A stretch of DNA of 64,000 nt, from positions 1-64,000 of the forward strand of contig WYBE01000064.1 in the NCBI GenBank assembly GCA_011526045.1, in the 5' to 3' direction. The position numbers and the translations under genes were made by a program. The notes below the pieces were generated by a model, which did no database searches, was not told where the DNA came from, and saw only the letters and a list, made by a program, of their open reading frames with translations. Source of the stretch: Nevskiales bacterium. GTDB lineage: Bacteria; Pseudomonadota; Gammaproteobacteria; Steroidobacterales; GCA-2729495. Positions 1-64,000 of this stretch are shown one piece after another. Position 1 is the first letter of the stretch; every line of letters begins with the position of its first letter.

Positions 1-5
1 ACCCT

Positions 6-37
6 GTTGTCTGATTCGCGGGTTCGAATCCGACAAC
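6..37. repeat. Hairpin repeat with embedded T-loop core, copy 1
   Basis: A 13-nt arm (GTTGTCTGATTCG) is followed by a 6-nt loop and the arm CGAATCCGACAAC, so the stem is paired except for one position. The centre contains GGGTTCGAATCC, the universal tRNA T-loop core. The flanks do not form a proper five-pair T-stem and no CCA end follows, so it is not a tRNA. An identical copy lies at 186-217. Confidence 0.75.
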
Positions 38-50
38 GTGAACCGTAGAA

Positions 51-83
51 ATGAAAAGAACCCCTTCGCGGGGCTCTTTTCAT
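51..83 (-). terminator. Terminator hairpin, copy 1
   Basis: The arms ATGAAAAGA and TCTTTTCAT enclose CCCC/GGGG around a short loop. Read as minus-strand RNA, the one odd position becomes a G-U wobble, giving a continuous stem that ends in a U-rich tract. Read as plus-strand RNA, it is an A-C mismatch. This favours function as the terminator of minus-strand tRNA transcripts. It follows the 3' end of a tRNA-Ser fragment (89-107). Confidence 0.75.
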
Positions 84-88
84 TTCAC

Positions 89-107
89 TGGCGGAGAGGG
101 TGGGATT
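89..107 (-). pseudogene. tRNA-Ser 3' fragment (acceptor end with CCA)
   Basis: On the minus strand this reads as the 3' part of the T-loop and T-stem, the 3' acceptor strand CCTCTCC, the discriminator G and an encoded CCA. It is identical to the same part of the intact tRNA-Ser at 269-359. It has no 5' partner next to it, because a 70-bp insertion (108-177) occupies the T-loop junction. The matching 5' part exists at 462-533, on the far side of the intact gene. It cannot be a tRNA alone. Confidence 0.85.
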
Positions 108-177
108 GACTCGGGGCCGGATACGGCCCCTCGCCCTCCGGGCGCCTGCGGCGTCCAAGACTGCTCTGCAGTTTTGT
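108..177. repeat. Structured T-loop insertion, copy A (70 bp)
   Basis: The element begins GACTCGGGGC and ends TTTTGT. It contains four consecutive short hairpins: GGGGCCG/CGGCCCC with a 4-nt loop, GCCC-TCC-GGGC, CGCC-TGC-GGCG, and an 8-bp stem around the loop TCT near 158-175. It sits exactly where the tRNA-Ser T-loop is broken: left flank TGGGATT, right flank CAAACCC instead of CGAACCC. Copy B at 390-461 has the same plan with several paired substitutions. No protein is encoded. Confidence 0.85.
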
Positions 178-185
178 CAAACCCT

Positions 186-217
186 GTTGTCTGATTCGCG
201 GGTTCGAATCCGACAAC
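186..217. repeat. Hairpin repeat with embedded T-loop core, copy 2
   Basis: Identical to 6-37: 13-nt arms with a single mismatch and a 6-nt loop. It lies between insertion copy A and the terminator of the intact tRNA-Ser. Its role is unknown. It could be a remnant of an older tRNA fragment or a REP-like palindrome. Confidence 0.75.
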
Positions 218-230
218 GTGAACCGTAGAA

Positions 231-263
231 ATGAAAAGAACCCCTTCGCGGGGCTCTTTTCAT
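231..263 (-). terminator. Rho-independent terminator of tRNA-Ser
   Basis: Same sequence as 51-83. It starts 5 nt downstream of the CCA end of the intact minus-strand tRNA-Ser. The minus-strand RNA forms an uninterrupted GC-cored stem (one G-U pair) with a U-rich 3' arm, the normal layout of a tRNA terminator. Confidence 0.8.
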
Positions 264-268
264 TTCAC

Positions 269-359
269 TGGCGGAGAGGGTGGGATTCGAACCCACGTTA
301 CGGGGTTACCGTAAACACGCTTTCCAAGCGTGCGCCTTCAGCCACTCGGCCACCTCTCC
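269..359 (-). tRNA. tRNA-Ser (anticodon GGA)
   Basis: Complete type II tRNA of 91 nt with encoded CCA. The acceptor stem GGAGAGG/CCTCTCC, the anticodon loop CTTGGAA with GGA at the centre, a long variable arm (TTTACGG...CCCCGTAA) and the T-arm GTGGG-TTCGAAT-CCCAC are all intact. It reads UCC/UCU serine codons. It lies downstream of dapA and the small lipoprotein gene on the same strand and is followed by a terminator. It is the only complete copy among three tRNA-Ser segments here, and it lies between the two insertion elements. Confidence 0.95.
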
Positions 360-379
360 GAATTCGCTCTCGTCCCACC

Positions 380-533
380 GGGTGGGATTGACTCGGGGCT
401 GGGTACAACCCCTCGCCCCTGCGGGGCGGCTTCGCCGTCCAAAATCGCTCTGCGATTTTGTCGAACCCACGTTACGGGGTTACCGTAAACACGCTTTCCA
501 AGCGTGCGCCTTCAGCCACTCGGCCACCTCTCC
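380..533 (-). pseudogene. tRNA-Ser interrupted in the T-loop by a structured insertion
   Basis: Positions 462-533 are identical over 72 nt to the 5' part of the intact tRNA-Ser (acceptor 5' strand, D-arm, anticodon GGA, variable arm, T-stem, start of the T-loop). The T-loop then breaks into insertion copy B (390-461) and resumes for only 10 nt (380-389). No 3' acceptor strand follows, so the RNA cannot close its acceptor stem. The stub also forms an inverted repeat with its flank (TCCCACC-G-GGTGGGA, 373-387). A processed or trans-acting role is conceivable but nothing here shows it. Confidence 0.8.
390..461. repeat. Structured T-loop insertion, copy B (72 bp)
   Basis: Same four-hairpin plan as copy A: GGGGCTG/CAACCCC with one mismatch, GCCCC-TGC-GGGGC, CGGC-TTC-GCCG, and a perfect AAAATCGC-TCT-GCGATTTT stem. 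The 2-bp length difference from copy A is one extra base pair in hairpin 2. It interrupts a tRNA-Ser T-loop between TGGGATT and CGAACCC. Positions 534-603, to its right beyond the broken tRNA, show no further recognisable feature. Confidence 0.85.
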
Positions 534-603
534 GTTTGTTCCGATCAGGTCGCACCCACCGGGAGTTGACCGGTCGCAAGGGTAACCAACCACCTGCCCG
601 GCA

Positions 604-912
604 TCAATTTTTGCGCTCCGAATTCGTGAGCGGTTTGTCGAAAAAGTCGGGCGGGCGCGGCAGGCAGGCAGCGTTCTGCGAGAGCGGCTCCGCCGGCTCC
701 TGGCCAGGCGGGATGTCCAATCGGCCGCTCTCGTCGGGCCGATCGAGACCGGGCGGGACCGAGAGCAGCGGGGCCGACGTGGCCTCCTGGTATTCCTCTA
801 CGGAGACACAGCTGTCCTCGCCACCACCCCAGAAGGAGCAACCACCCGCGATCGCGGTGAACGCGCAGACCAAGCCAGCGCAGCAAGCGCGTCGAGTGTC
901 ACGGTTACGCAT
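604..912 (-). CDS. Small lipoprotein next to dapA, BamC N-terminus-like
   Basis: A 102-residue protein with an arginine-rich start, a hydrophobic segment and a lipobox-like AIAGGC around residues 20-25, so it is probably an outer-membrane lipoprotein. After the cysteine a short unstructured part contains YQEA, a PLLSVPPGLD stretch and DIPPG. This resembles the N-terminal region of the BAM lipoprotein BamC, whose gene follows dapA in many gammaproteobacteria. The two globular BamC domains are absent. Its start is one base after the dapA stop, so the genes are probably co-transcribed and translationally coupled. The BamC link is inferred from position and a short motif only. Confidence 0.7.
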   Translation of the reverse strand: MRNRDTRRACCAGLVCAFTAIAGGCSFWGGGEDSCVSVEEYQEATSAPLLSVPPGLDRPDESGRLDIPPGQEPAEPLSQNAACLPRPPDFFDKPLTNSERKN

Positions 913-913
913 A

Positions 914-1789
914 CTAAAGGAGACGGGCCCGGCGCAACGCGGCTTCGACCTTCGGCTGCGCGTCGGCGGACAGCGGCGTGAGCGGCAGGCGGATGCCGCC
1001 GGGGATAAGCCCCATCCGCTCCAGCGCCCACTTCACGGGAATCGGATTCGATTCGACGAAAAGATCGCGGTGCAGATCGGCGAGCAGGCCGTCGATTTCG
1101 GCAGCATGCGCGGCCTCGCCAGCCAGTGCGGCGCGGCACATCCCGGACATTGCCTTCGGCGCGACGTTGGCGGTCACGGAGACGACGCCGTGCCCGCCGA
1201 GGCGCATGAACTCGCGCGCGGTGGCATCGTCGCCGCTGTACAGGCGGAAATCCCTGCCACAGAGATCGCGGATTGCCGGCACGCGATCGAGTTCGCCGGT
1301 GGCTTCCTTGATGCCGAAGATGCGCGGGTGCTGCGCGAGCCGTGCGACGGTGGCCGGCTTGAGATCGGCGACCGTGCGCCCGGGAACGTTGTAGAGCATG
1401 ACGGGCTTTGCGACGGCGTCGGCCACCGCCGAGAAATGGCGGTACATGCCTTCCTGGGTCGGCTTGTTGTAATAAGGAACCACCACCAGGTAACCGGCGA
1501 TCGGCAGGCGGCCCACCGCCTTCGACAGATCGATGGTCTGCGCGGTGGAATTCGAGCCCGTCCCGGCGACCACCGGGACTCGTCCCTTCGCCCGCTCAGC
1601 CGCCACCCGCACAACCTCGACGTGCTCGTCGCGCGTCAACGTGGCCGACTCGCCGGTGGTGCCGGCGATCACCAGCCCGTCGCTGCCCTGCTCGACATGC
1701 CAGTCCACCAGCTTCTCCAGGCAGGCAAAGTCGACTGCTCCGTCCGGGCGCATGGGCGTGACGAGCGCTACGAGGCTGCCGCTGAACAT
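914..1789 (-). CDS. dapA: 4-hydroxy-tetrahydrodipicolinate synthase
   Basis: DapA condenses pyruvate with aspartate semialdehyde, the first committed step of lysine and diaminopimelate synthesis. At 291 residues it has the usual length. The GTTGES motif lies around residues 43-48, Tyr133 in YNVPGRT is the proton relay, and Lys161 in GIKEATG forms the Schiff base with pyruvate. I chose the start at MFSGSLVALVTP, which aligns with the family. The frame is open for about 300 bases further upstream, but that extension has no family similarity. It is divergent from gcvR and overlaps nothing; the small lipoprotein follows at once. Confidence 0.96.
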   Translation of the reverse strand: MFSGSLVALVTPMRPDGAVDFACLEKLVDWHVEQGSDGLVIAGTTGESATLTRDEHVEVVRVAAERAKGRVPVVAGTGSNSTAQTIDLSKAVGRLPIAGYLVVVPYYNKPTQEGMYRHFSAVADAVAKPVMLYNVPGRTVADLKPATVARLAQHPRIFGIKEATGELDRVPAIRDLCGRDFRLYSGDDATAREFMRLGGHGVVSVTANVAPKAMSGMCRAALAGEAAHAAEIDGLLADLHRDLFVESNPIPVKWALERMGLIPGGIRLPLTPLSADAQPKVEAALRRARLL

Positions 1790-1860
1790 CTGGATCCGCC
1801 GGGGAAGGCTTGAACGGGTGTGGGATGGTACTTTTGGCACCGCGGGCCCGCAAGGGCGGC

Positions 1861-1888
1861 TTGATGGGGCAGGTTTTCCCGGTACACT
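1861..1888 (+). promoter_or_regulatory. Putative sigma-70 promoter of gcvR
   Basis: TTGATG (1861-1866), a 16-bp spacer and TACACT (1883-1888) each match consensus at four of six positions. It lies 36 bp before the gcvR start in the 135-bp dapA/gcvR divergent region. It is supported by position and sequence only. Confidence 0.45.
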
Positions 1889-1924
1889 GCCGACCTTTCG
1901 CCGCCACCCCCGCCGGTCATACCC

Positions 1925-2452
1925 ATGGAAAAACTGCTGGCCATCACCGCGATCGGTCCCGACCGCGCCGGTCTCGTTCGCGACCTGAGCCAGGCCGTTT
2001 CTGGCGGCGGGGGTAACATTCGCGAAAGTCGCATGGTCGCGCTCGGCTCCGATTTTGCCGTCCTGATGCTGGTCGCCGGCAACTGGCATAGCGTCAACAA
2101 GATGCGCGAACGACTCACGCAGTTGCAGCGCGACTCCGGGCTTACCGTCACGGTCCGCGACACGGAGCCGCGCTCACCTGAACCTGCGGCGCCGTACAAC
2201 ATCGACGTCGTCGCGCTGGACCAGGAGGGCATCGTGCTGCGCCTGTCGAGCTTTTTCGCCAACCGCAGCCTCGAAATCGCCGAGATGAGCACCCGGCGTT
2301 ACAATGCTCCACACACCGGCGCACCGATGTTCGCGGTGCAGATGACCGTCAATCTCCCGGCCAGCACTCACGTGGCCACGTTGCGGGAGGAGTTTCTCGA
2401 TTTCTGCGACGAGCACAATCTCGACGCCATCATGGAACCCGCCCAGCGCTGA
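1925..2452 (+). CDS. gcvR: Glycine cleavage system transcriptional repressor-like protein (two ACT domains)
   Basis: GcvR of E. coli binds glycine and modulates GcvA control of the glycine cleavage operon. This 175-residue protein opens with the ACT signature (LLAITAIGPDRAGLVRDLS) and carries a second ACT-like half from about residue 90 (IDVVALDQEGIVLRLSSFF). There is no DNA-binding domain, which fits a regulator acting through protein contact. It is divergent from dapA and followed by bcp, the same order as in E. coli. No gcv genes or gcvA lie in the window, so the target is taken from the family. Confidence 0.88.
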   Translation: MEKLLAITAIGPDRAGLVRDLSQAVSGGGGNIRESRMVALGSDFAVLMLVAGNWHSVNKMRERLTQLQRDSGLTVTVRDTEPRSPEPAAPYNIDVVALDQEGIVLRLSSFFANRSLEIAEMSTRRYNAPHTGAPMFAVQMTVNLPASTHVATLREEFLDFCDEHNLDAIMEPAQR

Positions 2453-2489
2453 GTGATCCAACCCGGCAGGCCACCAGGCAGAGATTTCC

Positions 2490-2957
2490 ATGAGCAAGAT
2501 CCAGGTTGGCAAGGTCGTGCCGGGCTTCAAGGTACCGGCCACCGGTGGTGCCGCAACGAGCCTCGACTCGCTGCGCGGCAAGACCGTGGTGCTCTATTTC
2601 TACCCGAAGGACGACACCCCGGGCTGCACCACCGAGGGCTGCGGCTTCCGCGATCAGCACGCCGGATTTCGCAAGCTCGGCGCAGTGGTTCTCGGCGTCT
2701 CGCGGGATTCTCTCGCCTCACACGAGAAGTTCAAGGCCAAATACGAGTTTCCGTTCGAACTGCTCTCAGATGGCGACGAAAAACTGTGCAAGCTTTTCGA
2801 TGTCATCAAAGAGAAGAACATGTACGGCAAGAAGGTCATGGGTGTCGAGCGCAGCACCTTCCTAATCGACGGGACAGGCGTCCTGCGCCGTGAATGGCGC
2901 AAGGTAAAGGTGGACGGGCATGTCGAGGAAGTGCTCGCGGCCGTAAAGGCCCTGTGA
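2490..2957 (+). CDS. bcp: Thioredoxin-dependent thiol peroxidase (Bcp/PrxQ)
   Basis: An atypical two-cysteine peroxiredoxin that reduces hydrogen peroxide and organic peroxides using thioredoxin. At 155 residues it is full length. The peroxidatic Cys46 lies in DTPGCTTEGC and the resolving Cys51 is five residues later, the PrxQ arrangement. The helix continuing from it (EGCGFRDQ) and the C-terminal GVERSTFLID segment are typical. It is cytoplasmic with no signal peptide. It follows gcvR by 37 bp and precedes the M48 protease by 21 bp, so the genes from gcvR to mlaA may form one transcript. Confidence 0.95.
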   Translation: MSKIQVGKVVPGFKVPATGGAATSLDSLRGKTVVLYFYPKDDTPGCTTEGCGFRDQHAGFRKLGAVVLGVSRDSLASHEKFKAKYEFPFELLSDGDEKLCKLFDVIKEKNMYGKKVMGVERSTFLIDGTGVLRREWRKVKVDGHVEEVLAAVKAL

Positions 2958-2978
2958 CGCACCGCGGTTAGCAGGTTG

Positions 2979-4466
2979 ATGCTGTTCCGGCGCGCCATTG
3001 CCACGCTGTGCACGCTCGGCATCGTGCTCTCCCCCGGGGCCGTACCGGCGCAGGAGCAGTTGCCCGACATCGGCAGCCCGTCCGACACAGTCCTGTCACG
3101 GGAGAAGGAGCAGCAGATCGGCCGCGCCATTTACCGGAGCCTGCGTGACACCGGCCACGTCATCACGGACCCGGAGACCCAGGAATACATCCAGGACATC
3201 GGCCAGAAGCTGGCCGCGCATGCGACCGACAACGGACAGAAATTCCGGTTCTTCGTCGTCAATGACCCGGCCATCAACGCATTCGCCCTGCCTGGCGGGT
3301 TCATCGGCGTGCATTCCGGGTTGCTGCTCGCGACCGCCAATGAGAGCGAACTCGCCGGTGTGCTGGCACACGAAATTGCCCATGTCACCCAGCGGCACAT
3401 CTCGCGCGCCATCTATGCAAACCAGCGCGCCAGCATCCTGACCATGGCGGCCATGCTCGGCGCGATTCTGCTCGGCGCGGCCACCGGTTCCAGCGACGCC
3501 ATTCAGGGAGCGGTGGTCGCTGCCCAGAGCGCGTCTGCCCAGCAGCAGATCAACTTCACGCGTTCCAACGAGTATGAAGCGGACCGTGTCGGCGTGGGAC
3601 TACTCGCCGCCGCCGGTTTCGATCCAATGGGCATGCCGAGTTTCTTCGAGACGATGGCCCGCCAGACAGGCCCAATGGCGAGCCAGGCGCCCGAGTTCCT
3701 GCGCACCCACCCGGTCACCGTCAACCGCATCGCCGAAACCCGCGAGCGCGCGCTCCACCTGCCCCGACCGGACGTCGCAGACGCCACCGGATACCGCCTG
3801 ACCCGCGCCCGCCTGCGCGCGCTCAGCTCGCGCACCCCGGAGGCGGCACTCGAGCATTTCCGGGCCGATGCACAGAATCCGGATCGCGTCGGTGACATCG
3901 GCACGGCCTATGGCTTCGCGCTCGTGTATCTGCAGGGCGGCAATTACGTCGCAGCAGAGCAGGAGTTCTCCACGCTCATGGCAGCCCACCCCAGCGTGAT
4001 TCCATTCCACACCGGCCTCGCACAGGCGCAGATGGGTCTCGGCCGGCGAGAGGCCGCGTTCCGTACCTACGAGCGCGCCATGCAACTCTTTCCACGCAAC
4101 GTGCCGCTCACGGTGCGTTATGCCGAGGCGCTGCTGCAGGACGGCCGCCCCAAGGAGGCCCATCGGGTGTTGCTCGACCTGCTGAACATCGTTCCGCCCA
4201 CACCGGAACAAGTGCGCCTGATCGCGCGTGCAGCGAGCGCCGCTCATGACACCGGCGACGCGCATTACTACATGGCCGAGTACCACATCATGACCGGCGA
4301 CCTGCTGCTCGCAGCGGACGAACTGCGCGTCGCCCTGAGCATCCCCGAACTCGACGCGGTTCAACGGGCGCGGTTCAGTTCGCGCCTGGCCGAAATCCAG
4401 GAAACGATCGACCGCCTGCGGGCCGAGAAGCAGCCGTTACCGTCAAGCCAGGGTGGCAGTTCGTAA
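2979..4466 (+). CDS. bepA: BepA-like periplasmic M48 zinc metalloprotease with TPR tail
   Basis: BepA-type proteases act as chaperone and protease in outer-membrane protein assembly, in contact with the BAM and LptD complexes. The signal peptide ends about residue 25 (AVPAQEQ). The zinc motif HEIAH is at residues 131-135, and the third ligand lies in the E-x-x-A-D motif near residue 198. From about residue 290 to the end there are helical TPR-like repeats. At 495 residues it matches BepA (about 487). I chose ATG 2979; a TTG directly before it is also in frame. Its stop overlaps the mlaA start (TAATG), implying coupled translation of two envelope proteins. Confidence 0.9.
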   Translation: MLFRRAIATLCTLGIVLSPGAVPAQEQLPDIGSPSDTVLSREKEQQIGRAIYRSLRDTGHVITDPETQEYIQDIGQKLAAHATDNGQKFRFFVVNDPAINAFALPGGFIGVHSGLLLATANESELAGVLAHEIAHVTQRHISRAIYANQRASILTMAAMLGAILLGAATGSSDAIQGAVVAAQSASAQQQINFTRSNEYEADRVGVGLLAAAGFDPMGMPSFFETMARQTGPMASQAPEFLRTHPVTVNRIAETRERALHLPRPDVADATGYRLTRARLRALSSRTPEAALEHFRADAQNPDRVGDIGTAYGFALVYLQGGNYVAAEQEFSTLMAAHPSVIPFHTGLAQAQMGLGRREAAFRTYERAMQLFPRNVPLTVRYAEALLQDGRPKEAHRVLLDLLNIVPPTPEQVRLIARAASAAHDTGDAHYYMAEYHIMTGDLLLAADELRVALSIPELDAVQRARFSSRLAEIQETIDRLRAEKQPLPSSQGGSS

Positions 4467-5209
4467 TGTCGAAGCAGCCTGCATTCCCGGTCATGGGCCT
4501 GTTGTGCGTACTGCTGCTCGCCGGCTGTGCCTCCAGGCAGGCGGCCGACCGCGAGCCGAACCCCGACCCGTTCGAGCCCATGAATCGGGCCATGTTCCGG
4601 TTCAACGACGTGGCCGACCGGTATGTCGCCGAACCGGTCGCTCGCGGCTATGAGAAAGCCACGCCACGCGCCTTGCGGATCGGCGCCACCAATTTCTTCG
4701 AGAACCTGAAGTACCCGATCACCATCGTTAACCAGTTTCTGCAGGGCAAGGTGCGCGAAGGTGGTGCGGACCTGGGGCGGTTCCTGGTCAACTGTACGAT
4801 CGGGCTCGCCGGCATCTTCGATCCGGCCACCGAAATGGGCCTGAAGGCGCATGACGAGGATTTTGGCCAGACGCTGGCCGTATGGGGCGTATCCGAAGGG
4901 CCTTTCTTCATGGTGCCGTTGTTCGGCCCCTATACCTTGACGCATGGGCTGGGAACCCTGGCCGACAACCAGGTCTCGCTGCTGTCGCAATACCCCGACA
5001 GCAGCGTCAGGTTCAGGCTGTGGGTCTGGGACCGGGTGCAGCGCCGCTACCGGTTGCTGGGCACCGAGGAGGAGATCCGCCGCGCCTACGACCCCTATCT
5101 CTTCGTGCGCGACGCCTATTTCCAGAATCGCAGATACCTGATCCTCGACGGCAACATCCCGGACGAGGAACTGTTCCCCGAGGACGAGTTCGAGGATTTC
5201 GAGGAATAG
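4466..5209 (+). CDS. mlaA: MlaA outer-membrane phospholipid-asymmetry lipoprotein
   Basis: MlaA (VacJ) removes mislocalised phospholipids from the outer leaflet of the outer membrane and passes them to MlaC. The signal peptide ends in the lipobox LLAGC. The family signature DPFEPMNRAMFRFND follows, and YDPYLFVRDAYFQNRR lies near the end. At 247 residues it has the normal length. The C-terminus is strongly acidic (EDEFEDFEE). It sits on the plus strand, convergent with mlaFEDCB, so the whole pathway is in one place in two transcription units. The 95 bp between mlaA and mlaB show no clear terminator. Confidence 0.95.
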   Translation: MSKQPAFPVMGLLCVLLLAGCASRQAADREPNPDPFEPMNRAMFRFNDVADRYVAEPVARGYEKATPRALRIGATNFFENLKYPITIVNQFLQGKVREGGADLGRFLVNCTIGLAGIFDPATEMGLKAHDEDFGQTLAVWGVSEGPFFMVPLFGPYTLTHGLGTLADNQVSLLSQYPDSSVRFRLWVWDRVQRRYRLLGTEEEIRRAYDPYLFVRDAYFQNRRYLILDGNIPDEELFPEDEFEDFEE

Positions 5210-5304
5210 GCTACCGAGCGACGGTCAGCTGCGGCACGAAACCCTGCAGGAGCAGCCGCGGGCGTGGCGCGCATCGACACCTGCCGCGAGCGATGTACGC
5301 CCCG

Positions 5305-5604
5305 TTATTTCGCCGCATCGAGGAATCCGTCCACCTCACTGATGCGCGCGAGCGCCATCAGGCTCGTCGGGACGGTCGTGAAGCTGAGGCTTTTTCCTTT
5401 GCTGCGTGCCCAGCGCAGCCACTCGACCACCAGGGCAAGCCCTGCGCTGTCCACCTGCGCCACGCCACCGAGATCGATGACTGCCTGCGAGCTGTCGGCG
5501 AGCGCCACCTGGCTCTGGCGCCAGACGGCCGGCACCGTCTCGAAACCGAGATCCCCGCTGACCCGGTAACGGCCCTCACCCACCGATTCGAAGGAGGCCG
5601 TCAC
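5305..5604 (-). CDS. mlaB: MlaB, STAS-domain subunit of the phospholipid ABC transporter
   Basis: MlaB binds the ATPase MlaF and is needed for its assembly and activity. The 99-residue protein is a single STAS domain with the core DLGGVAQVDSAGLALVVEWLRWA, where D-S-A-G is the usual loop at the start of the recognition helix. It is cytoplasmic. Its start overlaps the mlaC stop by 4 bp and it is the last gene of the operon, as in other mla clusters. Confidence 0.9.
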   Translation of the reverse strand: MTASFESVGEGRYRVSGDLGFETVPAVWRQSQVALADSSQAVIDLGGVAQVDSAGLALVVEWLRWARSKGKSLSFTTVPTSLMALARISEVDGFLDAAK

Positions 5605-6257
5605 TTGCCCTCCTTCTTGCCTGGCGTCGGCTCGATCTGCTCGGGCTCGCGACGGCCGGAATCGATGTCTTCGGTCTCTTTCTCGAGGCGCTCGATCAAG
5701 GCATCGAGGCCCTTGGCCGCCACTTCAGCGTTGAACTGGTTGCGGTAGTTCTGCACGTAGGAAATACCTTCAATGCGGACGTCGTAGGCTTTCCACCCCT
5801 CCGGCGTGCTGCGCATCGAATAGTTGACCGGCACCAGGGTGCCGTCCGGCATCTTCATCTCCGTCCGCACCAGTGTGCGCCCGTCCTGCGGCGGCGCCCT
5901 CTGCGGCAGGATGCGAATATCGTCCTGTTCGAACTTCAGGATGGCCGTGGCGTAGCTGCGCAACAGGAAGTTGTAGAACACGTCGACGAAACGCTGGCGT
6001 TGCGCCGGTGTAGCGTCCCGCCACGCCTTGCCGAGCACCAGCCGGCCGGCATAATCGACGTCGAACTTCGGCAGTAGTTCGCGGTTGATGAGGGCGTAGA
6101 GCTCCTGCTTGTTCGCCGCCAGCTCCTCACGGCGACCATTGAGCTGGGCGGAGATCCGGTCGACCGCCTGTTCGACGACCTGCTGCGCCGTTTCCTCGGC
6201 TCCTGCCGCGGTGAAAACGGCCGCAAGAACGAGGCTACTGAGAAGTTTTCGTATCAT
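5601..6257 (-). CDS. mlaC: MlaC periplasmic phospholipid carrier
   Basis: MlaC shuttles phospholipid between MlaA in the outer membrane and the MlaFEDB complex. It has a signal peptide (MIRKLLSSLVLAAVFTAAGA) and the conserved Tol_Tol_Ttg2 fold, with segments DVFYNFLLRSYATAI and GWKAYDVRIEGISYVQNYRNQF that match the family. At 218 residues it is near the usual length. The C-terminal tail is charged and proline-containing (PEQIEPTPGKKEGK). It overlaps mlaD by 23 bp at its start and mlaB by 4 bp at its end. Confidence 0.93.
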   Translation of the reverse strand: MIRKLLSSLVLAAVFTAAGAEETAQQVVEQAVDRISAQLNGRREELAANKQELYALINRELLPKFDVDYAGRLVLGKAWRDATPAQRQRFVDVFYNFLLRSYATAILKFEQDDIRILPQRAPPQDGRTLVRTEMKMPDGTLVPVNYSMRSTPEGWKAYDVRIEGISYVQNYRNQFNAEVAAKGLDALIERLEKETEDIDSGRREPEQIEPTPGKKEGK

Positions 6258-6720
6258 CGCTCTCGACTCCCAGCTTGAACAGCATCTTGCCGACGATGTT
6301 CTCCAGTACGATCGCCGACTGCGTCAGTTCGATTTCACTGTTGTTGTGCAGATACGTCTCGGAACCACCAGGCCCGATGCCCACGTATTTGCTCCCGAGC
6401 AGCCCCGCGGTGAGGATGCTGGCGTCCGAGTCGTCGGGGATCCGGTCGAACCCGGCCGCGATACGCATGGTCACCAGGGCTTCGAGCCTCTCCGGATCGA
6501 ACGCTATGCGCTCCACGCGGCCGATGGTCACCCCGGCCATCGAGACCGGCGCGCGGACCTTGAGGCCGGCAATGTCCTGGAACCTCGCCGTGATGATGTA
6601 ACCGCTGTCGTCAACATAGCTCTCGATGTTGGTGGTCTGCGTCGCGAGAAAAAACAGCGCCGCAAAGCCCAGCAGGATGAAAAATCCCGCCCCGATTTCC
6701 CTAGCCGGTGTGCTTGCCAT
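6235..6720 (-). CDS. mlaD: MlaD, MCE-domain subunit of the phospholipid transporter
   Basis: MlaD forms the hexameric MCE ring on the periplasmic side of the inner membrane. An N-terminal transmembrane helix (about residues 12-30, GAGFFILLGFAALFFLA) is followed by one MCE domain (ARFQDIAGLKVRAPVSMAGV, then GLLGSKYVGIGPGG). At 161 residues it is somewhat shorter than E. coli MlaD at the C-terminus. It lies between mlaE (12-bp gap) and mlaC (overlap). Confidence 0.94.
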   Translation of the reverse strand: MASTPAREIGAGFFILLGFAALFFLATQTTNIESYVDDSGYIITARFQDIAGLKVRAPVSMAGVTIGRVERIAFDPERLEALVTMRIAAGFDRIPDDSDASILTAGLLGSKYVGIGPGGSETYLHNNSEIELTQSAIVLENIVGKMLFKLGVESDDTKTSQ

Positions 6721-6732
6721 TGGTCGAAGCCC

Positions 6733-7500
6733 TTACAGAAGGAATGCCGTGATCATGTAATCGAGAATCAACACGAGCACCGAGGTGATCACCACGGTGC
6801 GGGTGGTCGCAAGCCCGACGCCCTCGGCGGTCGGCGCGGCGGTATACCCCTCGAACACCGCCACGAGGCTCGCGGCCACCCCGAACACGACGCTCTTGAG
6901 TACGCCCTCGCCCACGTCCCCGGTCTCGACGTATTCCTGCATCTGCGACCAGAACGCGCCGTTGTCCACGCCCATGAGCTGCACGCCTACGAACCAGGCG
7001 CCAAGAATGCCGACGCTGTTGAACACGGCCGTCAACAGCGGCACGGAGATCACCCCGCCGAGGAAGCGCGGGACCGCAATACGGCCCATCGGGTCGATCG
7101 CCATCACCTCCATCGCGGAGATCTGGTCGGTGGCGCGCATCAGGCCAATCTCGGCAGTCAGGGCCGTACCCGCCCGCCCGGCAAAAAGCAGCGCGGTAAC
7201 CACCGGCCCGAGTTCCTTGAGCAGCGTCAGCGCCGCACCGGCACCGAGCAGGTCCTCCTGCCGCAGCCGGGAGAATGCATCGTAGCCCTGCAGGCCAATC
7301 ACCATGCCGACGAAGAACCCGGAGGTCATGATGATGACCAGCGACAGCACGCCCGCGTTGTGGACCTGGCGCGAGATCAGGATCGGTCGGCGCGCCGTGT
7401 ACGGCAGGGCCCGCAACATGGCGAGGAAGAACAGCGCCACTGCGCCGAGCTTGCGCACGCCCTGCGCGATCCGACGCAGCATTTCCTGCGCCTTACCCAC
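6733..7500 (-). CDS. mlaE: MlaE, permease subunit of the phospholipid ABC transporter
   Basis: Inner-membrane permease of the Mla complex. It is 255 residues with several hydrophobic helices and the MlaE signatures GLQGYDAFSRLRQEDLLGAG, ELGPVVTALLFAGRAGTAL and EIGLMRATDQISAMEVM. An amphipathic N-terminal interfacial region precedes the first helix. The gene overlaps the end of mlaF by 8 bp, so stoichiometric translation with the ATPase is likely. Confidence 0.95.
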   Translation of the reverse strand: MGKAQEMLRRIAQGVRKLGAVALFFLAMLRALPYTARRPILISRQVHNAGVLSLVIIMTSGFFVGMVIGLQGYDAFSRLRQEDLLGAGAALTLLKELGPVVTALLFAGRAGTALTAEIGLMRATDQISAMEVMAIDPMGRIAVPRFLGGVISVPLLTAVFNSVGILGAWFVGVQLMGVDNGAFWSQMQEYVETGDVGEGVLKSVVFGVAASLVAVFEGYTAAPTAEGVGLATTRTVVITSVLVLILDYMITAFLL

Positions 7501-8317
7501 GGCCGTCTCCGCCCAGGAGCTCCGCGCGGTAGTCCGCAGCCGGATAATGGAACGGCACCGGACCGTCGGAGGCTCCGCTCAGGAACTGCTGAACGAGCTC
7601 CGAATCGGATTGCGCCAGCTCTTCCGGGCTGCCCGCGCCGATGACCTTCCCACCGGACACGACATAGCAGCAATCCGCGATCTGGTTGATCTGCTCCACG
7701 TCGTGCGACACGACCACGCTGGTCACGCCCAGCACGTCGTTGTTCATCTTGATCAGCCGCAGCACCATGCCCATGGAAATCGGATCGAGCCCGGCGAACG
7801 GCTCGTCGTAGAGCAGCAGATCGGGGTCGAGCACCATTGCGCGCGCCAGTCCGACCCTACGGCCCATACCACCCGACAACTGCGCCGGCATCAGATGGGC
7901 CGCGCCACGCAAGCCCACCGCGTGCAGCTTGGTCAGCACCAGGTTGCGGATCAGGGGCTCGGGCAGAGCCGTGTGCTCGCGCACGGGGAACGCCACGTTG
8001 TCGAACACCGAGTAGTCGGTCAGGAGCGCGGAGTTCTGGAACAACATCCCCATCCGCCTGCGCAAGGCGTACAGCTGGGAACGCCGCAGCCCGGGAACGT
8101 TCTGCCCGTCCACCAGCACGCGGCCTCCAGCCGGACGCAGCTGGCCGGTGATCATGCGCAACAGTGTGGTCTTGCCGGTACCGCTCGGCCCCATGATGGC
8201 AGTGATCTGGCCGCGCGGGACGCGCAGGCTCAAGCCATCGAAAATCACACGACCTGCGGTGGAAAACCGCAGGTCGTCGACCTCGATCATCGGCCTGACG
8301 GCCTCGGACTCCGTCAC
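7493..8317 (-). CDS. mlaF: MlaF, ATPase subunit of the phospholipid ABC transporter
   Basis: Energises phospholipid movement through MlaE. Walker A is GPSGTGKTT, the signature is LSGGMGRRVGLARA, Walker B is LLLYDEPFAGLDP, and the switch histidine is in VVVSHD. The C-terminal tail ending SDGPVPFHYPAADYRAELL is the MlaF-specific extension that docks on MlaB. I chose GTG 8317, which gives an N-terminus of E. coli length (274 residues); ATG 8290 is the alternative. It is the first gene of mlaFEDCB. The promoter would lie between it and the aldolase gene, only 40 bp upstream. Confidence 0.94.
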   Translation of the reverse strand: MTESEAVRPMIEVDDLRFSTAGRVIFDGLSLRVPRGQITAIMGPSGTGKTTLLRMITGQLRPAGGRVLVDGQNVPGLRRSQLYALRRRMGMLFQNSALLTDYSVFDNVAFPVREHTALPEPLIRNLVLTKLHAVGLRGAAHLMPAQLSGGMGRRVGLARAMVLDPDLLLYDEPFAGLDPISMGMVLRLIKMNNDVLGVTSVVVSHDVEQINQIADCCYVVSGGKVIGAGSPEELAQSDSELVQQFLSGASDGPVPFHYPAADYRAELLGGDGRG

Positions 8318-8357
8318 GAGCGCACGAGTTTGGGTTGCAGCAGACAGCGCGACGGGA

Positions 8358-9374
8358 TCAGGCCGCTTCCATCGCGGCCCGGTACTGCCCTGCCCGGGCC
8401 AGTCCATTCAACTCGGCCCGGCGCGCGAACGCAGTCTGGCCGGCCTTGAACTGCCCATCCTTGCCGCCCCATGCCTTCAAGGCTTCGTCCTGCAACGCGC
8501 GACCGTAGGAGAATGAGAGCTGCCAGGGGTGAGACCCCATCTCGTTCATCGCGCTCAGGTGGGCCGTCGCCTCGGCAGAACTCTGCCCACCGGAAAGAAA
8601 CGCGATGCCGGGCACCGTAGCGGGCACGTGCCCACGCAGGCAGCGCACGGTTGCCTCCGCCACTTCGCGCACGCCGGCACGCTTCGGGCACTTCTTGCCG
8701 GAGATCACCATGTTGGGCTTGAGGATCATGCCCGTGAGCTCCACGCGGTGCGCGCGCAGCGCACGGAACGTTGCATCGAGCGCGAGCGCGGTAACCTCTT
8801 CGCAGCGTTCGAGCGTGTGACCCCCGTCCATCAGCACCTCAGGCTCGACGATGGGGACTATGCCCGACTCCTGGCAGAGCGCCGCGTAGCGGGCAAGCGC
8901 ATGCGCATTCGCCTCAATGCCGAAGGGCGTCGGAATCGCGTCGGAGATGTCGATGACCGCACGCCACTTGGCAAACTTCGCGCCGAGGCTGACATATTCC
9001 TTCAGGCGATCGCGCAGGCCGTCGAGCCCTTCCGTAACCGTCTCGCCCGGAAATCCAGCCAGCGGCTTGGCCCCGGCATCGACCTTGATGCCCGGCAACA
9101 CGCCCTGATCGGCCAGCAGCCTGGCAAACGGCACGCCCGCGCGGCTGGACTGGCGCAGGGTCTCGTCGAAGAGGATCACGCCACCGATATGCCTGGACAG
9201 ACCCGGAGCAGTGAACAGCATTTCCCGGTAGAGGCGGCGGTTGTCTTCCGTGGAATCGACGTTGATCGCCGTGAAGCGTTTCTTGATAGTCGGAAAACTC
9301 TCGTCAGCCGCCAGAATTCCCTTGCCGGGAGCGACCATGGCGCGAGCGATCGCGGCCAAATCCTGAGCCGTCAT
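8358..9374 (-). CDS. Class I fructose-bisphosphate aldolase
   Basis: Cleaves fructose 1,6-bisphosphate to dihydroxyacetone phosphate and glyceraldehyde 3-phosphate in glycolysis, and runs in reverse in gluconeogenesis. It is the eukaryote-like class I form. GKGILAADES is near residue 18, the IGGVILFDETLRQ segment follows, AKWRAVIDI is near residue 135, and Lys219 in GMILKPNMV is the Schiff-base lysine. At 338 residues it is full length. The start at MTAQDLAAIARAM has a good ribosome site (AGGGAGAAG) and matches the family. It is divergent from the SUF regulator. No other glycolytic gene is near. Confidence 0.94.
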   Translation of the reverse strand: MTAQDLAAIARAMVAPGKGILAADESFPTIKKRFTAINVDSTEDNRRLYREMLFTAPGLSRHIGGVILFDETLRQSSRAGVPFARLLADQGVLPGIKVDAGAKPLAGFPGETVTEGLDGLRDRLKEYVSLGAKFAKWRAVIDISDAIPTPFGIEANAHALARYAALCQESGIVPIVEPEVLMDGGHTLERCEEVTALALDATFRALRAHRVELTGMILKPNMVISGKKCPKRAGVREVAEATVRCLRGHVPATVPGIAFLSGGQSSAEATAHLSAMNEMGSHPWQLSFSYGRALQDEALKAWGGKDGQFKAGQTAFARRAELNGLARAGQYRAAMEAA

Positions 9375-9487
9375 TGCACTTCTCCCTGAATTGTCGAATG
9401 CCGCCCGGGCAGGTCCGAGCGCGCCGCGGGCGAGGCTCGGCAGGATACCAGATTCACCCTCGTAGCTGGCGCAGCACAGCCCGGTGC

Positions 9488-9521
9488 TTGCCCGTCCACG
9501 CAATCAGGACTAACATGGTCC
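9488..9521 (+). promoter_or_regulatory. Putative suf promoter with overlapping operator
   Basis: TTGCCC (9488-9493), exactly 17 bp, then TAACAT (9511-9516), each with four of six consensus matches. The interrupted inverted repeat GGAC-N7-GTCC (9507-9521) brackets the -10 element. It lies just upstream of an Rrf2-family regulator gene, a natural place for an autoregulatory IscR-like site. The half sites (GACT...GGTC) only partly resemble E. coli IscR type 1 sites. Confidence 0.45.
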
Positions 9522-9544
9522 CATATGCCTGACGAGCGGTGGAA

Positions 9545-10015
9545 ATGCTGCGTATCAGCCGACTGACCGATTACGGCACGATGATCCTCGTGCACCTCGC
9601 CGGCCGCGCCGGGCACGTCTGCTCGGCAAGCGACGTCGCAGCCGGCACACACGTCGCCCTGCCGACGGTGCAGAAGATCCTCAAGTTTCTTGCCCGCGCC
9701 GGGCTGGTCGTATCGGTGCGCGGTGCCGACGGCGGTTACACACTTGGTCGCGCACCGGAAGCCATCAGCGCGGCCGACATACTCGACGCACTCGAGGGCC
9801 CGGTGGCCATCACGGAGTGCAGCCAGTCGGACAGCCAGTGCGAACTCGAATCGCTCTGCCCGGTCGGCAGCGCCTGGCAGCGGATCAACAAATCCATCCG
9901 CGTCGCGCTCGACGAGATCACGCTCGCCGATCTCCGCGGACCGGCCCGTGACATTCCGGTTGCCGCCCTGACGCGCGGCATCACGCGCCCGCTGGTGCGC
10001 CTCGATCGCGGCTGA
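9545..10015 (+). CDS. SUF operon regulator, Rrf2/IscR family
   Basis: A winged-helix Fe-S sensor expected to control the downstream suf genes. The N-terminal Rrf2 helix-turn-helix (ISRLTDYGTMILVHLA, then VALPTVQKILKFLARAGLV and the wing VRGADGGYTLGR) is clear. Three cysteines (C-x6-C-x5-C in ECSQSDSQCELESLC, around residue 97) are the expected [2Fe-2S] ligands. It matches the group annotated as the gammaproteobacterial/Xanthomonas-type SUF regulator. I chose ATG 9545; a GTG two codons upstream is possible. It is 15 bp from sufB, so autoregulation is likely. Confidence 0.9.
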   Translation: MLRISRLTDYGTMILVHLAGRAGHVCSASDVAAGTHVALPTVQKILKFLARAGLVVSVRGADGGYTLGRAPEAISAADILDALEGPVAITECSQSDSQCELESLCPVGSAWQRINKSIRVALDEITLADLRGPARDIPVAALTRGITRPLVRLDRG

Positions 10016-10030
10016 TACGGCTGACAACAC

Positions 10031-11479
<1,449 letters not shown>

Positions 11480-11503
11480 CGCTTCGGGGAGACGGTACTC
11501 ATC

Positions 11504-12271
11504 ATGTTGCTGGAAATTGACAATCTCTACGCCAACGCAGGCAGAACTCCGATCCTGAAAGGCCTCTCGCTGGCGATCAAGGCTGGCGAAGTGCATGCCA
11601 TCATGGGGCCAAACGGCTCGGGCAAGAGCACGCTCGCCCATGTGCTGGCCGGACGCGACGGCTACGAGGTGACCGCAGGCCGCGTCCAGTACCAGGGCCG
11701 AGACCTGCTCGGAATGAGCCCGGAGGAACGCGCGCGTGAGGGCCTCTTCCTCGGGTTCCAGTACCCGGTCGAAATTCCCGGTGTCAACAATCTCTACCTG
11801 CTGCGCGCGGCACTGAATGCCCGCCGCAAGCATCGTGGCGAAGCGGAGATCGATGCCATCGGATTCATGCGGCTGGCGAAGGAGAAGGCTCGCTTGATGC
11901 AGATGGGCGAGCAGTTCATGAATCGCGGCGTTAATGAAGGCTTCTCCGGCGGCGAGAAGAAGCGCAACGAGATTTTCCAGATGGCGGTCCTGCAACCGGC
12001 GCTCGCGGTGCTGGACGAGACCGATTCCGGGCTGGACATCGACGCCCTGAAGGTCGTGGCGAACGGTGTCAATAGCCTACGCGACGGCCAGCGCGGCTTC
12101 CTGCTGGTCACCCATTACCAGCGGCTGCTCGACCACATCGAGCCGGACTTCGTACACGTCCTGGCAGGCGGTCGCATCGTGCGCACCGGCGACAAATCGC
12201 TCGCCGCCGAACTCGAGTCGCACGGCTACGACTCCCTGCTGGGAACCACACCCCGTCAGGCGGCCCGCTAG
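11504..12271 (+). CDS. sufC: SufC, ATPase of the Fe-S assembly complex
   Basis: ABC-type ATPase that drives conformational change in SufBC2D. Walker A is GPNGSGKST near residue 36. The SufC-specific FQYPVEIPGVNNLYLLRAAL segment follows, then FSGGEKKRNEIFQMA as signature and LAVLDETDSGLDIDAL as Walker B. At 255 residues it is full length. It lies 4 bp upstream of sufD, with tight coupling. Confidence 0.97.
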   Translation: MLLEIDNLYANAGRTPILKGLSLAIKAGEVHAIMGPNGSGKSTLAHVLAGRDGYEVTAGRVQYQGRDLLGMSPEERAREGLFLGFQYPVEIPGVNNLYLLRAALNARRKHRGEAEIDAIGFMRLAKEKARLMQMGEQFMNRGVNEGFSGGEKKRNEIFQMAVLQPALAVLDETDSGLDIDALKVVANGVNSLRDGQRGFLLVTHYQRLLDHIEPDFVHVLAGGRIVRTGDKSLAAELESHGYDSLLGTTPRQAAR

Positions 12272-12275
12272 CATC

Positions 12276-13607
12276 ATGAGCGAGGCCGCGACTGTTCCCG
12301 CCACCGTGCAGGCCGCCAGCGCCGCAGCGGCGCTGAGCGAGCCCGCGCTGGCCTGGTTCGCCACCGTGCGTGAACGAGCACTGCAGGCTTTTGTGGCACA
12401 CGGATTTCCCACCACCAGCTCGGAGGACTGGCGCTACACCGACCTGCGCGATACCGCCCGACGCATTGCTGATTACCTGTCCCGGCCCGTACCGCCGGCG
12501 ACGGCGAACTCGTACTCCGCCCTGCTCGAGCGACTGGGCGTTCTCGATGATCTGCACGGTCCAGCGCTGATCCTCAGCGACGGCACGCTCGCCGTGGATC
12601 CGGCCACTGCGCCGGTGATGGCTGGACTTACCCTGAGCGCGCTGAGCGCGGCCCAGCCGGCCGCCCGCACCGCCCTGGCCGAGAGGATCACCGCTGCCAC
12701 GGAAGGCGACGGCGCACTGGCTGCGTTGAACACCGCGTTGCTGCGGCAGGGGCTGGTGGTCGATGTGGCGGCAGGCGCCGAACTCGAGGCCCCGGTCTAT
12801 ATCGTGTGCACCACCACCACGGAGGGCGCACCGCAGAACCGCATCCTGATCCATCTGCGGCGTGGCAGCCGTGCGACGATCGTGGAGCATCATCTCGGCC
12901 TGACGGCCGCGGTGTCGAATACGAAGACCGACGTGCTGTGCGAACCCGATTCGACACTCGTTTACGTCAAGCTTCAGGAAGACTCGCCGGCGGCCACCCA
13001 CCTCGCCTCGCAGCGCGTGCGCCTCGAAGGCGGCGCACGCGCCCGGCTCCTGCACCTCGACCTCGGCGCGCAGCTGGCCCGAAACGACCTGCATGTCAGT
13101 CTCGATGGGACCGGCGCCGAGGTCAGCGCGAACGGCCTGTTTTTCGCCGACGCTGCGCGCCACCTCGACAACCACACCCGGATCGAGCACCACGCAGCGC
13201 ACACGGTGAGCCAGGAACTGTATCGCGGCGTGGTGAGCGAGCGGGGCCGTGGCGTGTTCAACGGCAAGGTGATCGTTCACGCGGGAGCGAACGGCACGGA
13301 TGCGAAGCTCACCAACCAGAACCTGCTCCTGTCAGATACCGCCGAGGTGGACACCAAGCCCGAGCTCGAGATCTATGCGGACGAGGTTCGCTGCAGCCAT
13401 GGCGCTACCACGGGCCAGCTCGATGCGGGCGCGATCTTCTACCTTCGCTCGCGCGGCATCGAAGAGGCGCAGGCACGGCGCATGCTGATCGCCTCGTTCG
13501 TTCGGGAGATTCTGCGCAATCTGCCGGACGCAGCACTGGAGGCCCACGTCGCCCGGCGGCTCGCCGCACGGCTGCCAGAACTGGACGAGGCAGCTGAAAC
13601 ACCATGA
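12276..13607 (+). CDS. sufD: SufD, Fe-S cluster assembly scaffold subunit
   Basis: Paralogue of SufB that completes the SufBC2D scaffold and is needed for iron acquisition. It is 443 residues. The N-terminal helical part has GFPTTSSEDWRYTDLRD, and the beta-helix core ends with DEVRCSHGATTGQLDAGAIFYLRSRGI, including the conserved Cys-x-His. I chose ATG 12276, 4 bp after sufC. The sufS start overlaps its stop by 4 bp (ATGA). Confidence 0.96.
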   Translation: MSEAATVPATVQAASAAAALSEPALAWFATVRERALQAFVAHGFPTTSSEDWRYTDLRDTARRIADYLSRPVPPATANSYSALLERLGVLDDLHGPALILSDGTLAVDPATAPVMAGLTLSALSAAQPAARTALAERITAATEGDGALAALNTALLRQGLVVDVAAGAELEAPVYIVCTTTTEGAPQNRILIHLRRGSRATIVEHHLGLTAAVSNTKTDVLCEPDSTLVYVKLQEDSPAATHLASQRVRLEGGARARLLHLDLGAQLARNDLHVSLDGTGAEVSANGLFFADAARHLDNHTRIEHHAAHTVSQELYRGVVSERGRGVFNGKVIVHAGANGTDAKLTNQNLLLSDTAEVDTKPELEIYADEVRCSHGATTGQLDAGAIFYLRSRGIEEAQARRMLIASFVREILRNLPDAALEAHVARRLAARLPELDEAAETP

Positions 13608-14869
13608 CCACACGCGCGCCCTCTGCTTCTGCCGCCACTGCACCCGGACAGCCCGACCTGGACGTCGAGCGGATCCGCGCGGATTTCCCGATCCTGCATC
13701 AGCAGATCAATGGCCATCCGCTCGCCTACCTGGACAGTGCAGCCTCATCGCAACATCCAGCTCAGGTCATCGAGGCCATCAGCCGCTATTACGAACGCGA
13801 CCACGCCAACGTTCATCGTGGTGTACACACGCTGAGCCACCGCGCCACTGAGGCCCAGGAACACGCGCGGGCGGCGGTGCGCCGCTTCCTGAATGCCCGC
13901 GAGGCACGTGAAATCATCTTCACGCGCGGCACGACCGAGGCGATCAACCTGGTCGCCTTCAGTTTCGGGCAGAGTCTGCGTCCCGGCGATGAGATCCTCA
14001 TCTCCCACATGGAACACCACTCCAACATCGTTCCGTGGCAACTCGCCTGCGAACGTTCCGGCGCACGCCTGAACGTCGTTCCGATCAACGAGCGCGGCGA
14101 GTTGCGCATGGAGGAGTTTCAGCGGCGTCTGAACGAGCGCACGCGCCTGGTCGCGATGGTCCACGTCTCGAATGCGCTCGGCACCGTCAACCCGGTGGCG
14201 GAGATCACCGCAGCGGCACGCTCACGCGGGATCCCTGTCCTGATCGACGGCGCGCAGGCCATTGCCCACCAGGCCGTGGATGTGCAGGCCATCGACTGCG
14301 ACTTCTACGCGTTTTCGGGCCACAAGATGTGCGGCCCGACCGGTATCGGCGCACTCTACGGGCGCGCGGAGTGGCTCGAGCGGCTGCCGCCGTTCCAGGG
14401 CGGCGGAGACATGATTCTCAGCGTGAGCTTTGCCGGCACGACGTACAACGAACTTCCCTACAAGTTCGAGGCGGGCACCCCCAACGTCGCCGGCGCCGTG
14501 GGCCTGGGGGCGGCAATCGAATACCTCGAGTCCATCGGGATGCAGCAGATCGAGTGCTATGAGCACACCCTGCTGGAGTACGCAACGGCCGCGGTAGGCG
14601 CGCTACCCGGCGTCCGGCTGATCGGCCAGGCCGCACAGAGGGCCGGGGTGCTGTCGTTCAATCTCGACGGCATCCACCCGCACGACCTCGGTACCGTTCT
14701 CGATCACCAGGGCGTGGCGATCCGCACCGGGCACCATTGCGCGATGCCCGTGATGGATTTCTTCGGCATCGCGGGAACCGCGCGCGCCTCACTGGCGTTC
14801 TACAACACGCGGCGTGATATCGACCAACTGGTAGCGGGCCTGGCAATTGCGACGAAGATGCTGCGATGA
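13604..14869 (+). CDS. sufS: SufS cysteine desulfurase
   Basis: PLP enzyme releasing sulfur from cysteine as a protein persulfide. Lys241 in FSGHKMCGPTG holds PLP and Cys379 in RTGHHCAMP is the persulfide carrier. RGTTEAINLVA and the MEHHSNIVPWQ segment are group II (SufS/CsdA) signatures. At 421 residues it has a slightly extended alanine- and proline-rich N-terminus of about 16 residues. It overlaps sufD and sufU by 4 bp on each side. The partner next to it is SufU rather than SufE. Confidence 0.96.
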   Translation: MTTRAPSASAATAPGQPDLDVERIRADFPILHQQINGHPLAYLDSAASSQHPAQVIEAISRYYERDHANVHRGVHTLSHRATEAQEHARAAVRRFLNAREAREIIFTRGTTEAINLVAFSFGQSLRPGDEILISHMEHHSNIVPWQLACERSGARLNVVPINERGELRMEEFQRRLNERTRLVAMVHVSNALGTVNPVAEITAAARSRGIPVLIDGAQAIAHQAVDVQAIDCDFYAFSGHKMCGPTGIGALYGRAEWLERLPPFQGGGDMILSVSFAGTTYNELPYKFEAGTPNVAGAVGLGAAIEYLESIGMQQIECYEHTLLEYATAAVGALPGVRLIGQAAQRAGVLSFNLDGIHPHDLGTVLDHQGVAIRTGHHCAMPVMDFFGIAGTARASLAFYNTRRDIDQLVAGLAIATKMLR

Positions 14870-15324
14870 CGCCCGAAGCCGCCGACGTAAGCCGCCTGTA
14901 CCGCGACCGCGTGCTCGATCACAGCCGTAACCCGCGCAATTCGCGCCGTATTCCCGAGCCGGACGCTCGCGCCGAAGGCCACAACCCGCTTTGTGGCGAC
15001 AAAGTCGCCGTTTACCTGCAGATCGAGGATGGCTGGATCCGCGACGCCGCCTTCGAGGCCACCGGTTGCGCCATCTCGATCGCCTCGGCCTCGATGATGA
15101 CAGAGACCGTCCGTGACCAGTCAATTGCGACCGCGCGTGCCGCGATCCACGATGCCGAGGCGACCTTTGCCGGGGGCGTCGACTCACCGCCCGGGGAACT
15201 GGCAGCGCTCGCCGCGGTGCGCGCTTATCCCTCACGGATACGCTGCGCGCTGTTGCCGTGGCGAACCCTCGCGGCAGCGCTCGCCGGCCAGGCCGGCACC
15301 GTCAGCACCGAGCAAGGAACCTGA
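14866..15324 (+). CDS. sufU: SufU-type zinc sulfurtransferase (IscU-like)
   Basis: Takes the persulfide from SufS and delivers sulfur to SufB. The 152-residue IscU fold keeps all four zinc-site positions of SufU: Cys43 and Asp45 in NPLCGDK, Cys68 in ATGCAIS, and Cys127 in RIRCALLPW. The SufU-specific insertion (about residues 97-112) is present, and the IscU motif LPPVK is absent. This argues for a zinc-bound sulfur carrier rather than a cluster scaffold. No sufE or sufA was seen between sufB and sixA. Confidence 0.92.
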   Translation: MTPEAADVSRLYRDRVLDHSRNPRNSRRIPEPDARAEGHNPLCGDKVAVYLQIEDGWIRDAAFEATGCAISIASASMMTETVRDQSIATARAAIHDAEATFAGGVDSPPGELAALAAVRAYPSRIRCALLPWRTLAAALAGQAGTVSTEQGT

Positions 15325-15327
15325 ACG

Positions 15328-15879
15328 ATGTTCGGCCAGGACAGCGAACCCGTCACACTGAAGCGCGACCTCGACGCCATCACCGTACCCGCGGGCATGC
15401 CGGATCAACTCCCGCGCGGGTCGCTGGTGTTCATCACGCAGGCGATGGGCGGCAGCTTTACGATCTATTTCGAGGGCAACCTGTATCGGGTCTCCGGGCG
15501 CGACGCGGACGCACTGGGCAAGGAACCGGCAGCAGCGCCGGCCCTGCCTCCAGACGCGACGGATGACGAATTCGAGAACCTGGTCTGGGACCAGATGCGC
15601 ACGGTCTACGATCCCGAGATACCGATCAATATCGTGGAACTCGGGCTCGTCTACGAGTGCCGCATCACCAGGAACGACACCGGCGAACGCGCCGTGGACA
15701 TCCAGATGACCGTTACCGCCCCCGGCTGCGGCATGGGTGAAATCCTGGTCGAGGATGTCCGTGACAAGGTGAGCCTGCTACCGACTGTTGCCACCGTCAA
15801 TGTCGAACTGGTATTCGACCCACCCTGGAACCAGAGCATGATGTCGGAAGCCGCGCGCCTCGAAGCGGGCCTTCTCTGA
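15328..15879 (+). CDS. sufT: SufT, DUF59/MIP18-family Fe-S maturation protein
   Basis: SufT-type proteins help mature some Fe-S proteins, especially under high demand. An N-terminal region specific to this subgroup (VPAGMPDQLPRGSLVFITQAMGGSFTIY) precedes a DUF59 domain from about residue 85, with VYDPEIPINIVELGLVYE and TAPGCGMGEILVEDV, which holds the conserved cysteine. It is 183 residues and lies 3 bp after sufU, which supports a role in the same pathway. The molecular function is known only in outline. Confidence 0.92.
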   Translation: MFGQDSEPVTLKRDLDAITVPAGMPDQLPRGSLVFITQAMGGSFTIYFEGNLYRVSGRDADALGKEPAAAPALPPDATDDEFENLVWDQMRTVYDPEIPINIVELGLVYECRITRNDTGERAVDIQMTVTAPGCGMGEILVEDVRDKVSLLPTVATVNVELVFDPPWNQSMMSEAARLEAGLL

Positions 15880-15882
15880 GGG

Positions 15883-16389
15883 ATGCCGACCCGAGCCACC
15901 AAACGGCTGACGCTGCTGCGACACGCAAAGGCCAGTGTGGCCACGGCCGCGCAGCCGGACCGTGATCGTCCGCTGAACGAGCGCGGCGAGCACGACGCGC
16001 CGTTGATGGGCCGTCGCCTGAAGCACTCCGGCGCACGCCCCTCGCTGATGCTGACCAGCCCCGCCGTGCGCGCCATGCAGACCGCGCGACTGCTGGCCCG
16101 CGAGATCGGCTATCCGCTGGAGTTCCTGCAGCGCGAGGCGGATCTCTACCTGGCCGCTCCGCACGACATACTGGCGGTGCTCACCCGCCAGGACGATACC
16201 TTCAACGACATCCTGGTCTGCGGGCACAACCCGGGACTCACGGACCTCGTCAACGAACTGACCGAGGCACGGCTGGACAACCTGCCTACCTGCGGCATTG
16301 CGACCATCGAGGCGCCGATCGCAACCTGGCGCGAACTCGAACAGGGCGGAAAGCTGGTCTATCTCGATTTCCCGAAGAAGGCACGCTGA
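15883..16389 (+). CDS. sixA: SixA-like histidine phosphatase
   Basis: Small branch-1 histidine phosphatase, 168 residues, with the catalytic LLRHAKAS motif (Arg13, His14) and a second histidine in VCGHNPGL. E. coli SixA dephosphorylates phosphohistidine on NPr/ArcB-type proteins, but the true substrate here is unknown. It begins 4 bp after sufT and so appears to be the last gene of the suf operon. It converges on putA. A GCCGC/GCGGC inverted repeat (16404-16422) lies in the 34-bp gap but lacks a T-run, so I do not call it a terminator. Confidence 0.88.
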   Translation: MPTRATKRLTLLRHAKASVATAAQPDRDRPLNERGEHDAPLMGRRLKHSGARPSLMLTSPAVRAMQTARLLAREIGYPLEFLQREADLYLAAPHDILAVLTRQDDTFNDILVCGHNPGLTDLVNELTEARLDNLPTCGIATIEAPIATWRELEQGGKLVYLDFPKKAR

Positions 16390-16423
16390 ATAGGAGCGCA
16401 AGAGCCGCGCAACCGGTGCGGCG

Positions 16424-19400
16424 TTACGATTCGCCCCGGGCAAGCAATTGCGCGTTGCCGCCAATCGCCGCCGTATTGATCGTGATCGTCTGCTCGGCAA
16501 GAAAACGGCGCAGGTAATTCGGCCCGCCAGCCTTCGGGCCGGTGCCGGACATGCCGCGGCCGCCGAACGGCTGCATCCCCACGACCGCCCCGATGAGATT
16601 ACGGTTGACGTAAATGTTGCCCGCGTGCACACGCTCGGCGAACTCCCGCGCTCTCCGCTCGACCCGGCTGTGCAAGCCGCTGGTCAGGCCATAGCCGCTC
16701 GCGTTGATGGCCTGCAGCAGCTCGCTCCAGGCGTCGGCCGGGAACCGGTACAGATGCAAAAACGGGCCAAATATTTCATCTTTTATCAATGAGATATCTG
16801 GTATTTCGAATAATGCAGGTCCGAAATAAAAGCCGCCCGCAAGTCCCTCGGGTACGGCGCATTCGTACAACAGGCGCGCCTCGCGCAGCATGCGTTTGCG
16901 ATGGTGTTCGAGCGCCACCCGCGCCGAGGCGTCGATCAGCGGCCCGACATCGGTGGCGGGGTCGGCCGGATCGCCGATACGCAGCTGCGCCATGCGTCCT
17001 GCCAGCAACTCTATGACACGCGGTGCCAGGTCATCCTGAACCGCGAGGAGACGTAACGCCGAACAACGCTGGCCGGCACTGTTGAATGCGGAGCGAACCA
17101 CGTCGCGTACCAGTTGATCCGGCAATGCAGAGCTGTCGGCGACGAGCACGTTGATTCCGCCCGTCTCGGCGATGAGTGTCGCCGATGGCCCGGCACAGTC
17201 AGCCAGCGACCGACAAATCGAGCGCGCCGTGGCCACGGACCCGGTGAACACTACGCCGGCGAGGCGCGCATCGTTCACCAGGGCGGCACCGACCGTAGCG
17301 CCATCGCCGGGCAGAAACTGCAGGACGTTGCCGGGCACACCCGCCTCCATGAGGAGCCCGACCATGCGCGCCGCGATGAGCGGCGTTTGCTCCGCGGGTT
17401 TCGCAACGACGGTGTTGCCGGTGATCAGTGCGGCCGCAACCTGCCCGGTAAAGATCGCCAGCGGAAAATTCCATGGACTGATGCAGGCGAACACGCCACG
17501 TGCGCGCCAGCACAGCTCATTGCGCTCGCCGGTCGGGCCAGGCAGTGCCACCGGGGCGCCGAGCAACGACTCCGCCTCCGCCGCGTAGTAGCGCAGGAAG
17601 TCCACTGTCTCACGGACCTCGTCGAGCGCATCGGCGATGCAGCGGCCGGCCTCGCGTACACACAACGCGACCAACTCCGAGCGCGCCGTCTCGACCAATT
17701 CGGCTGCCCGGCGCAGCACGGCCGCTCGCCGTGCCACCCTCGTGGCAGACCAGTCCGCGAACGCTCCGAGCGCAGCGGTCACGGCGATGCTGGCCTGCTC
17801 GCTGCGGCCAGACCGCGCCACGCCAACAGGCTGGCCGTCAGCCGGACACCTGACCGTCTCCTCGTCCGACCCCTCCGATTCCCGGCCATTGATCAGCGGC
17901 ACGGCGCGGTACCGGCGGCCCTCCTGCGCGGCGAGTTCCGCTCCCAAGGCCTGCCAGCTCAGGCTGTCGTCAAGGTTCAGCCCGGCCGAGTTGCGGCGTG
18001 CCGGCCCGAACAGGGCCGCCGGCGGAGGCAGAGCCGGATTCGGGCCGAATCCGGCGCGCCGCAGCTGCATCACCGGATCGCCGATGATCGTGGCGACCGG
18101 CACCTCGTCCTGCACAATGCGGTTGACGAAGGATGAATTGGCGCCGTTCTCGAGCAAGCGGCGCACGAGATATGGCAGCAGGTCCTCGTGGCGGCCGACC
18201 GGGGCATAGACGCGACAGGGCACGCCCGTGAGGGCGGTTACCTCGTCGTAGAGTGCCTCGCCCATGCCGTGCAGACGCTGAAACTCGAAACGGATCCCGA
18301 CCGCAGCGGCAGATTCGGCAATCGAGGCAATGGTGTGCGCGTTATGAGTCGCGAACTGTGGCTCGAGAAGAGCAGCTGTATCGAGCAGGCGCCGCGCGCA
18401 GGCGAGATAGGCGACATCCGTGTGCACCTTGCGTGTGAACACCGGGTAACTCGCGTGCCCGGCCACCTGCGCATGCTTGATTTCGGAGTCCCAGTAGGCG
18501 CCCTTGACGAGGCGCACCGGGATGCGATGCCCGGCATCGCGCGCGAGCGACGCGAGCCACTCCAGGACCGCCAATGACCGGCGCTGGTACGCCTGCACCG
18601 CGAGGCCAAGTCCGTGCCAGCCCGCCAGGACCGGCTCGCGCCGCACAGCCTCGAACAGCAACAGCTGCAATTCGAGTGACGCGGCTTCCTCCGCATCCAG
18701 TGTGATGGCCACATCGCGACCCATGCCGAGCCGGGCCAGCTCGCGAAGACGCGGCAGCAGCTCGCGCATCACCGCGGCTCGTTGTACCCATTCAAAGCGC
18801 GGATGGAGCGCCGAGAGCTTGAGGGAAACCGAGGGCCGGTCCCGCCCCGGCTCCCAGGCCGCACCGAGCCGCCCGATCGCATCGTGGTACGCCGCAAAGT
18901 AGCGCTCGGCATCCGCCGCCGTCAGCGCCGCCTCGCCCAACATGTCGAACGAGTAGCGATTACCTGCCGCACCCTCCTCCCCTGAGCGCCTCATCGCCTC
19001 ATCGATGCTGCGTCCCATGACGAACTGATCGGCAATGATGCGCATGGCGTGGCGCAACGCGCCGCGTGCCAGTGGTTCGCCCATGCGCGCAGCGAGCCGA
19101 CGCAGGAAGCCGGCTGGATTGCTCACCGCCGCCGGCTCGGGTTGCAGCAGTTCACCGGTGAGCATCAGCGCCCAGGTCGTGGCATTGACGAACAACGAGT
19201 CACCGTCCCGGAGGTGTTCGCCCCACGCTCCCGCCTCCAGCCGGTCGCTGATGAGCAGGTCTGCCGTGCCGGCGTCCGGGATGCGCAGCAAGGCCTCCGC
19301 GAGGCACATGAGCGCCACGCCCTCGGCCGATGACAGGTCATACCGGTGCAGCAGGGCATCCAGCCCCGACTCGTGGCGCCGGTCCCGTCGCACGGCACGC

Positions 19401-19558
19401 ACCAGGCGACCGGCCGTGCGCTCTATGGCCTCGCGCAGACTGGCATCACACTCGGCGAGCGGCAACGCGCTTTGCACCAGCTCGCTCTCGTCGGCGAGAT
19501 AGGAGGGATTGATCTGCCTTCCTACACCCGATGTGACGTGACGAAGGTCGCTGAACAC
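16424..19558 (-). CDS. putA: Bifunctional proline dehydrogenase / L-glutamate gamma-semialdehyde dehydrogenase
   Basis: Oxidises proline to glutamate in two steps. An N-terminal arm leads into the FAD-dependent proline dehydrogenase barrel (about residues 180-480; SVSLKLSALHPRFEW, RLVKGAYWDSEIK, FEFQRLHGMGE). The NAD-dependent aldehyde dehydrogenase domain follows (about 560-1030; ISPWNFPLAIFTGQ, Cys832 in NSAGQRCSALR, QPFGGRGMSGTGPKAGGP). At 1044 residues it has neither the N-terminal ribbon-helix-helix nor the C-terminal extra domain of E. coli PutA, so it is a catalytic enzyme, not a repressor. One 80-base tract (16752-16831) uses unusually AT-rich codons. The ETGG motif is followed by I rather than the usual Q. 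Confidence 0.95.
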   Translation of the reverse strand: MFSDLRHVTSGVGRQINPSYLADESELVQSALPLAECDASLREAIERTAGRLVRAVRRDRRHESGLDALLHRYDLSSAEGVALMCLAEALLRIPDAGTADLLISDRLEAGAWGEHLRDGDSLFVNATTWALMLTGELLQPEPAAVSNPAGFLRRLAARMGEPLARGALRHAMRIIADQFVMGRSIDEAMRRSGEEGAAGNRYSFDMLGEAALTAADAERYFAAYHDAIGRLGAAWEPGRDRPSVSLKLSALHPRFEWVQRAAVMRELLPRLRELARLGMGRDVAITLDAEEAASLELQLLLFEAVRREPVLAGWHGLGLAVQAYQRRSLAVLEWLASLARDAGHRIPVRLVKGAYWDSEIKHAQVAGHASYPVFTRKVHTDVAYLACARRLLDTAALLEPQFATHNAHTIASIAESAAAVGIRFEFQRLHGMGEALYDEVTALTGVPCRVYAPVGRHEDLLPYLVRRLLENGANSSFVNRIVQDEVPVATIIGDPVMQLRRAGFGPNPALPPPAALFGPARRNSAGLNLDDSLSWQALGAELAAQEGRRYRAVPLINGRESEGSDEETVRCPADGQPVGVARSGRSEQASIAVTAALGAFADWSATRVARRAAVLRRAAELVETARSELVALCVREAGRCIADALDEVRETVDFLRYYAAEAESLLGAPVALPGPTGERNELCWRARGVFACISPWNFPLAIFTGQVAAALITGNTVVAKPAEQTPLIAARMVGLLMEAGVPGNVLQFLPGDGATVGAALVNDARLAGVVFTGSVATARSICRSLADCAGPSATLIAETGGINVLVADSSALPDQLVRDVVRSAFNSAGQRCSALRLLAVQDDLAPRVIELLAGRMAQLRIGDPADPATDVGPLIDASARVALEHHRKRMLREARLLYECAVPEGLAGGFYFGPALFEIPDISLIKDEIFGPFLHLYRFPADAWSELLQAINASGYGLTSGLHSRVERRAREFAERVHAGNIYVNRNLIGAVVGMQPFGGRGMSGTGPKAGGPNYLRRFLAEQTITINTAAIGGNAQLLARGES

Positions 19559-19625
19559 CGCTGCGCCCCCGACGGCCCATTCAATGCCGGCGACATGCCC
19601 GTCACTCAGCGTGTACCTGCACGCA

Positions 19626-21479
19626 TCATTGCGGCGTGCAGGAACACAGGTAGTAGATGCCTCGTGGATCGTTCATGGCCCGCCATGCGGCCAGGTCACG
19701 ACGGCCCAGGGCCAGCAGATCGCCCAGCGGCGAGTCCGTCTCCATGCGTACACCGAGGTCAGCGAGGTTGGTGAGCAGCCGTACCGCATAGTCGCGGATC
19801 AGGCGCTCCGGAAGCGTGAGCTCCGGCTCGAGATAGCGCACGTCGTAACTGCCCGCCTCGAGGCTGGCCAGTCCGGCTGCGGCATCGATGGCGCCAGCCA
19901 GGTCACCGAGCTTGTCCACGAGACCGAGTTGCTCGGCGTCGCTGCCGATCCAGACACGCCCGCGGGCAATCCGGTCGGCCTGTTCGAACTCGAACTTGCG
20001 CGCCTCGGCCACATGGCCAACGAATATGCGGTAGGCGTCATGGACGGTGTGATCGAGGATCGCGCGCGCGTCCGGACCGAGCGGGCGATCGGAACGCATC
20101 TGGCCAGCCAGACGGGTCGTGCCGATTCCATCCACATGGACACCGATGGCGTCGAGGCCTCGATCGATCGTTGGCACCAGCGCACCGACGCCAATCGAGC
20201 CGGTAATCGTGCTCTCGCTCGCCCAGATCTCATCCGCGAACATCGAGATGTAGTAGCCACCAGAAGCTGCCAGCGTGCCCATCGATACGACCAGCGGCTT
20301 GCCGCCACTCTGCAGGGCCCGCAACTCGTCGAGCACCACCTCGGAAGCAAACATGCTGCCGCCCGGACTGTCGACCCGCAGCACGACTGCCCGGACCGAG
20401 TCATCGGCAGCTGCCTGGCGAATCAACTCGGCCAGGGTGTCACCCCCAATGCTGCCCGGCGCCGCCTCGCCGTCGACGATCTGTCCGGATGCGACGATGA
20501 TGCCAACGGCGTCTCCCGTCGGCCGCCGCGGGCGGCTCCGCTGGATGGCGCGCAGGTAGGAGCTGTAGTCGATCTGGCTGAAATCGGAATCGTCACCTTC
20601 CATCTCACCGACGATCCCGATCATGTGGGTGCGGAACTCCTGGCGGCTCATCAGCCCGTCGACCAATCGACTGTCCACGGCCACCCGCGACGCCGACCCG
20701 CCCGTCTCACGCAGTCGATCGGCGAACGAATCCGCGTAGGTGCCCAGGCTGTCCGGCGGGAGCTTGCGCGCGCTGGTGACGTCGCGCTGGTAGACCGACC
20801 ACATCGCCTGCAGCCACTGCCGGCTCGCCGTCTTGTCTTCCTCGGACATGTCATTGCGGATGAACGGCTCGACGAAGGATTTGTACTCCCCAACGCGAAA
20901 GACGTTGAGATCGACCCGCAGCTTCTCCAGGGCGCTCTTGAAAAACGTCCGGAAATACCCGAAGCCGTCGATGTAAACGATGCCGAGGTCGTTGAGGATG
21001 ATCTCGTCGGCGTGCGCCGCGAGGTAGTACTGACCCTGATCGAAGGAATCCCCCAGTGCGATGACCTTCTTGCCGGCCTCCCGTACCTTGTCGAGCGCCG
21101 TTGCCACTGCCTGGAGCTTGGGAAGCCCGTTTGCCTCCAGCAACTCCAGGCGCATGACGACCGCCTTGATCCGGTCATCGCCCGCCGCCGCATCCAGACT
21201 GTCGACCAGATCCCGCACCAGAACCTGGCGCACGCCGTTGCCCTGTAACTCGCCGAGCGCCCGCTCGATCGGATCACCGGTGAGCTGCTCGACGAGTTCG
21301 CCCTCGGGATCGAGCAACAAGGCACCGGTGGCAGGCACCCGCACCGGTGTGCCGACCAGACCTGCCATCAGCACGCCAAAAATCGCGAGCAGCAGCACCA
21401 GGTGCAGGATACGGCGCAAGGTGTTCAGGCCGCGCCACAGCGCGCCAACGATACGGACCAGCAGACTTGGTTTGCTCAT
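19626..21479 (-). CDS. sppA: Signal peptide peptidase SppA, 67K type
   Basis: Inner-membrane serine protease that degrades cleaved signal peptides. It is 617 residues, the size of E. coli SppA, with an N-terminal transmembrane helix (ILHLVLLLAIFGVLMAGLV, about residues 23-41) and two S49 repeats. The catalytic lysine is in GKKVIALGDSFDQGQYYLAAHAD of the first half, and the serine in TLAASGGYYISMFAD of the second. I chose MSKPSLLVR with its upstream GGGGCAG; the longer frame upstream has no family similarity. It lies between putA and the sugar-dehydrogenase-like gene. Confidence 0.95.
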   Translation of the reverse strand: MSKPSLLVRIVGALWRGLNTLRRILHLVLLLAIFGVLMAGLVGTPVRVPATGALLLDPEGELVEQLTGDPIERALGELQGNGVRQVLVRDLVDSLDAAAGDDRIKAVVMRLELLEANGLPKLQAVATALDKVREAGKKVIALGDSFDQGQYYLAAHADEIILNDLGIVYIDGFGYFRTFFKSALEKLRVDLNVFRVGEYKSFVEPFIRNDMSEEDKTASRQWLQAMWSVYQRDVTSARKLPPDSLGTYADSFADRLRETGGSASRVAVDSRLVDGLMSRQEFRTHMIGIVGEMEGDDSDFSQIDYSSYLRAIQRSRPRRPTGDAVGIIVASGQIVDGEAAPGSIGGDTLAELIRQAAADDSVRAVVLRVDSPGGSMFASEVVLDELRALQSGGKPLVVSMGTLAASGGYYISMFADEIWASESTITGSIGVGALVPTIDRGLDAIGVHVDGIGTTRLAGQMRSDRPLGPDARAILDHTVHDAYRIFVGHVAEARKFEFEQADRIARGRVWIGSDAEQLGLVDKLGDLAGAIDAAAGLASLEAGSYDVRYLEPELTLPERLIRDYAVRLLTNLADLGVRMETDSPLGDLLALGRRDLAAWRAMNDPRGIYYLCSCTPQ

Positions 21480-21537
21480 CGTAACTGCCCCTTGCCGCCG
21501 CGACTCCGTCGCCAGCCAGCGGGTTGATACAAAGCCA

Positions 21538-22650
21538 CTATTTCCGGCCCGGGTAACTGATGCGGTAGATGGCCCCGGCGCTGTCGTCGCTGACCAGCAG
21601 GGAGCCGTCAGGCGCAACCAGAATGTCGACCGGCCTGCCGAGCACCTTGTCGCCGTCGAGAAACCCCGTCATGAACGGCTCGTATGCGACCGCCCGGTTA
21701 CCTTCCAGCCGGACGAGGGAGACCCGGTAGCCGGTCTTGCCCGCCTCTTTACTGCGGTTCCACGAGCCGTGCTCGGCAATAAATACCTGGTTGCGGTACT
21801 CCTCGGGAAACATGCTGCCGGTGTAGAAACGAAGCCCGAGTGGTGCGACATGCGGCCCGAGCGCCTGCACCGGGGGCTGCGCATCCGCGCAACGCCCGAG
21901 CTTGCCGAATTCGGGATCGGGAATGGTGCCACCGTGGCAGTACGGATACCCGAAATCAAGCCCCGCCCGGGGCGCACGGTTGAGTTCGCAGGGCGGCACG
22001 TCGTCACCGAGCATGTCCCGGCCATTGTCGGTAAACCACAGCTCACCGGTCTGCGGATGCCAGGTGAATCCGACGGTGTTACGGATCCCGCGGGCGAACA
22101 CCTCGCGCTGTGAGCCATCCGGATTCATCCGCAGCAGCACGCCGAAGCCGGGCTCATTGCAGATATTGCAGGGAGCGCCGATCGGAACGTACAGCTTGCC
22201 ATCCGGCCCGAAACCGATGTACTTCCAGGCATGAGCCGGGTTCTTGTAAGGCAGGTCGGTAATCACCGGCTCTGGTGCCGGCGGATCCTCGAGCCGGGTC
22301 TCGATATCCGCCATTCTCAGAATGCGTTGCGGCTCGCCGATGTACAGCGCGCCGCGGTGGAATGCAACGCCATTTGGCGTATTCAGCCCGGTCGCGACCG
22401 TGCGCAGTTGCGGCGACCCGCCGAACGGCTCCGTCACCGCATAGACCGTGCCATTGCCGCCACGCTGGGTGCCGACGAAGAGCGTCCCCTGCTCCCCAAG
22501 CGCCATCGAGCGCGCGCCCGGCACCTTGACGAGAAGCTCAACGCGGAAACCCGGGGGAACCTGCAGGTGTGCCAACGCGGCGGCGTCGCTTCCGATCGCT
22601 ACAGCCGGACCGGCGGCCAGCAGCAGCCAGACCATCAGTCGGTACGCCAT
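21538..22650 (-). CDS. Exported sorbosone dehydrogenase-like protein (PQQ-type beta-propeller)
   Basis: A secreted protein of 370 residues with a signal peptide ending about residue 19 (LLLAAGPAVA) and a six-bladed GSDH/L-sorbosone dehydrogenase propeller. The signatures are FVGTQRGGNGTVYAV, GLNTPNGVAFHRGALYIGE, RGIRNTVGFTWHPQTGELWFTDNGRDMLGDD and VFIAEHGSWNRSKEAGYRV-like. Six cysteines after the signal peptide, including a CNIC pair, could form disulfides or hold a metal. The family oxidises sugars or aldehydes with PQQ, but the substrate here cannot be read. It has a strong ribosome site (AGGAGGAG) and lies 35 bp after dctM, so it is probably expressed with the TRAP transporter. Confidence 0.85.
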   Translation of the reverse strand: MAYRLMVWLLLAAGPAVAIGSDAAALAHLQVPPGFRVELLVKVPGARSMALGEQGTLFVGTQRGGNGTVYAVTEPFGGSPQLRTVATGLNTPNGVAFHRGALYIGEPQRILRMADIETRLEDPPAPEPVITDLPYKNPAHAWKYIGFGPDGKLYVPIGAPCNICNEPGFGVLLRMNPDGSQREVFARGIRNTVGFTWHPQTGELWFTDNGRDMLGDDVPPCELNRAPRAGLDFGYPYCHGGTIPDPEFGKLGRCADAQPPVQALGPHVAPLGLRFYTGSMFPEEYRNQVFIAEHGSWNRSKEAGKTGYRVSLVRLEGNRAVAYEPFMTGFLDGDKVLGRPVDILVAPDGSLLVSDDSAGAIYRISYPGRK

Positions 22651-22685
22651 GAGCTCCTCCTTATCGTCAGTTTCCGGTACGCCCG

Positions 22686-23942
22686 TCAGTGCTGCAGCAG
22701 CCACAGCGACAGGCCCGGCCAGAAAGTCACCACCAGCACCGTCAGCAGCAACACCAGCAGGAACGGCAACGTGGCACGGTAGATCTCCAGGATGGGCCGA
22801 TCGAAACGGTAACTGCAGACTACAAGATTTCGTCCCATCGGGGGCGCGAGGTAGCCCAGTTCCATGGTCGCCACGAACAGTATTCCCAGGTGCACCGGAT
22901 TGATCTCGTATTGCGCCGCCACGGGAACGATCAGCGGCACAGCAAGCACGAGTGCCGAAAATATGTCGAGAATCGCACCGAGCGCAAGCAGGAACAGGAA
23001 CAACAGCAGAAGGAAACTGTACGGCCCGTCGACCCACTGCGTGACCACGTCCAGCAGACGCTGTGGAATCTGCGCATCGATGAGCACGTTGGTGGACGCC
23101 AGCGACACGCCCAGGATCAGCAGAATGGCGCCGACCAGTGTCATCGATCGGCGCATGATTCCGGGCAACTGCGCGAGGCTGATATCGCGATGGATACCCA
23201 CCTCGCTCACGACCGCGTACACGGCGGTGACTGCCGCAGCTTCGGACACAGCAAAGTAGCCCCCGTAGATACCTCCCAGGACGACCACGGGCAGTGGGAT
23301 ATCGAGCCATGACTCGCGAATCGCCGCGCGCACCTCCGCCCAGGAGAAATCGCTGAGAGGAACCCGGATGTGCCGGTTGACCCACAGGCAATAACCAGCG
23401 AGCCCCGCCATCATCAGCAGCCCCGGCAAGACGCCCGCGACGAACAGTTCGTCAATGGATGTTTCCGTGATGACGCCGAATAGGATCAGCGGCAACGACG
23501 GCGCAAACAACAGGCCAAGACAACCGGCCGAGGTGATGAGGCCGAGACTGAAGCGCTCGCTATAGCCTGCCCTGGTAAGCGCCGGCAGCAACGCGGCGCC
23601 GAGCGCAATGATCGTGACACCGGAGCCGCCCGTAAACGCAGTGAATATCGCACAGGCAGCAATCGAGACGATTGCCACGCCACCAGGCACCCAACCCACC
23701 AGCGCCGTTGTCAGCCGCACCAGACGCGCCGGAGCCTGGCTTTCCGCCATGACATAGCCGGCAAAAGTGAATAGGGGAATGGCGAGGAGGATCGGGGTCT
23801 CGGCGATGCCGTACACCTCGATCGGGATCGCCGTCAGCGGAATGTCGGCGCCGATGAACCCTGCTATTGCACCAGCCGCAATCACCGCGAACAGCGGCAT
23901 GCCGAGCAGCGTCAGCAACAGCAATGTCAGGGGTACGATCAC
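22686..23942 (-). CDS. dctM: TRAP transporter large permease, DctM family
   Basis: Large membrane subunit that moves the substrate using the sodium gradient. It is 418 residues with about 12 hydrophobic helices. The family segments GMPLFAVIAAGAIAGFI near the start, SAGCLGLLFAPSLPLILFGVI in the middle, and LGYLAPPMGRNLVVCSYRF near the end are present. I chose GTG 23942, whose last two bases plus the next A form the dctQ stop (GTGA), so translation is coupled. The more upstream frame overlaps dctQ and lacks family similarity. Confidence 0.92.
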   Translation of the reverse strand: MIVPLTLLLLTLLGMPLFAVIAAGAIAGFIGADIPLTAIPIEVYGIAETPILLAIPLFTFAGYVMAESQAPARLVRLTTALVGWVPGGVAIVSIAACAIFTAFTGGSGVTIIALGAALLPALTRAGYSERFSLGLITSAGCLGLLFAPSLPLILFGVITETSIDELFVAGVLPGLLMMAGLAGYCLWVNRHIRVPLSDFSWAEVRAAIRESWLDIPLPVVVLGGIYGGYFAVSEAAAVTAVYAVVSEVGIHRDISLAQLPGIMRRSMTLVGAILLILGVSLASTNVLIDAQIPQRLLDVVTQWVDGPYSFLLLLFLFLLALGAILDIFSALVLAVPLIVPVAAQYEINPVHLGILFVATMELGYLAPPMGRNLVVCSYRFDRPILEIYRATLPFLLVLLLTVLVVTFWPGLSLWLLQH

Positions 23943-24451
23943 TGCACCGACGTCCGGCCGCGGCGGCCAGCAACACATCTCCCCGCGGCAACGGCGTACC
24001 GTATGGCGATCAACGCGAAACCAACCGGCAGGATGACCTGCAGGGTCCACGCCGGAATGCCGCCTCCGAGAATGCGGTCGTCAGCGCTCCAGGAGTCGAC
24101 TACAAACAGGTACGAGTACCACGCAAGCGTCACGCATACGGCGGATGTCAGCGCGTTGACGAGCACGTCCGCCGCGCGGCGGACACCGGCAGGCAGGTAT
24201 CGCGAGACCGCATCGATGGTCACGTGACGCTGTTCGCCACTGGCCGCGATCGCCCCGAGCATGGTCACCCACAGGACCGTGATGCGCAGGGCCTCGTCGG
24301 CCCAGGAAATACCACCCGCTCCCAGATTGCGCAGCACGATCTGCGCGGTGGCGAGAACGATCATGCCGCCAAGGGTCAGCGCAAGCAGCACGGTCTCCAC
24401 GCGACGGCCCAGACGTCCCGCAGAACCTTGCTCCGGCGGCCGGGAACTCAC
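23939..24451 (-). CDS. dctQ: TRAP transporter small permease, DctQ family
   Basis: Small membrane subunit partnering DctM, 170 residues with four hydrophobic helices. The DctQ features TLGGMIVLATAQIVLRNL, SWADEALRITVLWVTMLGAIAA and the conserved EQRHVTIDAVSRYL are clear. GTG 24451 overlaps the dctP stop as GTGA, the same coupling as at its own 3' end with dctM. The start rests on this geometry and on family length. Confidence 0.88.
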   Translation of the reverse strand: MSSRPPEQGSAGRLGRRVETVLLALTLGGMIVLATAQIVLRNLGAGGISWADEALRITVLWVTMLGAIAASGEQRHVTIDAVSRYLPAGVRRAADVLVNALTSAVCVTLAWYSYLFVVDSWSADDRILGGGIPAWTLQVILPVGFALIAIRYAVAAGRCVAGRRGRTSVQ

Positions 24452-25479
24452 GGGCCGCCGGTTCCGGACGGACTCGGTCCCGCCTGCCGCCGGTATTCCG
24501 CGAGGTAGCCCTCGAGTTGCTGCAACAGCGCCGGCGTATAGGTGCCCTCGCGACCCAGCAGCGAGTTTGCCTCGCGCGCCGCCTCGCGCCATGTGCTGAC
24601 CGCAGCAGGCTCCGCGTCGACCACGGTTATGCCGCTCGCTTTGAGCGCCGCGCGGGCCGTCTCGTCGTCGTGCTGGCTCTGCTGGTCGAACCGGCGATAC
24701 ACGGCCCCCATGACCTCGCGGAACGCGTTTCGATCCGCCTCATCCAGCTTGGCGAATGCGCGTGAATCGATCGCCATGAGGCCCATGGTGTACATCATCG
24801 GCGTCGACGTCATGTACTTCACGCGCGTGTGCCACTGCAAGGCAATCACCCCGACCGGCGGGGCCGCCACGACATCGAGCAGTCCCGTCTGCAGCCCGGT
24901 CAGCACGTCCGTCACCGGCAATGCGACCGGCGACAGCCGCATGGCTTCCATGGCAACGGTACTGACGCGGTCACCCTCCGGAACCCAGATCTTCTGGCCT
25001 TGCATGTCCGCGGTGGTCGTGATCGGGCGATTGGCGAAAATCCGCGCGAAGCCGCCCCCGGCGAAGCCGAATGAGACGAACCCTGCCTCCTCCAGGCCTT
25101 TCATCAAGGCGCCATCCATACGCTGGCGCACAAAGTCGACCTCGTCATGATTCATGAAGAGCATGGGCAACCCGTAAAGCACGATGTCCTGGTATTTCTC
25201 CGCAATCCCGCCCGCCGTAAAGGCGCCGCCATGAAGTTGTCCGATGCGGATCTTGCGCAATACCTGCTTTTCGTTGCCCATCACGCCACCGCCGTACAAC
25301 TTGACGACCACGCGTCCCTGCGTACGGGCCTTCACCTCGGCGGCGGCAGCGCGAATCTCACGCATCCACTGCGAACCCTCAGGAGCGACGGTCGCAATCT
25401 TGAATTCCGCCGCTCCAGCCTGCACCGCAAGCAACTGGGAAAGCAGCAGGCTCATTGCGGCAGCAATCATCCCGCGCAT
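24448..25479 (-). CDS. dctP: TRAP transporter periplasmic binding protein, DctP family
   Basis: Periplasmic solute-binding protein of 343 residues with a signal peptide (cleavage after about residue 24, AVQAGA). The fold signatures are FKIATVAPEGSQWMREI, GRVVVKLYGGGVMGNEKQVLRKIRIGQL-like and a Gly-rich FAGGGFARIFANRPI. The usual ligand arginine region aligns with RIFANRPI and KIWVPEGD. The sequence is of the DctP/TakP-like group, so a carboxylate or similar ligand is likely, but the exact one is unknown. It lies 31 bp after the TatT lipoprotein and is coupled to dctQ. Confidence 0.92.
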   Translation of the reverse strand: MRGMIAAAMSLLLSQLLAVQAGAAEFKIATVAPEGSQWMREIRAAAAEVKARTQGRVVVKLYGGGVMGNEKQVLRKIRIGQLHGGAFTAGGIAEKYQDIVLYGLPMLFMNHDEVDFVRQRMDGALMKGLEEAGFVSFGFAGGGFARIFANRPITTTADMQGQKIWVPEGDRVSTVAMEAMRLSPVALPVTDVLTGLQTGLLDVVAAPPVGVIALQWHTRVKYMTSTPMMYTMGLMAIDSRAFAKLDEADRNAFREVMGAVYRRFDQQSQHDDETARAALKASGITVVDAEPAAVSTWREAAREANSLLGREGTYTPALLQQLEGYLAEYRRQAGPSPSGTGGP

Positions 25480-25510
25480 CGATCGACCTCCTCTCGCAGT
25501 AGCGTCAGAA

Positions 25511-26392
25511 TCAGAAATAGTCATCGGCCGAGGCAAGAAGCTCCCTCGCCTGTTGTTGCGCAAGGGTATTGAACAGCGTCTGCCCCGGTTCCCTGGCCAC
25601 AGCCTGCAACACCTCGTTCAGCAAGCGGTCGTGGAGCTCCCGGTCGTAGACCAGCCGCGCGTATCCCCGCGCGAACTCGACCTTGACCGACAGATTCCTG
25701 CCGGCGCTCAGGCTGATCGCCTTCTCGAAATACGCTCGCCCAAGCTCCGGCTTTCCGCCCAACGCCTCCGGGCGCAACGTATTGAGCACGCCCAGGTACA
25801 TATTGACATTGACGGTCCTCGCCGGATCGTCGAACTCCAGCAGTCGCTGCAGCGCATGTTCGATCTTCGGCAGGGCAGCAATCGCCTGCCAGTCACCGCT
25901 GTGGGCGCGGATATACGCGAGCGACGCCACGCAGTAGCTGTAGAGCGCATCGGCATCTCGGTGGCTGATCGCATTCACGGCCTCGACAAAGGCCGGGTAA
26001 TCGAGCGCATCGACACCACAGCTGGCACGGTTCGCCGCGCACAGCGAGCGCACCCCGTATTCCCTGGCACGGCTGGTCAGGCGTTGGGCACGCTCCTCAT
26101 CCGTAACGAAAACGATGCCGTAGACCGCGTACAACTGGGCCGCCGCGCCGAGGTAACGCGGGTTGGCCGGATCGGAATTCACCAGTGCGTCGAGCAGGAG
26201 CAGATACGCGGGAGTGCCGTCGCGGACCAGTTGCGGATCATCCGCATCGAGGATCGCCTCGTTCAGTCCATCCGCAAACCGGCCAGCGGCCGCACCGCCG
26301 AGTGCGGCACAACCAGACAACAGCACCGCGCCCACCGCGACGGCAGCCCGGACAGCGGCAAGACGGCGTGCCGACGCTGCGCAGCGGTCCAT
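25511..26392 (-). CDS. TatT-like lipoprotein, TRAP-associated TPR protein
   Basis: A 293-residue lipoprotein (lipobox LLSGC, Cys28) that is almost wholly helical. It shows the T-component pattern: FADGLNEAILDADDPQLVRDGTPAYLLLLDALV, then YAVYGIVFVTDEERAQRLTSRAREYG, and a YFEKAISLSAGRNLSVKVEFARGYARLVYDRELHDRLL block. TatT proteins form TPR trimers that dock with a P-component binding protein, described for Treponema pallidum TatP(T). Its place as first gene of the dctPQM cluster fits that role. It starts 39 bp after rplS, so some read-through from the ribosomal operon is possible. Confidence 0.85.
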   Translation of the reverse strand: MDRCAASARRLAAVRAAVAVGAVLLSGCAALGGAAAGRFADGLNEAILDADDPQLVRDGTPAYLLLLDALVNSDPANPRYLGAAAQLYAVYGIVFVTDEERAQRLTSRAREYGVRSLCAANRASCGVDALDYPAFVEAVNAISHRDADALYSYCVASLAYIRAHSGDWQAIAALPKIEHALQRLLEFDDPARTVNVNMYLGVLNTLRPEALGGKPELGRAYFEKAISLSAGRNLSVKVEFARGYARLVYDRELHDRLLNEVLQAVAREPGQTLFNTLAQQQARELLASADDYF

Positions 26393-26413
26393 GCCCTGGA
26401 ACTGCCCTGCGGC

Positions 26414-26433
26414 GACCCTGGCGCTACAGGGTC
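26414..26433 (-). other. Perfect 7-bp stem-loop overlapping the rplS stop
   Basis: GACCCTG, a 6-nt loop and CAGGGTC form a perfect stem that begins inside the rplS stop codon region. No U-tract follows, so it is not a standard terminator. It could block exonucleases, aid Rho-dependent termination or partly uncouple rplS from the TRAP cluster. Confidence 0.5.
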
Positions 26434-26776
26434 AGACCTTCTCTTTGATGCGCGCAGACTTGCCGCTGCGATCGCGCAGGTAATAGAGCTTCGCCCGGCG
26501 CACATCGCCGCGGCGCTTCACCTTGATCTCGGCAACTGTCGGGCTGTAGGTCGGAAACACCCGCTCGACGCCTTCACCGTGGGAAATCTTGCGCACGGTG
26601 AACGAGGAATTGGCACCCCGGTTGCGCCTGGCGATCACCACCCCCTCGTACGCCTGCAGGCGTTCGCGGTTACCTTCCTTGACACGCACCTGGACGACGA
26701 CGGTGTCGCCCGGAGAGAAATCGGGAATTTTCCGTTGACTCAATTCCGATTCCAGCTGCTTCATTACCTTGCTCAT
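26432..26776 (-). CDS. rplS: 50S ribosomal protein L19
   Basis: L19 lies at the interface of the two ribosomal subunits. It is 114 residues. [35 protein letters not shown] and [22 protein letters not shown] are fully typical. It is the last gene of ffh-rpsP-rimM-trmD-rplS, 55 bp after trmD, and a stem-loop overlaps its stop codon. Confidence 0.97.
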
Positions 26777-26831
26777 GTTCCCTCATCCTCATTCAGGCGC
26801 CCGCCAATTCGGTCGGGCATCGCCATAACAA

Positions 26832-27590
26832 CTATTCGGCATTCGCCGGCATCACCTCGCGCTCGGCGAGAAACCGGCGCAGCAACTCCTCTTCCTCGAT
26901 GCTCATCGTCCGCCGTGCCAGCAAATCCTGCCGTCGCAGGTAAGTCCGGCCAAGCGACTGCTGCAGGCGCCAGCGCCTGACGGCCGCATGATCGCCTTGC
27001 AACAGCACGCGGGGCACTGCCCGCCCGTCCACCTGCTCCGGTCGCGTGTAATGCGGACAGTCGAGGAGGTTACCGTTAAAAGAGTCCTCCTCCGCGGACG
27101 CCTCGTCCCCAAGCGCACCGGGCAGCAATCGCACGACTGCGTCGATCACCGCCAGCGCCGCAATCTCGCCGCCGCTCATCACGAAATCGCCCAGCGACAC
27201 CTCGTCGTCGGCCTCGGCTTCAATCAGACGCTCGTCGAATCCCTCGTAACGGCCGGCCACCAGCACCATCGCCCCCCAGCTCGCCATTTCGCGAGCCAGT
27301 TCCTGATCGAAGCGGCGGCCCTGCGGACTCAGGAAGAGCGTTCGTGTCCCGGCTGGCAATGCAGCCCGTGCCGCTCGCAGCGCATCGCGCATCGGCTCGT
27401 AGCGCAACACCATTCCCGGCCCACCTCCATACGGTCGGTCATCGACCGTGCGGTGTGCATCACGCGCGTAATCGCGCGGGTTGACCATGCTGACTGTTGC
27501 AAGACCTCTGCCCAGGGCCCGGCCGCAGATCCCGTAGCCGATGCCGGCCGCCACCATTTCGGGAAACAGTGTTACAACCCGAATCTGCAT
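26832..27590 (-). CDS. trmD: tRNA (guanine-37-N1)-methyltransferase
   Basis: TrmD methylates G37 next to the anticodon, preventing frameshifting. It is 252 residues from ATG 27590; a TTG two codons upstream is also in frame. The N-terminal SPOUT knot domain includes VVTLFPEMV, RTVDDRPYGGGPGMVLRYEPM, LLSPQGRRFDQ-type and VAGRYEGFDERLIE. VSLGDFVMSGGE lies near residue 130 and YTRPEQVDGRAVPRVLLQGDHA in the C-terminal domain. It lies 18 bp downstream of rimM. Confidence 0.97.
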   Translation of the reverse strand: MQIRVVTLFPEMVAAGIGYGICGRALGRGLATVSMVNPRDYARDAHRTVDDRPYGGGPGMVLRYEPMRDALRAARAALPAGTRTLFLSPQGRRFDQELAREMASWGAMVLVAGRYEGFDERLIEAEADDEVSLGDFVMSGGEIAALAVIDAVVRLLPGALGDEASAEEDSFNGNLLDCPHYTRPEQVDGRAVPRVLLQGDHAAVRRWRLQQSLGRTYLRRQDLLARRTMSIEEEELLRRFLAEREVMPANAE

Positions 27591-27608
27591 GGCCAATTGC
27601 CCGTCAAC

Positions 27609-28118
27609 TCAAAAGTCCTCGTCCCACACTACGCGAATGACCGCAGCGGTCAGATCTACGGACGTGACGACCTGCCCTGGCAAGAAGGGCAGCAGCCGGC
27701 GCCGCTCTCCTTGCACGACGAGTACGTCGTTTGCGCCCGTTGCCAGTAACTCAACCACTCGTCCAAGCACGGCGCCGTCGTCGTTCACCACCTGCAGACC
27801 GACCAGGTCCGACCAGTAGTACTCGCCCGGCCGGGTTCGCCCGAACTGCGCGCGCGGCACGCGGATCGTCGCTCCAACCAGCGCACGGGCAACATCGCGA
27901 TCATCGATACCATCGAGATGCGCGATGACGCCGCGTCCATGGCCGGCGCCCTCCACGACGCGGAACGACTGCGCCCCGCTATCGCCGACGAGCCACGGGC
28001 TGTACGTCAGGATCCCCTCCGGGGGATCGGTAAAGGAGAAAATCCGGAGCCAGCCCCTGACACCGAATACTCCTGAAATGCGACCGACGACGACCGTCCG
28101 CTCAGCGGATTCGGCCAT
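27609..28118 (-). CDS. rimM: Ribosome maturation factor RimM
   Basis: RimM binds S19 and helps assemble the head of the 30S subunit. It is 169 residues. VVVGRISGVFGVRGWLRIFSFTDPPEGIL opens the N-terminal barrel, and GEYYWSDLVGLQVVNDDG with LLPFLPGQVVTSVDL marks the PRC-barrel domain. I chose ATG 28118; a GTG five codons upstream is possible. It lies in its standard place between rpsP and trmD. Confidence 0.95.
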   Translation of the reverse strand: MAESAERTVVVGRISGVFGVRGWLRIFSFTDPPEGILTYSPWLVGDSGAQSFRVVEGAGHGRGVIAHLDGIDDRDVARALVGATIRVPRAQFGRTRPGEYYWSDLVGLQVVNDDGAVLGRVVELLATGANDVLVVQGERRRLLPFLPGQVVTSVDLTAAVIRVVWDEDF

Positions 28119-28156
28119 TGCTGCAACCGGCACCGTTCAGCCGCACACCAGCTGCG

Positions 28157-28432
28157 TCAGGCGGCAGCAGCTCCAGCGGCCGCTGCCGGCGCGGGCGGGT
28201 CGCTTTCCAGCAGATTTGCTACGCGTGCCGACAACTGCGCCCCCTGGCCCAGCCAGTACTCGACCCGGGCCCGGTCTACCTGCAACCGTGTTTCTTTTCC
28301 GGACGCAATCGGATTGAAGAAACCGAGACGCTCGATATAACCGCCGTCCCGCCGGCTGCGATGGTCGGTTGCGACAATGTGATAAAAAGGCCGCTTGGTG
28401 GTGCCACCGCGGCTGAGTCGAATAGTCACCAT
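28157..28432 (-). CDS. rpsP: 30S ribosomal protein S16
   Basis: S16 is a primary 30S assembly protein. It is 91 residues with [22 protein letters not shown] and [14 protein letters not shown], plus an alanine-rich tail ([13 protein letters not shown]) that is species-variable. The 170 bp upstream, to the ffh stop, hold no gene. A TAAAAT hexamer on the minus strand (28508-28513) could be a -10 element for a separate rpsP promoter, but I see no convincing -35. Confidence 0.96.
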
Positions 28433-28602
28433 TCTGGATCGTTTCCTCTGTGGTCTTATCGGCGCTGGCTGCCAACCTGATCGGCGGGTACCACACGCAA
28501 CCGCGGGATTTTACTGGAACATGGCGGGGCTGCACACCCTCCAATGGGTCAATATGGCCCACTCCCCTTCGGCCCGCACCCTGCATCCAGATACCGAACC
28601 GC

Positions 28603-29967
28603 TCAGCGACCCGGAAACTGACGCCCTCCCCCGGACGGCAGGCTGCGCAGCGCCCGCTGCAGGCCTCCCTTCGTGAATCGCTTCATCATTTTCTGCATGC
28701 TGTCGTGCTGCTTGAGGAGACGGTTGACTTCGGGTACGCCGACACCCGCCCCAGCAGCGATACGCTGGCGCCGTGACCCGTTGATTAGCTTGGGAAAGCG
28801 TCGCTCCTTCGGCGTCATGGAATTGATGATCGCCACCTGCTTCCGGATACCGTTCGGGTCAATCTGGCCCGCGAGCTTGTCGGCCCCGATTCCGCCGGGA
28901 AGCGGCAGTTTCGCCAGCAGGGTTTCGACCCCGCCCATGGCCAGCATCTGCTGCAGCTGCTCGCGCATGTCAGCCAGGTCGAACCCCTTGCCCTTGCTGA
29001 CCTTGCGGACCAGCTTTTCCGCCTGCTCCTGATCGACCTTCTGGGTGATCTCTTCGACCAGCCCGACCACATCCCCCATGCCCAGGATGCGCGAAGCCAT
29101 GCGCTCCGGCACGAAGGTCTCGAGCGCGGCCAGCCGCTCGCCCGTACCCACGAACTTGATTGCCTGGCCGGTGACAGCACGGGCAGACAACGCGGCTCCA
29201 CCCCGCGCATCGCCGTCCACCTTGGTGAGAACGATACCGGTCACCGGCAACGCCTCAGCAAATGCCCGTGCGGCATTCACCGCATCCTGCCCGGCCATGC
29301 TGTCCAGAACAAAAAGCGTCTCGGCCGGAGTCGCGAAACCATGGATCTCGCGCAACTCGGCCAGCAACTCCTGGTCGAGGCGCGTCCTGCCGGCGGTGTC
29401 GAGGATCACGACATCGGCCTGCTGACTGCGGGACAGCTCCAGCGCGCGGCGCGCAATCGCCAGCGGTGTCTCGCTGGGCGATGCCGGCGCACAACTGACA
29501 CCCACCTGTTCGGCCAGTCGCTCCAGTTGCAGCATTGCAGCCGGCCGCCGGGTGTCGAGACTGACGACCATCACCCGCCGCTGCATGCGTTCTTTGAGGA
29601 AGAGCGCCAGCTTGCCGGTCGTTGTGGTCTTGCCACCGCCTTGCAGACCCACCATCAGGATCGGCACCGGCGGCTGGCGTCGCAGGTTCAGCTCCGCGGG
29701 TTCCCGGCCCAGCTCCGTCGTGAGTTCCTGGTGCAGAAGACCGATGAAGGCCTGGCCGGGCGTCAGGCTGCGATTGACTTCGGCTCCGAGCGCGCGCTGC
29801 TGCACCCGCGCCACCAGGTCCCGCACCACCGGCAAAGCCACGTCCGCCTCGATCAACGCCCGGCGTACGTCACGGACCGCCTCGGCAATGTTGTCCTCGG
29901 TCAGCCGGCCACGACCACGCATGCGGTCGGTAATCTGCCGTAACCGCTCACTGAGATTTCCAAACAA
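28603..29967 (-). CDS. ffh: Signal recognition particle GTPase Ffh
   Basis: Ffh with 4.5S RNA brings nascent inner-membrane proteins to FtsY. It is 454 residues. The N domain is followed by the G domain (GLQGGGKTTTT near residue 107, VVSLDTRRPAAMLQL, DTAGR, TKVDGDARGG) and a methionine-rich M domain from about residue 320 (MREQLQQMLAMGGV, SMTPKERRFPKLINGSRRQRIAAGAG). It is the first gene of the operon and divergent from the CorB-like gene. Confidence 0.97.
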   Translation of the reverse strand: MFGNLSERLRQITDRMRGRGRLTEDNIAEAVRDVRRALIEADVALPVVRDLVARVQQRALGAEVNRSLTPGQAFIGLLHQELTTELGREPAELNLRRQPPVPILMVGLQGGGKTTTTGKLALFLKERMQRRVMVVSLDTRRPAAMLQLERLAEQVGVSCAPASPSETPLAIARRALELSRSQQADVVILDTAGRTRLDQELLAELREIHGFATPAETLFVLDSMAGQDAVNAARAFAEALPVTGIVLTKVDGDARGGAALSARAVTGQAIKFVGTGERLAALETFVPERMASRILGMGDVVGLVEEITQKVDQEQAEKLVRKVSKGKGFDLADMREQLQQMLAMGGVETLLAKLPLPGGIGADKLAGQIDPNGIRKQVAIINSMTPKERRFPKLINGSRRQRIAAGAGVGVPEVNRLLKQHDSMQKMMKRFTKGGLQRALRSLPSGGGRQFPGR

Positions 29968-30083
29968 TCTGGTCGACCCCTATTCGGTTGATTGACGCGC
30001 GCGTTGCCGCCCGTTCAGCTCATGTTCGCTGCAAATAGCCGCAATTTTCCCCAATTTGCCCAGCTTGCGCCGGACCGGCTGCC

Positions 30084-30113
30084 TTGACATGGGGTTGATC
30101 CATTCGCAAGCAT
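30084..30113 (+). promoter_or_regulatory. Putative promoter of the CorB-like gene
   Basis: A perfect TTGACA (30084-30089) is followed after 18 bp by a weak -10 (AAGCAT, 30108-30113). If used, transcription would begin near 30120, downstream of the ATG at 30112, which supports the TTG start at 30148. No other strong promoter is seen in the 180-bp ffh/corB gap. Confidence 0.4.
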
Positions 30114-30147
30114 GGCTAGTGTACCCAACTGCAGGAGTTGCGCGTCT

Positions 30148-31446
30148 TTGGACGACGTTCCGCTAGGCGCTTTGCTGGGCGCTCTCGTATTGCTGCTTCT
30201 TTGCTCCGCGTTTTTCTCCGGCACCGAAACGGCATTGATGTCATTGAACCGCTACCGTCTGCGCCACATGGCGCGCAGCGGGCATCGCGGAGCGCGCTAT
30301 GCGGAAACCCTGTTGCAGCGGCCGGAGCGCCTGATCGGCCTGATCCTGTTCGGCAACAACCTGGTGCAGAATTCTGCAGCCGCCATCGTGACCTTGATCG
30401 CGTTCAAGCTGGGCGGCGCAGCCGGAATCATTGTCGGCACCATGGTCATCACGATCCTGATCCTGATTTTTGGCGAACTGACGCCGAAAACGCTTGGCGC
30501 AGTCCATCCGGAGCGACTCGCCTTCCCCGGGGCATACGCGTATCACGCCATGCTCCGGTTCCTGCCACCCATTTCCTGGCTGGTCGGCCTGATTGGACTG
30601 GTCTCCAACGGAATCCTGCGCCTGATCGGTGTACGGCCCGACGCCAGCGCCGCGCACAACCTCACCATCGAAGAGTTGCGAACGATCGTGGCGGAGTCGG
30701 GCGCCCTTTTGCCGCGCAAGCGCCACGAAATCATGATGAGAGTGCTGAATCTCGGCGAGATCACTGTCGAGGACATCATGATTCCCCAGAACGAAGTCGT
30801 CGGAATCGACCTCGATGACGACCTGGCGAACATCGTCCGCACCATCCAGGAAAGCGGCTATACCCGGCTCCCCGTGTATCGCGAAGCGATCGACAACGTG
30901 GTCGGCCTGTTGCATGTCAAGCGGCTAATCCAGTATTCCGGTCAGGGGAATCTTTCCAAGCCGGTCATCGAAAGCCTGGCAGACGAGCCCTATTTCGTGC
31001 CGGAGAGCACCCCGCTCAACCGGCAACTGGTGCAGTTCCAGCGTACCCGGCGGCGCACCGGTTTTGTCGTCGATGAGTACGGCGACATCCAGGGCATCGT
31101 CACGCTGGAGGACCTGCTGGAGGAAATAGTCGGAGAGTTCACCAGTGAACCCGTCGAGGGACGAACCGAGGTCCGCCGCGACGAAGCTGGCGGCGGATAC
31201 ATCGTCGACGCGGGCTCGAACGTGCGGGTGCTGAACCGGACCATGAACTGGAAGCTGCCCACCGATGGCCCGAAAACCCTCAACGGATTGATCCTGGAAA
31301 AACTCGGCGCCATTCCACGCAAAGGCACCGGCGTGATGCTGAACGACTTTGCAGTGGAAATTCTCCAGACGAGCGACAATGCGGTTGAGACCGTTCGCAT
31401 TCGCGAACCCGCCGAGAGTCTTCCGCGGGCTGCGGCCGGAGCCTGA
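30148..31446 (+). CDS. corB: CorB/YfjD-like CNNM membrane protein with CBS domains
   Basis: A DUF21/CNNM transmembrane domain with several helices (LGALLGALVLLLLCSAFFSGTETA, then FGNNLVQNSAAAIVTL and FGELTPKTL) is followed by a CBS pair (about residues 190-315; VEDIMIPQNEVVGIDLDDD, VVDEYGDIQGIVTLEDLLEEIVGEF) and a CorC_HlyC C-terminal domain. CNNM homologues are Mg2+ transport or efflux proteins, and the role here is from the family. Alignment with E. coli YfjD, which is also near ffh, puts the start at TTG 30148, with AGGAG 10 bp upstream. ATG 30112 is possible but has no ribosome site. Confidence 0.88.
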   Translation: MDDVPLGALLGALVLLLLCSAFFSGTETALMSLNRYRLRHMARSGHRGARYAETLLQRPERLIGLILFGNNLVQNSAAAIVTLIAFKLGGAAGIIVGTMVITILILIFGELTPKTLGAVHPERLAFPGAYAYHAMLRFLPPISWLVGLIGLVSNGILRLIGVRPDASAAHNLTIEELRTIVAESGALLPRKRHEIMMRVLNLGEITVEDIMIPQNEVVGIDLDDDLANIVRTIQESGYTRLPVYREAIDNVVGLLHVKRLIQYSGQGNLSKPVIESLADEPYFVPESTPLNRQLVQFQRTRRRTGFVVDEYGDIQGIVTLEDLLEEIVGEFTSEPVEGRTEVRRDEAGGGYIVDAGSNVRVLNRTMNWKLPTDGPKTLNGLILEKLGAIPRKGTGVMLNDFAVEILQTSDNAVETVRIREPAESLPRAAAGA

Positions 31447-31456
31447 TCGCCGCCCG

Positions 31457-32809
31457 TCAGGCGCGACCCAGCCCAAGCAGATCGAGGGCCTCGCGCAACC
31501 TCGTTACCCCGCGCAACTCCATTCCCGGCGCATTTCTGCGCGGAAGATTGCCGGCAGGCGCCACCGCACGCGCGAAGCCAAGCTTGGCCGCCTCGCGTAA
31601 CCGCTCCTCGCCGAATGCGACGGGCCTGATCTCCCCGCCAAGCCCGACTTCGCCGAAGACGACGGTGTCACGCGGCACCGGAAGCGAGGTAGCACTCGAT
31701 GCGACGGCCGCCAGTAGCGCGAGGTCCGCGGCCGTCTCGGTCACTCGAACGCCACCCACCACATTGACGAACACGTCGTGATCATGTGAACGCACGCCGG
31801 CGTGCCTGTTCAGGGCAGCCAGCAGCAGGGCCAGGCGGTTCTGGTCCACTCCGACTGCCAGGCGCCGTGGGACACCACCTGCACCAAGGTCGGTGAGCGC
31901 CTGCAACTCGACCAGCAGCGGGCGACTACCCTGGTGCAATACGGTAACGACGCTGCCGGCAACATCGTCCTCCTGGCGCGAGAGAAAAATGGCTGATGGG
32001 TTCCGCACCTCGCGCAGGCCACTGTCACCCATCGCAAAGATCCCGAGCTCGTTGGCCGCACCGAACCGGTTCTTCACTGACCGCAGCAGGCGGAAGCGAC
32101 TGCCCGTCTCGTCTTCGAAGTACAGGACTGCGTCGACCATGTGCTCGAGCATGCGCGGGCCGGCAATGACTCCCTCCTTGGTGACATGCCCGACGAGCAC
32201 CACCGCGAGCCCGGAAGTCTTGGCGAGATGAATGAGCCTGGCCGCACATTCCCGCAACTGGTTGGGTGAGCCTGGCGCCGAAGGGACGGCCTCGGCATAC
32301 ATGGTCTGGATCGAGTCCACGATGAGACACGCCGCGCCGGAGCGCTGCGCGCTGGCGGTGACGTCATCGACGTTGGTGGCCGCCAGGATCGTGACCGCAT
32401 CCGGATCCAGCCCCAGGCGTCGGGCGCGAAGGGCCACCTGCTCAGCCGACTCCTCGCCGCTGACGTACAACGTCGGCCAGTCGTCCCGGCTCGCACCGGC
32501 CACCTGCAGCAGCAACGTGGACTTGCCGATGCCCGGAGCACCGCCGATCAGGACCACTGAACCGGGCACGAACCCCCCACCAAGCACCCGGTCGAGCTCG
32601 GCAATACCGGTGGCCGCGCGGGCCACCTTCGTCGGGCCGATCTCCGCCAACCGCTTCGCCATGACGGAAGTGGCCGGCCGATTCACGGTGCCACCATTGG
32701 CGGCAGCTTCCAGGCTGTTCCAGGCGCCACATGACGGGCACTGTCCCTGCCACTTGCGACTGCTGCTGCCACAACCGCTGCAGACGTAGGCAACGTTTGA
32801 TCTGGACAT
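31457..32809 (-). CDS. radA: DNA repair protein RadA
   Basis: RecA-like helicase that extends heteroduplex at recombination intermediates. It is 450 residues. The N-terminal four-cysteine zinc finger (YVCSGCG...CPSCGAWN, about residues 9-29) precedes the RecA core with Walker A GGAPGIGKST and the RadA-specific KNRFG. The Lon-like C-terminal domain ends in GEVGLGGEIRPV. It converges on the CorB-like gene with only 10 bp between and is divergent from the CHASE2 kinase. Confidence 0.96.
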   Translation of the reverse strand: MSRSNVAYVCSGCGSSSRKWQGQCPSCGAWNSLEAAANGGTVNRPATSVMAKRLAEIGPTKVARAATGIAELDRVLGGGFVPGSVVLIGGAPGIGKSTLLLQVAGASRDDWPTLYVSGEESAEQVALRARRLGLDPDAVTILAATNVDDVTASAQRSGAACLIVDSIQTMYAEAVPSAPGSPNQLRECAARLIHLAKTSGLAVVLVGHVTKEGVIAGPRMLEHMVDAVLYFEDETGSRFRLLRSVKNRFGAANELGIFAMGDSGLREVRNPSAIFLSRQEDDVAGSVVTVLHQGSRPLLVELQALTDLGAGGVPRRLAVGVDQNRLALLLAALNRHAGVRSHDHDVFVNVVGGVRVTETAADLALLAAVASSATSLPVPRDTVVFGEVGLGGEIRPVAFGEERLREAAKLGFARAVAPAGNLPRRNAPGMELRGVTRLREALDLLGLGRA

Positions 32810-32898
32810 CGAATTTGTGACCTTGCTCTCATCCCGACAGGTTTGCATCCGCAAAACCGCCGCCCGAACCGAGAAACTCAACGCCGGTCTCACCCGCC

Positions 32899-35481
32899 GT
32901 GAACCGGCCCCGATACTATGTGGAAATGCGTGGTTGGGACAGCGTCACCAGGGTCGGTTCGCTGCGGCTGGGTCCGACCGCGTTGGCTATTTTGTTCGGC
33001 GGCCTGCTGCTTTCGCTCGCCCCGATTTCGCGTAGCCTTGAGAACGGTTTTTTCGATACGCTGCAACGCCTCGGCAATGGCACGGCCAGAAGCGACATCG
33101 TCCTGGTCGATACCCGCTCCCTGCGCAGCCGCGCGGGCAGCACCTGGGAGTCTGAGCGTTTCCCGGAACTGCTCGAAGCCCTCGGTCGCGCCGGCGCACG
33201 ACTGGTGTTGCCAACCGAAGCGCCGCCGCTGACCGCTGGCCTGCCGGACGCCCGTCAGCTGGCCGCGCTGGCTGATCTCGAGCAGCGCAATCGCCGCAGC
33301 GACCAGGCCCAGGAACGCGATGTTCTCGCGGAGAAATGGGCCGACATGCGCCAACGATCCGAGTTACATGCGCGCACCGTCGAAGCGGTGCGGCAACTGC
33401 GGAACCTCATCCTCGGAGTGCCTGCGTTCGATACGGCATCAGGCGGCGTACCCACCGGCCCCACCTGCCAGAAGCACCTGCTGGCCATGCAGGCTGACGG
33501 CCAGGACGAAGTCTCGGGCGCCCGTCGGGTGCGGGCAGTCACCCCTTCCCCGCGCGAGTTGTGCGACGTCGCCCTCGGCGCGGGACACATCGGTTTCTGG
33601 AGCGATTCCGACGGCGTAGTACGCCGCCTCGACCTGCTCATCAACGCCGCAGGAGACCTCGTGCAGGCGGTGGCCCTGCGCGCGGTGCTCGCAGTCACGT
33701 TTCCCAGCGGCAAGCCCGTAACGGTTGGCGCTGATGGCATTACCTGGGACTCGCAGCGAATCCGCACTTCGGGAGGTCCTGCCACACTGCTGCGGTTCTA
33801 CCCCGCGGACCCGCGCTCCGGCGGTTTCGAATCGGTGACCGCCGAGGACATCTTGCGGTCACCCGCCGCAGCCCAGCGAGTTGCAGGAAAAATCGTGGTC
33901 GTCGGGGACGGTGCTGTCGGCAATGGGCAGGGCTACGACACCCCGATCGGCGCCAACATCGCTCCGGCGATCCTGATGGCTACGGGACTATCCAACCTGT
34001 TGTCAGGCGATTATCTGGTCCGGCCCAACTGGCTGCCGTGGGCGGAGACCGTGCTGCTGCTCCTGATTGGCGCGGCGGCCATCATCGGGGGCCGACGGCT
34101 GCCACCGACGCTTGCCGCCATGACGGCGCTGTGCGCCGCGACCTTCCTGCTTGCCATGGAGGCCTACTTCGTCAGTGTCGGCATCTGGGCTGAACTGGCC
34201 ACCGCGGCAGTGTTTGCGGTGTTCTGTCTCGGTGTGACGAGCCTGCTTCCCGCGCGTACCGTGCGCGACGCGAGTGCGCCGGTCGCAAACGTCGCGGTGC
34301 CCGCCGAGCCGGCGACGGGACCTGGCGCCGCAGTCGGCGCCGGCGACGAACTCGATCTTGCGTTTTCGATGTTGCGCCATCAGCCGGCGACCGACAATGT
34401 CAAGCAGCGCCTCTATGACGTGGCGCTGGCACACGCACGTGGCCGCGATCTCGCCAAAGCCGAGCGGGTTCTGCGTCACCTCGCGTCGATAGACCCGGAT
34501 TATCGAAACGCCGGTGAAAAGCTGAAGAAGCTCGCCGGTATGCATGTACCCGTGGCCGCAGCGGCAGCCGCCGCAACTGCGCGCGCGCCCGAACCGGCGC
34601 CAGCCGCGGATGCGGCAAAGCCGACGCGCGCGAGCGATCACGGCGAGGACCTGAGCGGCCGCACGATTGGCCGCTACGAGATCGAGCGGATCATTGGACG
34701 GGGCGCGATGGCCAGCGTCTATCTCGGGAGGGATCCGAAAATCAACCGGCGCGTTGCGATCAAGACCATCGCGCTTGCCGAAGAATTCAGCGATAGCGAC
34801 CTGGTCAATGCGCGTACGCAGTTCCTGCGTGAGGCAGAGTCGGCGGGGCGCCTGAACCATCCGCACATCATCAGCATCTACGATGCCGGCGAAGAAGGCC
34901 GGATTGCATACCTCGCGATGGAATACTGCGTCGGCAAGCCACTGAGCTACTACGCCCAACAAGGCCAGCTGCTGCCTCCCAAGTGGGTCCTGGAGATCAT
35001 GGCACGTGCGGCGGATGCCCTGCACTATGCACATCAGCAACACGTCGTGCACCGCGACGTCAAGCCCGCGAACCTGCTCTACGATGCCGAGACCGATACC
35101 CTGAAGATCACCGATTTCGGTATCGCCAGGCTGACGGACACCAGCAGGACCAAGACCGGGATCATTCTCGGCACGCCGTCCTACATGTCTCCGGAACAAC
35201 TGGCCGGCACGGGCGTCACCGGGCAGTCCGACCTCTTTTCGCTCGGCATCACCCTGTACCAGTTGCTGACTGGCATTCCACCTTTCCGCGCCGACTCCAT
35301 CCCCCGTCTGATGCAGAAAATCGCGCACGAACCCCACCAGCCCGTCACCCAGGTGCGGGACGATCTGCCGGCCGCCATCGACAGCATCATCGAGCGGGCG
35401 CTCGCCAAGGATCCGGTCAACCGCTTCCCGAACGGCCGTGCCATGGCATTGGCCTTGCGTGACTGTTGTAGTAGCTTCTGA
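32899..35481 (+). CDS. CHASE2-domain membrane Ser/Thr protein kinase
   Basis: An 860-residue receptor kinase. One transmembrane helix (about residues 27-45) is followed by a periplasmic CHASE2 sensor to about 375 (SDIVLVDTRSL, GHIGFWSDSDGVVRRLDLLI, GKIVVVGDGAVGNGQGYDTPIG). Three closely spaced helices span about 380-450. A cytoplasmic linker contains a TPR-like helical pair (about 485-550) and an Ala/Pro-rich stretch. The Hanks kinase domain runs 591-850: GRGAMASVYLG, Lys622 in VAIK, HRDVKPANLL with Asp720, DFG at 739, and activation loop threonines before GTPSYMSPEQ. All catalytic residues are present. A GTG start is used. A PP2C phosphatase and an FHA protein follow. Confidence 0.93.
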   Translation: MNRPRYYVEMRGWDSVTRVGSLRLGPTALAILFGGLLLSLAPISRSLENGFFDTLQRLGNGTARSDIVLVDTRSLRSRAGSTWESERFPELLEALGRAGARLVLPTEAPPLTAGLPDARQLAALADLEQRNRRSDQAQERDVLAEKWADMRQRSELHARTVEAVRQLRNLILGVPAFDTASGGVPTGPTCQKHLLAMQADGQDEVSGARRVRAVTPSPRELCDVALGAGHIGFWSDSDGVVRRLDLLINAAGDLVQAVALRAVLAVTFPSGKPVTVGADGITWDSQRIRTSGGPATLLRFYPADPRSGGFESVTAEDILRSPAAAQRVAGKIVVVGDGAVGNGQGYDTPIGANIAPAILMATGLSNLLSGDYLVRPNWLPWAETVLLLLIGAAAIIGGRRLPPTLAAMTALCAATFLLAMEAYFVSVGIWAELATAAVFAVFCLGVTSLLPARTVRDASAPVANVAVPAEPATGPGAAVGAGDELDLAFSMLRHQPATDNVKQRLYDVALAHARGRDLAKAERVLRHLASIDPDYRNAGEKLKKLAGMHVPVAAAAAAATARAPEPAPAADAAKPTRASDHGEDLSGRTIGRYEIERIIGRGAMASVYLGRDPKINRRVAIKTIALAEEFSDSDLVNARTQFLREAESAGRLNHPHIISIYDAGEEGRIAYLAMEYCVGKPLSYYAQQGQLLPPKWVLEIMARAADALHYAHQQHVVHRDVKPANLLYDAETDTLKITDFGIARLTDTSRTKTGIILGTPSYMSPEQLAGTGVTGQSDLFSLGITLYQLLTGIPPFRADSIPRLMQKIAHEPHQPVTQVRDDLPAAIDSIIERALAKDPVNRFPNGRAMALALRDCCSSF

Positions 35482-35504
35482 CCTTTGGCCTCGTTCCAGC
35501 CAAC

Positions 35505-36329
35505 ATGAGCCTGCGCAACAAGTTCCGCTCGGTGCAACTCACCGACACTGGCCGTGTCAGGGAGCACAATGAGGACGCGATCGGCACCAATCTTGATACC
35601 GGCCTGCTGGTGCTGGCCGATGGCATGGGCGGCTACAATGCGGGCGAAGTGGCCAGCGGCATTGCGGTGAAAACCGTCCTGGACATGGTGGCCGGTGGCT
35701 GCCAGCGGGAGCAGCGCAATGCCATCGACCCCGAGAGCCGGCTGATGCGCCAGAGCATCATCCTGCGCGACGCCGTTACACGCGCCAACAAGATCATCCA
35801 CCAGACTGCCAAGAGCCAGCCCCAGTGCGAGGGTATGGGCACCACGATTGCCGCCTGCCTCTTCTTCGACAACAGGGTTTCCATCGCGCACGTCGGCGAT
35901 TCACGTATCTACCGCTTCCGGCGCAACCGATTCGAGCAGCTGACCATGGATCACTCGCTGCTGCAGGAACTCGTCGATCGCGGCTACTACTCGCAGGAAG
36001 AAGCCGCGCGGTCCACCAACCGCAACTACGTCACCCGGGCCCTGGGCGTCGAGGCAGCCGTGCAGGTATCGGTCCAGGAGGACCAGGTGCAGCCCGGCGA
36101 CGTCTACCTGCTGTGCTCCGACGGGCTGCCCGACATGGTGGATGACGAGGATATTCACTTAACGATCAGCACTTTTAATGCTAATCTTGAGATGGTCGGG
36201 CAGCAGTTGATTCAACTGAGTAACGACCGTGGGGGCAAGGACAACGTGTCAGTTATCCTCGCGCAGGTGCTGGAACCATTTCCGGCGCACACCAGCCTGA
36301 TCACGCGAATCAGAAGCATCTTCAATTAG
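35505..36329 (+). CDS. PP2C-family Ser/Thr phosphatase (PrpC/Stp1 type)
   Basis: A metal-dependent phosphatase of 274 residues that most likely reverses the upstream kinase. The metal and phosphate motifs are complete: REHNEDA, LADGMGGYNAGEVAS, GMGTTIA, IAHVGDSRIYRFR, LLCSDGLPDMVDDEDI and GGKDNVSVILA. There is no membrane segment. It begins 23 bp after the kinase and ends 12 bp before the FHA gene. A short AT-rich codon tract occurs at about 36150-36200. Confidence 0.95.
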   Translation: MSLRNKFRSVQLTDTGRVREHNEDAIGTNLDTGLLVLADGMGGYNAGEVASGIAVKTVLDMVAGGCQREQRNAIDPESRLMRQSIILRDAVTRANKIIHQTAKSQPQCEGMGTTIAACLFFDNRVSIAHVGDSRIYRFRRNRFEQLTMDHSLLQELVDRGYYSQEEAARSTNRNYVTRALGVEAAVQVSVQEDQVQPGDVYLLCSDGLPDMVDDEDIHLTISTFNANLEMVGQQLIQLSNDRGGKDNVSVILAQVLEPFPAHTSLITRIRSIFN

Positions 36330-36341
36330 TGTGGATTCAGT

Positions 36342-37031
36342 ATGGCGCGTCTCATTCTCAATCTCGACAACCAGGTCCTCGCTGAATACAACATGATGAA
36401 GGAGCGGTATACGATCGGCCGCTTGCCGGACAACGACGTCCGCATCGACAACCCGACTGTCAGCGGCCATCACTCGCTGATCATCAATATTCTCAACGAT
36501 TCGTTCCTCGAAGACCTGAACAGCACGAACGGCACCTACGTCAACGGCAAGCTGATCAAGAAGCATGCGCTCCAGCATGGCGACGTGATTACCGTGGGCC
36601 GGCACCAATTGCGCTTCGTCGACAATACGGCGGATGGCGAGGAGCAGGATGACTTCGCACAGACCATGGTGCTGTCGAAGTCCGACATGCCGAGCAGCCT
36701 CCCCGCCGTGGCTGCGTCCCAGGACTCATCCGCCCAGGCACCCCAGCGCCAGGCACCGCCGTCAGTTGCGAAGATTCAGGTATTGAACGGGACGTTTGCC
36801 GGCCGTGAGGTCCAGCTCAACAAGGCCCTGACCACCATGGGCCAGCCGGGCGTGCAGGTGATCGCGATCACGCGCCGCGGCGACGGCTATCACCTGGTAC
36901 AGGTCGAGAACGCGCCCGGACGCGAACCGCCCAAGGTCAACGGGCAACCGGTCGGCCAGCAGGCGCGACGCCTGAGCGACAATGACGTCATCGAGCTGGT
37001 CGGCATCAAGATGGGTTTTTTCCTGGACTGA
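36342..37031 (+). CDS. FHA-domain phosphothreonine-binding protein
   Basis: A 229-residue cytoplasmic protein, likely effector or adaptor of the kinase/phosphatase pair. The N-terminal FHA domain (about residues 20-95) has the key residues: GR in YTIGRLPDND, S-x-x-H in TVSGHHSLI, and N in NSTNGTYVNG. A linker with a candidate phospho-threonine (DDFAQTMVL, near residue 108) leads to a second, degenerate FHA-like fold (about 140-228) that lacks the G-R and S-x-x-H residues. It converges on alr with 16 bp between. Confidence 0.92.
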   Translation: MARLILNLDNQVLAEYNMMKERYTIGRLPDNDVRIDNPTVSGHHSLIINILNDSFLEDLNSTNGTYVNGKLIKKHALQHGDVITVGRHQLRFVDNTADGEEQDDFAQTMVLSKSDMPSSLPAVAASQDSSAQAPQRQAPPSVAKIQVLNGTFAGREVQLNKALTTMGQPGVQVIAITRRGDGYHLVQVENAPGREPPKVNGQPVGQQARRLSDNDVIELVGIKMGFFLD

Positions 37032-37047
37032 CGTCGCGCTGCCGGGT

Positions 37048-38139
37048 TTAGTCCCTGAATTGACGGGCTACTCGCGGACTGATATCCGTTAGAAGCTCAT
37101 ACGGGATGCGGCCAGCGCAGCTCGCAATCTCTTCGACAGGCAGCCCGTCGCCCCAGAGCAGCACTCGGTCTCCAGGCGCCGACGGCGGACCGCCCGTCAG
37201 GTCCACACTGACCATATCCATCGATACGCGCCCGAGCACGCGTGTACGCCAGCCGTTGACCATCACGGGCGTCCCCCGGGACACGTGCCACGGATAGCCA
37301 TCGGCGTATCCGGCAGCAACCACTCCGACGAGGCTCTCTTGCTCACACTGCCAGTCGCCGCCGTAGCCCACCCGGTGTCCGGCCGGCAGGCTTTTGACTG
37401 CGATCAGCCGCGCTTCGAACGACATCGCCGGCTTCAGCCCGAACGAGGCGGCACTGCGCCCACTGACCGGCGAGGCGCCATACAGCATCAGACCGGGTCG
37501 TACCCAGTTCTTCGCAGTTACGGCGCGCACGCTCTCCGGCCACTGCAGGATCGCTGCCGAATTGGCGAGGCTGATGTCCCCGGCCCAGTCCTGCGTCAGG
37601 CGACGAAAGCCAGCGAGCTGCGTCACCGTCGCATCCAGCGCGAGGTTGTCTGCCGACGCGAAATGCGTCATCAGCCGTAACGTCCCGCAGCCACGCCACG
37701 CCAGCAGTCGCCGCCGGGCGTCGGCGGTGTCTGCCGGGCCCAGACCGAGGCGGCCCATACCGGTATCCGCCTTGAGCCAGAGGTCGAGCGGCCCGAGGCC
37801 AGGCGCGCTTTCCAGGAGATCCACCTGCCAGAGGCTGTGAACGACCAGATCCAGCCTGTGTGCCACCGCTTCCCTGGCCTCAGCCATGGTGACAACGCCC
37901 CCGAGCAGCACGATGCGCGTGGATATGCCGGCCTCCCGCAGCTGGATGCCTTCCTCGATGCGGGCGACGGCAAACGCGTCCACGTCACGCAGCGTACGTG
38001 CCACAGCCGCGGCGCCGTGGCCGTAGGCGTTGGCCTTGACCACCGCCATCACCGGGCAGCCCGGTGCGAGATCCCGGACTCTTTGCAGGTTATGCCTGAG
38101 CGCAGCCGCGTGAACCACCGCCACGGTGGCTGCTGTCAC
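37048..38139 (-). CDS. alr: Alanine racemase
   Basis: PLP enzyme supplying D-alanine for peptidoglycan. It is 363 residues. Lys35 in VVKANAYGHG binds PLP and Tyr259 in HRVGYGGDW is the second catalytic base. LMTHFASAD and RPGLMLYGASP are typical. Its start overlaps the dnaB stop by 4 bp (ATGA), the usual dnaB-alr pairing. Confidence 0.96.
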   Translation of the reverse strand: MTAATVAVVHAAALRHNLQRVRDLAPGCPVMAVVKANAYGHGAAAVARTLRDVDAFAVARIEEGIQLREAGISTRIVLLGGVVTMAEAREAVAHRLDLVVHSLWQVDLLESAPGLGPLDLWLKADTGMGRLGLGPADTADARRRLLAWRGCGTLRLMTHFASADNLALDATVTQLAGFRRLTQDWAGDISLANSAAILQWPESVRAVTAKNWVRPGLMLYGASPVSGRSAASFGLKPAMSFEARLIAVKSLPAGHRVGYGGDWQCEQESLVGVVAAGYADGYPWHVSRGTPVMVNGWRTRVLGRVSMDMVSVDLTGGPPSAPGDRVLLWGDGLPVEEIASCAGRIPYELLTDISPRVARQFRD

Positions 38140-39524
38140 GAAAACGCCTCGATCTCGGGCGCATAGTTCTCGAATCGGGTGTATTTGCCGAGGAACGTCA
38201 GCGGAAACTCCCCGATCGGCCCGTTGCGCTGCTTCGCGATGCTGATATCCGCGATCCCCTTGCGTGTCGTGTTGGGGTTATAGACCTCATCACGATAGAT
38301 GAACACGATCATGTCCGCGTCCTGCTCGATAGCGCCGGACTCGCGCAGGTCCGACATGACCGGTTTCTTGTCCTGACGCTGCTCCACGCTCCGATTGAGC
38401 TGCGACAGGGCGATTACCGGGACTTTCAGCTCGCGCGCCAGGGCCTTCAGCGAACGGGAAATTTCCGAGATCTCAGTCGCGCGGTTTTCCGTGTTCCCCG
38501 CGACCTGCATGAGCTGGAGATAGTCGATCACGATCAGCTCGAGACCGTGTTCGCGTTGCAGACGGCGGGAGCGCGACCGGACCTCGGTCGGCGTCAACGC
38601 GGGTGTATCGTCGATGAAGATCTTCGCCTCGGCCATCTGTCGAATGGCGCCGTTGATGCGCGGCCAGTCGTCGTCGCCGAACCGGCCGTTTCGCAGGTGC
38701 GCCTGATCGACCCGGCCAAGGGAGGAAATCATCCGGAACGCCAGCTGATCCACCGACATTTCCATGCTGAAGACTGCGACCGGAAGCCGCGCCCCCAGAG
38801 CGGCGTTCTCGGCAACGTTCAGGGCCAGCGTGGTCTTTCCCATGGACGGGCGCCCGGCGATGACGATGAGATCGCCACGCTGGAGCCCGGCCGAGTACTC
38901 GTCGAACCTGGCAAAGCCGGTCGAGACGCCCGTGATGCTGCCACCGGCCTGATGCAGCATGTCGAGCCGGTCGATCGTCTTGCCGAGCACATCGCGCAGG
39001 TGCACGAAACCCGTGCCCTGCCGCTGGCCGCGCTGCGCGATCTCGAGAATACGCCGCTCGGCCTCGTCCACGAGTTCGGCCGCCGGGCGGCCTTCGGTGT
39101 GGAACGCGCTGCCGACGATGCCGTTACCCGTTTCGATCAGCTCGCGCAGCAGGGCCCGGTCGCGAATGATGCGCGCATAGTCGGCGACGTTGGCGGCACT
39201 TGGCGTATCCCGCACCAGTGAGCCGAGGTACCCGAGCCCCCCGGCATCGGCAATCTCGGCGCGACTCTCGAGGTAGTCCGAGATGGTCACCACGTCGAAC
39301 GGCTCGCGCCGCGCCGACAACTCCCGGATCGCAGCGAAAATAAGCCGATGGTCCGGCCGGTAGAAATCCGCCTCGGTCGTCAGGTCGGCGACCTTGTCCC
39401 AGGCGCTGTTGTCCAGCATCAGACCGCCGAGCAGGGCCTGCTCGGCCTGCACCGAACTCGGCGGCAGCATCAACCGGTCGATGCCTGCGATCGCCGTGTC
39501 GGACACAGGTCTGGTACTGGCCAT
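38136..39524 (-). CDS. dnaB: Replicative DNA helicase DnaB
   Basis: Hexameric helicase that unwinds the replication fork. It is 462 residues from ATG 39524. The N-terminal domain has LPPSSVQAEQALLGGLMLDN, the RecA core has Walker A AGRPSMGKTTLALN, and the C-terminus contains SRSLKALARELKVPVIALSQLNRSVEQR and RESGAIEQDADMI. The frame extends into rplI upstream, but family alignment fixes this start. It lies between rplI (19 bp) and alr (overlap). Confidence 0.97.
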   Translation of the reverse strand: MASTRPVSDTAIAGIDRLMLPPSSVQAEQALLGGLMLDNSAWDKVADLTTEADFYRPDHRLIFAAIRELSARREPFDVVTISDYLESRAEIADAGGLGYLGSLVRDTPSAANVADYARIIRDRALLRELIETGNGIVGSAFHTEGRPAAELVDEAERRILEIAQRGQRQGTGFVHLRDVLGKTIDRLDMLHQAGGSITGVSTGFARFDEYSAGLQRGDLIVIAGRPSMGKTTLALNVAENAALGARLPVAVFSMEMSVDQLAFRMISSLGRVDQAHLRNGRFGDDDWPRINGAIRQMAEAKIFIDDTPALTPTEVRSRSRRLQREHGLELIVIDYLQLMQVAGNTENRATEISEISRSLKALARELKVPVIALSQLNRSVEQRQDKKPVMSDLRESGAIEQDADMIVFIYRDEVYNPNTTRKGIADISIAKQRNGPIGEFPLTFLGKYTRFENYAPEIEAFS

Positions 39525-39543
39525 GGCGGCAGCCGCCGCTCCG

Positions 39544-40005
39544 TCACGCGGGCGCGGCATCCTCGGCGACCACTTCGACCCGAATGCTGACGTCCACGTC
39601 GGTGTGCAGGTGCAGGACGACCATGTGCTCGCCCACAAGCCGGATCGGACCCGCGGGCAGGCGAACCTCGCTGCGTTCGACCGGCACGCCGGCCGCCGTG
39701 CAGGCGTCCGCTATGTCCACCGTGCCCAATGAGCCGAACAGCTTGCCCTCGGAGCCCGCCTTCGCCGCGAGCCGCAATGCCAGGCTTTCGAGCTGCGCCT
39801 TGCGCGCCTGGGCCGCCCCCAGCCGGTCGGCCTGCTTGCGCTCCAGTTCCGCGCGACGCGCCTCGAAAGCGGCAATGTTCTCCGGTGTTGCCGGGGTTGC
39901 CTTGCCCTGGGGCAGAAGGTAGTTCCTGCCGAACCCGGGCTTGACGCGTACACGGTCGCCAATATTGCCCAGGTTGGCCACTTTCTCGAGCAGGATCACG
40001 TCCAT
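39544..40005 (-). CDS. rplI: 50S ribosomal protein L9
   Basis: L9 binds 23S rRNA domain V through its N-terminal domain. It is 153 residues starting [19 protein letters not shown], with [16 protein letters not shown], then a long helix linker and the C-terminal domain containing [16 protein letters not shown] moved the start eight codons in from the longest frame to fit the family. Confidence 0.97.
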
Positions 40006-40064
40006 AACGACACTTTCTCCGGCGATCATTTCAAGGCGCGGTGCGCCAGCCGATCGCCTGCAGG

Positions 40065-40946
40065 TTACACCAATTTTCCGTCAGTCCGCCGCAGGCTGAC
40101 TGCATTATCGGCAAGGCCGATCAGGGCCAGCACGACGAGCTGCAGGGCCGCCACGGCCGGTATCAACGCCATGGGCAGATACAGGGCGAGCAACCACAGC
40201 CTGGGCCAGTTCCGGCGAGCGCCATGCCAGTGAATGACCGCGAGGCCCTGCACCACGAATCCGGTGGCAAGCACCAGCAGCAGGTCGTCCATGGTCGTTC
40301 GCAGGCCGGTCAGGAGCATCACCGCCACTATTGCGGCCAGGAAACCCATGACACGGCCCATGCGCACTTCGCGAAACTCCGCGGCGAAACTGCGTTTCGT
40401 GTTCGACTCGGCCAGCCAGGCCCCCACGAACAATGCCGCGACCGAGCTCGCGACCGCGCTGGCGGCCATCATCCCGGTCATCAGCCTGGCAGCGCCGGGT
40501 ACGATATCCTCCGGCGCCACCTCCAGGCCCGCACTTTGCGCCCGCTCCGCCAGATCGCTCAGTACCTGCTCCCAGAACGCCTGGGGGTCGGCACTCCACA
40601 ACGAAAATGCCAGCGCTCCGGCCAGCCCGAGCAACACCGCCACCTGCAGGGCAAGCGTCATCGAGGCCCTGCGGTACAGATGGCCGAGCAGCACGGCGAC
40701 CGTCCAGGTAACCGCCGCCCCAACCCCTATCTCGAACCAGGCGCCACCGGCGAGTGCCGTGATCACTACCAGCAGGAGCAGGGCTCCTGCACAATCCTTG
40801 GCGGCCGAAAGCCAGCCGCGCAGAACGCTGCCCGAGACTGCGAGCGCGGCGCTGATCACCGCCAACAGCGGCAAGGGGAACAGCAACGCGATCAGTGCAA
40901 TGCGAGCGAATCGGCGTCCCGCGATCCAGTCGGACAGGCGGGTCAT
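40065..40946 (-). CDS. DUF2232-like multi-pass membrane protein
   Basis: A 293-residue integral membrane protein with about seven to eight hydrophobic segments, conserved in place between rpsR and rplI in many gammaproteobacteria and placed here in the DUF2232 group by that context and topology. The only charged stretches are a mid-protein loop ([18 protein letters not shown]) and [18 protein letters not shown]. No catalytic motif is recognisable and the function is unknown. It probably shares the ribosomal transcript, with gaps of 33 and 59 bp to its neighbours. Confidence 0.75.
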
Positions 40947-40979
40947 GACGGGCAGGCTCCCGGGTCAGTCGTCCGCCCG

Positions 40980-41204
40980 TCAGTGCTTGTCCGTATAGGG
41001 CAGCAACGCCAGAAACCTTGCCCGCTTCACGGCCATCGAGAGCTGGCGCTGATAGCTGGCCCCGGTGCCGGTGATGCGACTCGGCACGATCTTGCCGGTC
41101 TCAGTGACGTACTGGCGCAGTGTCTCCAGATCCTTGTAGTCGATCTCTTTGACGCCCTCGGCAGAGAACCTGCAGTACTTGCGTCGCCGAAAAAATCTGC
41201 TCAC
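40980..41204 (-). CDS. rpsR: 30S ribosomal protein S18
   Basis: S18 pairs with S6 on the 30S platform. It is 74 residues. [20 protein letters not shown] and [32 protein letters not shown] are diagnostic. It follows rpsF by 30 bp. No priB/ssb-like gene lies between them, unlike in E. coli. Confidence 0.97.
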
Positions 41205-41234
41205 GGTAATCCCCTGAAAATTTGTAACCGCGTC

Positions 41235-41657
41235 TTAACTCGCGGCCTGACTCTGTTCCGCGGTGTCCGTCACCGCTCCCTCGTCATCCCGGTCGCGGGG
41301 CGCGCCGCGCCCACCGCCGCCATCGCGGGAATCCTCGTCGGTGGACTTCGCGAGAAAAGACGGCTCGGTGACGGCTTCGTCACGACGGATCACGAGGTGC
41401 CGGAGCACCGCATCACTGAATCGAAAGGCATCGATCAGTTCATCGAGTGTCGCCTTCGCGCACTCGATGTTCATGAGGACGTAGTGGGCTTTGTGGACCT
41501 TCGCTATGGTATGAGCCAGCTGGCGGCGGCCCCAGTCTTCAAGCCGGTGCACCTTGCCGTCGCCGGACGCTACGATGCTTCGGTAGCGCTCGATCATGGC
41601 AGGAACCTGCTCGCTCTGGTCCGGATGGACCAGAAACACGATTTCGTAATGCCTCAT
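41235..41657 (-). CDS. rpsF: 30S ribosomal protein S6
   Basis: S6 is a ferredoxin-like fold protein of the platform. It is 140 residues from [46 protein letters not shown] is typical. The C-terminal tail is long and charged ([21 protein letters not shown]), longer than the folded core requires, as seen in other species. It is first gene of the rpsF-rpsR-DUF2232-rplI-dnaB-alr run, 91 bp after rlmB. Confidence 0.96.
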
Positions 41658-41748
41658 TGTGTCTCCATGTGGGTTACAGCCACTCGCAGCGCGATGTGGC
41701 ACGGAGTCGGGGCAGGCAGTTCGCCCGCATTCCCGAGGACGCGGAATG

Positions 41749-42504
41749 CTACCGGAGGGTCCCGGGTGGCGCAAGGTGGGAGCGTTGCCGGACGCACTCG
41801 TACAGGCAGATTCCGGCGGCTACCGCGACATTCAGGCTCTCCACCACACCGCGCATCGGCAGCCTGACGAGCATGTCGCAATGCTCCCGGGTAAGCCGTC
41901 TCATACCCTCGCCCTCGGCCCCGACGACCAGTGCCAGCGGAACAGTCAGATCGACCTCATACAGGCTGACCGCCGCCGCATCGTCCGTCCCGACAATACG
42001 CAGCCCGCGGTCGGCGAGATGGCCCAGAAACCGGGCGATATTGCCGACCTCGGCGATCGGCTGGGCCTCTGCGGCACCGCAGGCGACCTTGCTCACCACC
42101 GGGGTAACGCCGACGTTGCGGCTGCGGCCGGTGACCACGAGGTCCACCCCCGCGGCATCGGCGGTCCGCAGCAGCGCGCCGAAGTTTCGCGGGTCTGCTA
42201 TGCCGTCGAGGACCAGCACGACCGGCAGTTCGACCGCGTCGAGGAACGACTGCGCCTCGCGCTCCGACAGCGCACCGCGACTTTGCACGAATGCAGCAAC
42301 GCCCTGGTGTTTGGTGGTGCCGGTCAGCTGCTGCAGTTCCGCGGCTGCCACATAGGCCACGGGCACACCCGAGCCTGCGATCGCCTCACTGAGGCGCCCG
42401 AGGCGTTCAGGGCCCAACCCTTCCTGCAGGAACAGCCGCTCGACGCCGCCACGCGCGAGCGCCTTGCGCACCGACTGTATTCCGTATGTGACCCGCGCAG
42501 CCAT
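41749..42504 (-). CDS. rlmB: 23S rRNA (guanosine-2251-2'-O)-methyltransferase
   Basis: SPOUT-class methyltransferase acting on G2251 of the peptidyl-transferase loop. It is 251 residues. The N-terminal substrate domain opens [22 protein letters not shown]. The knot domain carries [42 protein letters not shown] and [22 protein letters not shown]. It is paired with rnr 15 bp upstream, the usual rnr-rlmB order. Confidence 0.95.
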
Positions 42505-42519
42505 CGCTACCTTTCGATA

Positions 42520-44766
42520 CTAGCGTCGGCGCACAGTGCCGCTCCGGCGAGCGCTCTTTTTCGGGGCAGAGCGCGAACCGCGCTCCTGCGGTGAGGATTC
42601 CAGCGCTAGGTCGATCCTGGCTTCGTCGACATCGACACGGACGACGCGCACCCTGAGGCGGTCGCCGAGGCCAAAACTCTGGCCGGTTCGCTCTCCGGCG
42701 AGTTGCAGCCCCCCATGGCGCAGATGGTAATAGTCGTTACGCAGGCTGGTGACGTGCACCAGACCATCGACGTTCAACTCGGTCAATGTCACGAACAGTC
42801 CGAAATGCGTCACACCGGTGACCACACCATCGAATGTTTCTCCGGCGCGCTCTTTGATGTAGGCGCATTTGTAGCGCGCCTCGACGTGGCGGGCCGCTTC
42901 CTCGGCACGCCGTTCCCGCTCGGAACAGGTTTTGCCGAGCTTTTCCATGGCCGGCATGTCGTAGGCAAAGGCAGCCGGTCTGCGCCGGTCAAGTACATGC
43001 CCGATACCCCGGTGCACGAGCAGATCCGGGTAGCGACGTATCGGGGAAGTGAAGTGCGCGTAGGTCGGCAGAGCCAGTCCGAAGTGCCCGCTATTGGTCG
43101 GTTGATAGACAGCCTGCGGCATCGTCCGCAACACCGCAGTGGCCAGCACCGCGTAGTCGGGGCGGTTGCGCAATGAAACCAGGATGCCATTCAACTCGCG
43201 TGTTTTCGCCCGGGCATGGCCGCTGACTTTCACGCCGAGCGCCTGGAACATGAGCCGCAGGTTCTCGAATTTCTCTTCGTCCGGGCCGTCATGCACGCGA
43301 TACAACGTAGGCAGGCGGTGCTGGCGCAGCAGCTTCGCCGCCTGCACGTTCGCCGCAATCATGCACTCCTCGATCAGCCGGTGCGCATCATTGCGCTGCC
43401 GTAACGCAATCCGCTCGATCCGGCCGTGATCGCCGAGATCGATGCGAGCCTCCGGCAGTTCCAGGTCGAGCGTGCCGCGCCTGGCCCGGGCGCGGGCGAG
43501 ACAACCAAACACGCCATACAGGTGATCGATACCGGTCAGCTGGTTGCGCATTCGGCCCCTGGTCGCGGGGTCACCGTCCCGGGCCGCCTGCACGTCCTCG
43601 TAAATGAGCCTGCGCTTCGAGCGCATGACGGCCCGATAGAACCTTGCCTCCCGTACCTCGCCCTGAGCACTGACCTGCATCTCGCAGGCCATGCAAAGCC
43701 GGTCCACATCGGGATTCAGCGAACACAAGCCGTTCGAGAGTCGCTCCGGCAGCATGGGTACGACACGGTCGGGGAAATAAGCCGAGGTGCCACGCCGTGC
43801 AGCCTCGCGATCGAGCGCGTCTCCCGGGCGCACGTAATGGGCAACGTCGGCGATTGCGACAACGAGCCGCCACCCGGCCCCGTGCGGCTCTGCAAACACC
43901 GCATCGTCGAAATCCCGGGCATCGGCACCGTCGATGGTGACCAGTGGCATGTCGCGCAGGTCTTCGCGTCCGTCGCAGTCGGCAGCGCGGACTTCGGTAC
44001 CCATGGCAGCGGCCGCCTTGCGCGTATCGGCCGGCCAGGTGGCCGACAGCCCGAAGATCTCCAGCGCAGCGTCGGTCGCCACGGTCGGCTCGTCTTCCGG
44101 CCTGCCGAGTATGCCAACGACCTTGCCCTGCGCCTCATGCGTGGTGCCCGGATAGGTAATGATCTCCAGCTTGACCATCTGCCCGGGCTGCGCATCGCCG
44201 CGCGAGCGCTCCGGCACCACAAAATGGGCGCCACCGCGACCGGCATGCACGACATAGCCGACACCGTGCTCGCGCCGATAGCGGCCGACCACATGCGATA
44301 GGCCGCGCGCCAGGATCTCCACGACCGCGCCGGAGCGACGGCCCCGGGGGCCCTGCCCCGCAATCCGCACGGCGACGCGGTCACCATCGAGCAACGGGCG
44401 CATCTCTGCGGGTGCAAGGTATATGTCCGGGCCGCCATCGTCGGTTGCCACGAACCCGAAGCCGTCGCGATGCGCCGACACGACGCCAGTGACGGCATCG
44501 AGCTTCTCCAGCAGGCAATACTCGTTGCGGCGATTGATGAGCAGGCGGCCTGCGGCCGAGAGTTGCTGCAGACGTCTGCGCAACGCTTCGCGGTGTCGCC
44601 CCGCCGGAACGTCGAGCGCCTTCGCCAGCGTTTCGAGATCGAGCGGTACTCCGTGAGCTTCCAGCGCGCTGACGATGACGCCCGGGTCCGGCACCGGGTG
44701 CTGATAGCGACGATTGGTGGCCGGGCCCGATGCGGCGTGGCCGGCGCGGGTCCGGCGCTTAGCCAA
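42520..44766 (-). CDS. rnr: Ribonuclease R
   Basis: 3'-5' exoribonuclease that degrades structured RNA, including damaged rRNA. An N-terminal helix-turn-helix (VIVSALEAHGVPLDLETLAKAL) and cold-shock domains precede the RNB domain (TIDGADARDFDDAVFAE with the metal aspartates; EECMIAANVQAAKLL; THFTSPIRRYPDLLVHRGIGH). An S1 domain (VTGVTHFGLFVTLTELNVDGLVHVTSL) and a short basic tail follow. It is about 748 residues. The start is uncertain: TTG 44766 gives a family-like N-terminus, while the frame is open for 26 more codons into the tRNA-Leu promoter. Confidence 0.95.
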   Translation of the reverse strand: MAKRRTRAGHAASGPATNRRYQHPVPDPGVIVSALEAHGVPLDLETLAKALDVPAGRHREALRRRLQQLSAAGRLLINRRNEYCLLEKLDAVTGVVSAHRDGFGFVATDDGGPDIYLAPAEMRPLLDGDRVAVRIAGQGPRGRRSGAVVEILARGLSHVVGRYRREHGVGYVVHAGRGGAHFVVPERSRGDAQPGQMVKLEIITYPGTTHEAQGKVVGILGRPEDEPTVATDAALEIFGLSATWPADTRKAAAAMGTEVRAADCDGREDLRDMPLVTIDGADARDFDDAVFAEPHGAGWRLVVAIADVAHYVRPGDALDREAARRGTSAYFPDRVVPMLPERLSNGLCSLNPDVDRLCMACEMQVSAQGEVREARFYRAVMRSKRRLIYEDVQAARDGDPATRGRMRNQLTGIDHLYGVFGCLARARARRGTLDLELPEARIDLGDHGRIERIALRQRNDAHRLIEECMIAANVQAAKLLRQHRLPTLYRVHDGPDEEKFENLRLMFQALGVKVSGHARAKTRELNGILVSLRNRPDYAVLATAVLRTMPQAVYQPTNSGHFGLALPTYAHFTSPIRRYPDLLVHRGIGHVLDRRRPAAFAYDMPAMEKLGKTCSERERRAEEAARHVEARYKCAYIKERAGETFDGVVTGVTHFGLFVTLTELNVDGLVHVTSLRNDYYHLRHGGLQLAGERTGQSFGLGDRLRVRVVRVDVDEARIDLALESSPQERGSRSAPKKSARRSGTVRRR

Positions 44767-44795
44767 TGGCGTGCGGAATCGAGCGGTGCATTTCG

Positions 44796-44823
44796 TTGAC
44801 AAGCATACAGGCTGCCTTAAAAT
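44796..44823 (+). promoter_or_regulatory. Sigma-70 promoter of tRNA-Leu
   Basis: A perfect TTGACA (44796-44801), a 16-bp spacer and TAAAAT (44818-44823, five of six) lie about 28 bp before the tRNA-Leu. A GC-rich GCGCC discriminator follows, as expected for a stringently controlled stable-RNA promoter. It sits 30 bp from the likely rnr start on the other strand. Confidence 0.75.
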
Positions 44824-44850
44824 CCGCGCCACCTTTATATCCACCCCCGA

Positions 44851-44935
44851 GCCCAGGTGGCGGAATTGGTAGACGCGCTGGTTTCAGGTACCAGTGGAGC
44901 GATCCGTGGAGGTTCGAGTCCTCTCCTGGGCACCA
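44851..44935 (+). tRNA. tRNA-Leu (anticodon CAG)
   Basis: Type II tRNA of 85 nt with encoded CCA. The acceptor stem GCCCAGG/CCTGGGC, D-arm with GGCGGAATTGGTAGACGC, anticodon stem CTGGT/ACCAG around TTCAGGT (CAG), a variable arm and T-loop GGTTCGAGTCC are intact. It reads the CUG leucine codon, a frequent codon in a GC-rich genome. It has its own strong promoter and a terminator. Confidence 0.96.
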
Positions 44936-44949
44936 GGTTGTTCGGCGCG

Positions 44950-44970
44950 GCCGGGCGCTGCCCCGGCTTT
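44950..44970 (+). terminator. tRNA-Leu terminator
   Basis: GCCGGG, a 6-nt loop and CCCGGC form a perfect GC stem followed by TTT, 15 bp after the tRNA CCA end. The T-run is short but the position is right. The remaining bases to 45008 show nothing else. Confidence 0.6.
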
Positions 44971-45008
44971 CGCCGTCAACCCGCCTGCATCGCACTCCGG
45001 CGTGCGCC

Positions 45009-45584
45009 TCAGCGGCCTGCCGGCTGCGTGTCGATGCCGTCCGGTGCAAGCCCGGGAGGCGCCAGCCGGCTGACTGCCGCATAGGCGGCGGATTCCGCCG
45101 CTTCGAATTCCGGCGTGCAGTCGACGATCTGCCGCCAATCGCCCTCATCGAGCAACGTCGTGGTGAGATGGCGCAGCGAGTGACTGCGTGCGCCGAGCAC
45201 ATTCACCAGCAGATCGAGAAAACGCTCCGATGCCTCCTCGAATTCTTTCCTGGCGACCGCCCCGCGCCGACGCAGACTGCCGAGCGCCGCCTCGAAGTCC
45301 GCGAGACTGCGCGCGGCCAGCGCGAGCCGTTCGCGCAGCATCCGGATCGCATCGTGATCCTGCGCCTGTGCCGCGGGCACACGCGGTGCTAGCAGATCCA
45401 CCAGGCGTCCATCCTGGTCGATCAGCCTGCGCTGGCCTGCCGCAAGGTATTCACCGCAGGCGAGGTAGAACGGCAGTGGATCCGCCCCGCTCGCCCGAAA
45501 AAACGCGAGACCGCGGCTGAACGATTCCCTCACCTGGAGCTTGCGGCGGCGCTCCGAGCGGAGGTTCTCCAGAGATGTCGGCAT
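45009..45584 (-). CDS. Unrecognised helical protein, divergent from a Rieske oxygenase
   Basis: A 191-residue protein that I do not recognise. It has no signal peptide or membrane helix. After a basic start (ENLRSERRRKL) it appears to be a bundle of about four to five long helices: FYLACGEYLAAGQRRLIDQDGRLVDLL; AIRMLRERLALAARSLADFEAALGSL-like; FEEASERFLDLLVNVLGARSHSLRHL; and a C-terminal helix with the proline-rich end. A hemerythrin-like fold crossed my mind, but the full set of iron ligands is not there. The start at MPTSLENL fits a perfect -10 hexamer upstream. Its divergence from the Rieske gene suggests a shared control region. Confidence 0.7.
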   Translation of the reverse strand: MPTSLENLRSERRRKLQVRESFSRGLAFFRASGADPLPFYLACGEYLAAGQRRLIDQDGRLVDLLAPRVPAAQAQDHDAIRMLRERLALAARSLADFEAALGSLRRRGAVARKEFEEASERFLDLLVNVLGARSHSLRHLTTTLLDEGDWRQIVDCTPEFEAAESAAYAAVSRLAPPGLAPDGIDTQPAGR

Positions 45585-45640
45585 GTTGCGGCCTCCCGTC
45601 GCGCGCACAGGTATCGCGGGCATTGGTGCATTTCGTTTGT

Positions 45641-45646
45641 ATTATA
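45641..45646 (-). promoter_or_regulatory. Consensus -10 element in the 45585-45679 divergent gap
   Basis: TATAAT on the minus strand, about 57 bp before the start of the helical protein gene; on the plus strand the same bases give a TATTAT-like element for the Rieske gene. No good -35 is seen in either direction, so a regulator may be needed. Confidence 0.4.
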
Positions 45647-45679
45647 GGCAGCAGGTTTCGCCGACGATGGATTTTTCTC

Positions 45680-46819
45680 ATGCTGATCAACAACTGGTAC
45701 GTTGCCGCGAGTACTGACGAGATCCCCCGCGACCGCCCTCTCGCGGTGCGTATGCTGGGGCTCGATTTCGCGCTTTTTCGCGCGGGCGACCGGGTCGTTT
45801 GCCTGCCTGATATCTGCTGTCATCGCGGCGGCCCGCTGTCCGATGGCAAACTCCACGACGGCTGCCTGGCCTGTCCCTATCATGGCTGGCAGTTCGACGC
45901 CTCCGGGCGGTGCGTGCACATCCCGGCGCTCGGCCCGGAAGTCTCCGTGCCGAAGCGGGCCCGCGTGGACTCCTATCCAACGGCCGAGAAGTACGGCTGG
46001 ATCTGGGTCTTCCTCGGCGACCTTCCCGAAAGCGAGCGGGCACCGATTCCCGATCTGCTGCCTGAATTCGACGACCCGGAACACTGGCGCCTGGTGCCCT
46101 ACCGCTTCGAAGCCGCAGCCAACTGGGTGCGCATGGAGGAAAACTCCCTCGATACCATCCACACGAGTTTCGTGCATCGCCGCTTCGGGGGGCGCGTGGA
46201 CCCGCGATCCGCCGCCGCGGACATCGAATTGCTGCCGCATGGTGCGCGGGTCAGCCGCGAGAAAAATGCGCCCGAGCAGGGTCGTACTTCCTCCGACCTC
46301 GCGCGCCTCCTGCCGTCGGATCGCACCCGCACTCGGGTGACGCTGGAGTTCAGCATTGTCGGTGTGTGCCATCGCATCCAGCCGACCTTCAGCGAAGGCA
46401 TGAGCCAGATCAACTTCACGGCGCGCACGCCGATCGACGAGTTCCATACCCGCGCATTCGGCTGGCAGGCACGCAATTACCTGCTGGGACCGGAGCACGA
46501 CGCCGAACGGCTGAAGGGCCTGCAGGAAGCGATCGAAGAAGACCTGCGTATCGTGGAGAAGGTGCGACCACGACTGACGCCACCGCGGCTGCCGGAGGAG
46601 TTCCTGACGAAGGCCGACAGCATGGAAGTGGCATTTCGCCGCCTGGTGCGCGAGTGGGCGGACCGGGGCTGGGAGATCGATTCTGAGCGCTATGCCCGCG
46701 AGAGCCAGCGCCGCGCTTTCGTCATTCCGTCTCCGGCGCGCCGGGCGGACCCGCACAACTGGGTGCACGCAGCCGTGCCATTGCGTGACGCGCAGCAGGA
46801 CGCAGACTCCAGCGATTGA
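45680..46819 (+). CDS. Rieske non-heme iron oxygenase, catalytic subunit
   Basis: A 379-residue oxygenase of the aromatic-ring hydroxylase / O-demethylase superfamily. The Rieske [2Fe-2S] ligands are Cys46-x-His48 and Cys65-x2-His68 (CCHRGG, CPYHGWQFD). The mononuclear iron site is in NSLDTIHTSFVH (Asp158, His161, His166). The single-polypeptide length and the MLINNWYVA opening resemble vanillate demethylase and phthalate dioxygenase-like monooxygenases. No reductase or ferredoxin gene is nearby, so electrons must come from elsewhere. The substrate cannot be deduced. It is divergent from the helical protein, with a 94-bp gap. Confidence 0.9.
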   Translation: MLINNWYVAASTDEIPRDRPLAVRMLGLDFALFRAGDRVVCLPDICCHRGGPLSDGKLHDGCLACPYHGWQFDASGRCVHIPALGPEVSVPKRARVDSYPTAEKYGWIWVFLGDLPESERAPIPDLLPEFDDPEHWRLVPYRFEAAANWVRMEENSLDTIHTSFVHRRFGGRVDPRSAAADIELLPHGARVSREKNAPEQGRTSSDLARLLPSDRTRTRVTLEFSIVGVCHRIQPTFSEGMSQINFTARTPIDEFHTRAFGWQARNYLLGPEHDAERLKGLQEAIEEDLRIVEKVRPRLTPPRLPEEFLTKADSMEVAFRRLVREWADRGWEIDSERYARESQRRAFVIPSPARRADPHNWVHAAVPLRDAQQDADSSD

Positions 46820-46903
46820 TCGGCGCCGCGCCGCCCGCGGCACTGGAACTCTGACCGAAACGTCACGGCCCGCCGGTTTCGCTATGCCGTCAGGCGGCAA
46901 CGG

Positions 46904-47800
46904 CTAGCCGCCGGCGTCGAGTCCTCGCAAGTCGTCGGCGAAGCCGCTGAGCTTGTTCTGCAACCGCCTTCGCTGGCGGGCGTCGAGACCGTTCAGGACC
47001 TCGGCGAGCATGGCCATGATGACCGCCCTGTTCAACTCGACCTGACGACGGTAGTCCGGGGAATCGAACTGGTTGGGATTCAGTGCCATGTCGAGCAGTG
47101 CGGCGGAGAATCCCGGCTCGGGCGGCGGATCGCGTACCAGCACCAGGATGCGCTCCTGCCAGTGCCAGCGTCGTTCCAGCCACTGCTCGGAAACGTCCTG
47201 CATCTGTGCCAGGTGCATGCCGATCAGGTTGCGCTGTGCCCCCGTCAGCCGGCCAGTGAACCGCTGAATGGCACGAATGGTGCTGCGCTTGCGGCGTTCC
47301 CGCCGGATCTCCGGCGTGGTGCCGCTGTACATCTCCCGCAGTTCCTCGTTGCCCTCCGCGAAGTTGTCCCGCAACTCCGCAACCTGCCCGGGATCCAGCG
47401 TACGCAGCAGCGCTGCCGCGTCAGGAATTACCCGGCGCCAGAACTCATCGAGCAGTACCGTCATTGATTGGTAATGGCGCTCGAGGGCCTGGGGCGTCAC
47501 CGGCTCCGCAACCTCGCGCCCGATCTGCTCGAGCAAAGCCAGGTAGGCGGGAATCTGCACGTCGCGATGCCATTGCAATGCGCCGCGGACGGCAGCTCTC
47601 AGTTGTTTTTCCTGTGCGTCATCGAGGCTGACAAGGCCGTTGACGTACCAGGAGACCACCCAGTCGAGGCGCTTGTAGACGAACCCGGCCATGCAGCCGG
47701 TCAGAACGACCGCCAGCGCGCCTGCCAGCAGCAACCGGCAGGCCCGCCGCACCCGGATCGGCCGGGGACGAGCGCCCGCGTTGTCGTCGCGTACGGCCAC
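46904..47800 (-). CDS. DUF6279-like lipoprotein
   Basis: A 298-residue predicted lipoprotein (basic N-terminus, LLLAGALAVVLTGC, Cys36) of a helical family of unknown function. Signatures are FVYKRLDWVVSWYVNGLVSLDDAQEKQLR near the start, then helices with EFWRRVIPDAAALLRTL and RRKRSTIRAIQRFTGRLTGAQRNLI. It lies 15 bp downstream of purA on the same strand, so it may be co-transcribed. The family name is assigned from sequence pattern and is the less certain part. Confidence 0.75.
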   Translation of the reverse strand: MAVRDDNAGARPRPIRVRRACRLLLAGALAVVLTGCMAGFVYKRLDWVVSWYVNGLVSLDDAQEKQLRAAVRGALQWHRDVQIPAYLALLEQIGREVAEPVTPQALERHYQSMTVLLDEFWRRVIPDAAALLRTLDPGQVAELRDNFAEGNEELREMYSGTTPEIRRERRKRSTIRAIQRFTGRLTGAQRNLIGMHLAQMQDVSEQWLERRWHWQERILVLVRDPPPEPGFSAALLDMALNPNQFDSPDYRRQVELNRAVIMAMLAEVLNGLDARQRRRLQNKLSGFADDLRGLDAGG

Positions 47801-47815
47801 CGGCCCCGCGCCTCC

Positions 47816-49111
<1,296 letters not shown>

Positions 49112-49160
49112 TCATCCAGCCTTGCGCGCAATAAGGACGCGGTCCGCCTGCGGGACAGCG

Positions 49161-49358
49161 TTACCCCGTGCCACGCACCATCAACAGCACCACCAGGCCT
49201 GCCACCATGATGGTCAACCCGAAAATACGCAGCTGACCATCGTTGAGCCGGCGCAGCATCTCGAGACTTCTGCGCCAGCTGGCGGGGCTCAGGAACGGCA
49301 TGAGCCCCTCGATCACCAGGTACAGCGCAAGCGCCGCGAACAGATCATTCCAGTCCAT
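49161..49358 (-). CDS. DUF2065 small membrane protein (YjeT-like)
   Basis: A 65-residue protein with two membrane helices: DLFAALALYLVIEGLMPFL and LRIFGLTIMVAGLVVLLMV. The first ends in the conserved LVIEGLMPF-type motif followed by SPASWRRSLEML. The function is unknown. It sits between hflC (46 bp) and purA (52 bp), its usual place. I chose MDWNDLF as start. Confidence 0.88.
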   Translation of the reverse strand: MDWNDLFAALALYLVIEGLMPFLSPASWRRSLEMLRRLNDGQLRIFGLTIMVAGLVVLLMVRGTG

Positions 49359-49404
49359 GCGGAAATGCGGGGCCCATACCCCGCGCACGCGGCCTGCAAG
49401 CGCC

Positions 49405-50277
49405 TCAGCGGGCGCCGTCAGCCCGGTTCAGGAAGCGGAAAAAGTCGCTGTCAGCATCGATCACGAGCAATTCGTTCGGCTGCCCCAGGGAACGCCTGTA
49501 GGCGGAAACGCTCCGATAGAAGGAGAAAAATCCCGGGTTTTTTCCGAACGCATTCGCGTAGATCTCGGCCGCCGCGGCATCGCCCTCGCCACGCAACTTC
49601 TCTGCGTCACGATAGGCGTTCGCAATGATGACCGTGCGTTCCCGGTCGGCGTTGGCACGAATCTGCTCGGCCGACTCCGCGCCCTGCGCCCGCAACTCCG
49701 CGGCAATACGCGCGCGTTCCTGCCTCATCCGGTTGAAGACGGACTCGCTGACCTCATCCGAGAACTCGATCCGCTTGACGCGCACGTCCACGATTTCGAT
49801 GCCGAGCGTGGCGGCTTCCTCACGCGCGCCGGCCATCATCGCATCCAGCAACTCGCGCCTCTCAGCGGTAACCACCTGCGGCACCGTTCTCTTGGCGAAC
49901 TCTCCCCTGATGCCATCCTTCATGATTTCCAGGAGGCGCTGCGCCGCCAGCGGTTCGTTTCCGCCGCTGGCGCGGTAATACTGGCTAATGTCGGTGATAC
50001 GCCATTTGACGAAGAAATCGACGAGAAGATTTTTCTTCTCGGCCGTCAGGAACTGCTCCTGAGGGTTATTGATCGTCAGTATCTGGCGCGGGAACTTGCG
50101 CACGTTATTGATGAACGGAATCATGGCGTGGAGGCCCGGCGAGAAATCGGTCGACACGATTTCACCGAACCGGAACTTGACCGCCAGATCACGCTCATCG
50201 ACCGCGAAGAGCGACATGGTCGCCAGCACGATCACCAGCGCCACAGCCGTCAGTATGCCCGGGCGTGCTTTCATCAA
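49405..50277 (-). CDS. hflC: HflC, SPFH-domain FtsH modulator
   Basis: HflC with HflK forms a membrane cage around FtsH. It is 290 residues. One N-terminal transmembrane helix (about residues 5-23) is followed by the SPFH/band-7 domain (AVDERDLAVKFRFGEIV, FSPGLHAMIPFINNVRKFPRQIL). The C-terminal helices include IDVRVKRIEFSDEVSESVFNRMRQERARIA-like segments and GEGDAAAAEIYANAFGKNPGFFSFYRSVSAY. Its start overlaps hflK by 4 bp. Confidence 0.96.
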   Translation of the reverse strand: MMKARPGILTAVALVIVLATMSLFAVDERDLAVKFRFGEIVSTDFSPGLHAMIPFINNVRKFPRQILTINNPQEQFLTAEKKNLLVDFFVKWRITDISQYYRASGGNEPLAAQRLLEIMKDGIRGEFAKRTVPQVVTAERRELLDAMMAGAREEAATLGIEIVDVRVKRIEFSDEVSESVFNRMRQERARIAAELRAQGAESAEQIRANADRERTVIIANAYRDAEKLRGEGDAAAAEIYANAFGKNPGFFSFYRSVSAYRRSLGQPNELLVIDADSDFFRFLNRADGAR

Positions 50278-51437
50278 CGTACTCCCCGGCTGCGCAGACT
50301 CTCGCGGGCCGGCGCGCTGTCCACCTCACCGCCTGCTGCCGCCTCGGGCTGCTCGGTCGCGGTCGGCGAACTCGTGCTGCCGGAGCCTGCGGGTGCCGGC
50401 GGCATCAGACCCCGGCTCTCCAGGATCTTGTCGATTGGCAGGTAAACGAGGTTCCCGTTCGCTTTCGCGTCAAGAATGACCTTGTTCGAGCGACTCAGAA
50501 CGTTTTCCACCGACTCGATGTACAGGCGCTCACGCGTCACCGCCGGCGCCCGCTCGTACTCTTTCAACAAAGACTCGAAGCGGGCCGCCTCGCCCTGCGC
50601 ATTCGCGGTAACCCGCGCCTTGTAGGCTTCAGCATCCGCGATACGCCGGGCCGCCTCGCCGCGAGCCCTCGGCAGCACGTCGTTCGCATAGGCCTGCGCC
50701 TCGAAAGCGAGCCGTTCGCGGTCCTCGCGGGCCTTGATGGCGTCCTGGACGGCCGCATCCACCTGCTCCGGGAAATTGATGTCCTGGAGATTGACCGTGG
50801 TGATGCGGATGCCAGCCCCGTACTCATCGAGAATCTTCTGGATCAACTCCTTGGTGTCCTGCGCGATCTGCGTGCGCCCCTCGCCGAGCGCGAAGTCCAT
50901 CTTGCTCTTGCCGATCACGTCGCGGATGGCGCTCTCGCTCACGTCGGAGATGGTGCCCTCGGGGTCGCGAACCCTGAAGAGATACTTCACCGGGTCGGCC
51001 TTCTGGTATTGCACCACGAGATCCACGTCGACGATGTTCTCGTCGGCCGTCAACATCCGCGTCTGCTTGTTGAACGGGCTGATCTCGCTGACATTCACCA
51101 GCTCGACGCTTTCCACCGGCCACGGGATGTGCCAGCGAAGGCCCGGCATGGTCACCTCGGCGAACTTGCCGAACCGCAGGACGACGCCCTGCTCGGCCTC
51201 ATCCACGCGATACAAACCCGTGGCAATCCAGCCCACGAGCACCAACAAGGCCAACCAGCCGAAGCCCGCCGTGCTGCCGGTCGGCCCCGGTCCTGCCGGA
51301 GAACGGCCACCCCTGAAAAAGCCGGCAAGCTTGCGTTGCCAGTCGCGCAGAATGCGGTCGAGGTCAGGAGGCCCCTGACGGTCGCCGCCGCCACGATCCC
51401 ACGGGTTGCGGTTATTGCCCGATTCGTTCCATGCCAT
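50274..51437 (-). CDS. hflK: HflK, SPFH-domain FtsH modulator
   Basis: Partner of HflC, 387 residues. A glycine- and proline-rich cytoplasmic N-terminus (NPWDRGGGDRQGPPDLDRILRD) precedes one membrane helix (about residues 58-74, FGWLALLVLVGWIATGL). The SPFH domain (YRVDEAEQGVVLRFGKF, GLRWHIPWPVESVELVNV) and a long helical region with IRITTVNLQDINFPEQVDAAVQDAIKAREDRERL follow. It begins 3 bp after hflX, so hflX, hflK and hflC are probably one transcript. Confidence 0.96.
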   Translation of the reverse strand: MAWNESGNNRNPWDRGGGDRQGPPDLDRILRDWQRKLAGFFRGGRSPAGPGPTGSTAGFGWLALLVLVGWIATGLYRVDEAEQGVVLRFGKFAEVTMPGLRWHIPWPVESVELVNVSEISPFNKQTRMLTADENIVDVDLVVQYQKADPVKYLFRVRDPEGTISDVSESAIRDVIGKSKMDFALGEGRTQIAQDTKELIQKILDEYGAGIRITTVNLQDINFPEQVDAAVQDAIKAREDRERLAFEAQAYANDVLPRARGEAARRIADAEAYKARVTANAQGEAARFESLLKEYERAPAVTRERLYIESVENVLSRSNKVILDAKANGNLVYLPIDKILESRGLMPPAPAGSGSTSSPTATEQPEAAAGGEVDSAPARESLRSRGVR

Positions 51438-51440
51438 GAC

Positions 51441-52781
51441 TTAAAAACATCTCCAGGCCGGGCGTCCGGACCGACCCGCCAGCGAACTCGCTCCGCCCGC
51501 CTGCTCATGCACCGGCACTAGTCGAACGCCATCGCTTCGCTGCAGGTCCAGGAACTCCGCGCGGTCCATCTCCAGATCGATCTCCCAGCCCCCGTCTTCG
51601 AGGAGGCGCTCACTGCGGACCCCGGCGTGCCGGTATATGGCCGCCCGCAACCTGGCTTCGGCAGCCGTCAGGCGGACCATCCCGCGCACCACGTCACGAT
51701 GCAGATACTCCGCAATGCTATCCATCAACAAGCCGATGCCGGCTCCGGTAGCTGCAGAAAGCCAGACACGCGACGGCATGCCGGTGTCCGTTCGGTCTAC
51801 GCGCGGCTGCGTCTGCAGTATATCAGCCTTGTTAAAGACGCGAATCATCGGCAGGCTTGCGGCACCGATCTGCGCCAGGACCTGCTCGACCTGCTCGATC
51901 CGCTCGGCATGCGCGCTGTCGGCGGCGTCCACCACGTGCAGCAGCAGGCGCGCCTCGCGAGTCTCCTCGAGGGTCGAGTGAAATGCGGCGATCAGTTCAT
52001 GCGGCAGATCACGGATGAATCCCACCGTATCGGCAATGACGATCCGTCTGCCGTCCGGCAGGCCGACGGAACGCAGGGTCGGGTCGAGGGTGGCAAACAA
52101 CTGGTCCGCCACGACGGCACCAGCGTCGGTGAGCCGGTTGAAGAGCGTCGACTTGCCGGCGTTGGTATAGCCGACCAGCGAGACCACCGGCACCTCGTGC
52201 CTCCGCCGCTGCTGGCGCGAGAGGTCGCGGTGGCGGGCAACCCGATGCAGGCGCTCCTGCAGTTGGCGGATTCGCTTCGCCAGGAGGCGACGATCCGTTT
52301 CGAGCTGCGTCTCGCCCGGGCCACGAAGGCCGATGCCGCCCTTCTGCCGCTCCAGGTGTGACCAGCCGCGCACCAGGCGCGTGGAAAGATGTTCGAGCTG
52401 GGCTAACTCCACCTGCAGCTTGCCCTCGAAGGTGCGCGCCCGCTGCGCAAAGATGTCGAGGATGAGGCCCGCACGGTCCACGACCCGGCGCTCCAACTCC
52501 TTTTCCAGATTGCGCTCCTGCGCGGCCGACAGATGATGGTCCACCAGGACCAGCTCGGCCGCGGTCGCATTGACCAGGCTCTTCAGTTCCGCGAGTTTCC
52601 CGGTACCGATCAGGTAGCGCGGATTCTTGACGCGCAGGGGCGCGCTCAGGCCGGCCGCCACTTCGGCGCCGGCTGCCAGCGCCAGAGCCTCGAATTCCTG
52701 TTGTTCTTCCGGCGGAGAACTCCTGCCGGTACCGACATGCACGAGCACGGCGCATTCGCCGCGCTCCGGCCTCTCAAACAA
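51441..52781 (-). CDS. hflX: GTPase HflX
   Basis: Ribosome-associated GTPase that splits stalled 70S ribosomes. It is 446 residues. The N-terminal glycine-rich HflX domain includes FAQRARTFEGKLQVELAQLEHLSTRLV and GGIGLRGPGETQLETDRR. The G domain has VSLVGYTNAGKSTLFNRLT, DTVGFIRDLP and NKAD. A C-terminal subdomain follows. It lies 74 bp after hfq, the conserved hfq-hflX order. Confidence 0.96.
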   Translation of the reverse strand: MFERPERGECAVLVHVGTGRSSPPEEQQEFEALALAAGAEVAAGLSAPLRVKNPRYLIGTGKLAELKSLVNATAAELVLVDHHLSAAQERNLEKELERRVVDRAGLILDIFAQRARTFEGKLQVELAQLEHLSTRLVRGWSHLERQKGGIGLRGPGETQLETDRRLLAKRIRQLQERLHRVARHRDLSRQQRRRHEVPVVSLVGYTNAGKSTLFNRLTDAGAVVADQLFATLDPTLRSVGLPDGRRIVIADTVGFIRDLPHELIAAFHSTLEETREARLLLHVVDAADSAHAERIEQVEQVLAQIGAASLPMIRVFNKADILQTQPRVDRTDTGMPSRVWLSAATGAGIGLLMDSIAEYLHRDVVRGMVRLTAAEARLRAAIYRHAGVRSERLLEDGGWEIDLEMDRAEFLDLQRSDGVRLVPVHEQAGGASSLAGRSGRPAWRCF

Positions 52782-52855
52782 CTCGCTGCTCCCCGCAGTC
52801 GTCGTGGCTCGACGGGCGGCGATGGGTCGTCGCGAACCTGGCGGAGACGGTCGGG

Positions 52856-53095
52856 TCAGTTACCTTCCTCTTCGTCATCGGAACCGACGCGTACATTGCG
52901 AGCCGGCACCACCGTGGAGATTGCGTGCTTGTACACCATCTGGCTGACGCTGTTCTTCAGCAGTACCACGAACTGATCGAACGACTCTATGGTTCCCTGC
53001 AGCTTGATGCCGTTTACCAGGTAGATGGATACCGGAATCTTTTCCTTGCGCAAGGCATTGAGGAACGGATCCTGCAGAACCTGCCCCTTGGACAT
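52856..53095 (-). CDS. hfq: RNA chaperone Hfq
   Basis: Hexameric Sm-like protein that pairs small RNAs with mRNAs. From [34 protein letters not shown] it is 79 residues. The Sm2 motif [10 protein letters not shown] and the proximal-face residues are intact, and the tail is short and acidic (GSDDEEEGN). The start has GGGAG 6 bp upstream. The same frame is open for 44 codons further and includes an ATG at 53182 and a Lys/Glu-rich stretch, noted as an alternative longer form. It lies 107 bp after miaA. Confidence 0.96.
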
Positions 53096-53202
53096 TCTGG
53101 TCTCCCGCTGCTGTTCTTGTTTTTCGGTTTTTTCCGCCTTCTCGGCGGACGCGGACTTGGAAGGAAGAGAAAGTCTGCTCATACCCCGTGTTCCCGGCAG
53201 AT

Positions 53203-54207
53203 TTATGGCGCGTCCATCATATTGCATCGCAGGGTCTGACGCGACACCCCCGAACGGGTCAGGAGTCCGGCTATCCGCGCAGCAGCATCATCGGCGGGTA
53301 CCGCCAAGTCGAGGTTGGCCGACTCCGCCCGCATCCACGTGAGTTGACGCTTCGCCAACCGACGCGTCGCGACCGCGGCCTGGCGCCCGGCCTCCGCGAG
53401 ATCCGACTCGCCGGCGAGATGTTGCCACAGCTGCCGATAGCCGACGGCACGCATCGCGGGGCGGTCGCACGACATAAGTGCCAGCCCGCGCAGCGTCCGC
53501 ACTTCATCCAGGAAACCCGCCTGCAGCATCGCATGCAGCCGCTCATCGAGAGCCCGGTACAGTTGCGCGCGGTCTGCCGGCCAGAGGGCGATACGCAGAA
53601 AACGCACGCCGGTCGTCCGCCCGGCCACAGCCTGCAGCGTCGAGATCGGGCGGCCCGTGAGGCGAAAGACCTCAAGTGCACGCCCGATCCGCTGGCGATC
53701 CGATGGATTGATGCGGCCGGCGGCCTGCGGGTCGATGCGGGCAAGTTCCTCGTGCAGCGCCTTCCAGCCTTGCCGGCCGGCCGTGTCGGCGATCTCCCGC
53801 CGTGTCGCCGGGTCGGCTTGCGGCAATGGCGCGAGGCCGCGCCACAACGCGCGAAAGTACAGCATCGTTCCGCCGACCAGCAGCGGCAACCGACCGCGTC
53901 CGCAGATCTCCGGAATCAGGCGCAGCGCATCCGCGCGAAACTCCCCTGCCGAATACGCCTCCCACGGATCGCGTATGTCGACAAGATGGTGAGGAACCGC
54001 TGCACGCTCGCGCGGACCGGGCTTCGCAGTCCCGACATCCATGTGCCGGTAGACCATGGCCGAGTCCACCCCGATGATCTCGACCGGCAACTGCGCGGCC
54101 AGACTCAGTGCCAGAGCGGTCTTCCCAACCCCGGTCGGCCCATAGAGACAGACCGCCAGAGGCCCGGCCTCCTGCGCCGTGTCTTCGGGCGTCCGCTCAG
54201 CGTCCAC
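53203..54207 (-). CDS. miaA: tRNA dimethylallyltransferase
   Basis: Adds a dimethylallyl group to A37 of tRNAs reading UNN codons. It is 334 residues. [14 protein letters not shown] is the P-loop, [17 protein letters not shown] and [18 protein letters not shown] follow, and [18 protein letters not shown] and [12 protein letters not shown] are typical. GTG 54207 overlaps the mutL stop by 11 bp. Within mutL-miaA-hfq this is the standard order. Confidence 0.95.
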
Positions 54208-55945
54208 GCAAAAACAGCCGGTCGAGATCCTGCAATGACAGCCGTGTCCAGGTCGGCCGTCCATGGCTGCACTGGTCAGAGCGCTGCGTCGCCTCCATCG
54301 CGCGCAGCAACGCGTTCATCTCCGGCACCGTCAGTTGCCGGTTCGCCCTGACCGCGGCATGGCAGGCCACCGTCGACAGCACCGCGTCCACCGCGTGTTC
54401 GAGTCGCCGGCTCGAGTCCTGCTCGGACCAGTCAGAAAGAATGTCGCGTAGCAGTTTTCCGAGGTCACTCCCGTGCAGCATGGCGGGGACGGCCCGCAGC
54501 AGGACCCGGTCGGCACCCGCACACTCGACACTCAAACCGAGGGACGCGAGCGTCGCACCGTGCTGCTCGACCAGCTGCGCTTGCGCCTGCGTGACCTGCA
54601 CGGACTCGGGGAGCAACAGCGGCTGGGACGGAACGCCACCCTCTCGCAACTGCGCTTTCAGCCGTTCGTAGGTCACCCGTTCGTGCGCGGCATGAGCATC
54701 GACGACGACCAGGCCGTCATGCGCCTGGGCCAGGATGAAAACGCCATGCAACTGCGCCAGGGCGTGCCCGAGCGGGTACGGATCCGGCTCATCCGTCGGC
54801 ACGACATCCGGCCCGCCACCGGCCACCAGTGCCTGGTAGTCGGCGAGCGGGTCTCGCACACCGGCCGCGGCGGCCGGAAACATGGCAGCGGGACGGTATC
54901 CCGGTCCACTCGTATGGCGCTGGCCCGGCGACTGCGCAACGGATCCGGGACGGGTTTCGGCCAGTGCCGCCTCAACGCTCCGGCGCAGGAAATCCCGCAC
55001 CGTGCCGGGGTCGCGAAAACGCACCTCCTGCTTGGCCGGGTGGGCATTCACGTCGACCGCGCCGGGGTCCATCTCCAGGTACAGGACGAATGCCGGAAAT
55101 CGACCGTGGTAGAGCACATCCTGGAATGCAAGCCGCACGGCCTGGGTCACGAGCCGGTCGCGTATGGCACGGCCGTTCAGGAAAAAATGCTGCAGGTCAG
55201 GCTGGCTGCGCGAGAAGGTCGGGCGCGCGATCCAGCCACGCAGTGCCAGCCCCGGCAACTCGCGCTCGACGAAGAGCGCGTGCTCGAGAAACTCCGCGCC
55301 TGCAATCTGCCCCACGCGTTGCTCCTGCTGGTCCCGGCTCGTCGCCGCCGGCAGGTCGAGCACGGTGCGGCGGTTGCTGGTGAAGCGGAACCCCGCCGAG
55401 AACCGGCTCAGCGAGAGTCGCGCCACGATCCCATGCAGGTGCTGCAGTTCAGTACGTTCCGAACGCAGGAAACGCCGCCGGGCCGGCGTATTGAAGAAAA
55501 TGTCCCGGACCTCGATCGTCGTGCCCGGCGGATGCGCCGCGGGAGCCGGCGGCGTCGGATCGCCGCCCTCGCTCGACACGGTGAAGGCGCCGGAGGCACC
55601 TCCGGTCCGCGAGGTCAACCGGAGCCGCGAGACCGATGCAATGCTCGGCAGCGCCTCACCGCGAAAACCCAGCGACCCGATACGGGACAGATCCTCGAGG
55701 CTCTCGATCTTGCTGGTCGCATGGCGGGCCAGCGCGAGACGCAACTCGTCGCGTTCGATGCCGACGCCATCGTCACGGACCCGGATCAGCCGCGTACCGC
55801 CCGCCTCGATCTCCACCTCGACGCGCCTCGCGCCGGCATCGAGGCTGTTTTCTACCAGTTCCTTGACGACCGAAGCGGGCCGCTCGACCACCTCGCCGGC
55901 GGCAATCTGGTTGATCAATTGCGGCGGCAACTCGCGGATCGGCAT
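54197..55945 (-). CDS. mutL: DNA mismatch repair protein MutL
   Basis: Coordinates mismatch repair after MutS. It is 582 residues. The GHKL ATPase is complete (ELVENSLDAGA, RDDGVGIE, GSLGFRGEALPSI). The C-terminal domain carries DAHAAHERVTYE, which fits the endonuclease pattern DQHA-x2-E-x4-E with Gln replaced by Ala, plus ACHAAVRAN and CSHGRP near the end in place of the usual CPHGRP. It therefore looks more like a nicking MutL than the E. coli type. The start is MPIRELPPQLINQIAAGEVVERP. It lies 92 bp after amiB. Confidence 0.96.
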   Translation of the reverse strand: MPIRELPPQLINQIAAGEVVERPASVVKELVENSLDAGARRVEVEIEAGGTRLIRVRDDGVGIERDELRLALARHATSKIESLEDLSRIGSLGFRGEALPSIASVSRLRLTSRTGGASGAFTVSSEGGDPTPPAPAAHPPGTTIEVRDIFFNTPARRRFLRSERTELQHLHGIVARLSLSRFSAGFRFTSNRRTVLDLPAATSRDQQEQRVGQIAGAEFLEHALFVERELPGLALRGWIARPTFSRSQPDLQHFFLNGRAIRDRLVTQAVRLAFQDVLYHGRFPAFVLYLEMDPGAVDVNAHPAKQEVRFRDPGTVRDFLRRSVEAALAETRPGSVAQSPGQRHTSGPGYRPAAMFPAAAAGVRDPLADYQALVAGGGPDVVPTDEPDPYPLGHALAQLHGVFILAQAHDGLVVVDAHAAHERVTYERLKAQLREGGVPSQPLLLPESVQVTQAQAQLVEQHGATLASLGLSVECAGADRVLLRAVPAMLHGSDLGKLLRDILSDWSEQDSSRRLEHAVDAVLSTVACHAAVRANRQLTVPEMNALLRAMEATQRSDQCSHGRPTWTRLSLQDLDRLFLRGR

Positions 55946-56037
55946 GCGCGGATTGTTCCAGAGAGTCGCCGCGCTGTCATGAGCGGGGAAGACGGCGGGA
56001 CTCCGCCGCCGACCGGCGACGGGAGCGTCACTGCAAC

Positions 56038-57618
56038 TCAGCTGTCCCGGGAGGCGGGAATCCGCAGGACCTGTCCGACCACGATACGGTCGCTTTTGAG
56101 CTGGTTGGCATCGCGGATGCGCCGGACGCTGGTGTTGTATCGGCTGGCGATCTCCGCCAGCGATTCCCCGCGCTGCGTCACGTGAGTCACCGCACCGCTT
56201 CGCTGGCGCCGGCTCAACTCGGCCACGAGAGTGCCTGGCGGCGGATTACGGTAGAAGTAATCACGGATGCCGGCGAGGACCGCGCCAGCCAGGCGCTCGC
56301 GGTAGGCGTGGCTGTTCAGGCGTCGTTCCTCGTCGGGGTTGGAAATGTAGGCCGTCTCGATCAGTACCGACGGCACATCCGGCGATTTCAGCACCATGAA
56401 GGGCGCCTGCATCACCCGCGGCTTGCGCACGGTCCCGACCCGCGCCATTTCGGCCAGGATGGAGTCGGCGACTTCGATGCTGGAACCGAGCGAGGCATTC
56501 TGCGACAGGTCAAGCAGCACGGAGGCAAGCGTGCGGTCCTTGATGCCGAGCGATACGCCGCCAATCAGGTCGGCGGCGTTCTCGCGCGCCGCCAGGCGGC
56601 GAGCGGCCTCGTCAGTCGCCCCTTTTTCGTTGAGCACGTAGACCGAGGCGCCGCGCACGCCGCGGTTGTGGACGGCATCGGCGTGAATGGATACGAACAG
56701 GTCGGCTTTGGCGGCGCGCGCCCGTTCCATCCGCTCCCGCAACGGCACGAACTCGTCGCGCTTGCGGGTCAGGACGCCCCTCATGCCGGGCTCCGCGTCA
56801 ATGCGCTCGGCGAGCAGCCGCGAGATCAGCAGGGTGACGTCTTTCTCGCGCACTCCACGCGGTCCGTGCGCGCCGGGATCCTTGCCACCGTGCCCGGCAT
56901 CCACCGCAATGATCAGGTCGCGACCGATCGGCGCTGATTCCCTGGCAACTGCTGGCGCCGCCTCCGCCACGACTCGCCCGGCCTCCACCACAGCCACGGC
57001 TTCCCGCGCGAGCGGGGCGGGCTTGCTGGCAACGGCTTCGGCAGGTGCCACCGCCATCTGCCCTGCTGGCGCGCTGGATTCGACCGCCGGTGGCGCTCCT
57101 GCGGATTGGCCCGCCACGTGCGGCTCCGGCATCGCCGCCAGCGGCGTCGCAGGTGCCGTCATTTCCGCGGCCGGCACCAGTGCACTGATCACGGGCGGCG
57201 CCGGAACGGCAGGCCGCCGTGCCGTCGCGAGATCAATCGTAATCTCGGTAGCTGCGGCCCCGCTCGCCTGGCGCATGACGCCCTGCGGCTCGGCCCGTGC
57301 CGACAGGTCGAGTACCACCCGGACCGAACCGTCGGGCCGATTGGCGACCCGCAGCTGACGAATGACGCCTGCGCCGCCGGGCAACGGCAGCGCCGAAGAA
57401 GCCAGATGCGCCCGCGCGATGTCGAGCACGAGGCGATCGGGATCCGACAGGGTGAACATCTGATAGGGGCGCGGGTCGCTCAGGAGCAGCGTCAGGCGGG
57501 TCTCGGCACCAGCCCCATCGATCCGCAGCTGCTCGACACGGGCGGCCGCCGCATGAGCGACATCGACGCCCAAGAGCACGACCAAAACCCCCAGCCATTG
57601 CCGGACTTGCCGCATCAC
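56038..57618 (-). CDS. amiB: N-acetylmuramoyl-L-alanine amidase AmiB with AMIN and LysM domains
   Basis: Periplasmic amidase that splits septal peptidoglycan at division. It is 526 residues. The signal peptide ends about residue 24 (VDVAHAAAA). An AMIN domain runs about 27-130, then a long Ala/Pro-rich linker to about 230. The zinc Amidase_3 domain spans about 230-450 (IAVDAGHGGKDPGAHGPRG, FVSIHADAV, SVLIETAYISNPDEERRL), and one LysM ends the protein (THVTQRGESLAEIASRYNTSVRRIRDANQL). The tsaE-amiB-mutL context is that of E. coli AmiB. Confidence 0.94.
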   Translation of the reverse strand: MMRQVRQWLGVLVVLLGVDVAHAAAARVEQLRIDGAGAETRLTLLLSDPRPYQMFTLSDPDRLVLDIARAHLASSALPLPGGAGVIRQLRVANRPDGSVRVVLDLSARAEPQGVMRQASGAAATEITIDLATARRPAVPAPPVISALVPAAEMTAPATPLAAMPEPHVAGQSAGAPPAVESSAPAGQMAVAPAEAVASKPAPLAREAVAVVEAGRVVAEAAPAVARESAPIGRDLIIAVDAGHGGKDPGAHGPRGVREKDVTLLISRLLAERIDAEPGMRGVLTRKRDEFVPLRERMERARAAKADLFVSIHADAVHNRGVRGASVYVLNEKGATDEAARRLAARENAADLIGGVSLGIKDRTLASVLLDLSQNASLGSSIEVADSILAEMARVGTVRKPRVMQAPFMVLKSPDVPSVLIETAYISNPDEERRLNSHAYRERLAGAVLAGIRDYFYRNPPPGTLVAELSRRQRSGAVTHVTQRGESLAEIASRYNTSVRRIRDANQLKSDRIVVGQVLRIPASRDS

Positions 57619-57641
57619 CTACCCCACGATCCGCAGGGAGA

Positions 57642-57647
57642 AGTATA
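57642..57647 (-). promoter_or_regulatory. Candidate -10 element of amiB
   Basis: TATACT (five of six consensus matches) on the minus strand, 24 bp before the amiB start. The best -35 (TTTCAA) is weak. It lies in a 153-bp AT-rich gap (57619-57771) that also holds the inverted repeat GCTTAC/GTAAGC (within about 57715-57745) of unknown role. Confidence 0.45.
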
Positions 57648-57771
57648 GCGGGCACGAACCGGTTTGAAAGGGGGTTTCCCTAATATCTTTAGATGGATAG
57701 AAGTTTTTTATCGAGCCTTAGCTTACAGAGATCCGGTAAGCCGAGGACTCTAAATACATGTCGTTGGATGC

Positions 57772-58245
57772 CTACGCGGCGTGGGCCAGCACCGAACGGC
57801 CGATTTCCGAAGTACCCAGCCGCTGGAGCAAGCGGCCGTCAGCGGCGATCTCCAGGCACAGACGGATATCGGCTAGCGGCAGTTCGCCGGCACCGCGCTC
57901 CGGCCACTCGATGAGCGCCACCGAGCCTGGCCCCAGCTGATCGGCGAGTCCGAGCCCGTCCACTTCGGCCGGCGCCCGGATCCGGTACAGGTCGATGTGA
58001 CAGACGCGAAAACCCGCCACCTCGTAGGGCTCGATCAGGGTATAGGTCGGGCTGGGAACCCGGCCGCGGTGCCCGAGAGCCCTGAGAAAACCCCGCACCA
58101 GAGTCGTCTTGCCGGCGCCGAGATCCCCTTCCAGAAAGACGATCAACTCGCGCGGCCGCACGGCGAGCAATGCAGCGCCGAGGCGTCGCCCCTGTTCCTC
58201 GGTGGCGCTGGCATCGGCGAGGATCAGGCAGTCGGATTCAGCCAT
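57772..58245 (-). CDS. tsaE: tRNA threonylcarbamoyladenosine biosynthesis ATPase TsaE
   Basis: ATPase of the TsaBDE complex that makes t6A37 in tRNAs. It is 157 residues. Walker A is EGDLGAGKTTLVRGFLRALG, SPTYTLIEPYE is the switch I region, and HIDLYRI with IEWPERG are typical. Its start lies 22 bp inside the nnrDE end, so the two are coupled. It is followed by the 153-bp gap before amiB. Confidence 0.95.
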   Translation of the reverse strand: MAESDCLILADASATEEQGRRLGAALLAVRPRELIVFLEGDLGAGKTTLVRGFLRALGHRGRVPSPTYTLIEPYEVAGFRVCHIDLYRIRAPAEVDGLGLADQLGPGSVALIEWPERGAGELPLADIRLCLEIAADGRLLQRLGTSEIGRSVLAHAA

Positions 58246-59717
58246 GGGCGTAGTCGCGCCAGCAGATCGCCGGCCAGCAGGCCGCGCTCGCCCGCGGCGC
58301 GTGCAACATCGTCCCCGGCCCTGGCATGCACGAATGCCGCACAGGCCGCAGCCTGCAGCAGGCCGGGCGCCCGATGCTGCGCCGTGATGCCGGCAACCAG
58401 GCCGGTGAGCACATCACCCATGCCCGCCGACGCCATCCCGGGATTGCCGCCATCGATGACGTAGGGCAGTTCACCCGGCTGACCAACGAGTGTGCAGCGA
58501 CCCTTCAGCAGGCACACCCCGCCGAATCGTGCGCCGAGATCGGCGAGCGCCTGCAGACGGTCCGATTGGATGGTCGAGGTCTGGCCACGCAACAACCGCG
58601 CCGCCTCACCGGGGTGCGGCGTCAGGATCCATCCCGGCCGCAGGCCGGGTTGCCCGGCGAGCAGGTTCAGCGCATCGGCATCCATGACCAGCGGTTGATC
58701 GATCGCGATGACCCGCGCGAACAAACCTCGGGCCCACTCGTCCTGCCCGAGTCCCGGACCGATGGCGACCACGCTCGCCCGTGCCAGCAACGGCTCGAGA
58801 TCGGCCGGATCGCGCACACCGCGGCACATCAGTTCCGGCCGCGATCCGGCGATGATTGCCGCGTGCTCCGCCCGGGTCGCGATGCTGACCAGGCCGGCGC
58901 CGGCACGCAGCGCCGCTTCGCCGGCCAGTCGCACGGCACCTGGCATGCCCTCGTTGCCGCCGATGACGAGCACATGCCCGAAATCGCCCTTGTGCGCGGT
59001 GCGCGCGCGCCGTGGCAGGACGCGTGCACAATCCTCGTCCTCGAACAGGCGCAGCGCCGGTGGCACATGACTGACCCGCTCGAGCGGCACTCCCAGGTCG
59101 GCAAACTCCACTTCGCCCGTGTACTCAGGGCCGGCGCCGAGATAAAGCCCCTGCTTGCGGCCGATGAACGTCACGGTGAGTGCGGCGCGGACCGCCGCCC
59201 CAAGGACGCGGCCGGTGCGGGCACACAGCCCGCTCGGAACATCCACCGCCAGGACCGGTGCACTGGCCGTGTGCATGCACTCGACGGCGTGCAGGTACGG
59301 GCCCTCCAGGGTCCGACCGAGGCCGGTACCGAGCAAGGCATCGATCACCAGTTCCGCGTCGCCGAGCAAATTCGCGGTGAACTGCACGATCTCGCCGCCG
59401 GCGCCCGCAAAATCGCGCCAGGCCCGAGCGGCATCGCCCTGCAGGCGTCGCGGGTCCGACAAGGCCGCCACGGTGACGGCAAGGCCGGCCGCAAGCGCAA
59501 GACGCGCGACGACGTAGCCATCGCCGGCGTTGTTTCCCGCGCCACAAAGAACCAGCCAGCGGTGTGCCTGCGGAAAACGTGCCCGGCCGAGAGCGAACAC
59601 CGCGCGCCCGGCGCGGCTCATCAGCTCATAGCCCGGAATGCCGAGATCCTCGATGGCGATGCGATCGATCTCGCGCACCTGCTCGGGCGTATAGATGAAG
59701 CTGGATTGACGCGCCAT
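58224..59717 (-). CDS. nnr: Bifunctional NAD(P)HX epimerase / ADP-dependent NAD(P)HX dehydratase
   Basis: Repairs hydrated NADH and NADPH. The N-terminal YjeF_N epimerase domain (about residues 1-215) has LCGAGNNAGDGYVVARL and a catalytic DALLGTGLGR. The C-terminal ribokinase-like dehydratase domain (about 225-495) has KGDFGHVLVIGGNEGMPGA and GNPGMASAGMGDVLTG. It is 497 residues from MARQSSFIYTPEQ. Its start lies back-to-back with the queG region, and tsaE overlaps its end. Confidence 0.94.
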   Translation of the reverse strand: MARQSSFIYTPEQVREIDRIAIEDLGIPGYELMSRAGRAVFALGRARFPQAHRWLVLCGAGNNAGDGYVVARLALAAGLAVTVAALSDPRRLQGDAARAWRDFAGAGGEIVQFTANLLGDAELVIDALLGTGLGRTLEGPYLHAVECMHTASAPVLAVDVPSGLCARTGRVLGAAVRAALTVTFIGRKQGLYLGAGPEYTGEVEFADLGVPLERVSHVPPALRLFEDEDCARVLPRRARTAHKGDFGHVLVIGGNEGMPGAVRLAGEAALRAGAGLVSIATRAEHAAIIAGSRPELMCRGVRDPADLEPLLARASVVAIGPGLGQDEWARGLFARVIAIDQPLVMDADALNLLAGQPGLRPGWILTPHPGEAARLLRGQTSTIQSDRLQALADLGARFGGVCLLKGRCTLVGQPGELPYVIDGGNPGMASAGMGDVLTGLVAGITAQHRAPGLLQAAACAAFVHARAGDDVARAAGERGLLAGDLLARLRPWLNPTA

Positions 59718-59763
59718 GCGGCCGATTATACTGACCGGCCCCAATCAACCCACGCGAGGCACC

Positions 59764-60828
59764 GTGGACGCTCTGGCCGCAGCGAACCTGGCCGAACGCA
59801 TCCGGCACTGGGGTCAAGAACTCGGTTTCCAGCAACTCGGTATCGCCCGGCCGGATCTCTCGACGGCCAGCGCAAGGCTGCGTGCGTGGCTCGCGCAGGA
59901 TTATCACGGCGACATGCAGTGGCTGGCGTCGCGAGCCGCGTTGCGCGAACAACCGGCCGATCTCGTCCCGGGAACCATCCGGGTCATTTCCGCGCGCATG
60001 GACTACTGGCGCGATGACGCCTATCCGGCCGAGCGCCTGGGCACGGAAGGCGCGCGGGCCTGGATATCGCGCTACGCGCTCGGTCGCGACTACCACAAGC
60101 TCGTGCGCTCGCGACTGAAACGACTGGCCGAGCGCATCGACGCCGGCGCAGGCGGCTGCGGTTACCGCGTCTTCGTCGATAGCGCCCCGGTCATGGAAAA
60201 GCCGCTTGCCCAGCAGGCCGGCCTCGGCTGGATCGGCAAGCACACCAACCTCATCAACCGGAATGCCGGATCCTGGTTCTTTCTCGGCGAGATCTTCACC
60301 GACCTCCCGCTGCCGGTCGATCCGCCGGCCGCCGACCACTGCGGCAGTTGTCAGCGCTGCATCGAAGTCTGCCCGACCGGCGCAATCGTGGCGCCGTACG
60401 TGCTCGACGCAAGGCGTTGCATCTCCTACCTGACCATCGAGAATCGCGGTCCGATTCCCGAGCCACTGCGTGCAGCCATCGGCAACCGCGTGTTCGGCTG
60501 CGACGATTGCCAGCTCCATTGCCCGTGGAACAAATTCGCGCGCCCCTCGCCCGAAGGCGATTTCGCGCCACGCCATCGGCTGGACCGTGAGGCTTTGGCG
60601 CGGCTATTCCTCTGGGGCGAGGACGAGTGGCGACACCGGACCGAAGGCAGCGCGCTGCGCCGTGCCGGCTACCCGGGCTGGCTGCGCAATCTCGCGGTCG
60701 CCCTGGGCAATGCGCCCTCCGACGCCGAAGTACGCGCCGCGCTCGAAGCGCGGGAACAGCATCCGGATGAGATGGTGCGCGAACACGTCCGATGGGCGCT
60801 GGCGCGTCACCGCGAGCGGGACTCTTAA
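59764..60828 (+). CDS. queG: Epoxyqueuosine reductase QueG
   Basis: Cobalamin-dependent last step of queuosine synthesis in tRNA. It is 354 residues. PGTIRVISARMDYW, ISRYALGRDYHKLVRSRLKRL and FVDSAPVMEKPLAQQAGLGWIGKHTN surround the active site. Two [4Fe-4S] motifs follow (CGSCQRCIEVCPTGAI and CDDCQLHCPWNKF). GTG 59764 matches the E. coli length. An in-frame ATG at 59716 would overlap the nnrDE start as a CATG palindrome. The 18-bp gap to panC is convergent. Confidence 0.95.
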   Translation: MDALAAANLAERIRHWGQELGFQQLGIARPDLSTASARLRAWLAQDYHGDMQWLASRAALREQPADLVPGTIRVISARMDYWRDDAYPAERLGTEGARAWISRYALGRDYHKLVRSRLKRLAERIDAGAGGCGYRVFVDSAPVMEKPLAQQAGLGWIGKHTNLINRNAGSWFFLGEIFTDLPLPVDPPAADHCGSCQRCIEVCPTGAIVAPYVLDARRCISYLTIENRGPIPEPLRAAIGNRVFGCDDCQLHCPWNKFARPSPEGDFAPRHRLDREALARLFLWGEDEWRHRTEGSALRRAGYPGWLRNLAVALGNAPSDAEVRAALEAREQHPDEMVREHVRWALARHRERDS

Positions 60829-60846
60829 GGCGACCGGCGCAGCCAC

Positions 60847-61698
60847 TCAGCGCAGCGTCACGGCGACGTTGTCGATCAGCCGGGCGCGGCCCAGCCACGC
60901 CGCGGCGAGCACCCGCAGCCGGCTTGATTCGGCGGTGGGGCGGCCAAGCATGCGCGCATCGCGCACCGCAACGTAATCGGGCCGGAAACCCGCCCGCCCG
61001 AGTTCGCGCACCGCCGCGCGCTCGACGGCGCGAAAATTTCGGTCACCGGCCTGCAGGCGCTCCCGACAGGCGCGCAACGTGCGGAACAGTTCCGGAGCGA
61101 GCCGTCGCTCCGCCTCGCTCAGGTAGTGATTGCGCGAACTCATCGCCAGTCCGTCGGGCTCGCGCACGGTTCGGCCGGCAACGATGCGCACGGGTACATG
61201 CAGGTCGGCGACCATGTGTCGCACGATGACCAGTTGCTGATAGTCCTTCTCGCCGAACACGGCGATGTCCGGACCGACGATGTTCAGCAGCCGCAGCACG
61301 ACGGCGACGACACCATCGAAATGCACCGGACGGAAAGCGCCGCAAAGCTCCTGCGCCAGGCCCGGAACCGACACGAGCGTGTCCGCCGGGATACCGCCAG
61401 GATAGACGGCGCCGACCGCCGGCGCGAAAACCGCGTCCACCGCGGCGGCCCGCAGCGCACGCCGATCGGCAGCGAGCGTGCGCGGATACTTCTCGAAATC
61501 CTCGCCCGGGCCGAACTGGACGGGATTGACGAAGATGCTGGCCACGACGCGCTGCGCGTGGCGCCGGGCCAGTCGCATGAGGCTCATGTGGCCCGCATGC
61601 AGGTTGCCCAGGGTGGGCACGAGCGCAACCCGCTCACCCGCGGCCGTCCATCGGGCTACGGCGCGCCGCACCGAACCAACCTCATGCAGAGTGATCAC
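60847..61698 (-). CDS. panC: Pantothenate synthetase
   Basis: Joins pantoate and beta-alanine with ATP. It is 283 residues. LVPTLGNLHAGHMSLMRLA includes the HxGH motif, here HAGH, and the neighbouring position is N where many homologues have A. VASIFVNPVQFGPGEDFEKYPRT, FGEKDYQQLVIVRHMV and SSRNHYLSEAER follow. It lies 34 bp after panB in the usual panB-panC order. Confidence 0.96.
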   Translation of the reverse strand: MITLHEVGSVRRAVARWTAAGERVALVPTLGNLHAGHMSLMRLARRHAQRVVASIFVNPVQFGPGEDFEKYPRTLAADRRALRAAAVDAVFAPAVGAVYPGGIPADTLVSVPGLAQELCGAFRPVHFDGVVAVVLRLLNIVGPDIAVFGEKDYQQLVIVRHMVADLHVPVRIVAGRTVREPDGLAMSSRNHYLSEAERRLAPELFRTLRACRERLQAGDRNFRAVERAAVRELGRAGFRPDYVAVRDARMLGRPTAESSRLRVLAAAWLGRARLIDNVAVTLR

Positions 61699-61732
61699 AA
61701 GGCTCGCCGTCGAGAAAAATGTCGTGCACGGG

Positions 61733-62566
61733 TCAGGAGAAGCAGTGCTCAGGAGCGGGATAGCTGCGTTCCCGCACCGCGCGGACGTAGGCCTCGCAGG
61801 CGGCTGCCACGGAAGGTGCGCCCTGCATGAAGTTCTTCACGAAACGGGGGAGCCGGCCGCGGGTGATGCCCAGCAGATCGTAGAGGACCAGAATCTGGCC
61901 ATCGACATGCGGTCCGGCGCCGATGCCGATTACCGGCACGGACAGAGCATCGCGCACCGCCCTGCCCACCTCGCTCGGCACGCACTCGAGCAGCACGATG
62001 TCCGCACCGGCGCGCTCGAGCGCCACGGAATCATCGACCATCTGGCGCGCCTGGGACGTTTCGCGTCCCTGCACGCGGAACCCGCCAAGCTTGTGGACCG
62101 ACTGCGGCTTCAGGCCGACATGGGCACATACCGGGATATCGTGTCTTGCCAGGTGCTCGACGATGCCGATCTGGCCGACGCCACCCTCCAGCTTGACCAT
62201 CATCGCGCCGCCTTCCTGCATGAGACGGACCGCGTTCTCCAGCGCCTGGGTCGGGTTGGTGTAGCTCATGAACGGCATGTCCGCCATGAGAAACGCCCGC
62301 CGCAGACCACGGGCCACCACGCGCGTGTGATAGATGATGTCTGCCACGGTGACCGGTACGGTCGTGTCGTGGCCCTGCACGACCATGCCGAGCGAATCAC
62401 CGACCAGCACCAGATCCGCGCCGGCTTCGTCGACGATGCCGGCGAAACTCGCATCGTATGCGGTCACGCAGGCAATTGGCTGGCGTTCCGCCTTCATGGT
62501 CCGCAGTATCGATACATTGACCGGCGGCTGCGGCATTCCGCGCTGTTCGAGCTGCTTGTAGACCAA
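61733..62566 (-). CDS. panB: 3-methyl-2-oxobutanoate hydroxymethyltransferase
   Basis: Makes ketopantoate from alpha-ketoisovalerate and methylene-THF. It is 277 residues from TTG 62566, which has GAGGAG upstream. An ATG ten codons in (62536) aligns better with E. coli PanB and may be the real start. TAYDASFAGIVDEAGADLVLVGDSLGM, DMPFMSYTN, MVKLEGG, CAHVGLKPQSV and VIGIGAGPHVDGQILV are all conserved. Confidence 0.95.
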   Translation of the reverse strand: MVYKQLEQRGMPQPPVNVSILRTMKAERQPIACVTAYDASFAGIVDEAGADLVLVGDSLGMVVQGHDTTVPVTVADIIYHTRVVARGLRRAFLMADMPFMSYTNPTQALENAVRLMQEGGAMMVKLEGGVGQIGIVEHLARHDIPVCAHVGLKPQSVHKLGGFRVQGRETSQARQMVDDSVALERAGADIVLLECVPSEVGRAVRDALSVPVIGIGAGPHVDGQILVLYDLLGITRGRLPRFVKNFMQGAPSVAAACEAYVRAVRERSYPAPEHCFS

Positions 62567-62593
62567 GGTCGCTCCTCGCCCTCCCGGGCCCGT

Positions 62594-63241
62594 TCAGGCC
62601 AGGGCCGCGGCAATCGGATTGAAAAAGTGCCGGCCGCTGCGAATCCGGCAGATCTCATCGCGCAGGATTCCGAAGTGCTCGTCATTATGGACCGGATCGA
62701 TCATGGCCGCATTCACGATCAACAGCGGCGCGCTGTCGAAGTCGTGAAAAAACCGGGAGTAGGCTTCGGTCAGGCGCTCGAGATAGCGGCGGTTGAAACG
62801 CCGTTCGTACTCGACACCGCGTCGCCCGATGCGAAACAGCAGTGTATCCACGGGAGCCTGCAGATAGACCACCAGGTCAGGTGTTGGCGGATCGAGCGCC
62901 AGCGACTCCGCAACCTGCTCGTAAAGCGGCAACTCGTGGCGGTCGAGATTGATTTCCGCGAACAGCCGATCTTTCTCGATCATGAAGTCCGCCACCCGCA
63001 CGGAATTGAAGATGTCGGCCTGGCGCAGCTGCTCGATCTGCCGGGCACGTTGCAACAGGAAGAAAAGCTGGGTCGGTAACGCAGCAGCGCGCGGATCGCG
63101 GTAGAAACGCTCCAGAAACGGGTTGGACTCCGGCTCCTCCAGCAGCAGGTCGGCATCCAGGCTCGCGGCGAGACGCCGGGCAAAACTGGTCTTGCCGACC
63201 CCGATGGGCCCCTCGATCACGATAAAGCGTCGCTCCGTCAT
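62594..63241 (-). CDS. Deoxynucleoside kinase (dCK/dGK family)
   Basis: Phosphorylates deoxynucleosides for salvage. It is 215 residues. The P-loop is IEGPIGVGKTSFARRLA. LLEEPESNPFLERFYRDPRAAALPTQLFFLLQRARQI and the lid-like VDTLLFRIGRRGVEYERRFNRRYLERLTEAYSRFF are typical of the family. The preferred base cannot be read. Its place between folK and panB is common in Xanthomonas-like gammaproteobacteria and suggests co-transcription with folK. Confidence 0.9.
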   Translation of the reverse strand: MTERRFIVIEGPIGVGKTSFARRLAASLDADLLLEEPESNPFLERFYRDPRAAALPTQLFFLLQRARQIEQLRQADIFNSVRVADFMIEKDRLFAEINLDRHELPLYEQVAESLALDPPTPDLVVYLQAPVDTLLFRIGRRGVEYERRFNRRYLERLTEAYSRFFHDFDSAPLLIVNAAMIDPVHNDEHFGILRDEICRIRSGRHFFNPIAAALA

Positions 63242-63299
63242 GCCACATGCTTCTTATTTGATTGTCAGAGGCGCCGGGGCTGGCGACAGCGCGCGCTTC

Positions 63300-63806
63300 T
63301 CAGTCGATGCGTTCCAGCGTACTGCAGTCCAGGCGATCCAGGAGCTCCCCGATTCGGCCATGCCCCGGTATCGTCAGGGCCGGCGCGATTTCCTGCAGCG
63401 GGAACAATACAAAATTTCGCTCGGCAATGCCCGGATGCGGCAGGGTCAGTCCGTCTTCTGCGCACCGCGACTGGCCGAACATGAGCAGATCCAGGTCGAG
63501 CGCGCGCGGGCCCCAGCGCGTGTTCGCATCCCGCACGCGCCCGTGCGCATCCTCGATGCCCTTCAATGCCGCCAGCAGCGCGCGGGCGGTGAGCTGCGTC
63601 ACCAATGCGGCGGCCGCATTGACGAACGGCGGCTGGGGAACCGGACCGAGGGGTGGATTGCGAAAAAAACCCGAATGCGCCACGAGCCGGGTGTGTGGCA
63701 ACCGGCCCAGTTCCGCCAGTGCGCGCCTGAGCTGGTCGGGCGGATCATCCAGGTTGCTGCCGAGACCAACGTAGGCGGGCACCCACAGCGCGGTGTCAGC
63801 TGCCAT
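63300..63806 (-). CDS. folK: 2-amino-4-hydroxy-6-hydroxymethyldihydropteridine pyrophosphokinase
   Basis: HPPK transfers pyrophosphate to the pterin in folate synthesis. It is 168 residues from ATG 63806, which has GGAG 9 bp upstream. YVGLGSNLDDPPDQLRRAL, FFRNPPLGPVPQPPFVNAAA and RWGPRALDLDLLMFG (metal aspartates) are diagnostic. GTG 63839, which overlaps the pcnB stop as GTGA, is the alternative and would add 11 residues. It follows pcnB, as in E. coli. Confidence 0.95.
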   Translation of the reverse strand: MAADTALWVPAYVGLGSNLDDPPDQLRRALAELGRLPHTRLVAHSGFFRNPPLGPVPQPPFVNAAAALVTQLTARALLAALKGIEDAHGRVRDANTRWGPRALDLDLLMFGQSRCAEDGLTLPHPGIAERNFVLFPLQEIAPALTIPGHGRIGELLDRLDCSTLERID

Positions 63807-63835
63807 GCATTCACGCTCCGGCGATTCGCCGGCGT

Positions 63836-64000
63836 TCACGCCGATGGCGATGGGCCGGAGACCGCGCCCGCACGCCCTCGCGACCCACGTCGCCCACCAC
63901 GCCGGCGTTTCCTGCCAGCCCCCTCGCGGTCGAGGCCGATCTCACGACGCTGCTGCTCGGGTGGCAGCGACTGGATGGTCGTCCACCAATGCGCGAGATC
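63836..64000 (-). CDS. pcnB: Poly(A) polymerase I, C-terminal fragment (runs off the window)
   Basis: Only the last 54 codons are present. LAHWWTTIQSLPPEQQRREIG matches the C-terminal WW-containing segment of PcnB. A basic, arginine-rich tail (GRKRRRGGRRGSRGR) follows, as in PcnB proteins where it contacts RNA. The position upstream of folK supports the call. The catalytic part lies outside the window. Confidence 0.75.
   Translation of the reverse strand, partial: DLAHWWTTIQSLPPEQQRREIGLDREGAGRKRRRGGRRGSRGRAGAVSGPSPSA

Follow-up and report, generated by a model that had tools for sequence, protein, structure and literature searches.

The RtT RNA of Escherichia coli is released from a tRNA transcript, and a duplicated tRNA end is the usual attachment segment at tRNA genes. 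In an excerpt of one paper (PMC3733652), Rickettsia palindromic elements are described as short palindromic sequences lying in frame in protein genes, with a CGTC tag in some. In an excerpt of another (PMC2658671), rtT RNA is listed as differing by a tandem repeat of 175 bp.

Here we compare these systems with an array at the start of the window, i.e., the whole analyzed stretch of 64,000 nucleotides from contig WYBE01000064.1 of a Nevskiales bacterium. At the tyrT locus of E. coli, the parts follow one another in the same order as in the window, with a spacing of 178 bp. The Rfam RtT model matches all 4 units of strain K-12, and gives no match on the window (gathering cut-off) or on 10 related loci (E <= 1). 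The array in the window is RtT-like and lies outside RtT by Rfam's cut-off.

Organization of the tRNA-Ser(GGA) array

All features of the array are read on the minus strand. The structured insert that they share, referred to as element I, was scored with R1, a covariance model of I, and R2, a broader model; E-values of these home-made models are rough. A truncated tRNA-Ser(GGA) copy (L, 461-533) contains the first 73 nt of the gene, ends in the T-loop at TTCGA and is identical to 287-359; as direct repeat D2, this 5' part equals the intact gene over 74/74 nt. Its T-loop holds insertion B, a 72-nt copy of the four-hairpin element I (389-460; C...GAGTCA; R2 71.7 bits), followed by the 3' strand of the T-stem (R') and a short spacer (360-388) that has CCCGGTGGG in common with the flank before 533. 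In the homologous arrangement at L132 and L199, the copy of the promoter flank is clearer, and by reading it is the promoter-side flank that the spacer repeats.

The intact tRNA-Ser(GGA) occupies 269-359, and its last 19 nt (287-269) constitute R. It is followed by a terminator-like palindrome T (228-266), a hairpin H containing an inverted T-arm (GGATTCGAACCC; 185-221) and a T-arm remnant, GGGTTTGA (177-184), which forms the left border of insertion A; these three were assigned from the sequence, and H in addition as a host-specific inverted copy across loci. Insertion A is a 70-nt copy of element I (107-176; R2 65.7 bits). Next come a second tRNA 3' end (R, 19 nt with CCA; 89-107), with base 107 common to R and the end of insertion A, a second copy of T (48-86; repeats I4 and D1), and a second copy of H with spacer (1-47), which is cut by the contig end and continues on contig C40 of the same assembly (L010). 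The tRNA 3' end copies at 107-89 and 287-269 are identical with a spacing of 180, and positions 1-107 are exactly identical to 181-287. The repeat unit of the window is 180 bp long, comprising the terminator, the inverted T-arm, insertion A and the last 19 nt of the tRNA. A weak Rfam sX4 match (43.4 bits, cut-off 70) was seen at L060 over the tRNA-Ser and terminator (37-188).

The layout given in the preliminary description (a tRNA-Ser 5' part, insertion B, an intact tRNA-Ser, terminators, insertion A and a 3' end) was found in place, including the exact match of both halves to the intact gene, the 180-bp period, and the breaking of the T-loop by structured inserts; its boundaries differ from ours by a single base, whose assignment the sequence leaves ambiguous. 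Its proposal that a single tRNA was split by a tRNA-carrying cassette is not supported, as the two “halves” come from different repeat units. Right after the 5' part comes the 3' strand of its own T-stem (388-380), the end at 107-89 sits in a downstream unit bordered by the T-arm remnant, and the upstream and downstream types each occur alone at other loci. Unequal crossing-over, which had been offered as the other possibility, is a plausible source of the array.

Further units had been predicted to the left of the window. This was borne out in part: the end of C40 contains flank, terminator, a third 19-nt copy and most of another insertion, and is 99% identical to window positions 42-159. C40 holds the far end of the array, which leaves about 21 nt, plus any units that collapsed in assembly, unread on that side. 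With a gap of about 21 nt between the contig ends, the smallest solution is three 3'-end copies, and the number is at least three, collapsed units being possible. In G046, a genome listed as the same species and assembled as a single contig, a unit of this kind likewise follows the tRNA-Ser(GGA), so the array is more than the assembly artefact that had been considered beforehand. The array in G046 differs from that in the window: a single unit is separated by about 12.5 kb from a decayed one, and none of its five R1 hits is a truncated tRNA copy upstream. The G046-G000 difference at L100 is an indel of about 275 bp rather than a clean insertion.

We also searched G046 for integrases, and none of its 5 hits lies between the two array fragments; the absence of an integrase from the array, as first reported, thus holds in the genome checked. 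Ten reading frames of the surrounding stretch (L247, G046:C1:2119400-2134000) belong to ordinary metabolic or regulatory families or to none. The 12.5-kb segment itself (about 662-13200) holds aldo/keto reductases, an alcohol dehydrogenase, a short-chain dehydrogenase and a LysR regulator. The test for a remnant of a tRNA-integrated island, an integrase with attachment repeats, was negative in G046, the genome examined.

Recurrence of the unit at tRNA genes

Sought elsewhere, as the preliminary description had proposed, the insertion recurs at other tRNAs of the same genome and in many relatives, with T-loops broken alike. Within this genome, element I occurs at 3/46 tRNA genes, including tRNA-Ser(GCU) and tRNA-Arg(CCG), and each copy is followed by the last 19 nt of its own tRNA. 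The other 43/46 tRNA genes have no copy of their own end (<=3 mismatches) within 700 nt or up to the end of the stretch or contig. The T-loop TTCGAAT is present in 15/46 tRNA genes of the genome. In the family, R1 has matches at 44 places in 20/40 genomes, and 34 of the 42 places examined have a same-strand tRNA (Ser, Arg, Pro, Gln or Glu) within 260 nt, one of the 34 being L087, which overlaps the tRNA and may be spurious.

A pattern scan of named genomes returned at least 117 loci, among them loci in Escherichia, Citrobacter, Salmonella, Enterobacter, Serratia, Pectobacterium, Dickeya, Erwinia, Photorhabdus, Aeromonas, Woeseiaceae, Lysobacterales, Chromatiales, and Legionellales; the pattern overlaps the models, and some of the listed 117 loci are probably due to chance (e.g., L190 and L191). 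As the pattern contained AATCC, tRNA copies were favored. Overall, units related to RtT adjoin Ser, Arg, Tyr, Gln, Glu, and Pro tRNAs in Gammaproteobacteria. We read 149 matches in the 117 listed loci, and 81 of these matches follow a same-strand tRNA at a distance of 100 nt or less. The next 19 nt equal the host tRNA end (<=3 mismatches) in 48/81, and the remaining 33 first units differ at more than 3 of 19 positions. At 164 loci, a unit follows the tRNA at a distance of 25-130 nt; the host T-loop, read directly, is TTCGAAT in 159 of them, and in 4 more if the predicted tRNA end is shifted by 1-2 nt. The upstream type, a truncated tRNA with element I in its T-loop before an intact tRNA, was found at more than 10 other loci.

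The RtT model itself has matches in 50/274 genomes of the class (E <= 0.001), 18 of them over the Rfam cut-off. RF00391 and R2 coincide at 12 or more places in 9 genomes other than this one, according to a comparison of the lists by reading, and two of these places, both in G175, are above the cut-off. Like RtT, the unit in the window lies downstream of a tRNA with the last 19 nt of that tRNA, and its four hairpins share the GAC/GTC closure. The RF00391/R2 overlaps connect it by homology with members that pass the cut-off, the direct match to E. coli tyrT being weak: its units score at best 8.8 bits with R1, in the wrong register, and 19.7 bits with R2 (E 0.012, 3/4 units).

It had been suggested that copy number be compared among strains, and the number of units at tyrT indeed varies among E. 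coli strains, between 0 and 4. In a spread sample of 60 out of 5391 rows, the units annotated as RtT under the best match number 4 in 8 rows, 3 in 13, 2 in 12, 1 in 19, and 0 in 8. RtT is also annotated at tRNA-Ser of E. coli in 14/30 spread rows, the annotation term being RtT sRNA.

Element I and its copies outside tRNA genes

Element I is about 70-78 nt long and consists of four hairpins within a GAC/GTC closure. In an alignment of 9 sequences, 11/26 pairs change on both sides, and there are 21 double-change cells compared with 6.2 +- 2.0 in shuffled alignments; the observed covariation score was reached by 0/500 shuffles. With 120 sequences, in an alignment fitted to the model, the double-change cells number 579 vs. 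142 +- 13. The commonest ends of R1 matches are GAGTC or GAATC (25/42), and CGTC occurs in 3/42.

Similarity was compared among the 30 of 42 copies that are clear. Within one genome, copies at different tRNAs have a mean similarity of 0.80 (17 pairs), whereas copies at the same tRNA in other species of the genus have 0.715 (20 pairs), and this higher likeness within one genome across tRNAs fits movement or gene conversion. In the species pair G000/G046, by contrast, same-tRNA copies (0.90, 4 pairs) are slightly more alike than different-tRNA copies (0.87, 8 pairs), which fits vertical descent at that depth.

R2 has matches in 137/369 genomes of the class and in 69/299 genomes of a phylum-wide draw. 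Among the best-scoring new R2 loci, a same-strand tRNA lies within 300 nt in 21/29 (class) and 4/12 (phylum), T-arm flanks are found without a tRNA in 3/29 and 1/12, and neither is found in 5/29 and 7/12. The preliminary description had named the occurrence of the hairpin element far from any tRNA as a finding that would speak against its account, and such copies exist; element I is therefore not tied to tRNAs, which represent one habitat. The copies off tRNAs mostly keep the ends GAC...GARTC and have different flanks. In G175, element I resides within a 324-bp MITE-like repeat with terminal inverted repeats of 22-24 nt. Four copies of this repeat of about 324 bp were read (L289-L292), with the terminal inverted repeats TAGCCCGGATATTGCACCAAGG. 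Rfam models detect nothing at element I in the dispersed copies, and a single dispersed copy used as query had no match in plasmids or phages.

Two protein genes also contain element I, in frame and at three sites in all, and both have homologs without it. In G178, two copies of a gene contain it in frame, whereas two paralogs and the homologs in G061 and G072 do not, some of these insert-free homologs (G178 at 2976 kb, G072) having stop codons elsewhere; the insert is 72 nt long, and the empty site is GTGGA^GTCC, with ^ marking the insertion point. A helicase gene of G189 has two in-frame inserts, a first of 75 nt in antisense and a second, in sense, of 72 nt by reading, the stretch around the second being 78 nt longer in net. 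R2 scores these inserts at 37.9 and 49.2 bits, and those of one G720 copy at 37.7 and 47.4 bits. Both are absent, with contiguous DNA, from G717, G719, G728, and the second G720 copy (tblastn). R2 finds nothing in the insert-free helicase genes of G719 and G717, and the G728 stretch has one R2 copy beyond the aligned part. The empty sites are GTGA^GAAG for the first insert (sense of I) and GCGA^GTCT for the second (in G719).

Two of the three protein-gene sites therefore read GA^GTCY, resembling the T-loop site GA^ATCC, and the third, GA^GAAG, departs from GA^RTC; the insertion point is ambiguous by one base, and the protein-gene sites come from two genes only. All three inserts start with C right after GA, with A following where the empty site has G, and insertion B of the window likewise extends for 72 nt after GA and is followed by ATCC. 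As a further observation, the helicase open frame has 1120 codons (L316/L348 in G189, L349 in G720) vs. 955-959 in homologs, with more R2 copies nearby, and its length suggests that it may hold further in-frame inserts. In G700, a sulfate permease reading frame seems to start with a peptide encoded by the element (L326).

Origin of the units and comparison with known elements

The locus is best explained as an RtT-like, tRNA-linked array whose core, element I, probably behaves as a small mobile palindromic element with T-loops as a favored habitat. Element I would insert directly after GA, and T-loops with TTCGA^ATCC would offer this site in many tRNA genes; the T-loop copies may thus have arisen by the same insertion process as the copies in protein genes, with a putative enzyme acting in trans to move the element. 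An insertion in a T-loop would break that tRNA copy and would persist only where an intact copy is kept or duplicated. Since only alleles beside an intact tRNA would persist, two layouts would be expected: a truncated tRNA with element I before the intact gene, and units of 3' end, T, H, and element I after it. Direct repeats of the tRNA end would then allow units to multiply or shrink by unequal crossing-over. Several findings count against mobility of element I, namely that no linked enzyme was found in G046 (integrases) or in the 17 stretches around Y1 transposase genes, that simple insertion does not explain H, which suggests selection on RNA, the same-tRNA likeness in G000/G046, the unclean indel at L100, the weak tyrT scores, the GA^GAAG site, the one-base ambiguity of the insertion point, and the stop codons in some insert-free homologs.

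It is also possible that the units are RNA genes, an explanation about evenly balanced in our judgment between true and false. An RtT-type small RNA would be cut from tRNA precursors, with the T-arm, H and the tRNA 3' end acting as processing signals and the dispersed copies as secondary escapes or other uses of the RNA domain. Selection on the RNA can keep the four hairpins, and this explanation is compatible with mobility. The E. coli annotation as an sRNA supports it, as does the placement of units between neighboring tRNAs, in the order Tyr-unit-Gly-Thr at L225, L226, L228, and L238, and Ser-unit-Arg at L155 and L220 (likewise at L223, without a detected Ser). By reading, the hairpin ahead of the unit at L155 and L220 has no U tract; nevertheless, 73/81 distinct tRNA-to-unit intervals contain a terminator-like TTTT run. 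H is closer to the reverse complement of its own host tRNA than to other isotypes in 159/164 loci (related loci, mostly Ser), and has the loop RTGAGAA in 89/164. In the helices of element I, G-U pairs exceed A-C pairs, by 7:1 of 703 cells in hairpin 1 and by about 25:7 without junction and loop-closing pairs (the raw total with junction pairs is 26:41). This is the direction expected for, and suggests, an RNA of this strand, although G-U pairs are rare in hairpin 1 (1.0% vs. 4.1% in neighboring hairpins that were treated as terminators but include some H). In-frame protein inserts would be unexpected for an RNA gene. Within the account based on mobility, a role for RNA as well is suggested by the conserved inverted T-arm, which matches the host tRNA, by the location of units between tRNAs and by the small excess of G-U pairs; an RNA may be made from element I.

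We consider it unlikely that the units are scars of site-specific integration, with the 19-nt tRNA end as the attachment core and the units as tiny cis-mobilizable remnants of tyrosine-integrase elements. The duplicated 19-nt end resembles the usual attachment segment, G046 has 12.5 kb between its array fragments, and 5/8 of the matching viral contigs resemble prophage sequence that stops at a tRNA-Ser unit of the host. On the other hand, element I is structurally conserved and found without any tRNA end, the G046 segment has no integrase hit, and many units keep only part of the end, as in the 33/81 first units noted above; the in-frame protein inserts also speak against integration scars as a general cause. 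An alternative in which a tRNA region was simply duplicated in tandem and decayed, its hairpins being chance products of GC-rich DNA, would account for identical tandem units and for changes in copy number, and yet it is hardly credible, given the same four hairpins in many families, with covariation that is far above shuffled and slid controls and already contradicts chance hairpins, and the same element off tRNAs.

Phage carriage of element I was also considered and rejected, eight viral contigs having matched the pattern. The contigs L239, L240, L242, L244, and L246 are prophage-like, and at their end a tRNA-Ser attachment core precedes RtT-like units of the host. This picture is less clear in L241 and L245, L243 looks like chance, and no tRNA was detected on the eight viral stretches. 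Y1 transposases have matches in 9/9 genomes searched (32 matches), and element I was found near them in 0/17 stretches at E <= 0.1, with two matches at E 0.38 and 0.98 only. Membership in REP/RAYT was rejected, as the ends read have no GTAG tag and element I is absent from the 17 transposase neighborhoods.

Extending the preferred explanation based on mobility, the RtT small RNA and its tRNA-linked relatives may be copies, resident or domesticated, of a single mobile palindromic element that is ancient in Proteobacteria, inserts after GA in T-loops and in frame in proteins, and is moved by a putative enzyme; to this we would give an even chance. If true, it would tie together the tyrT repeats, T-loop-broken tRNAs, MITE-borne hairpins and in-frame protein inserts. 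The RtT RNA would gain an origin, with E. coli as a testable system that has natural copy-number variants, and Rickettsia-like in-frame palindromic insertion would extend to further Proteobacteria. Among the open-access papers listed by our searches, none dealt with RtT-like units outside enterobacteria or with element I in proteins. Within the literature searched, two points seem to be new: the RtT-type unit is spread across many tRNAs and families, and RtT is linked to an element that lies in frame in proteins.

Among known systems, REP/RAYT elements are similar in being small dispersed palindromes, with Y1 transposases in 9/9 genomes here, but differ in the GTAG tag, absent from the ends of element I that were read, and in their transposases, near which no element I was found at E <= 0.1. 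The likeness to MITEs is given by the 324-bp repeat of G175 with its terminal inverted repeats; elsewhere, at the loci read, element I lies outside that repeat. Element I resembles Rickettsia palindromic elements in being short, palindromic and in frame in proteins, and in-frame insertion with insert-free homologs was found for copies in genomes other than that of the window. Of the R1 matches, 3/42 end in CGTC. Compared by description rather than by Rickettsia sequence, element I differs in its commonest ends (GAGTC/GAATC), its four short hairpins and its T-loop habitat. The closest likeness is to RtT/rttR (RF00391), which shares with the window the succession of tRNA 3' end, spacer, inverted T-arm, GGTTCGAC, hairpins, GAGT, and tRNA 3' end. 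Unlike RtT, the array in the window is below the Rfam cut-off, is hosted in this genome by Ser and Arg tRNAs, has a terminator-like hairpin before the unit, and is accompanied by an upstream truncated tRNA bearing the element. The repeat lengths are 178 bp in K-12 and 180 bp in the window, and the number of units is variable.
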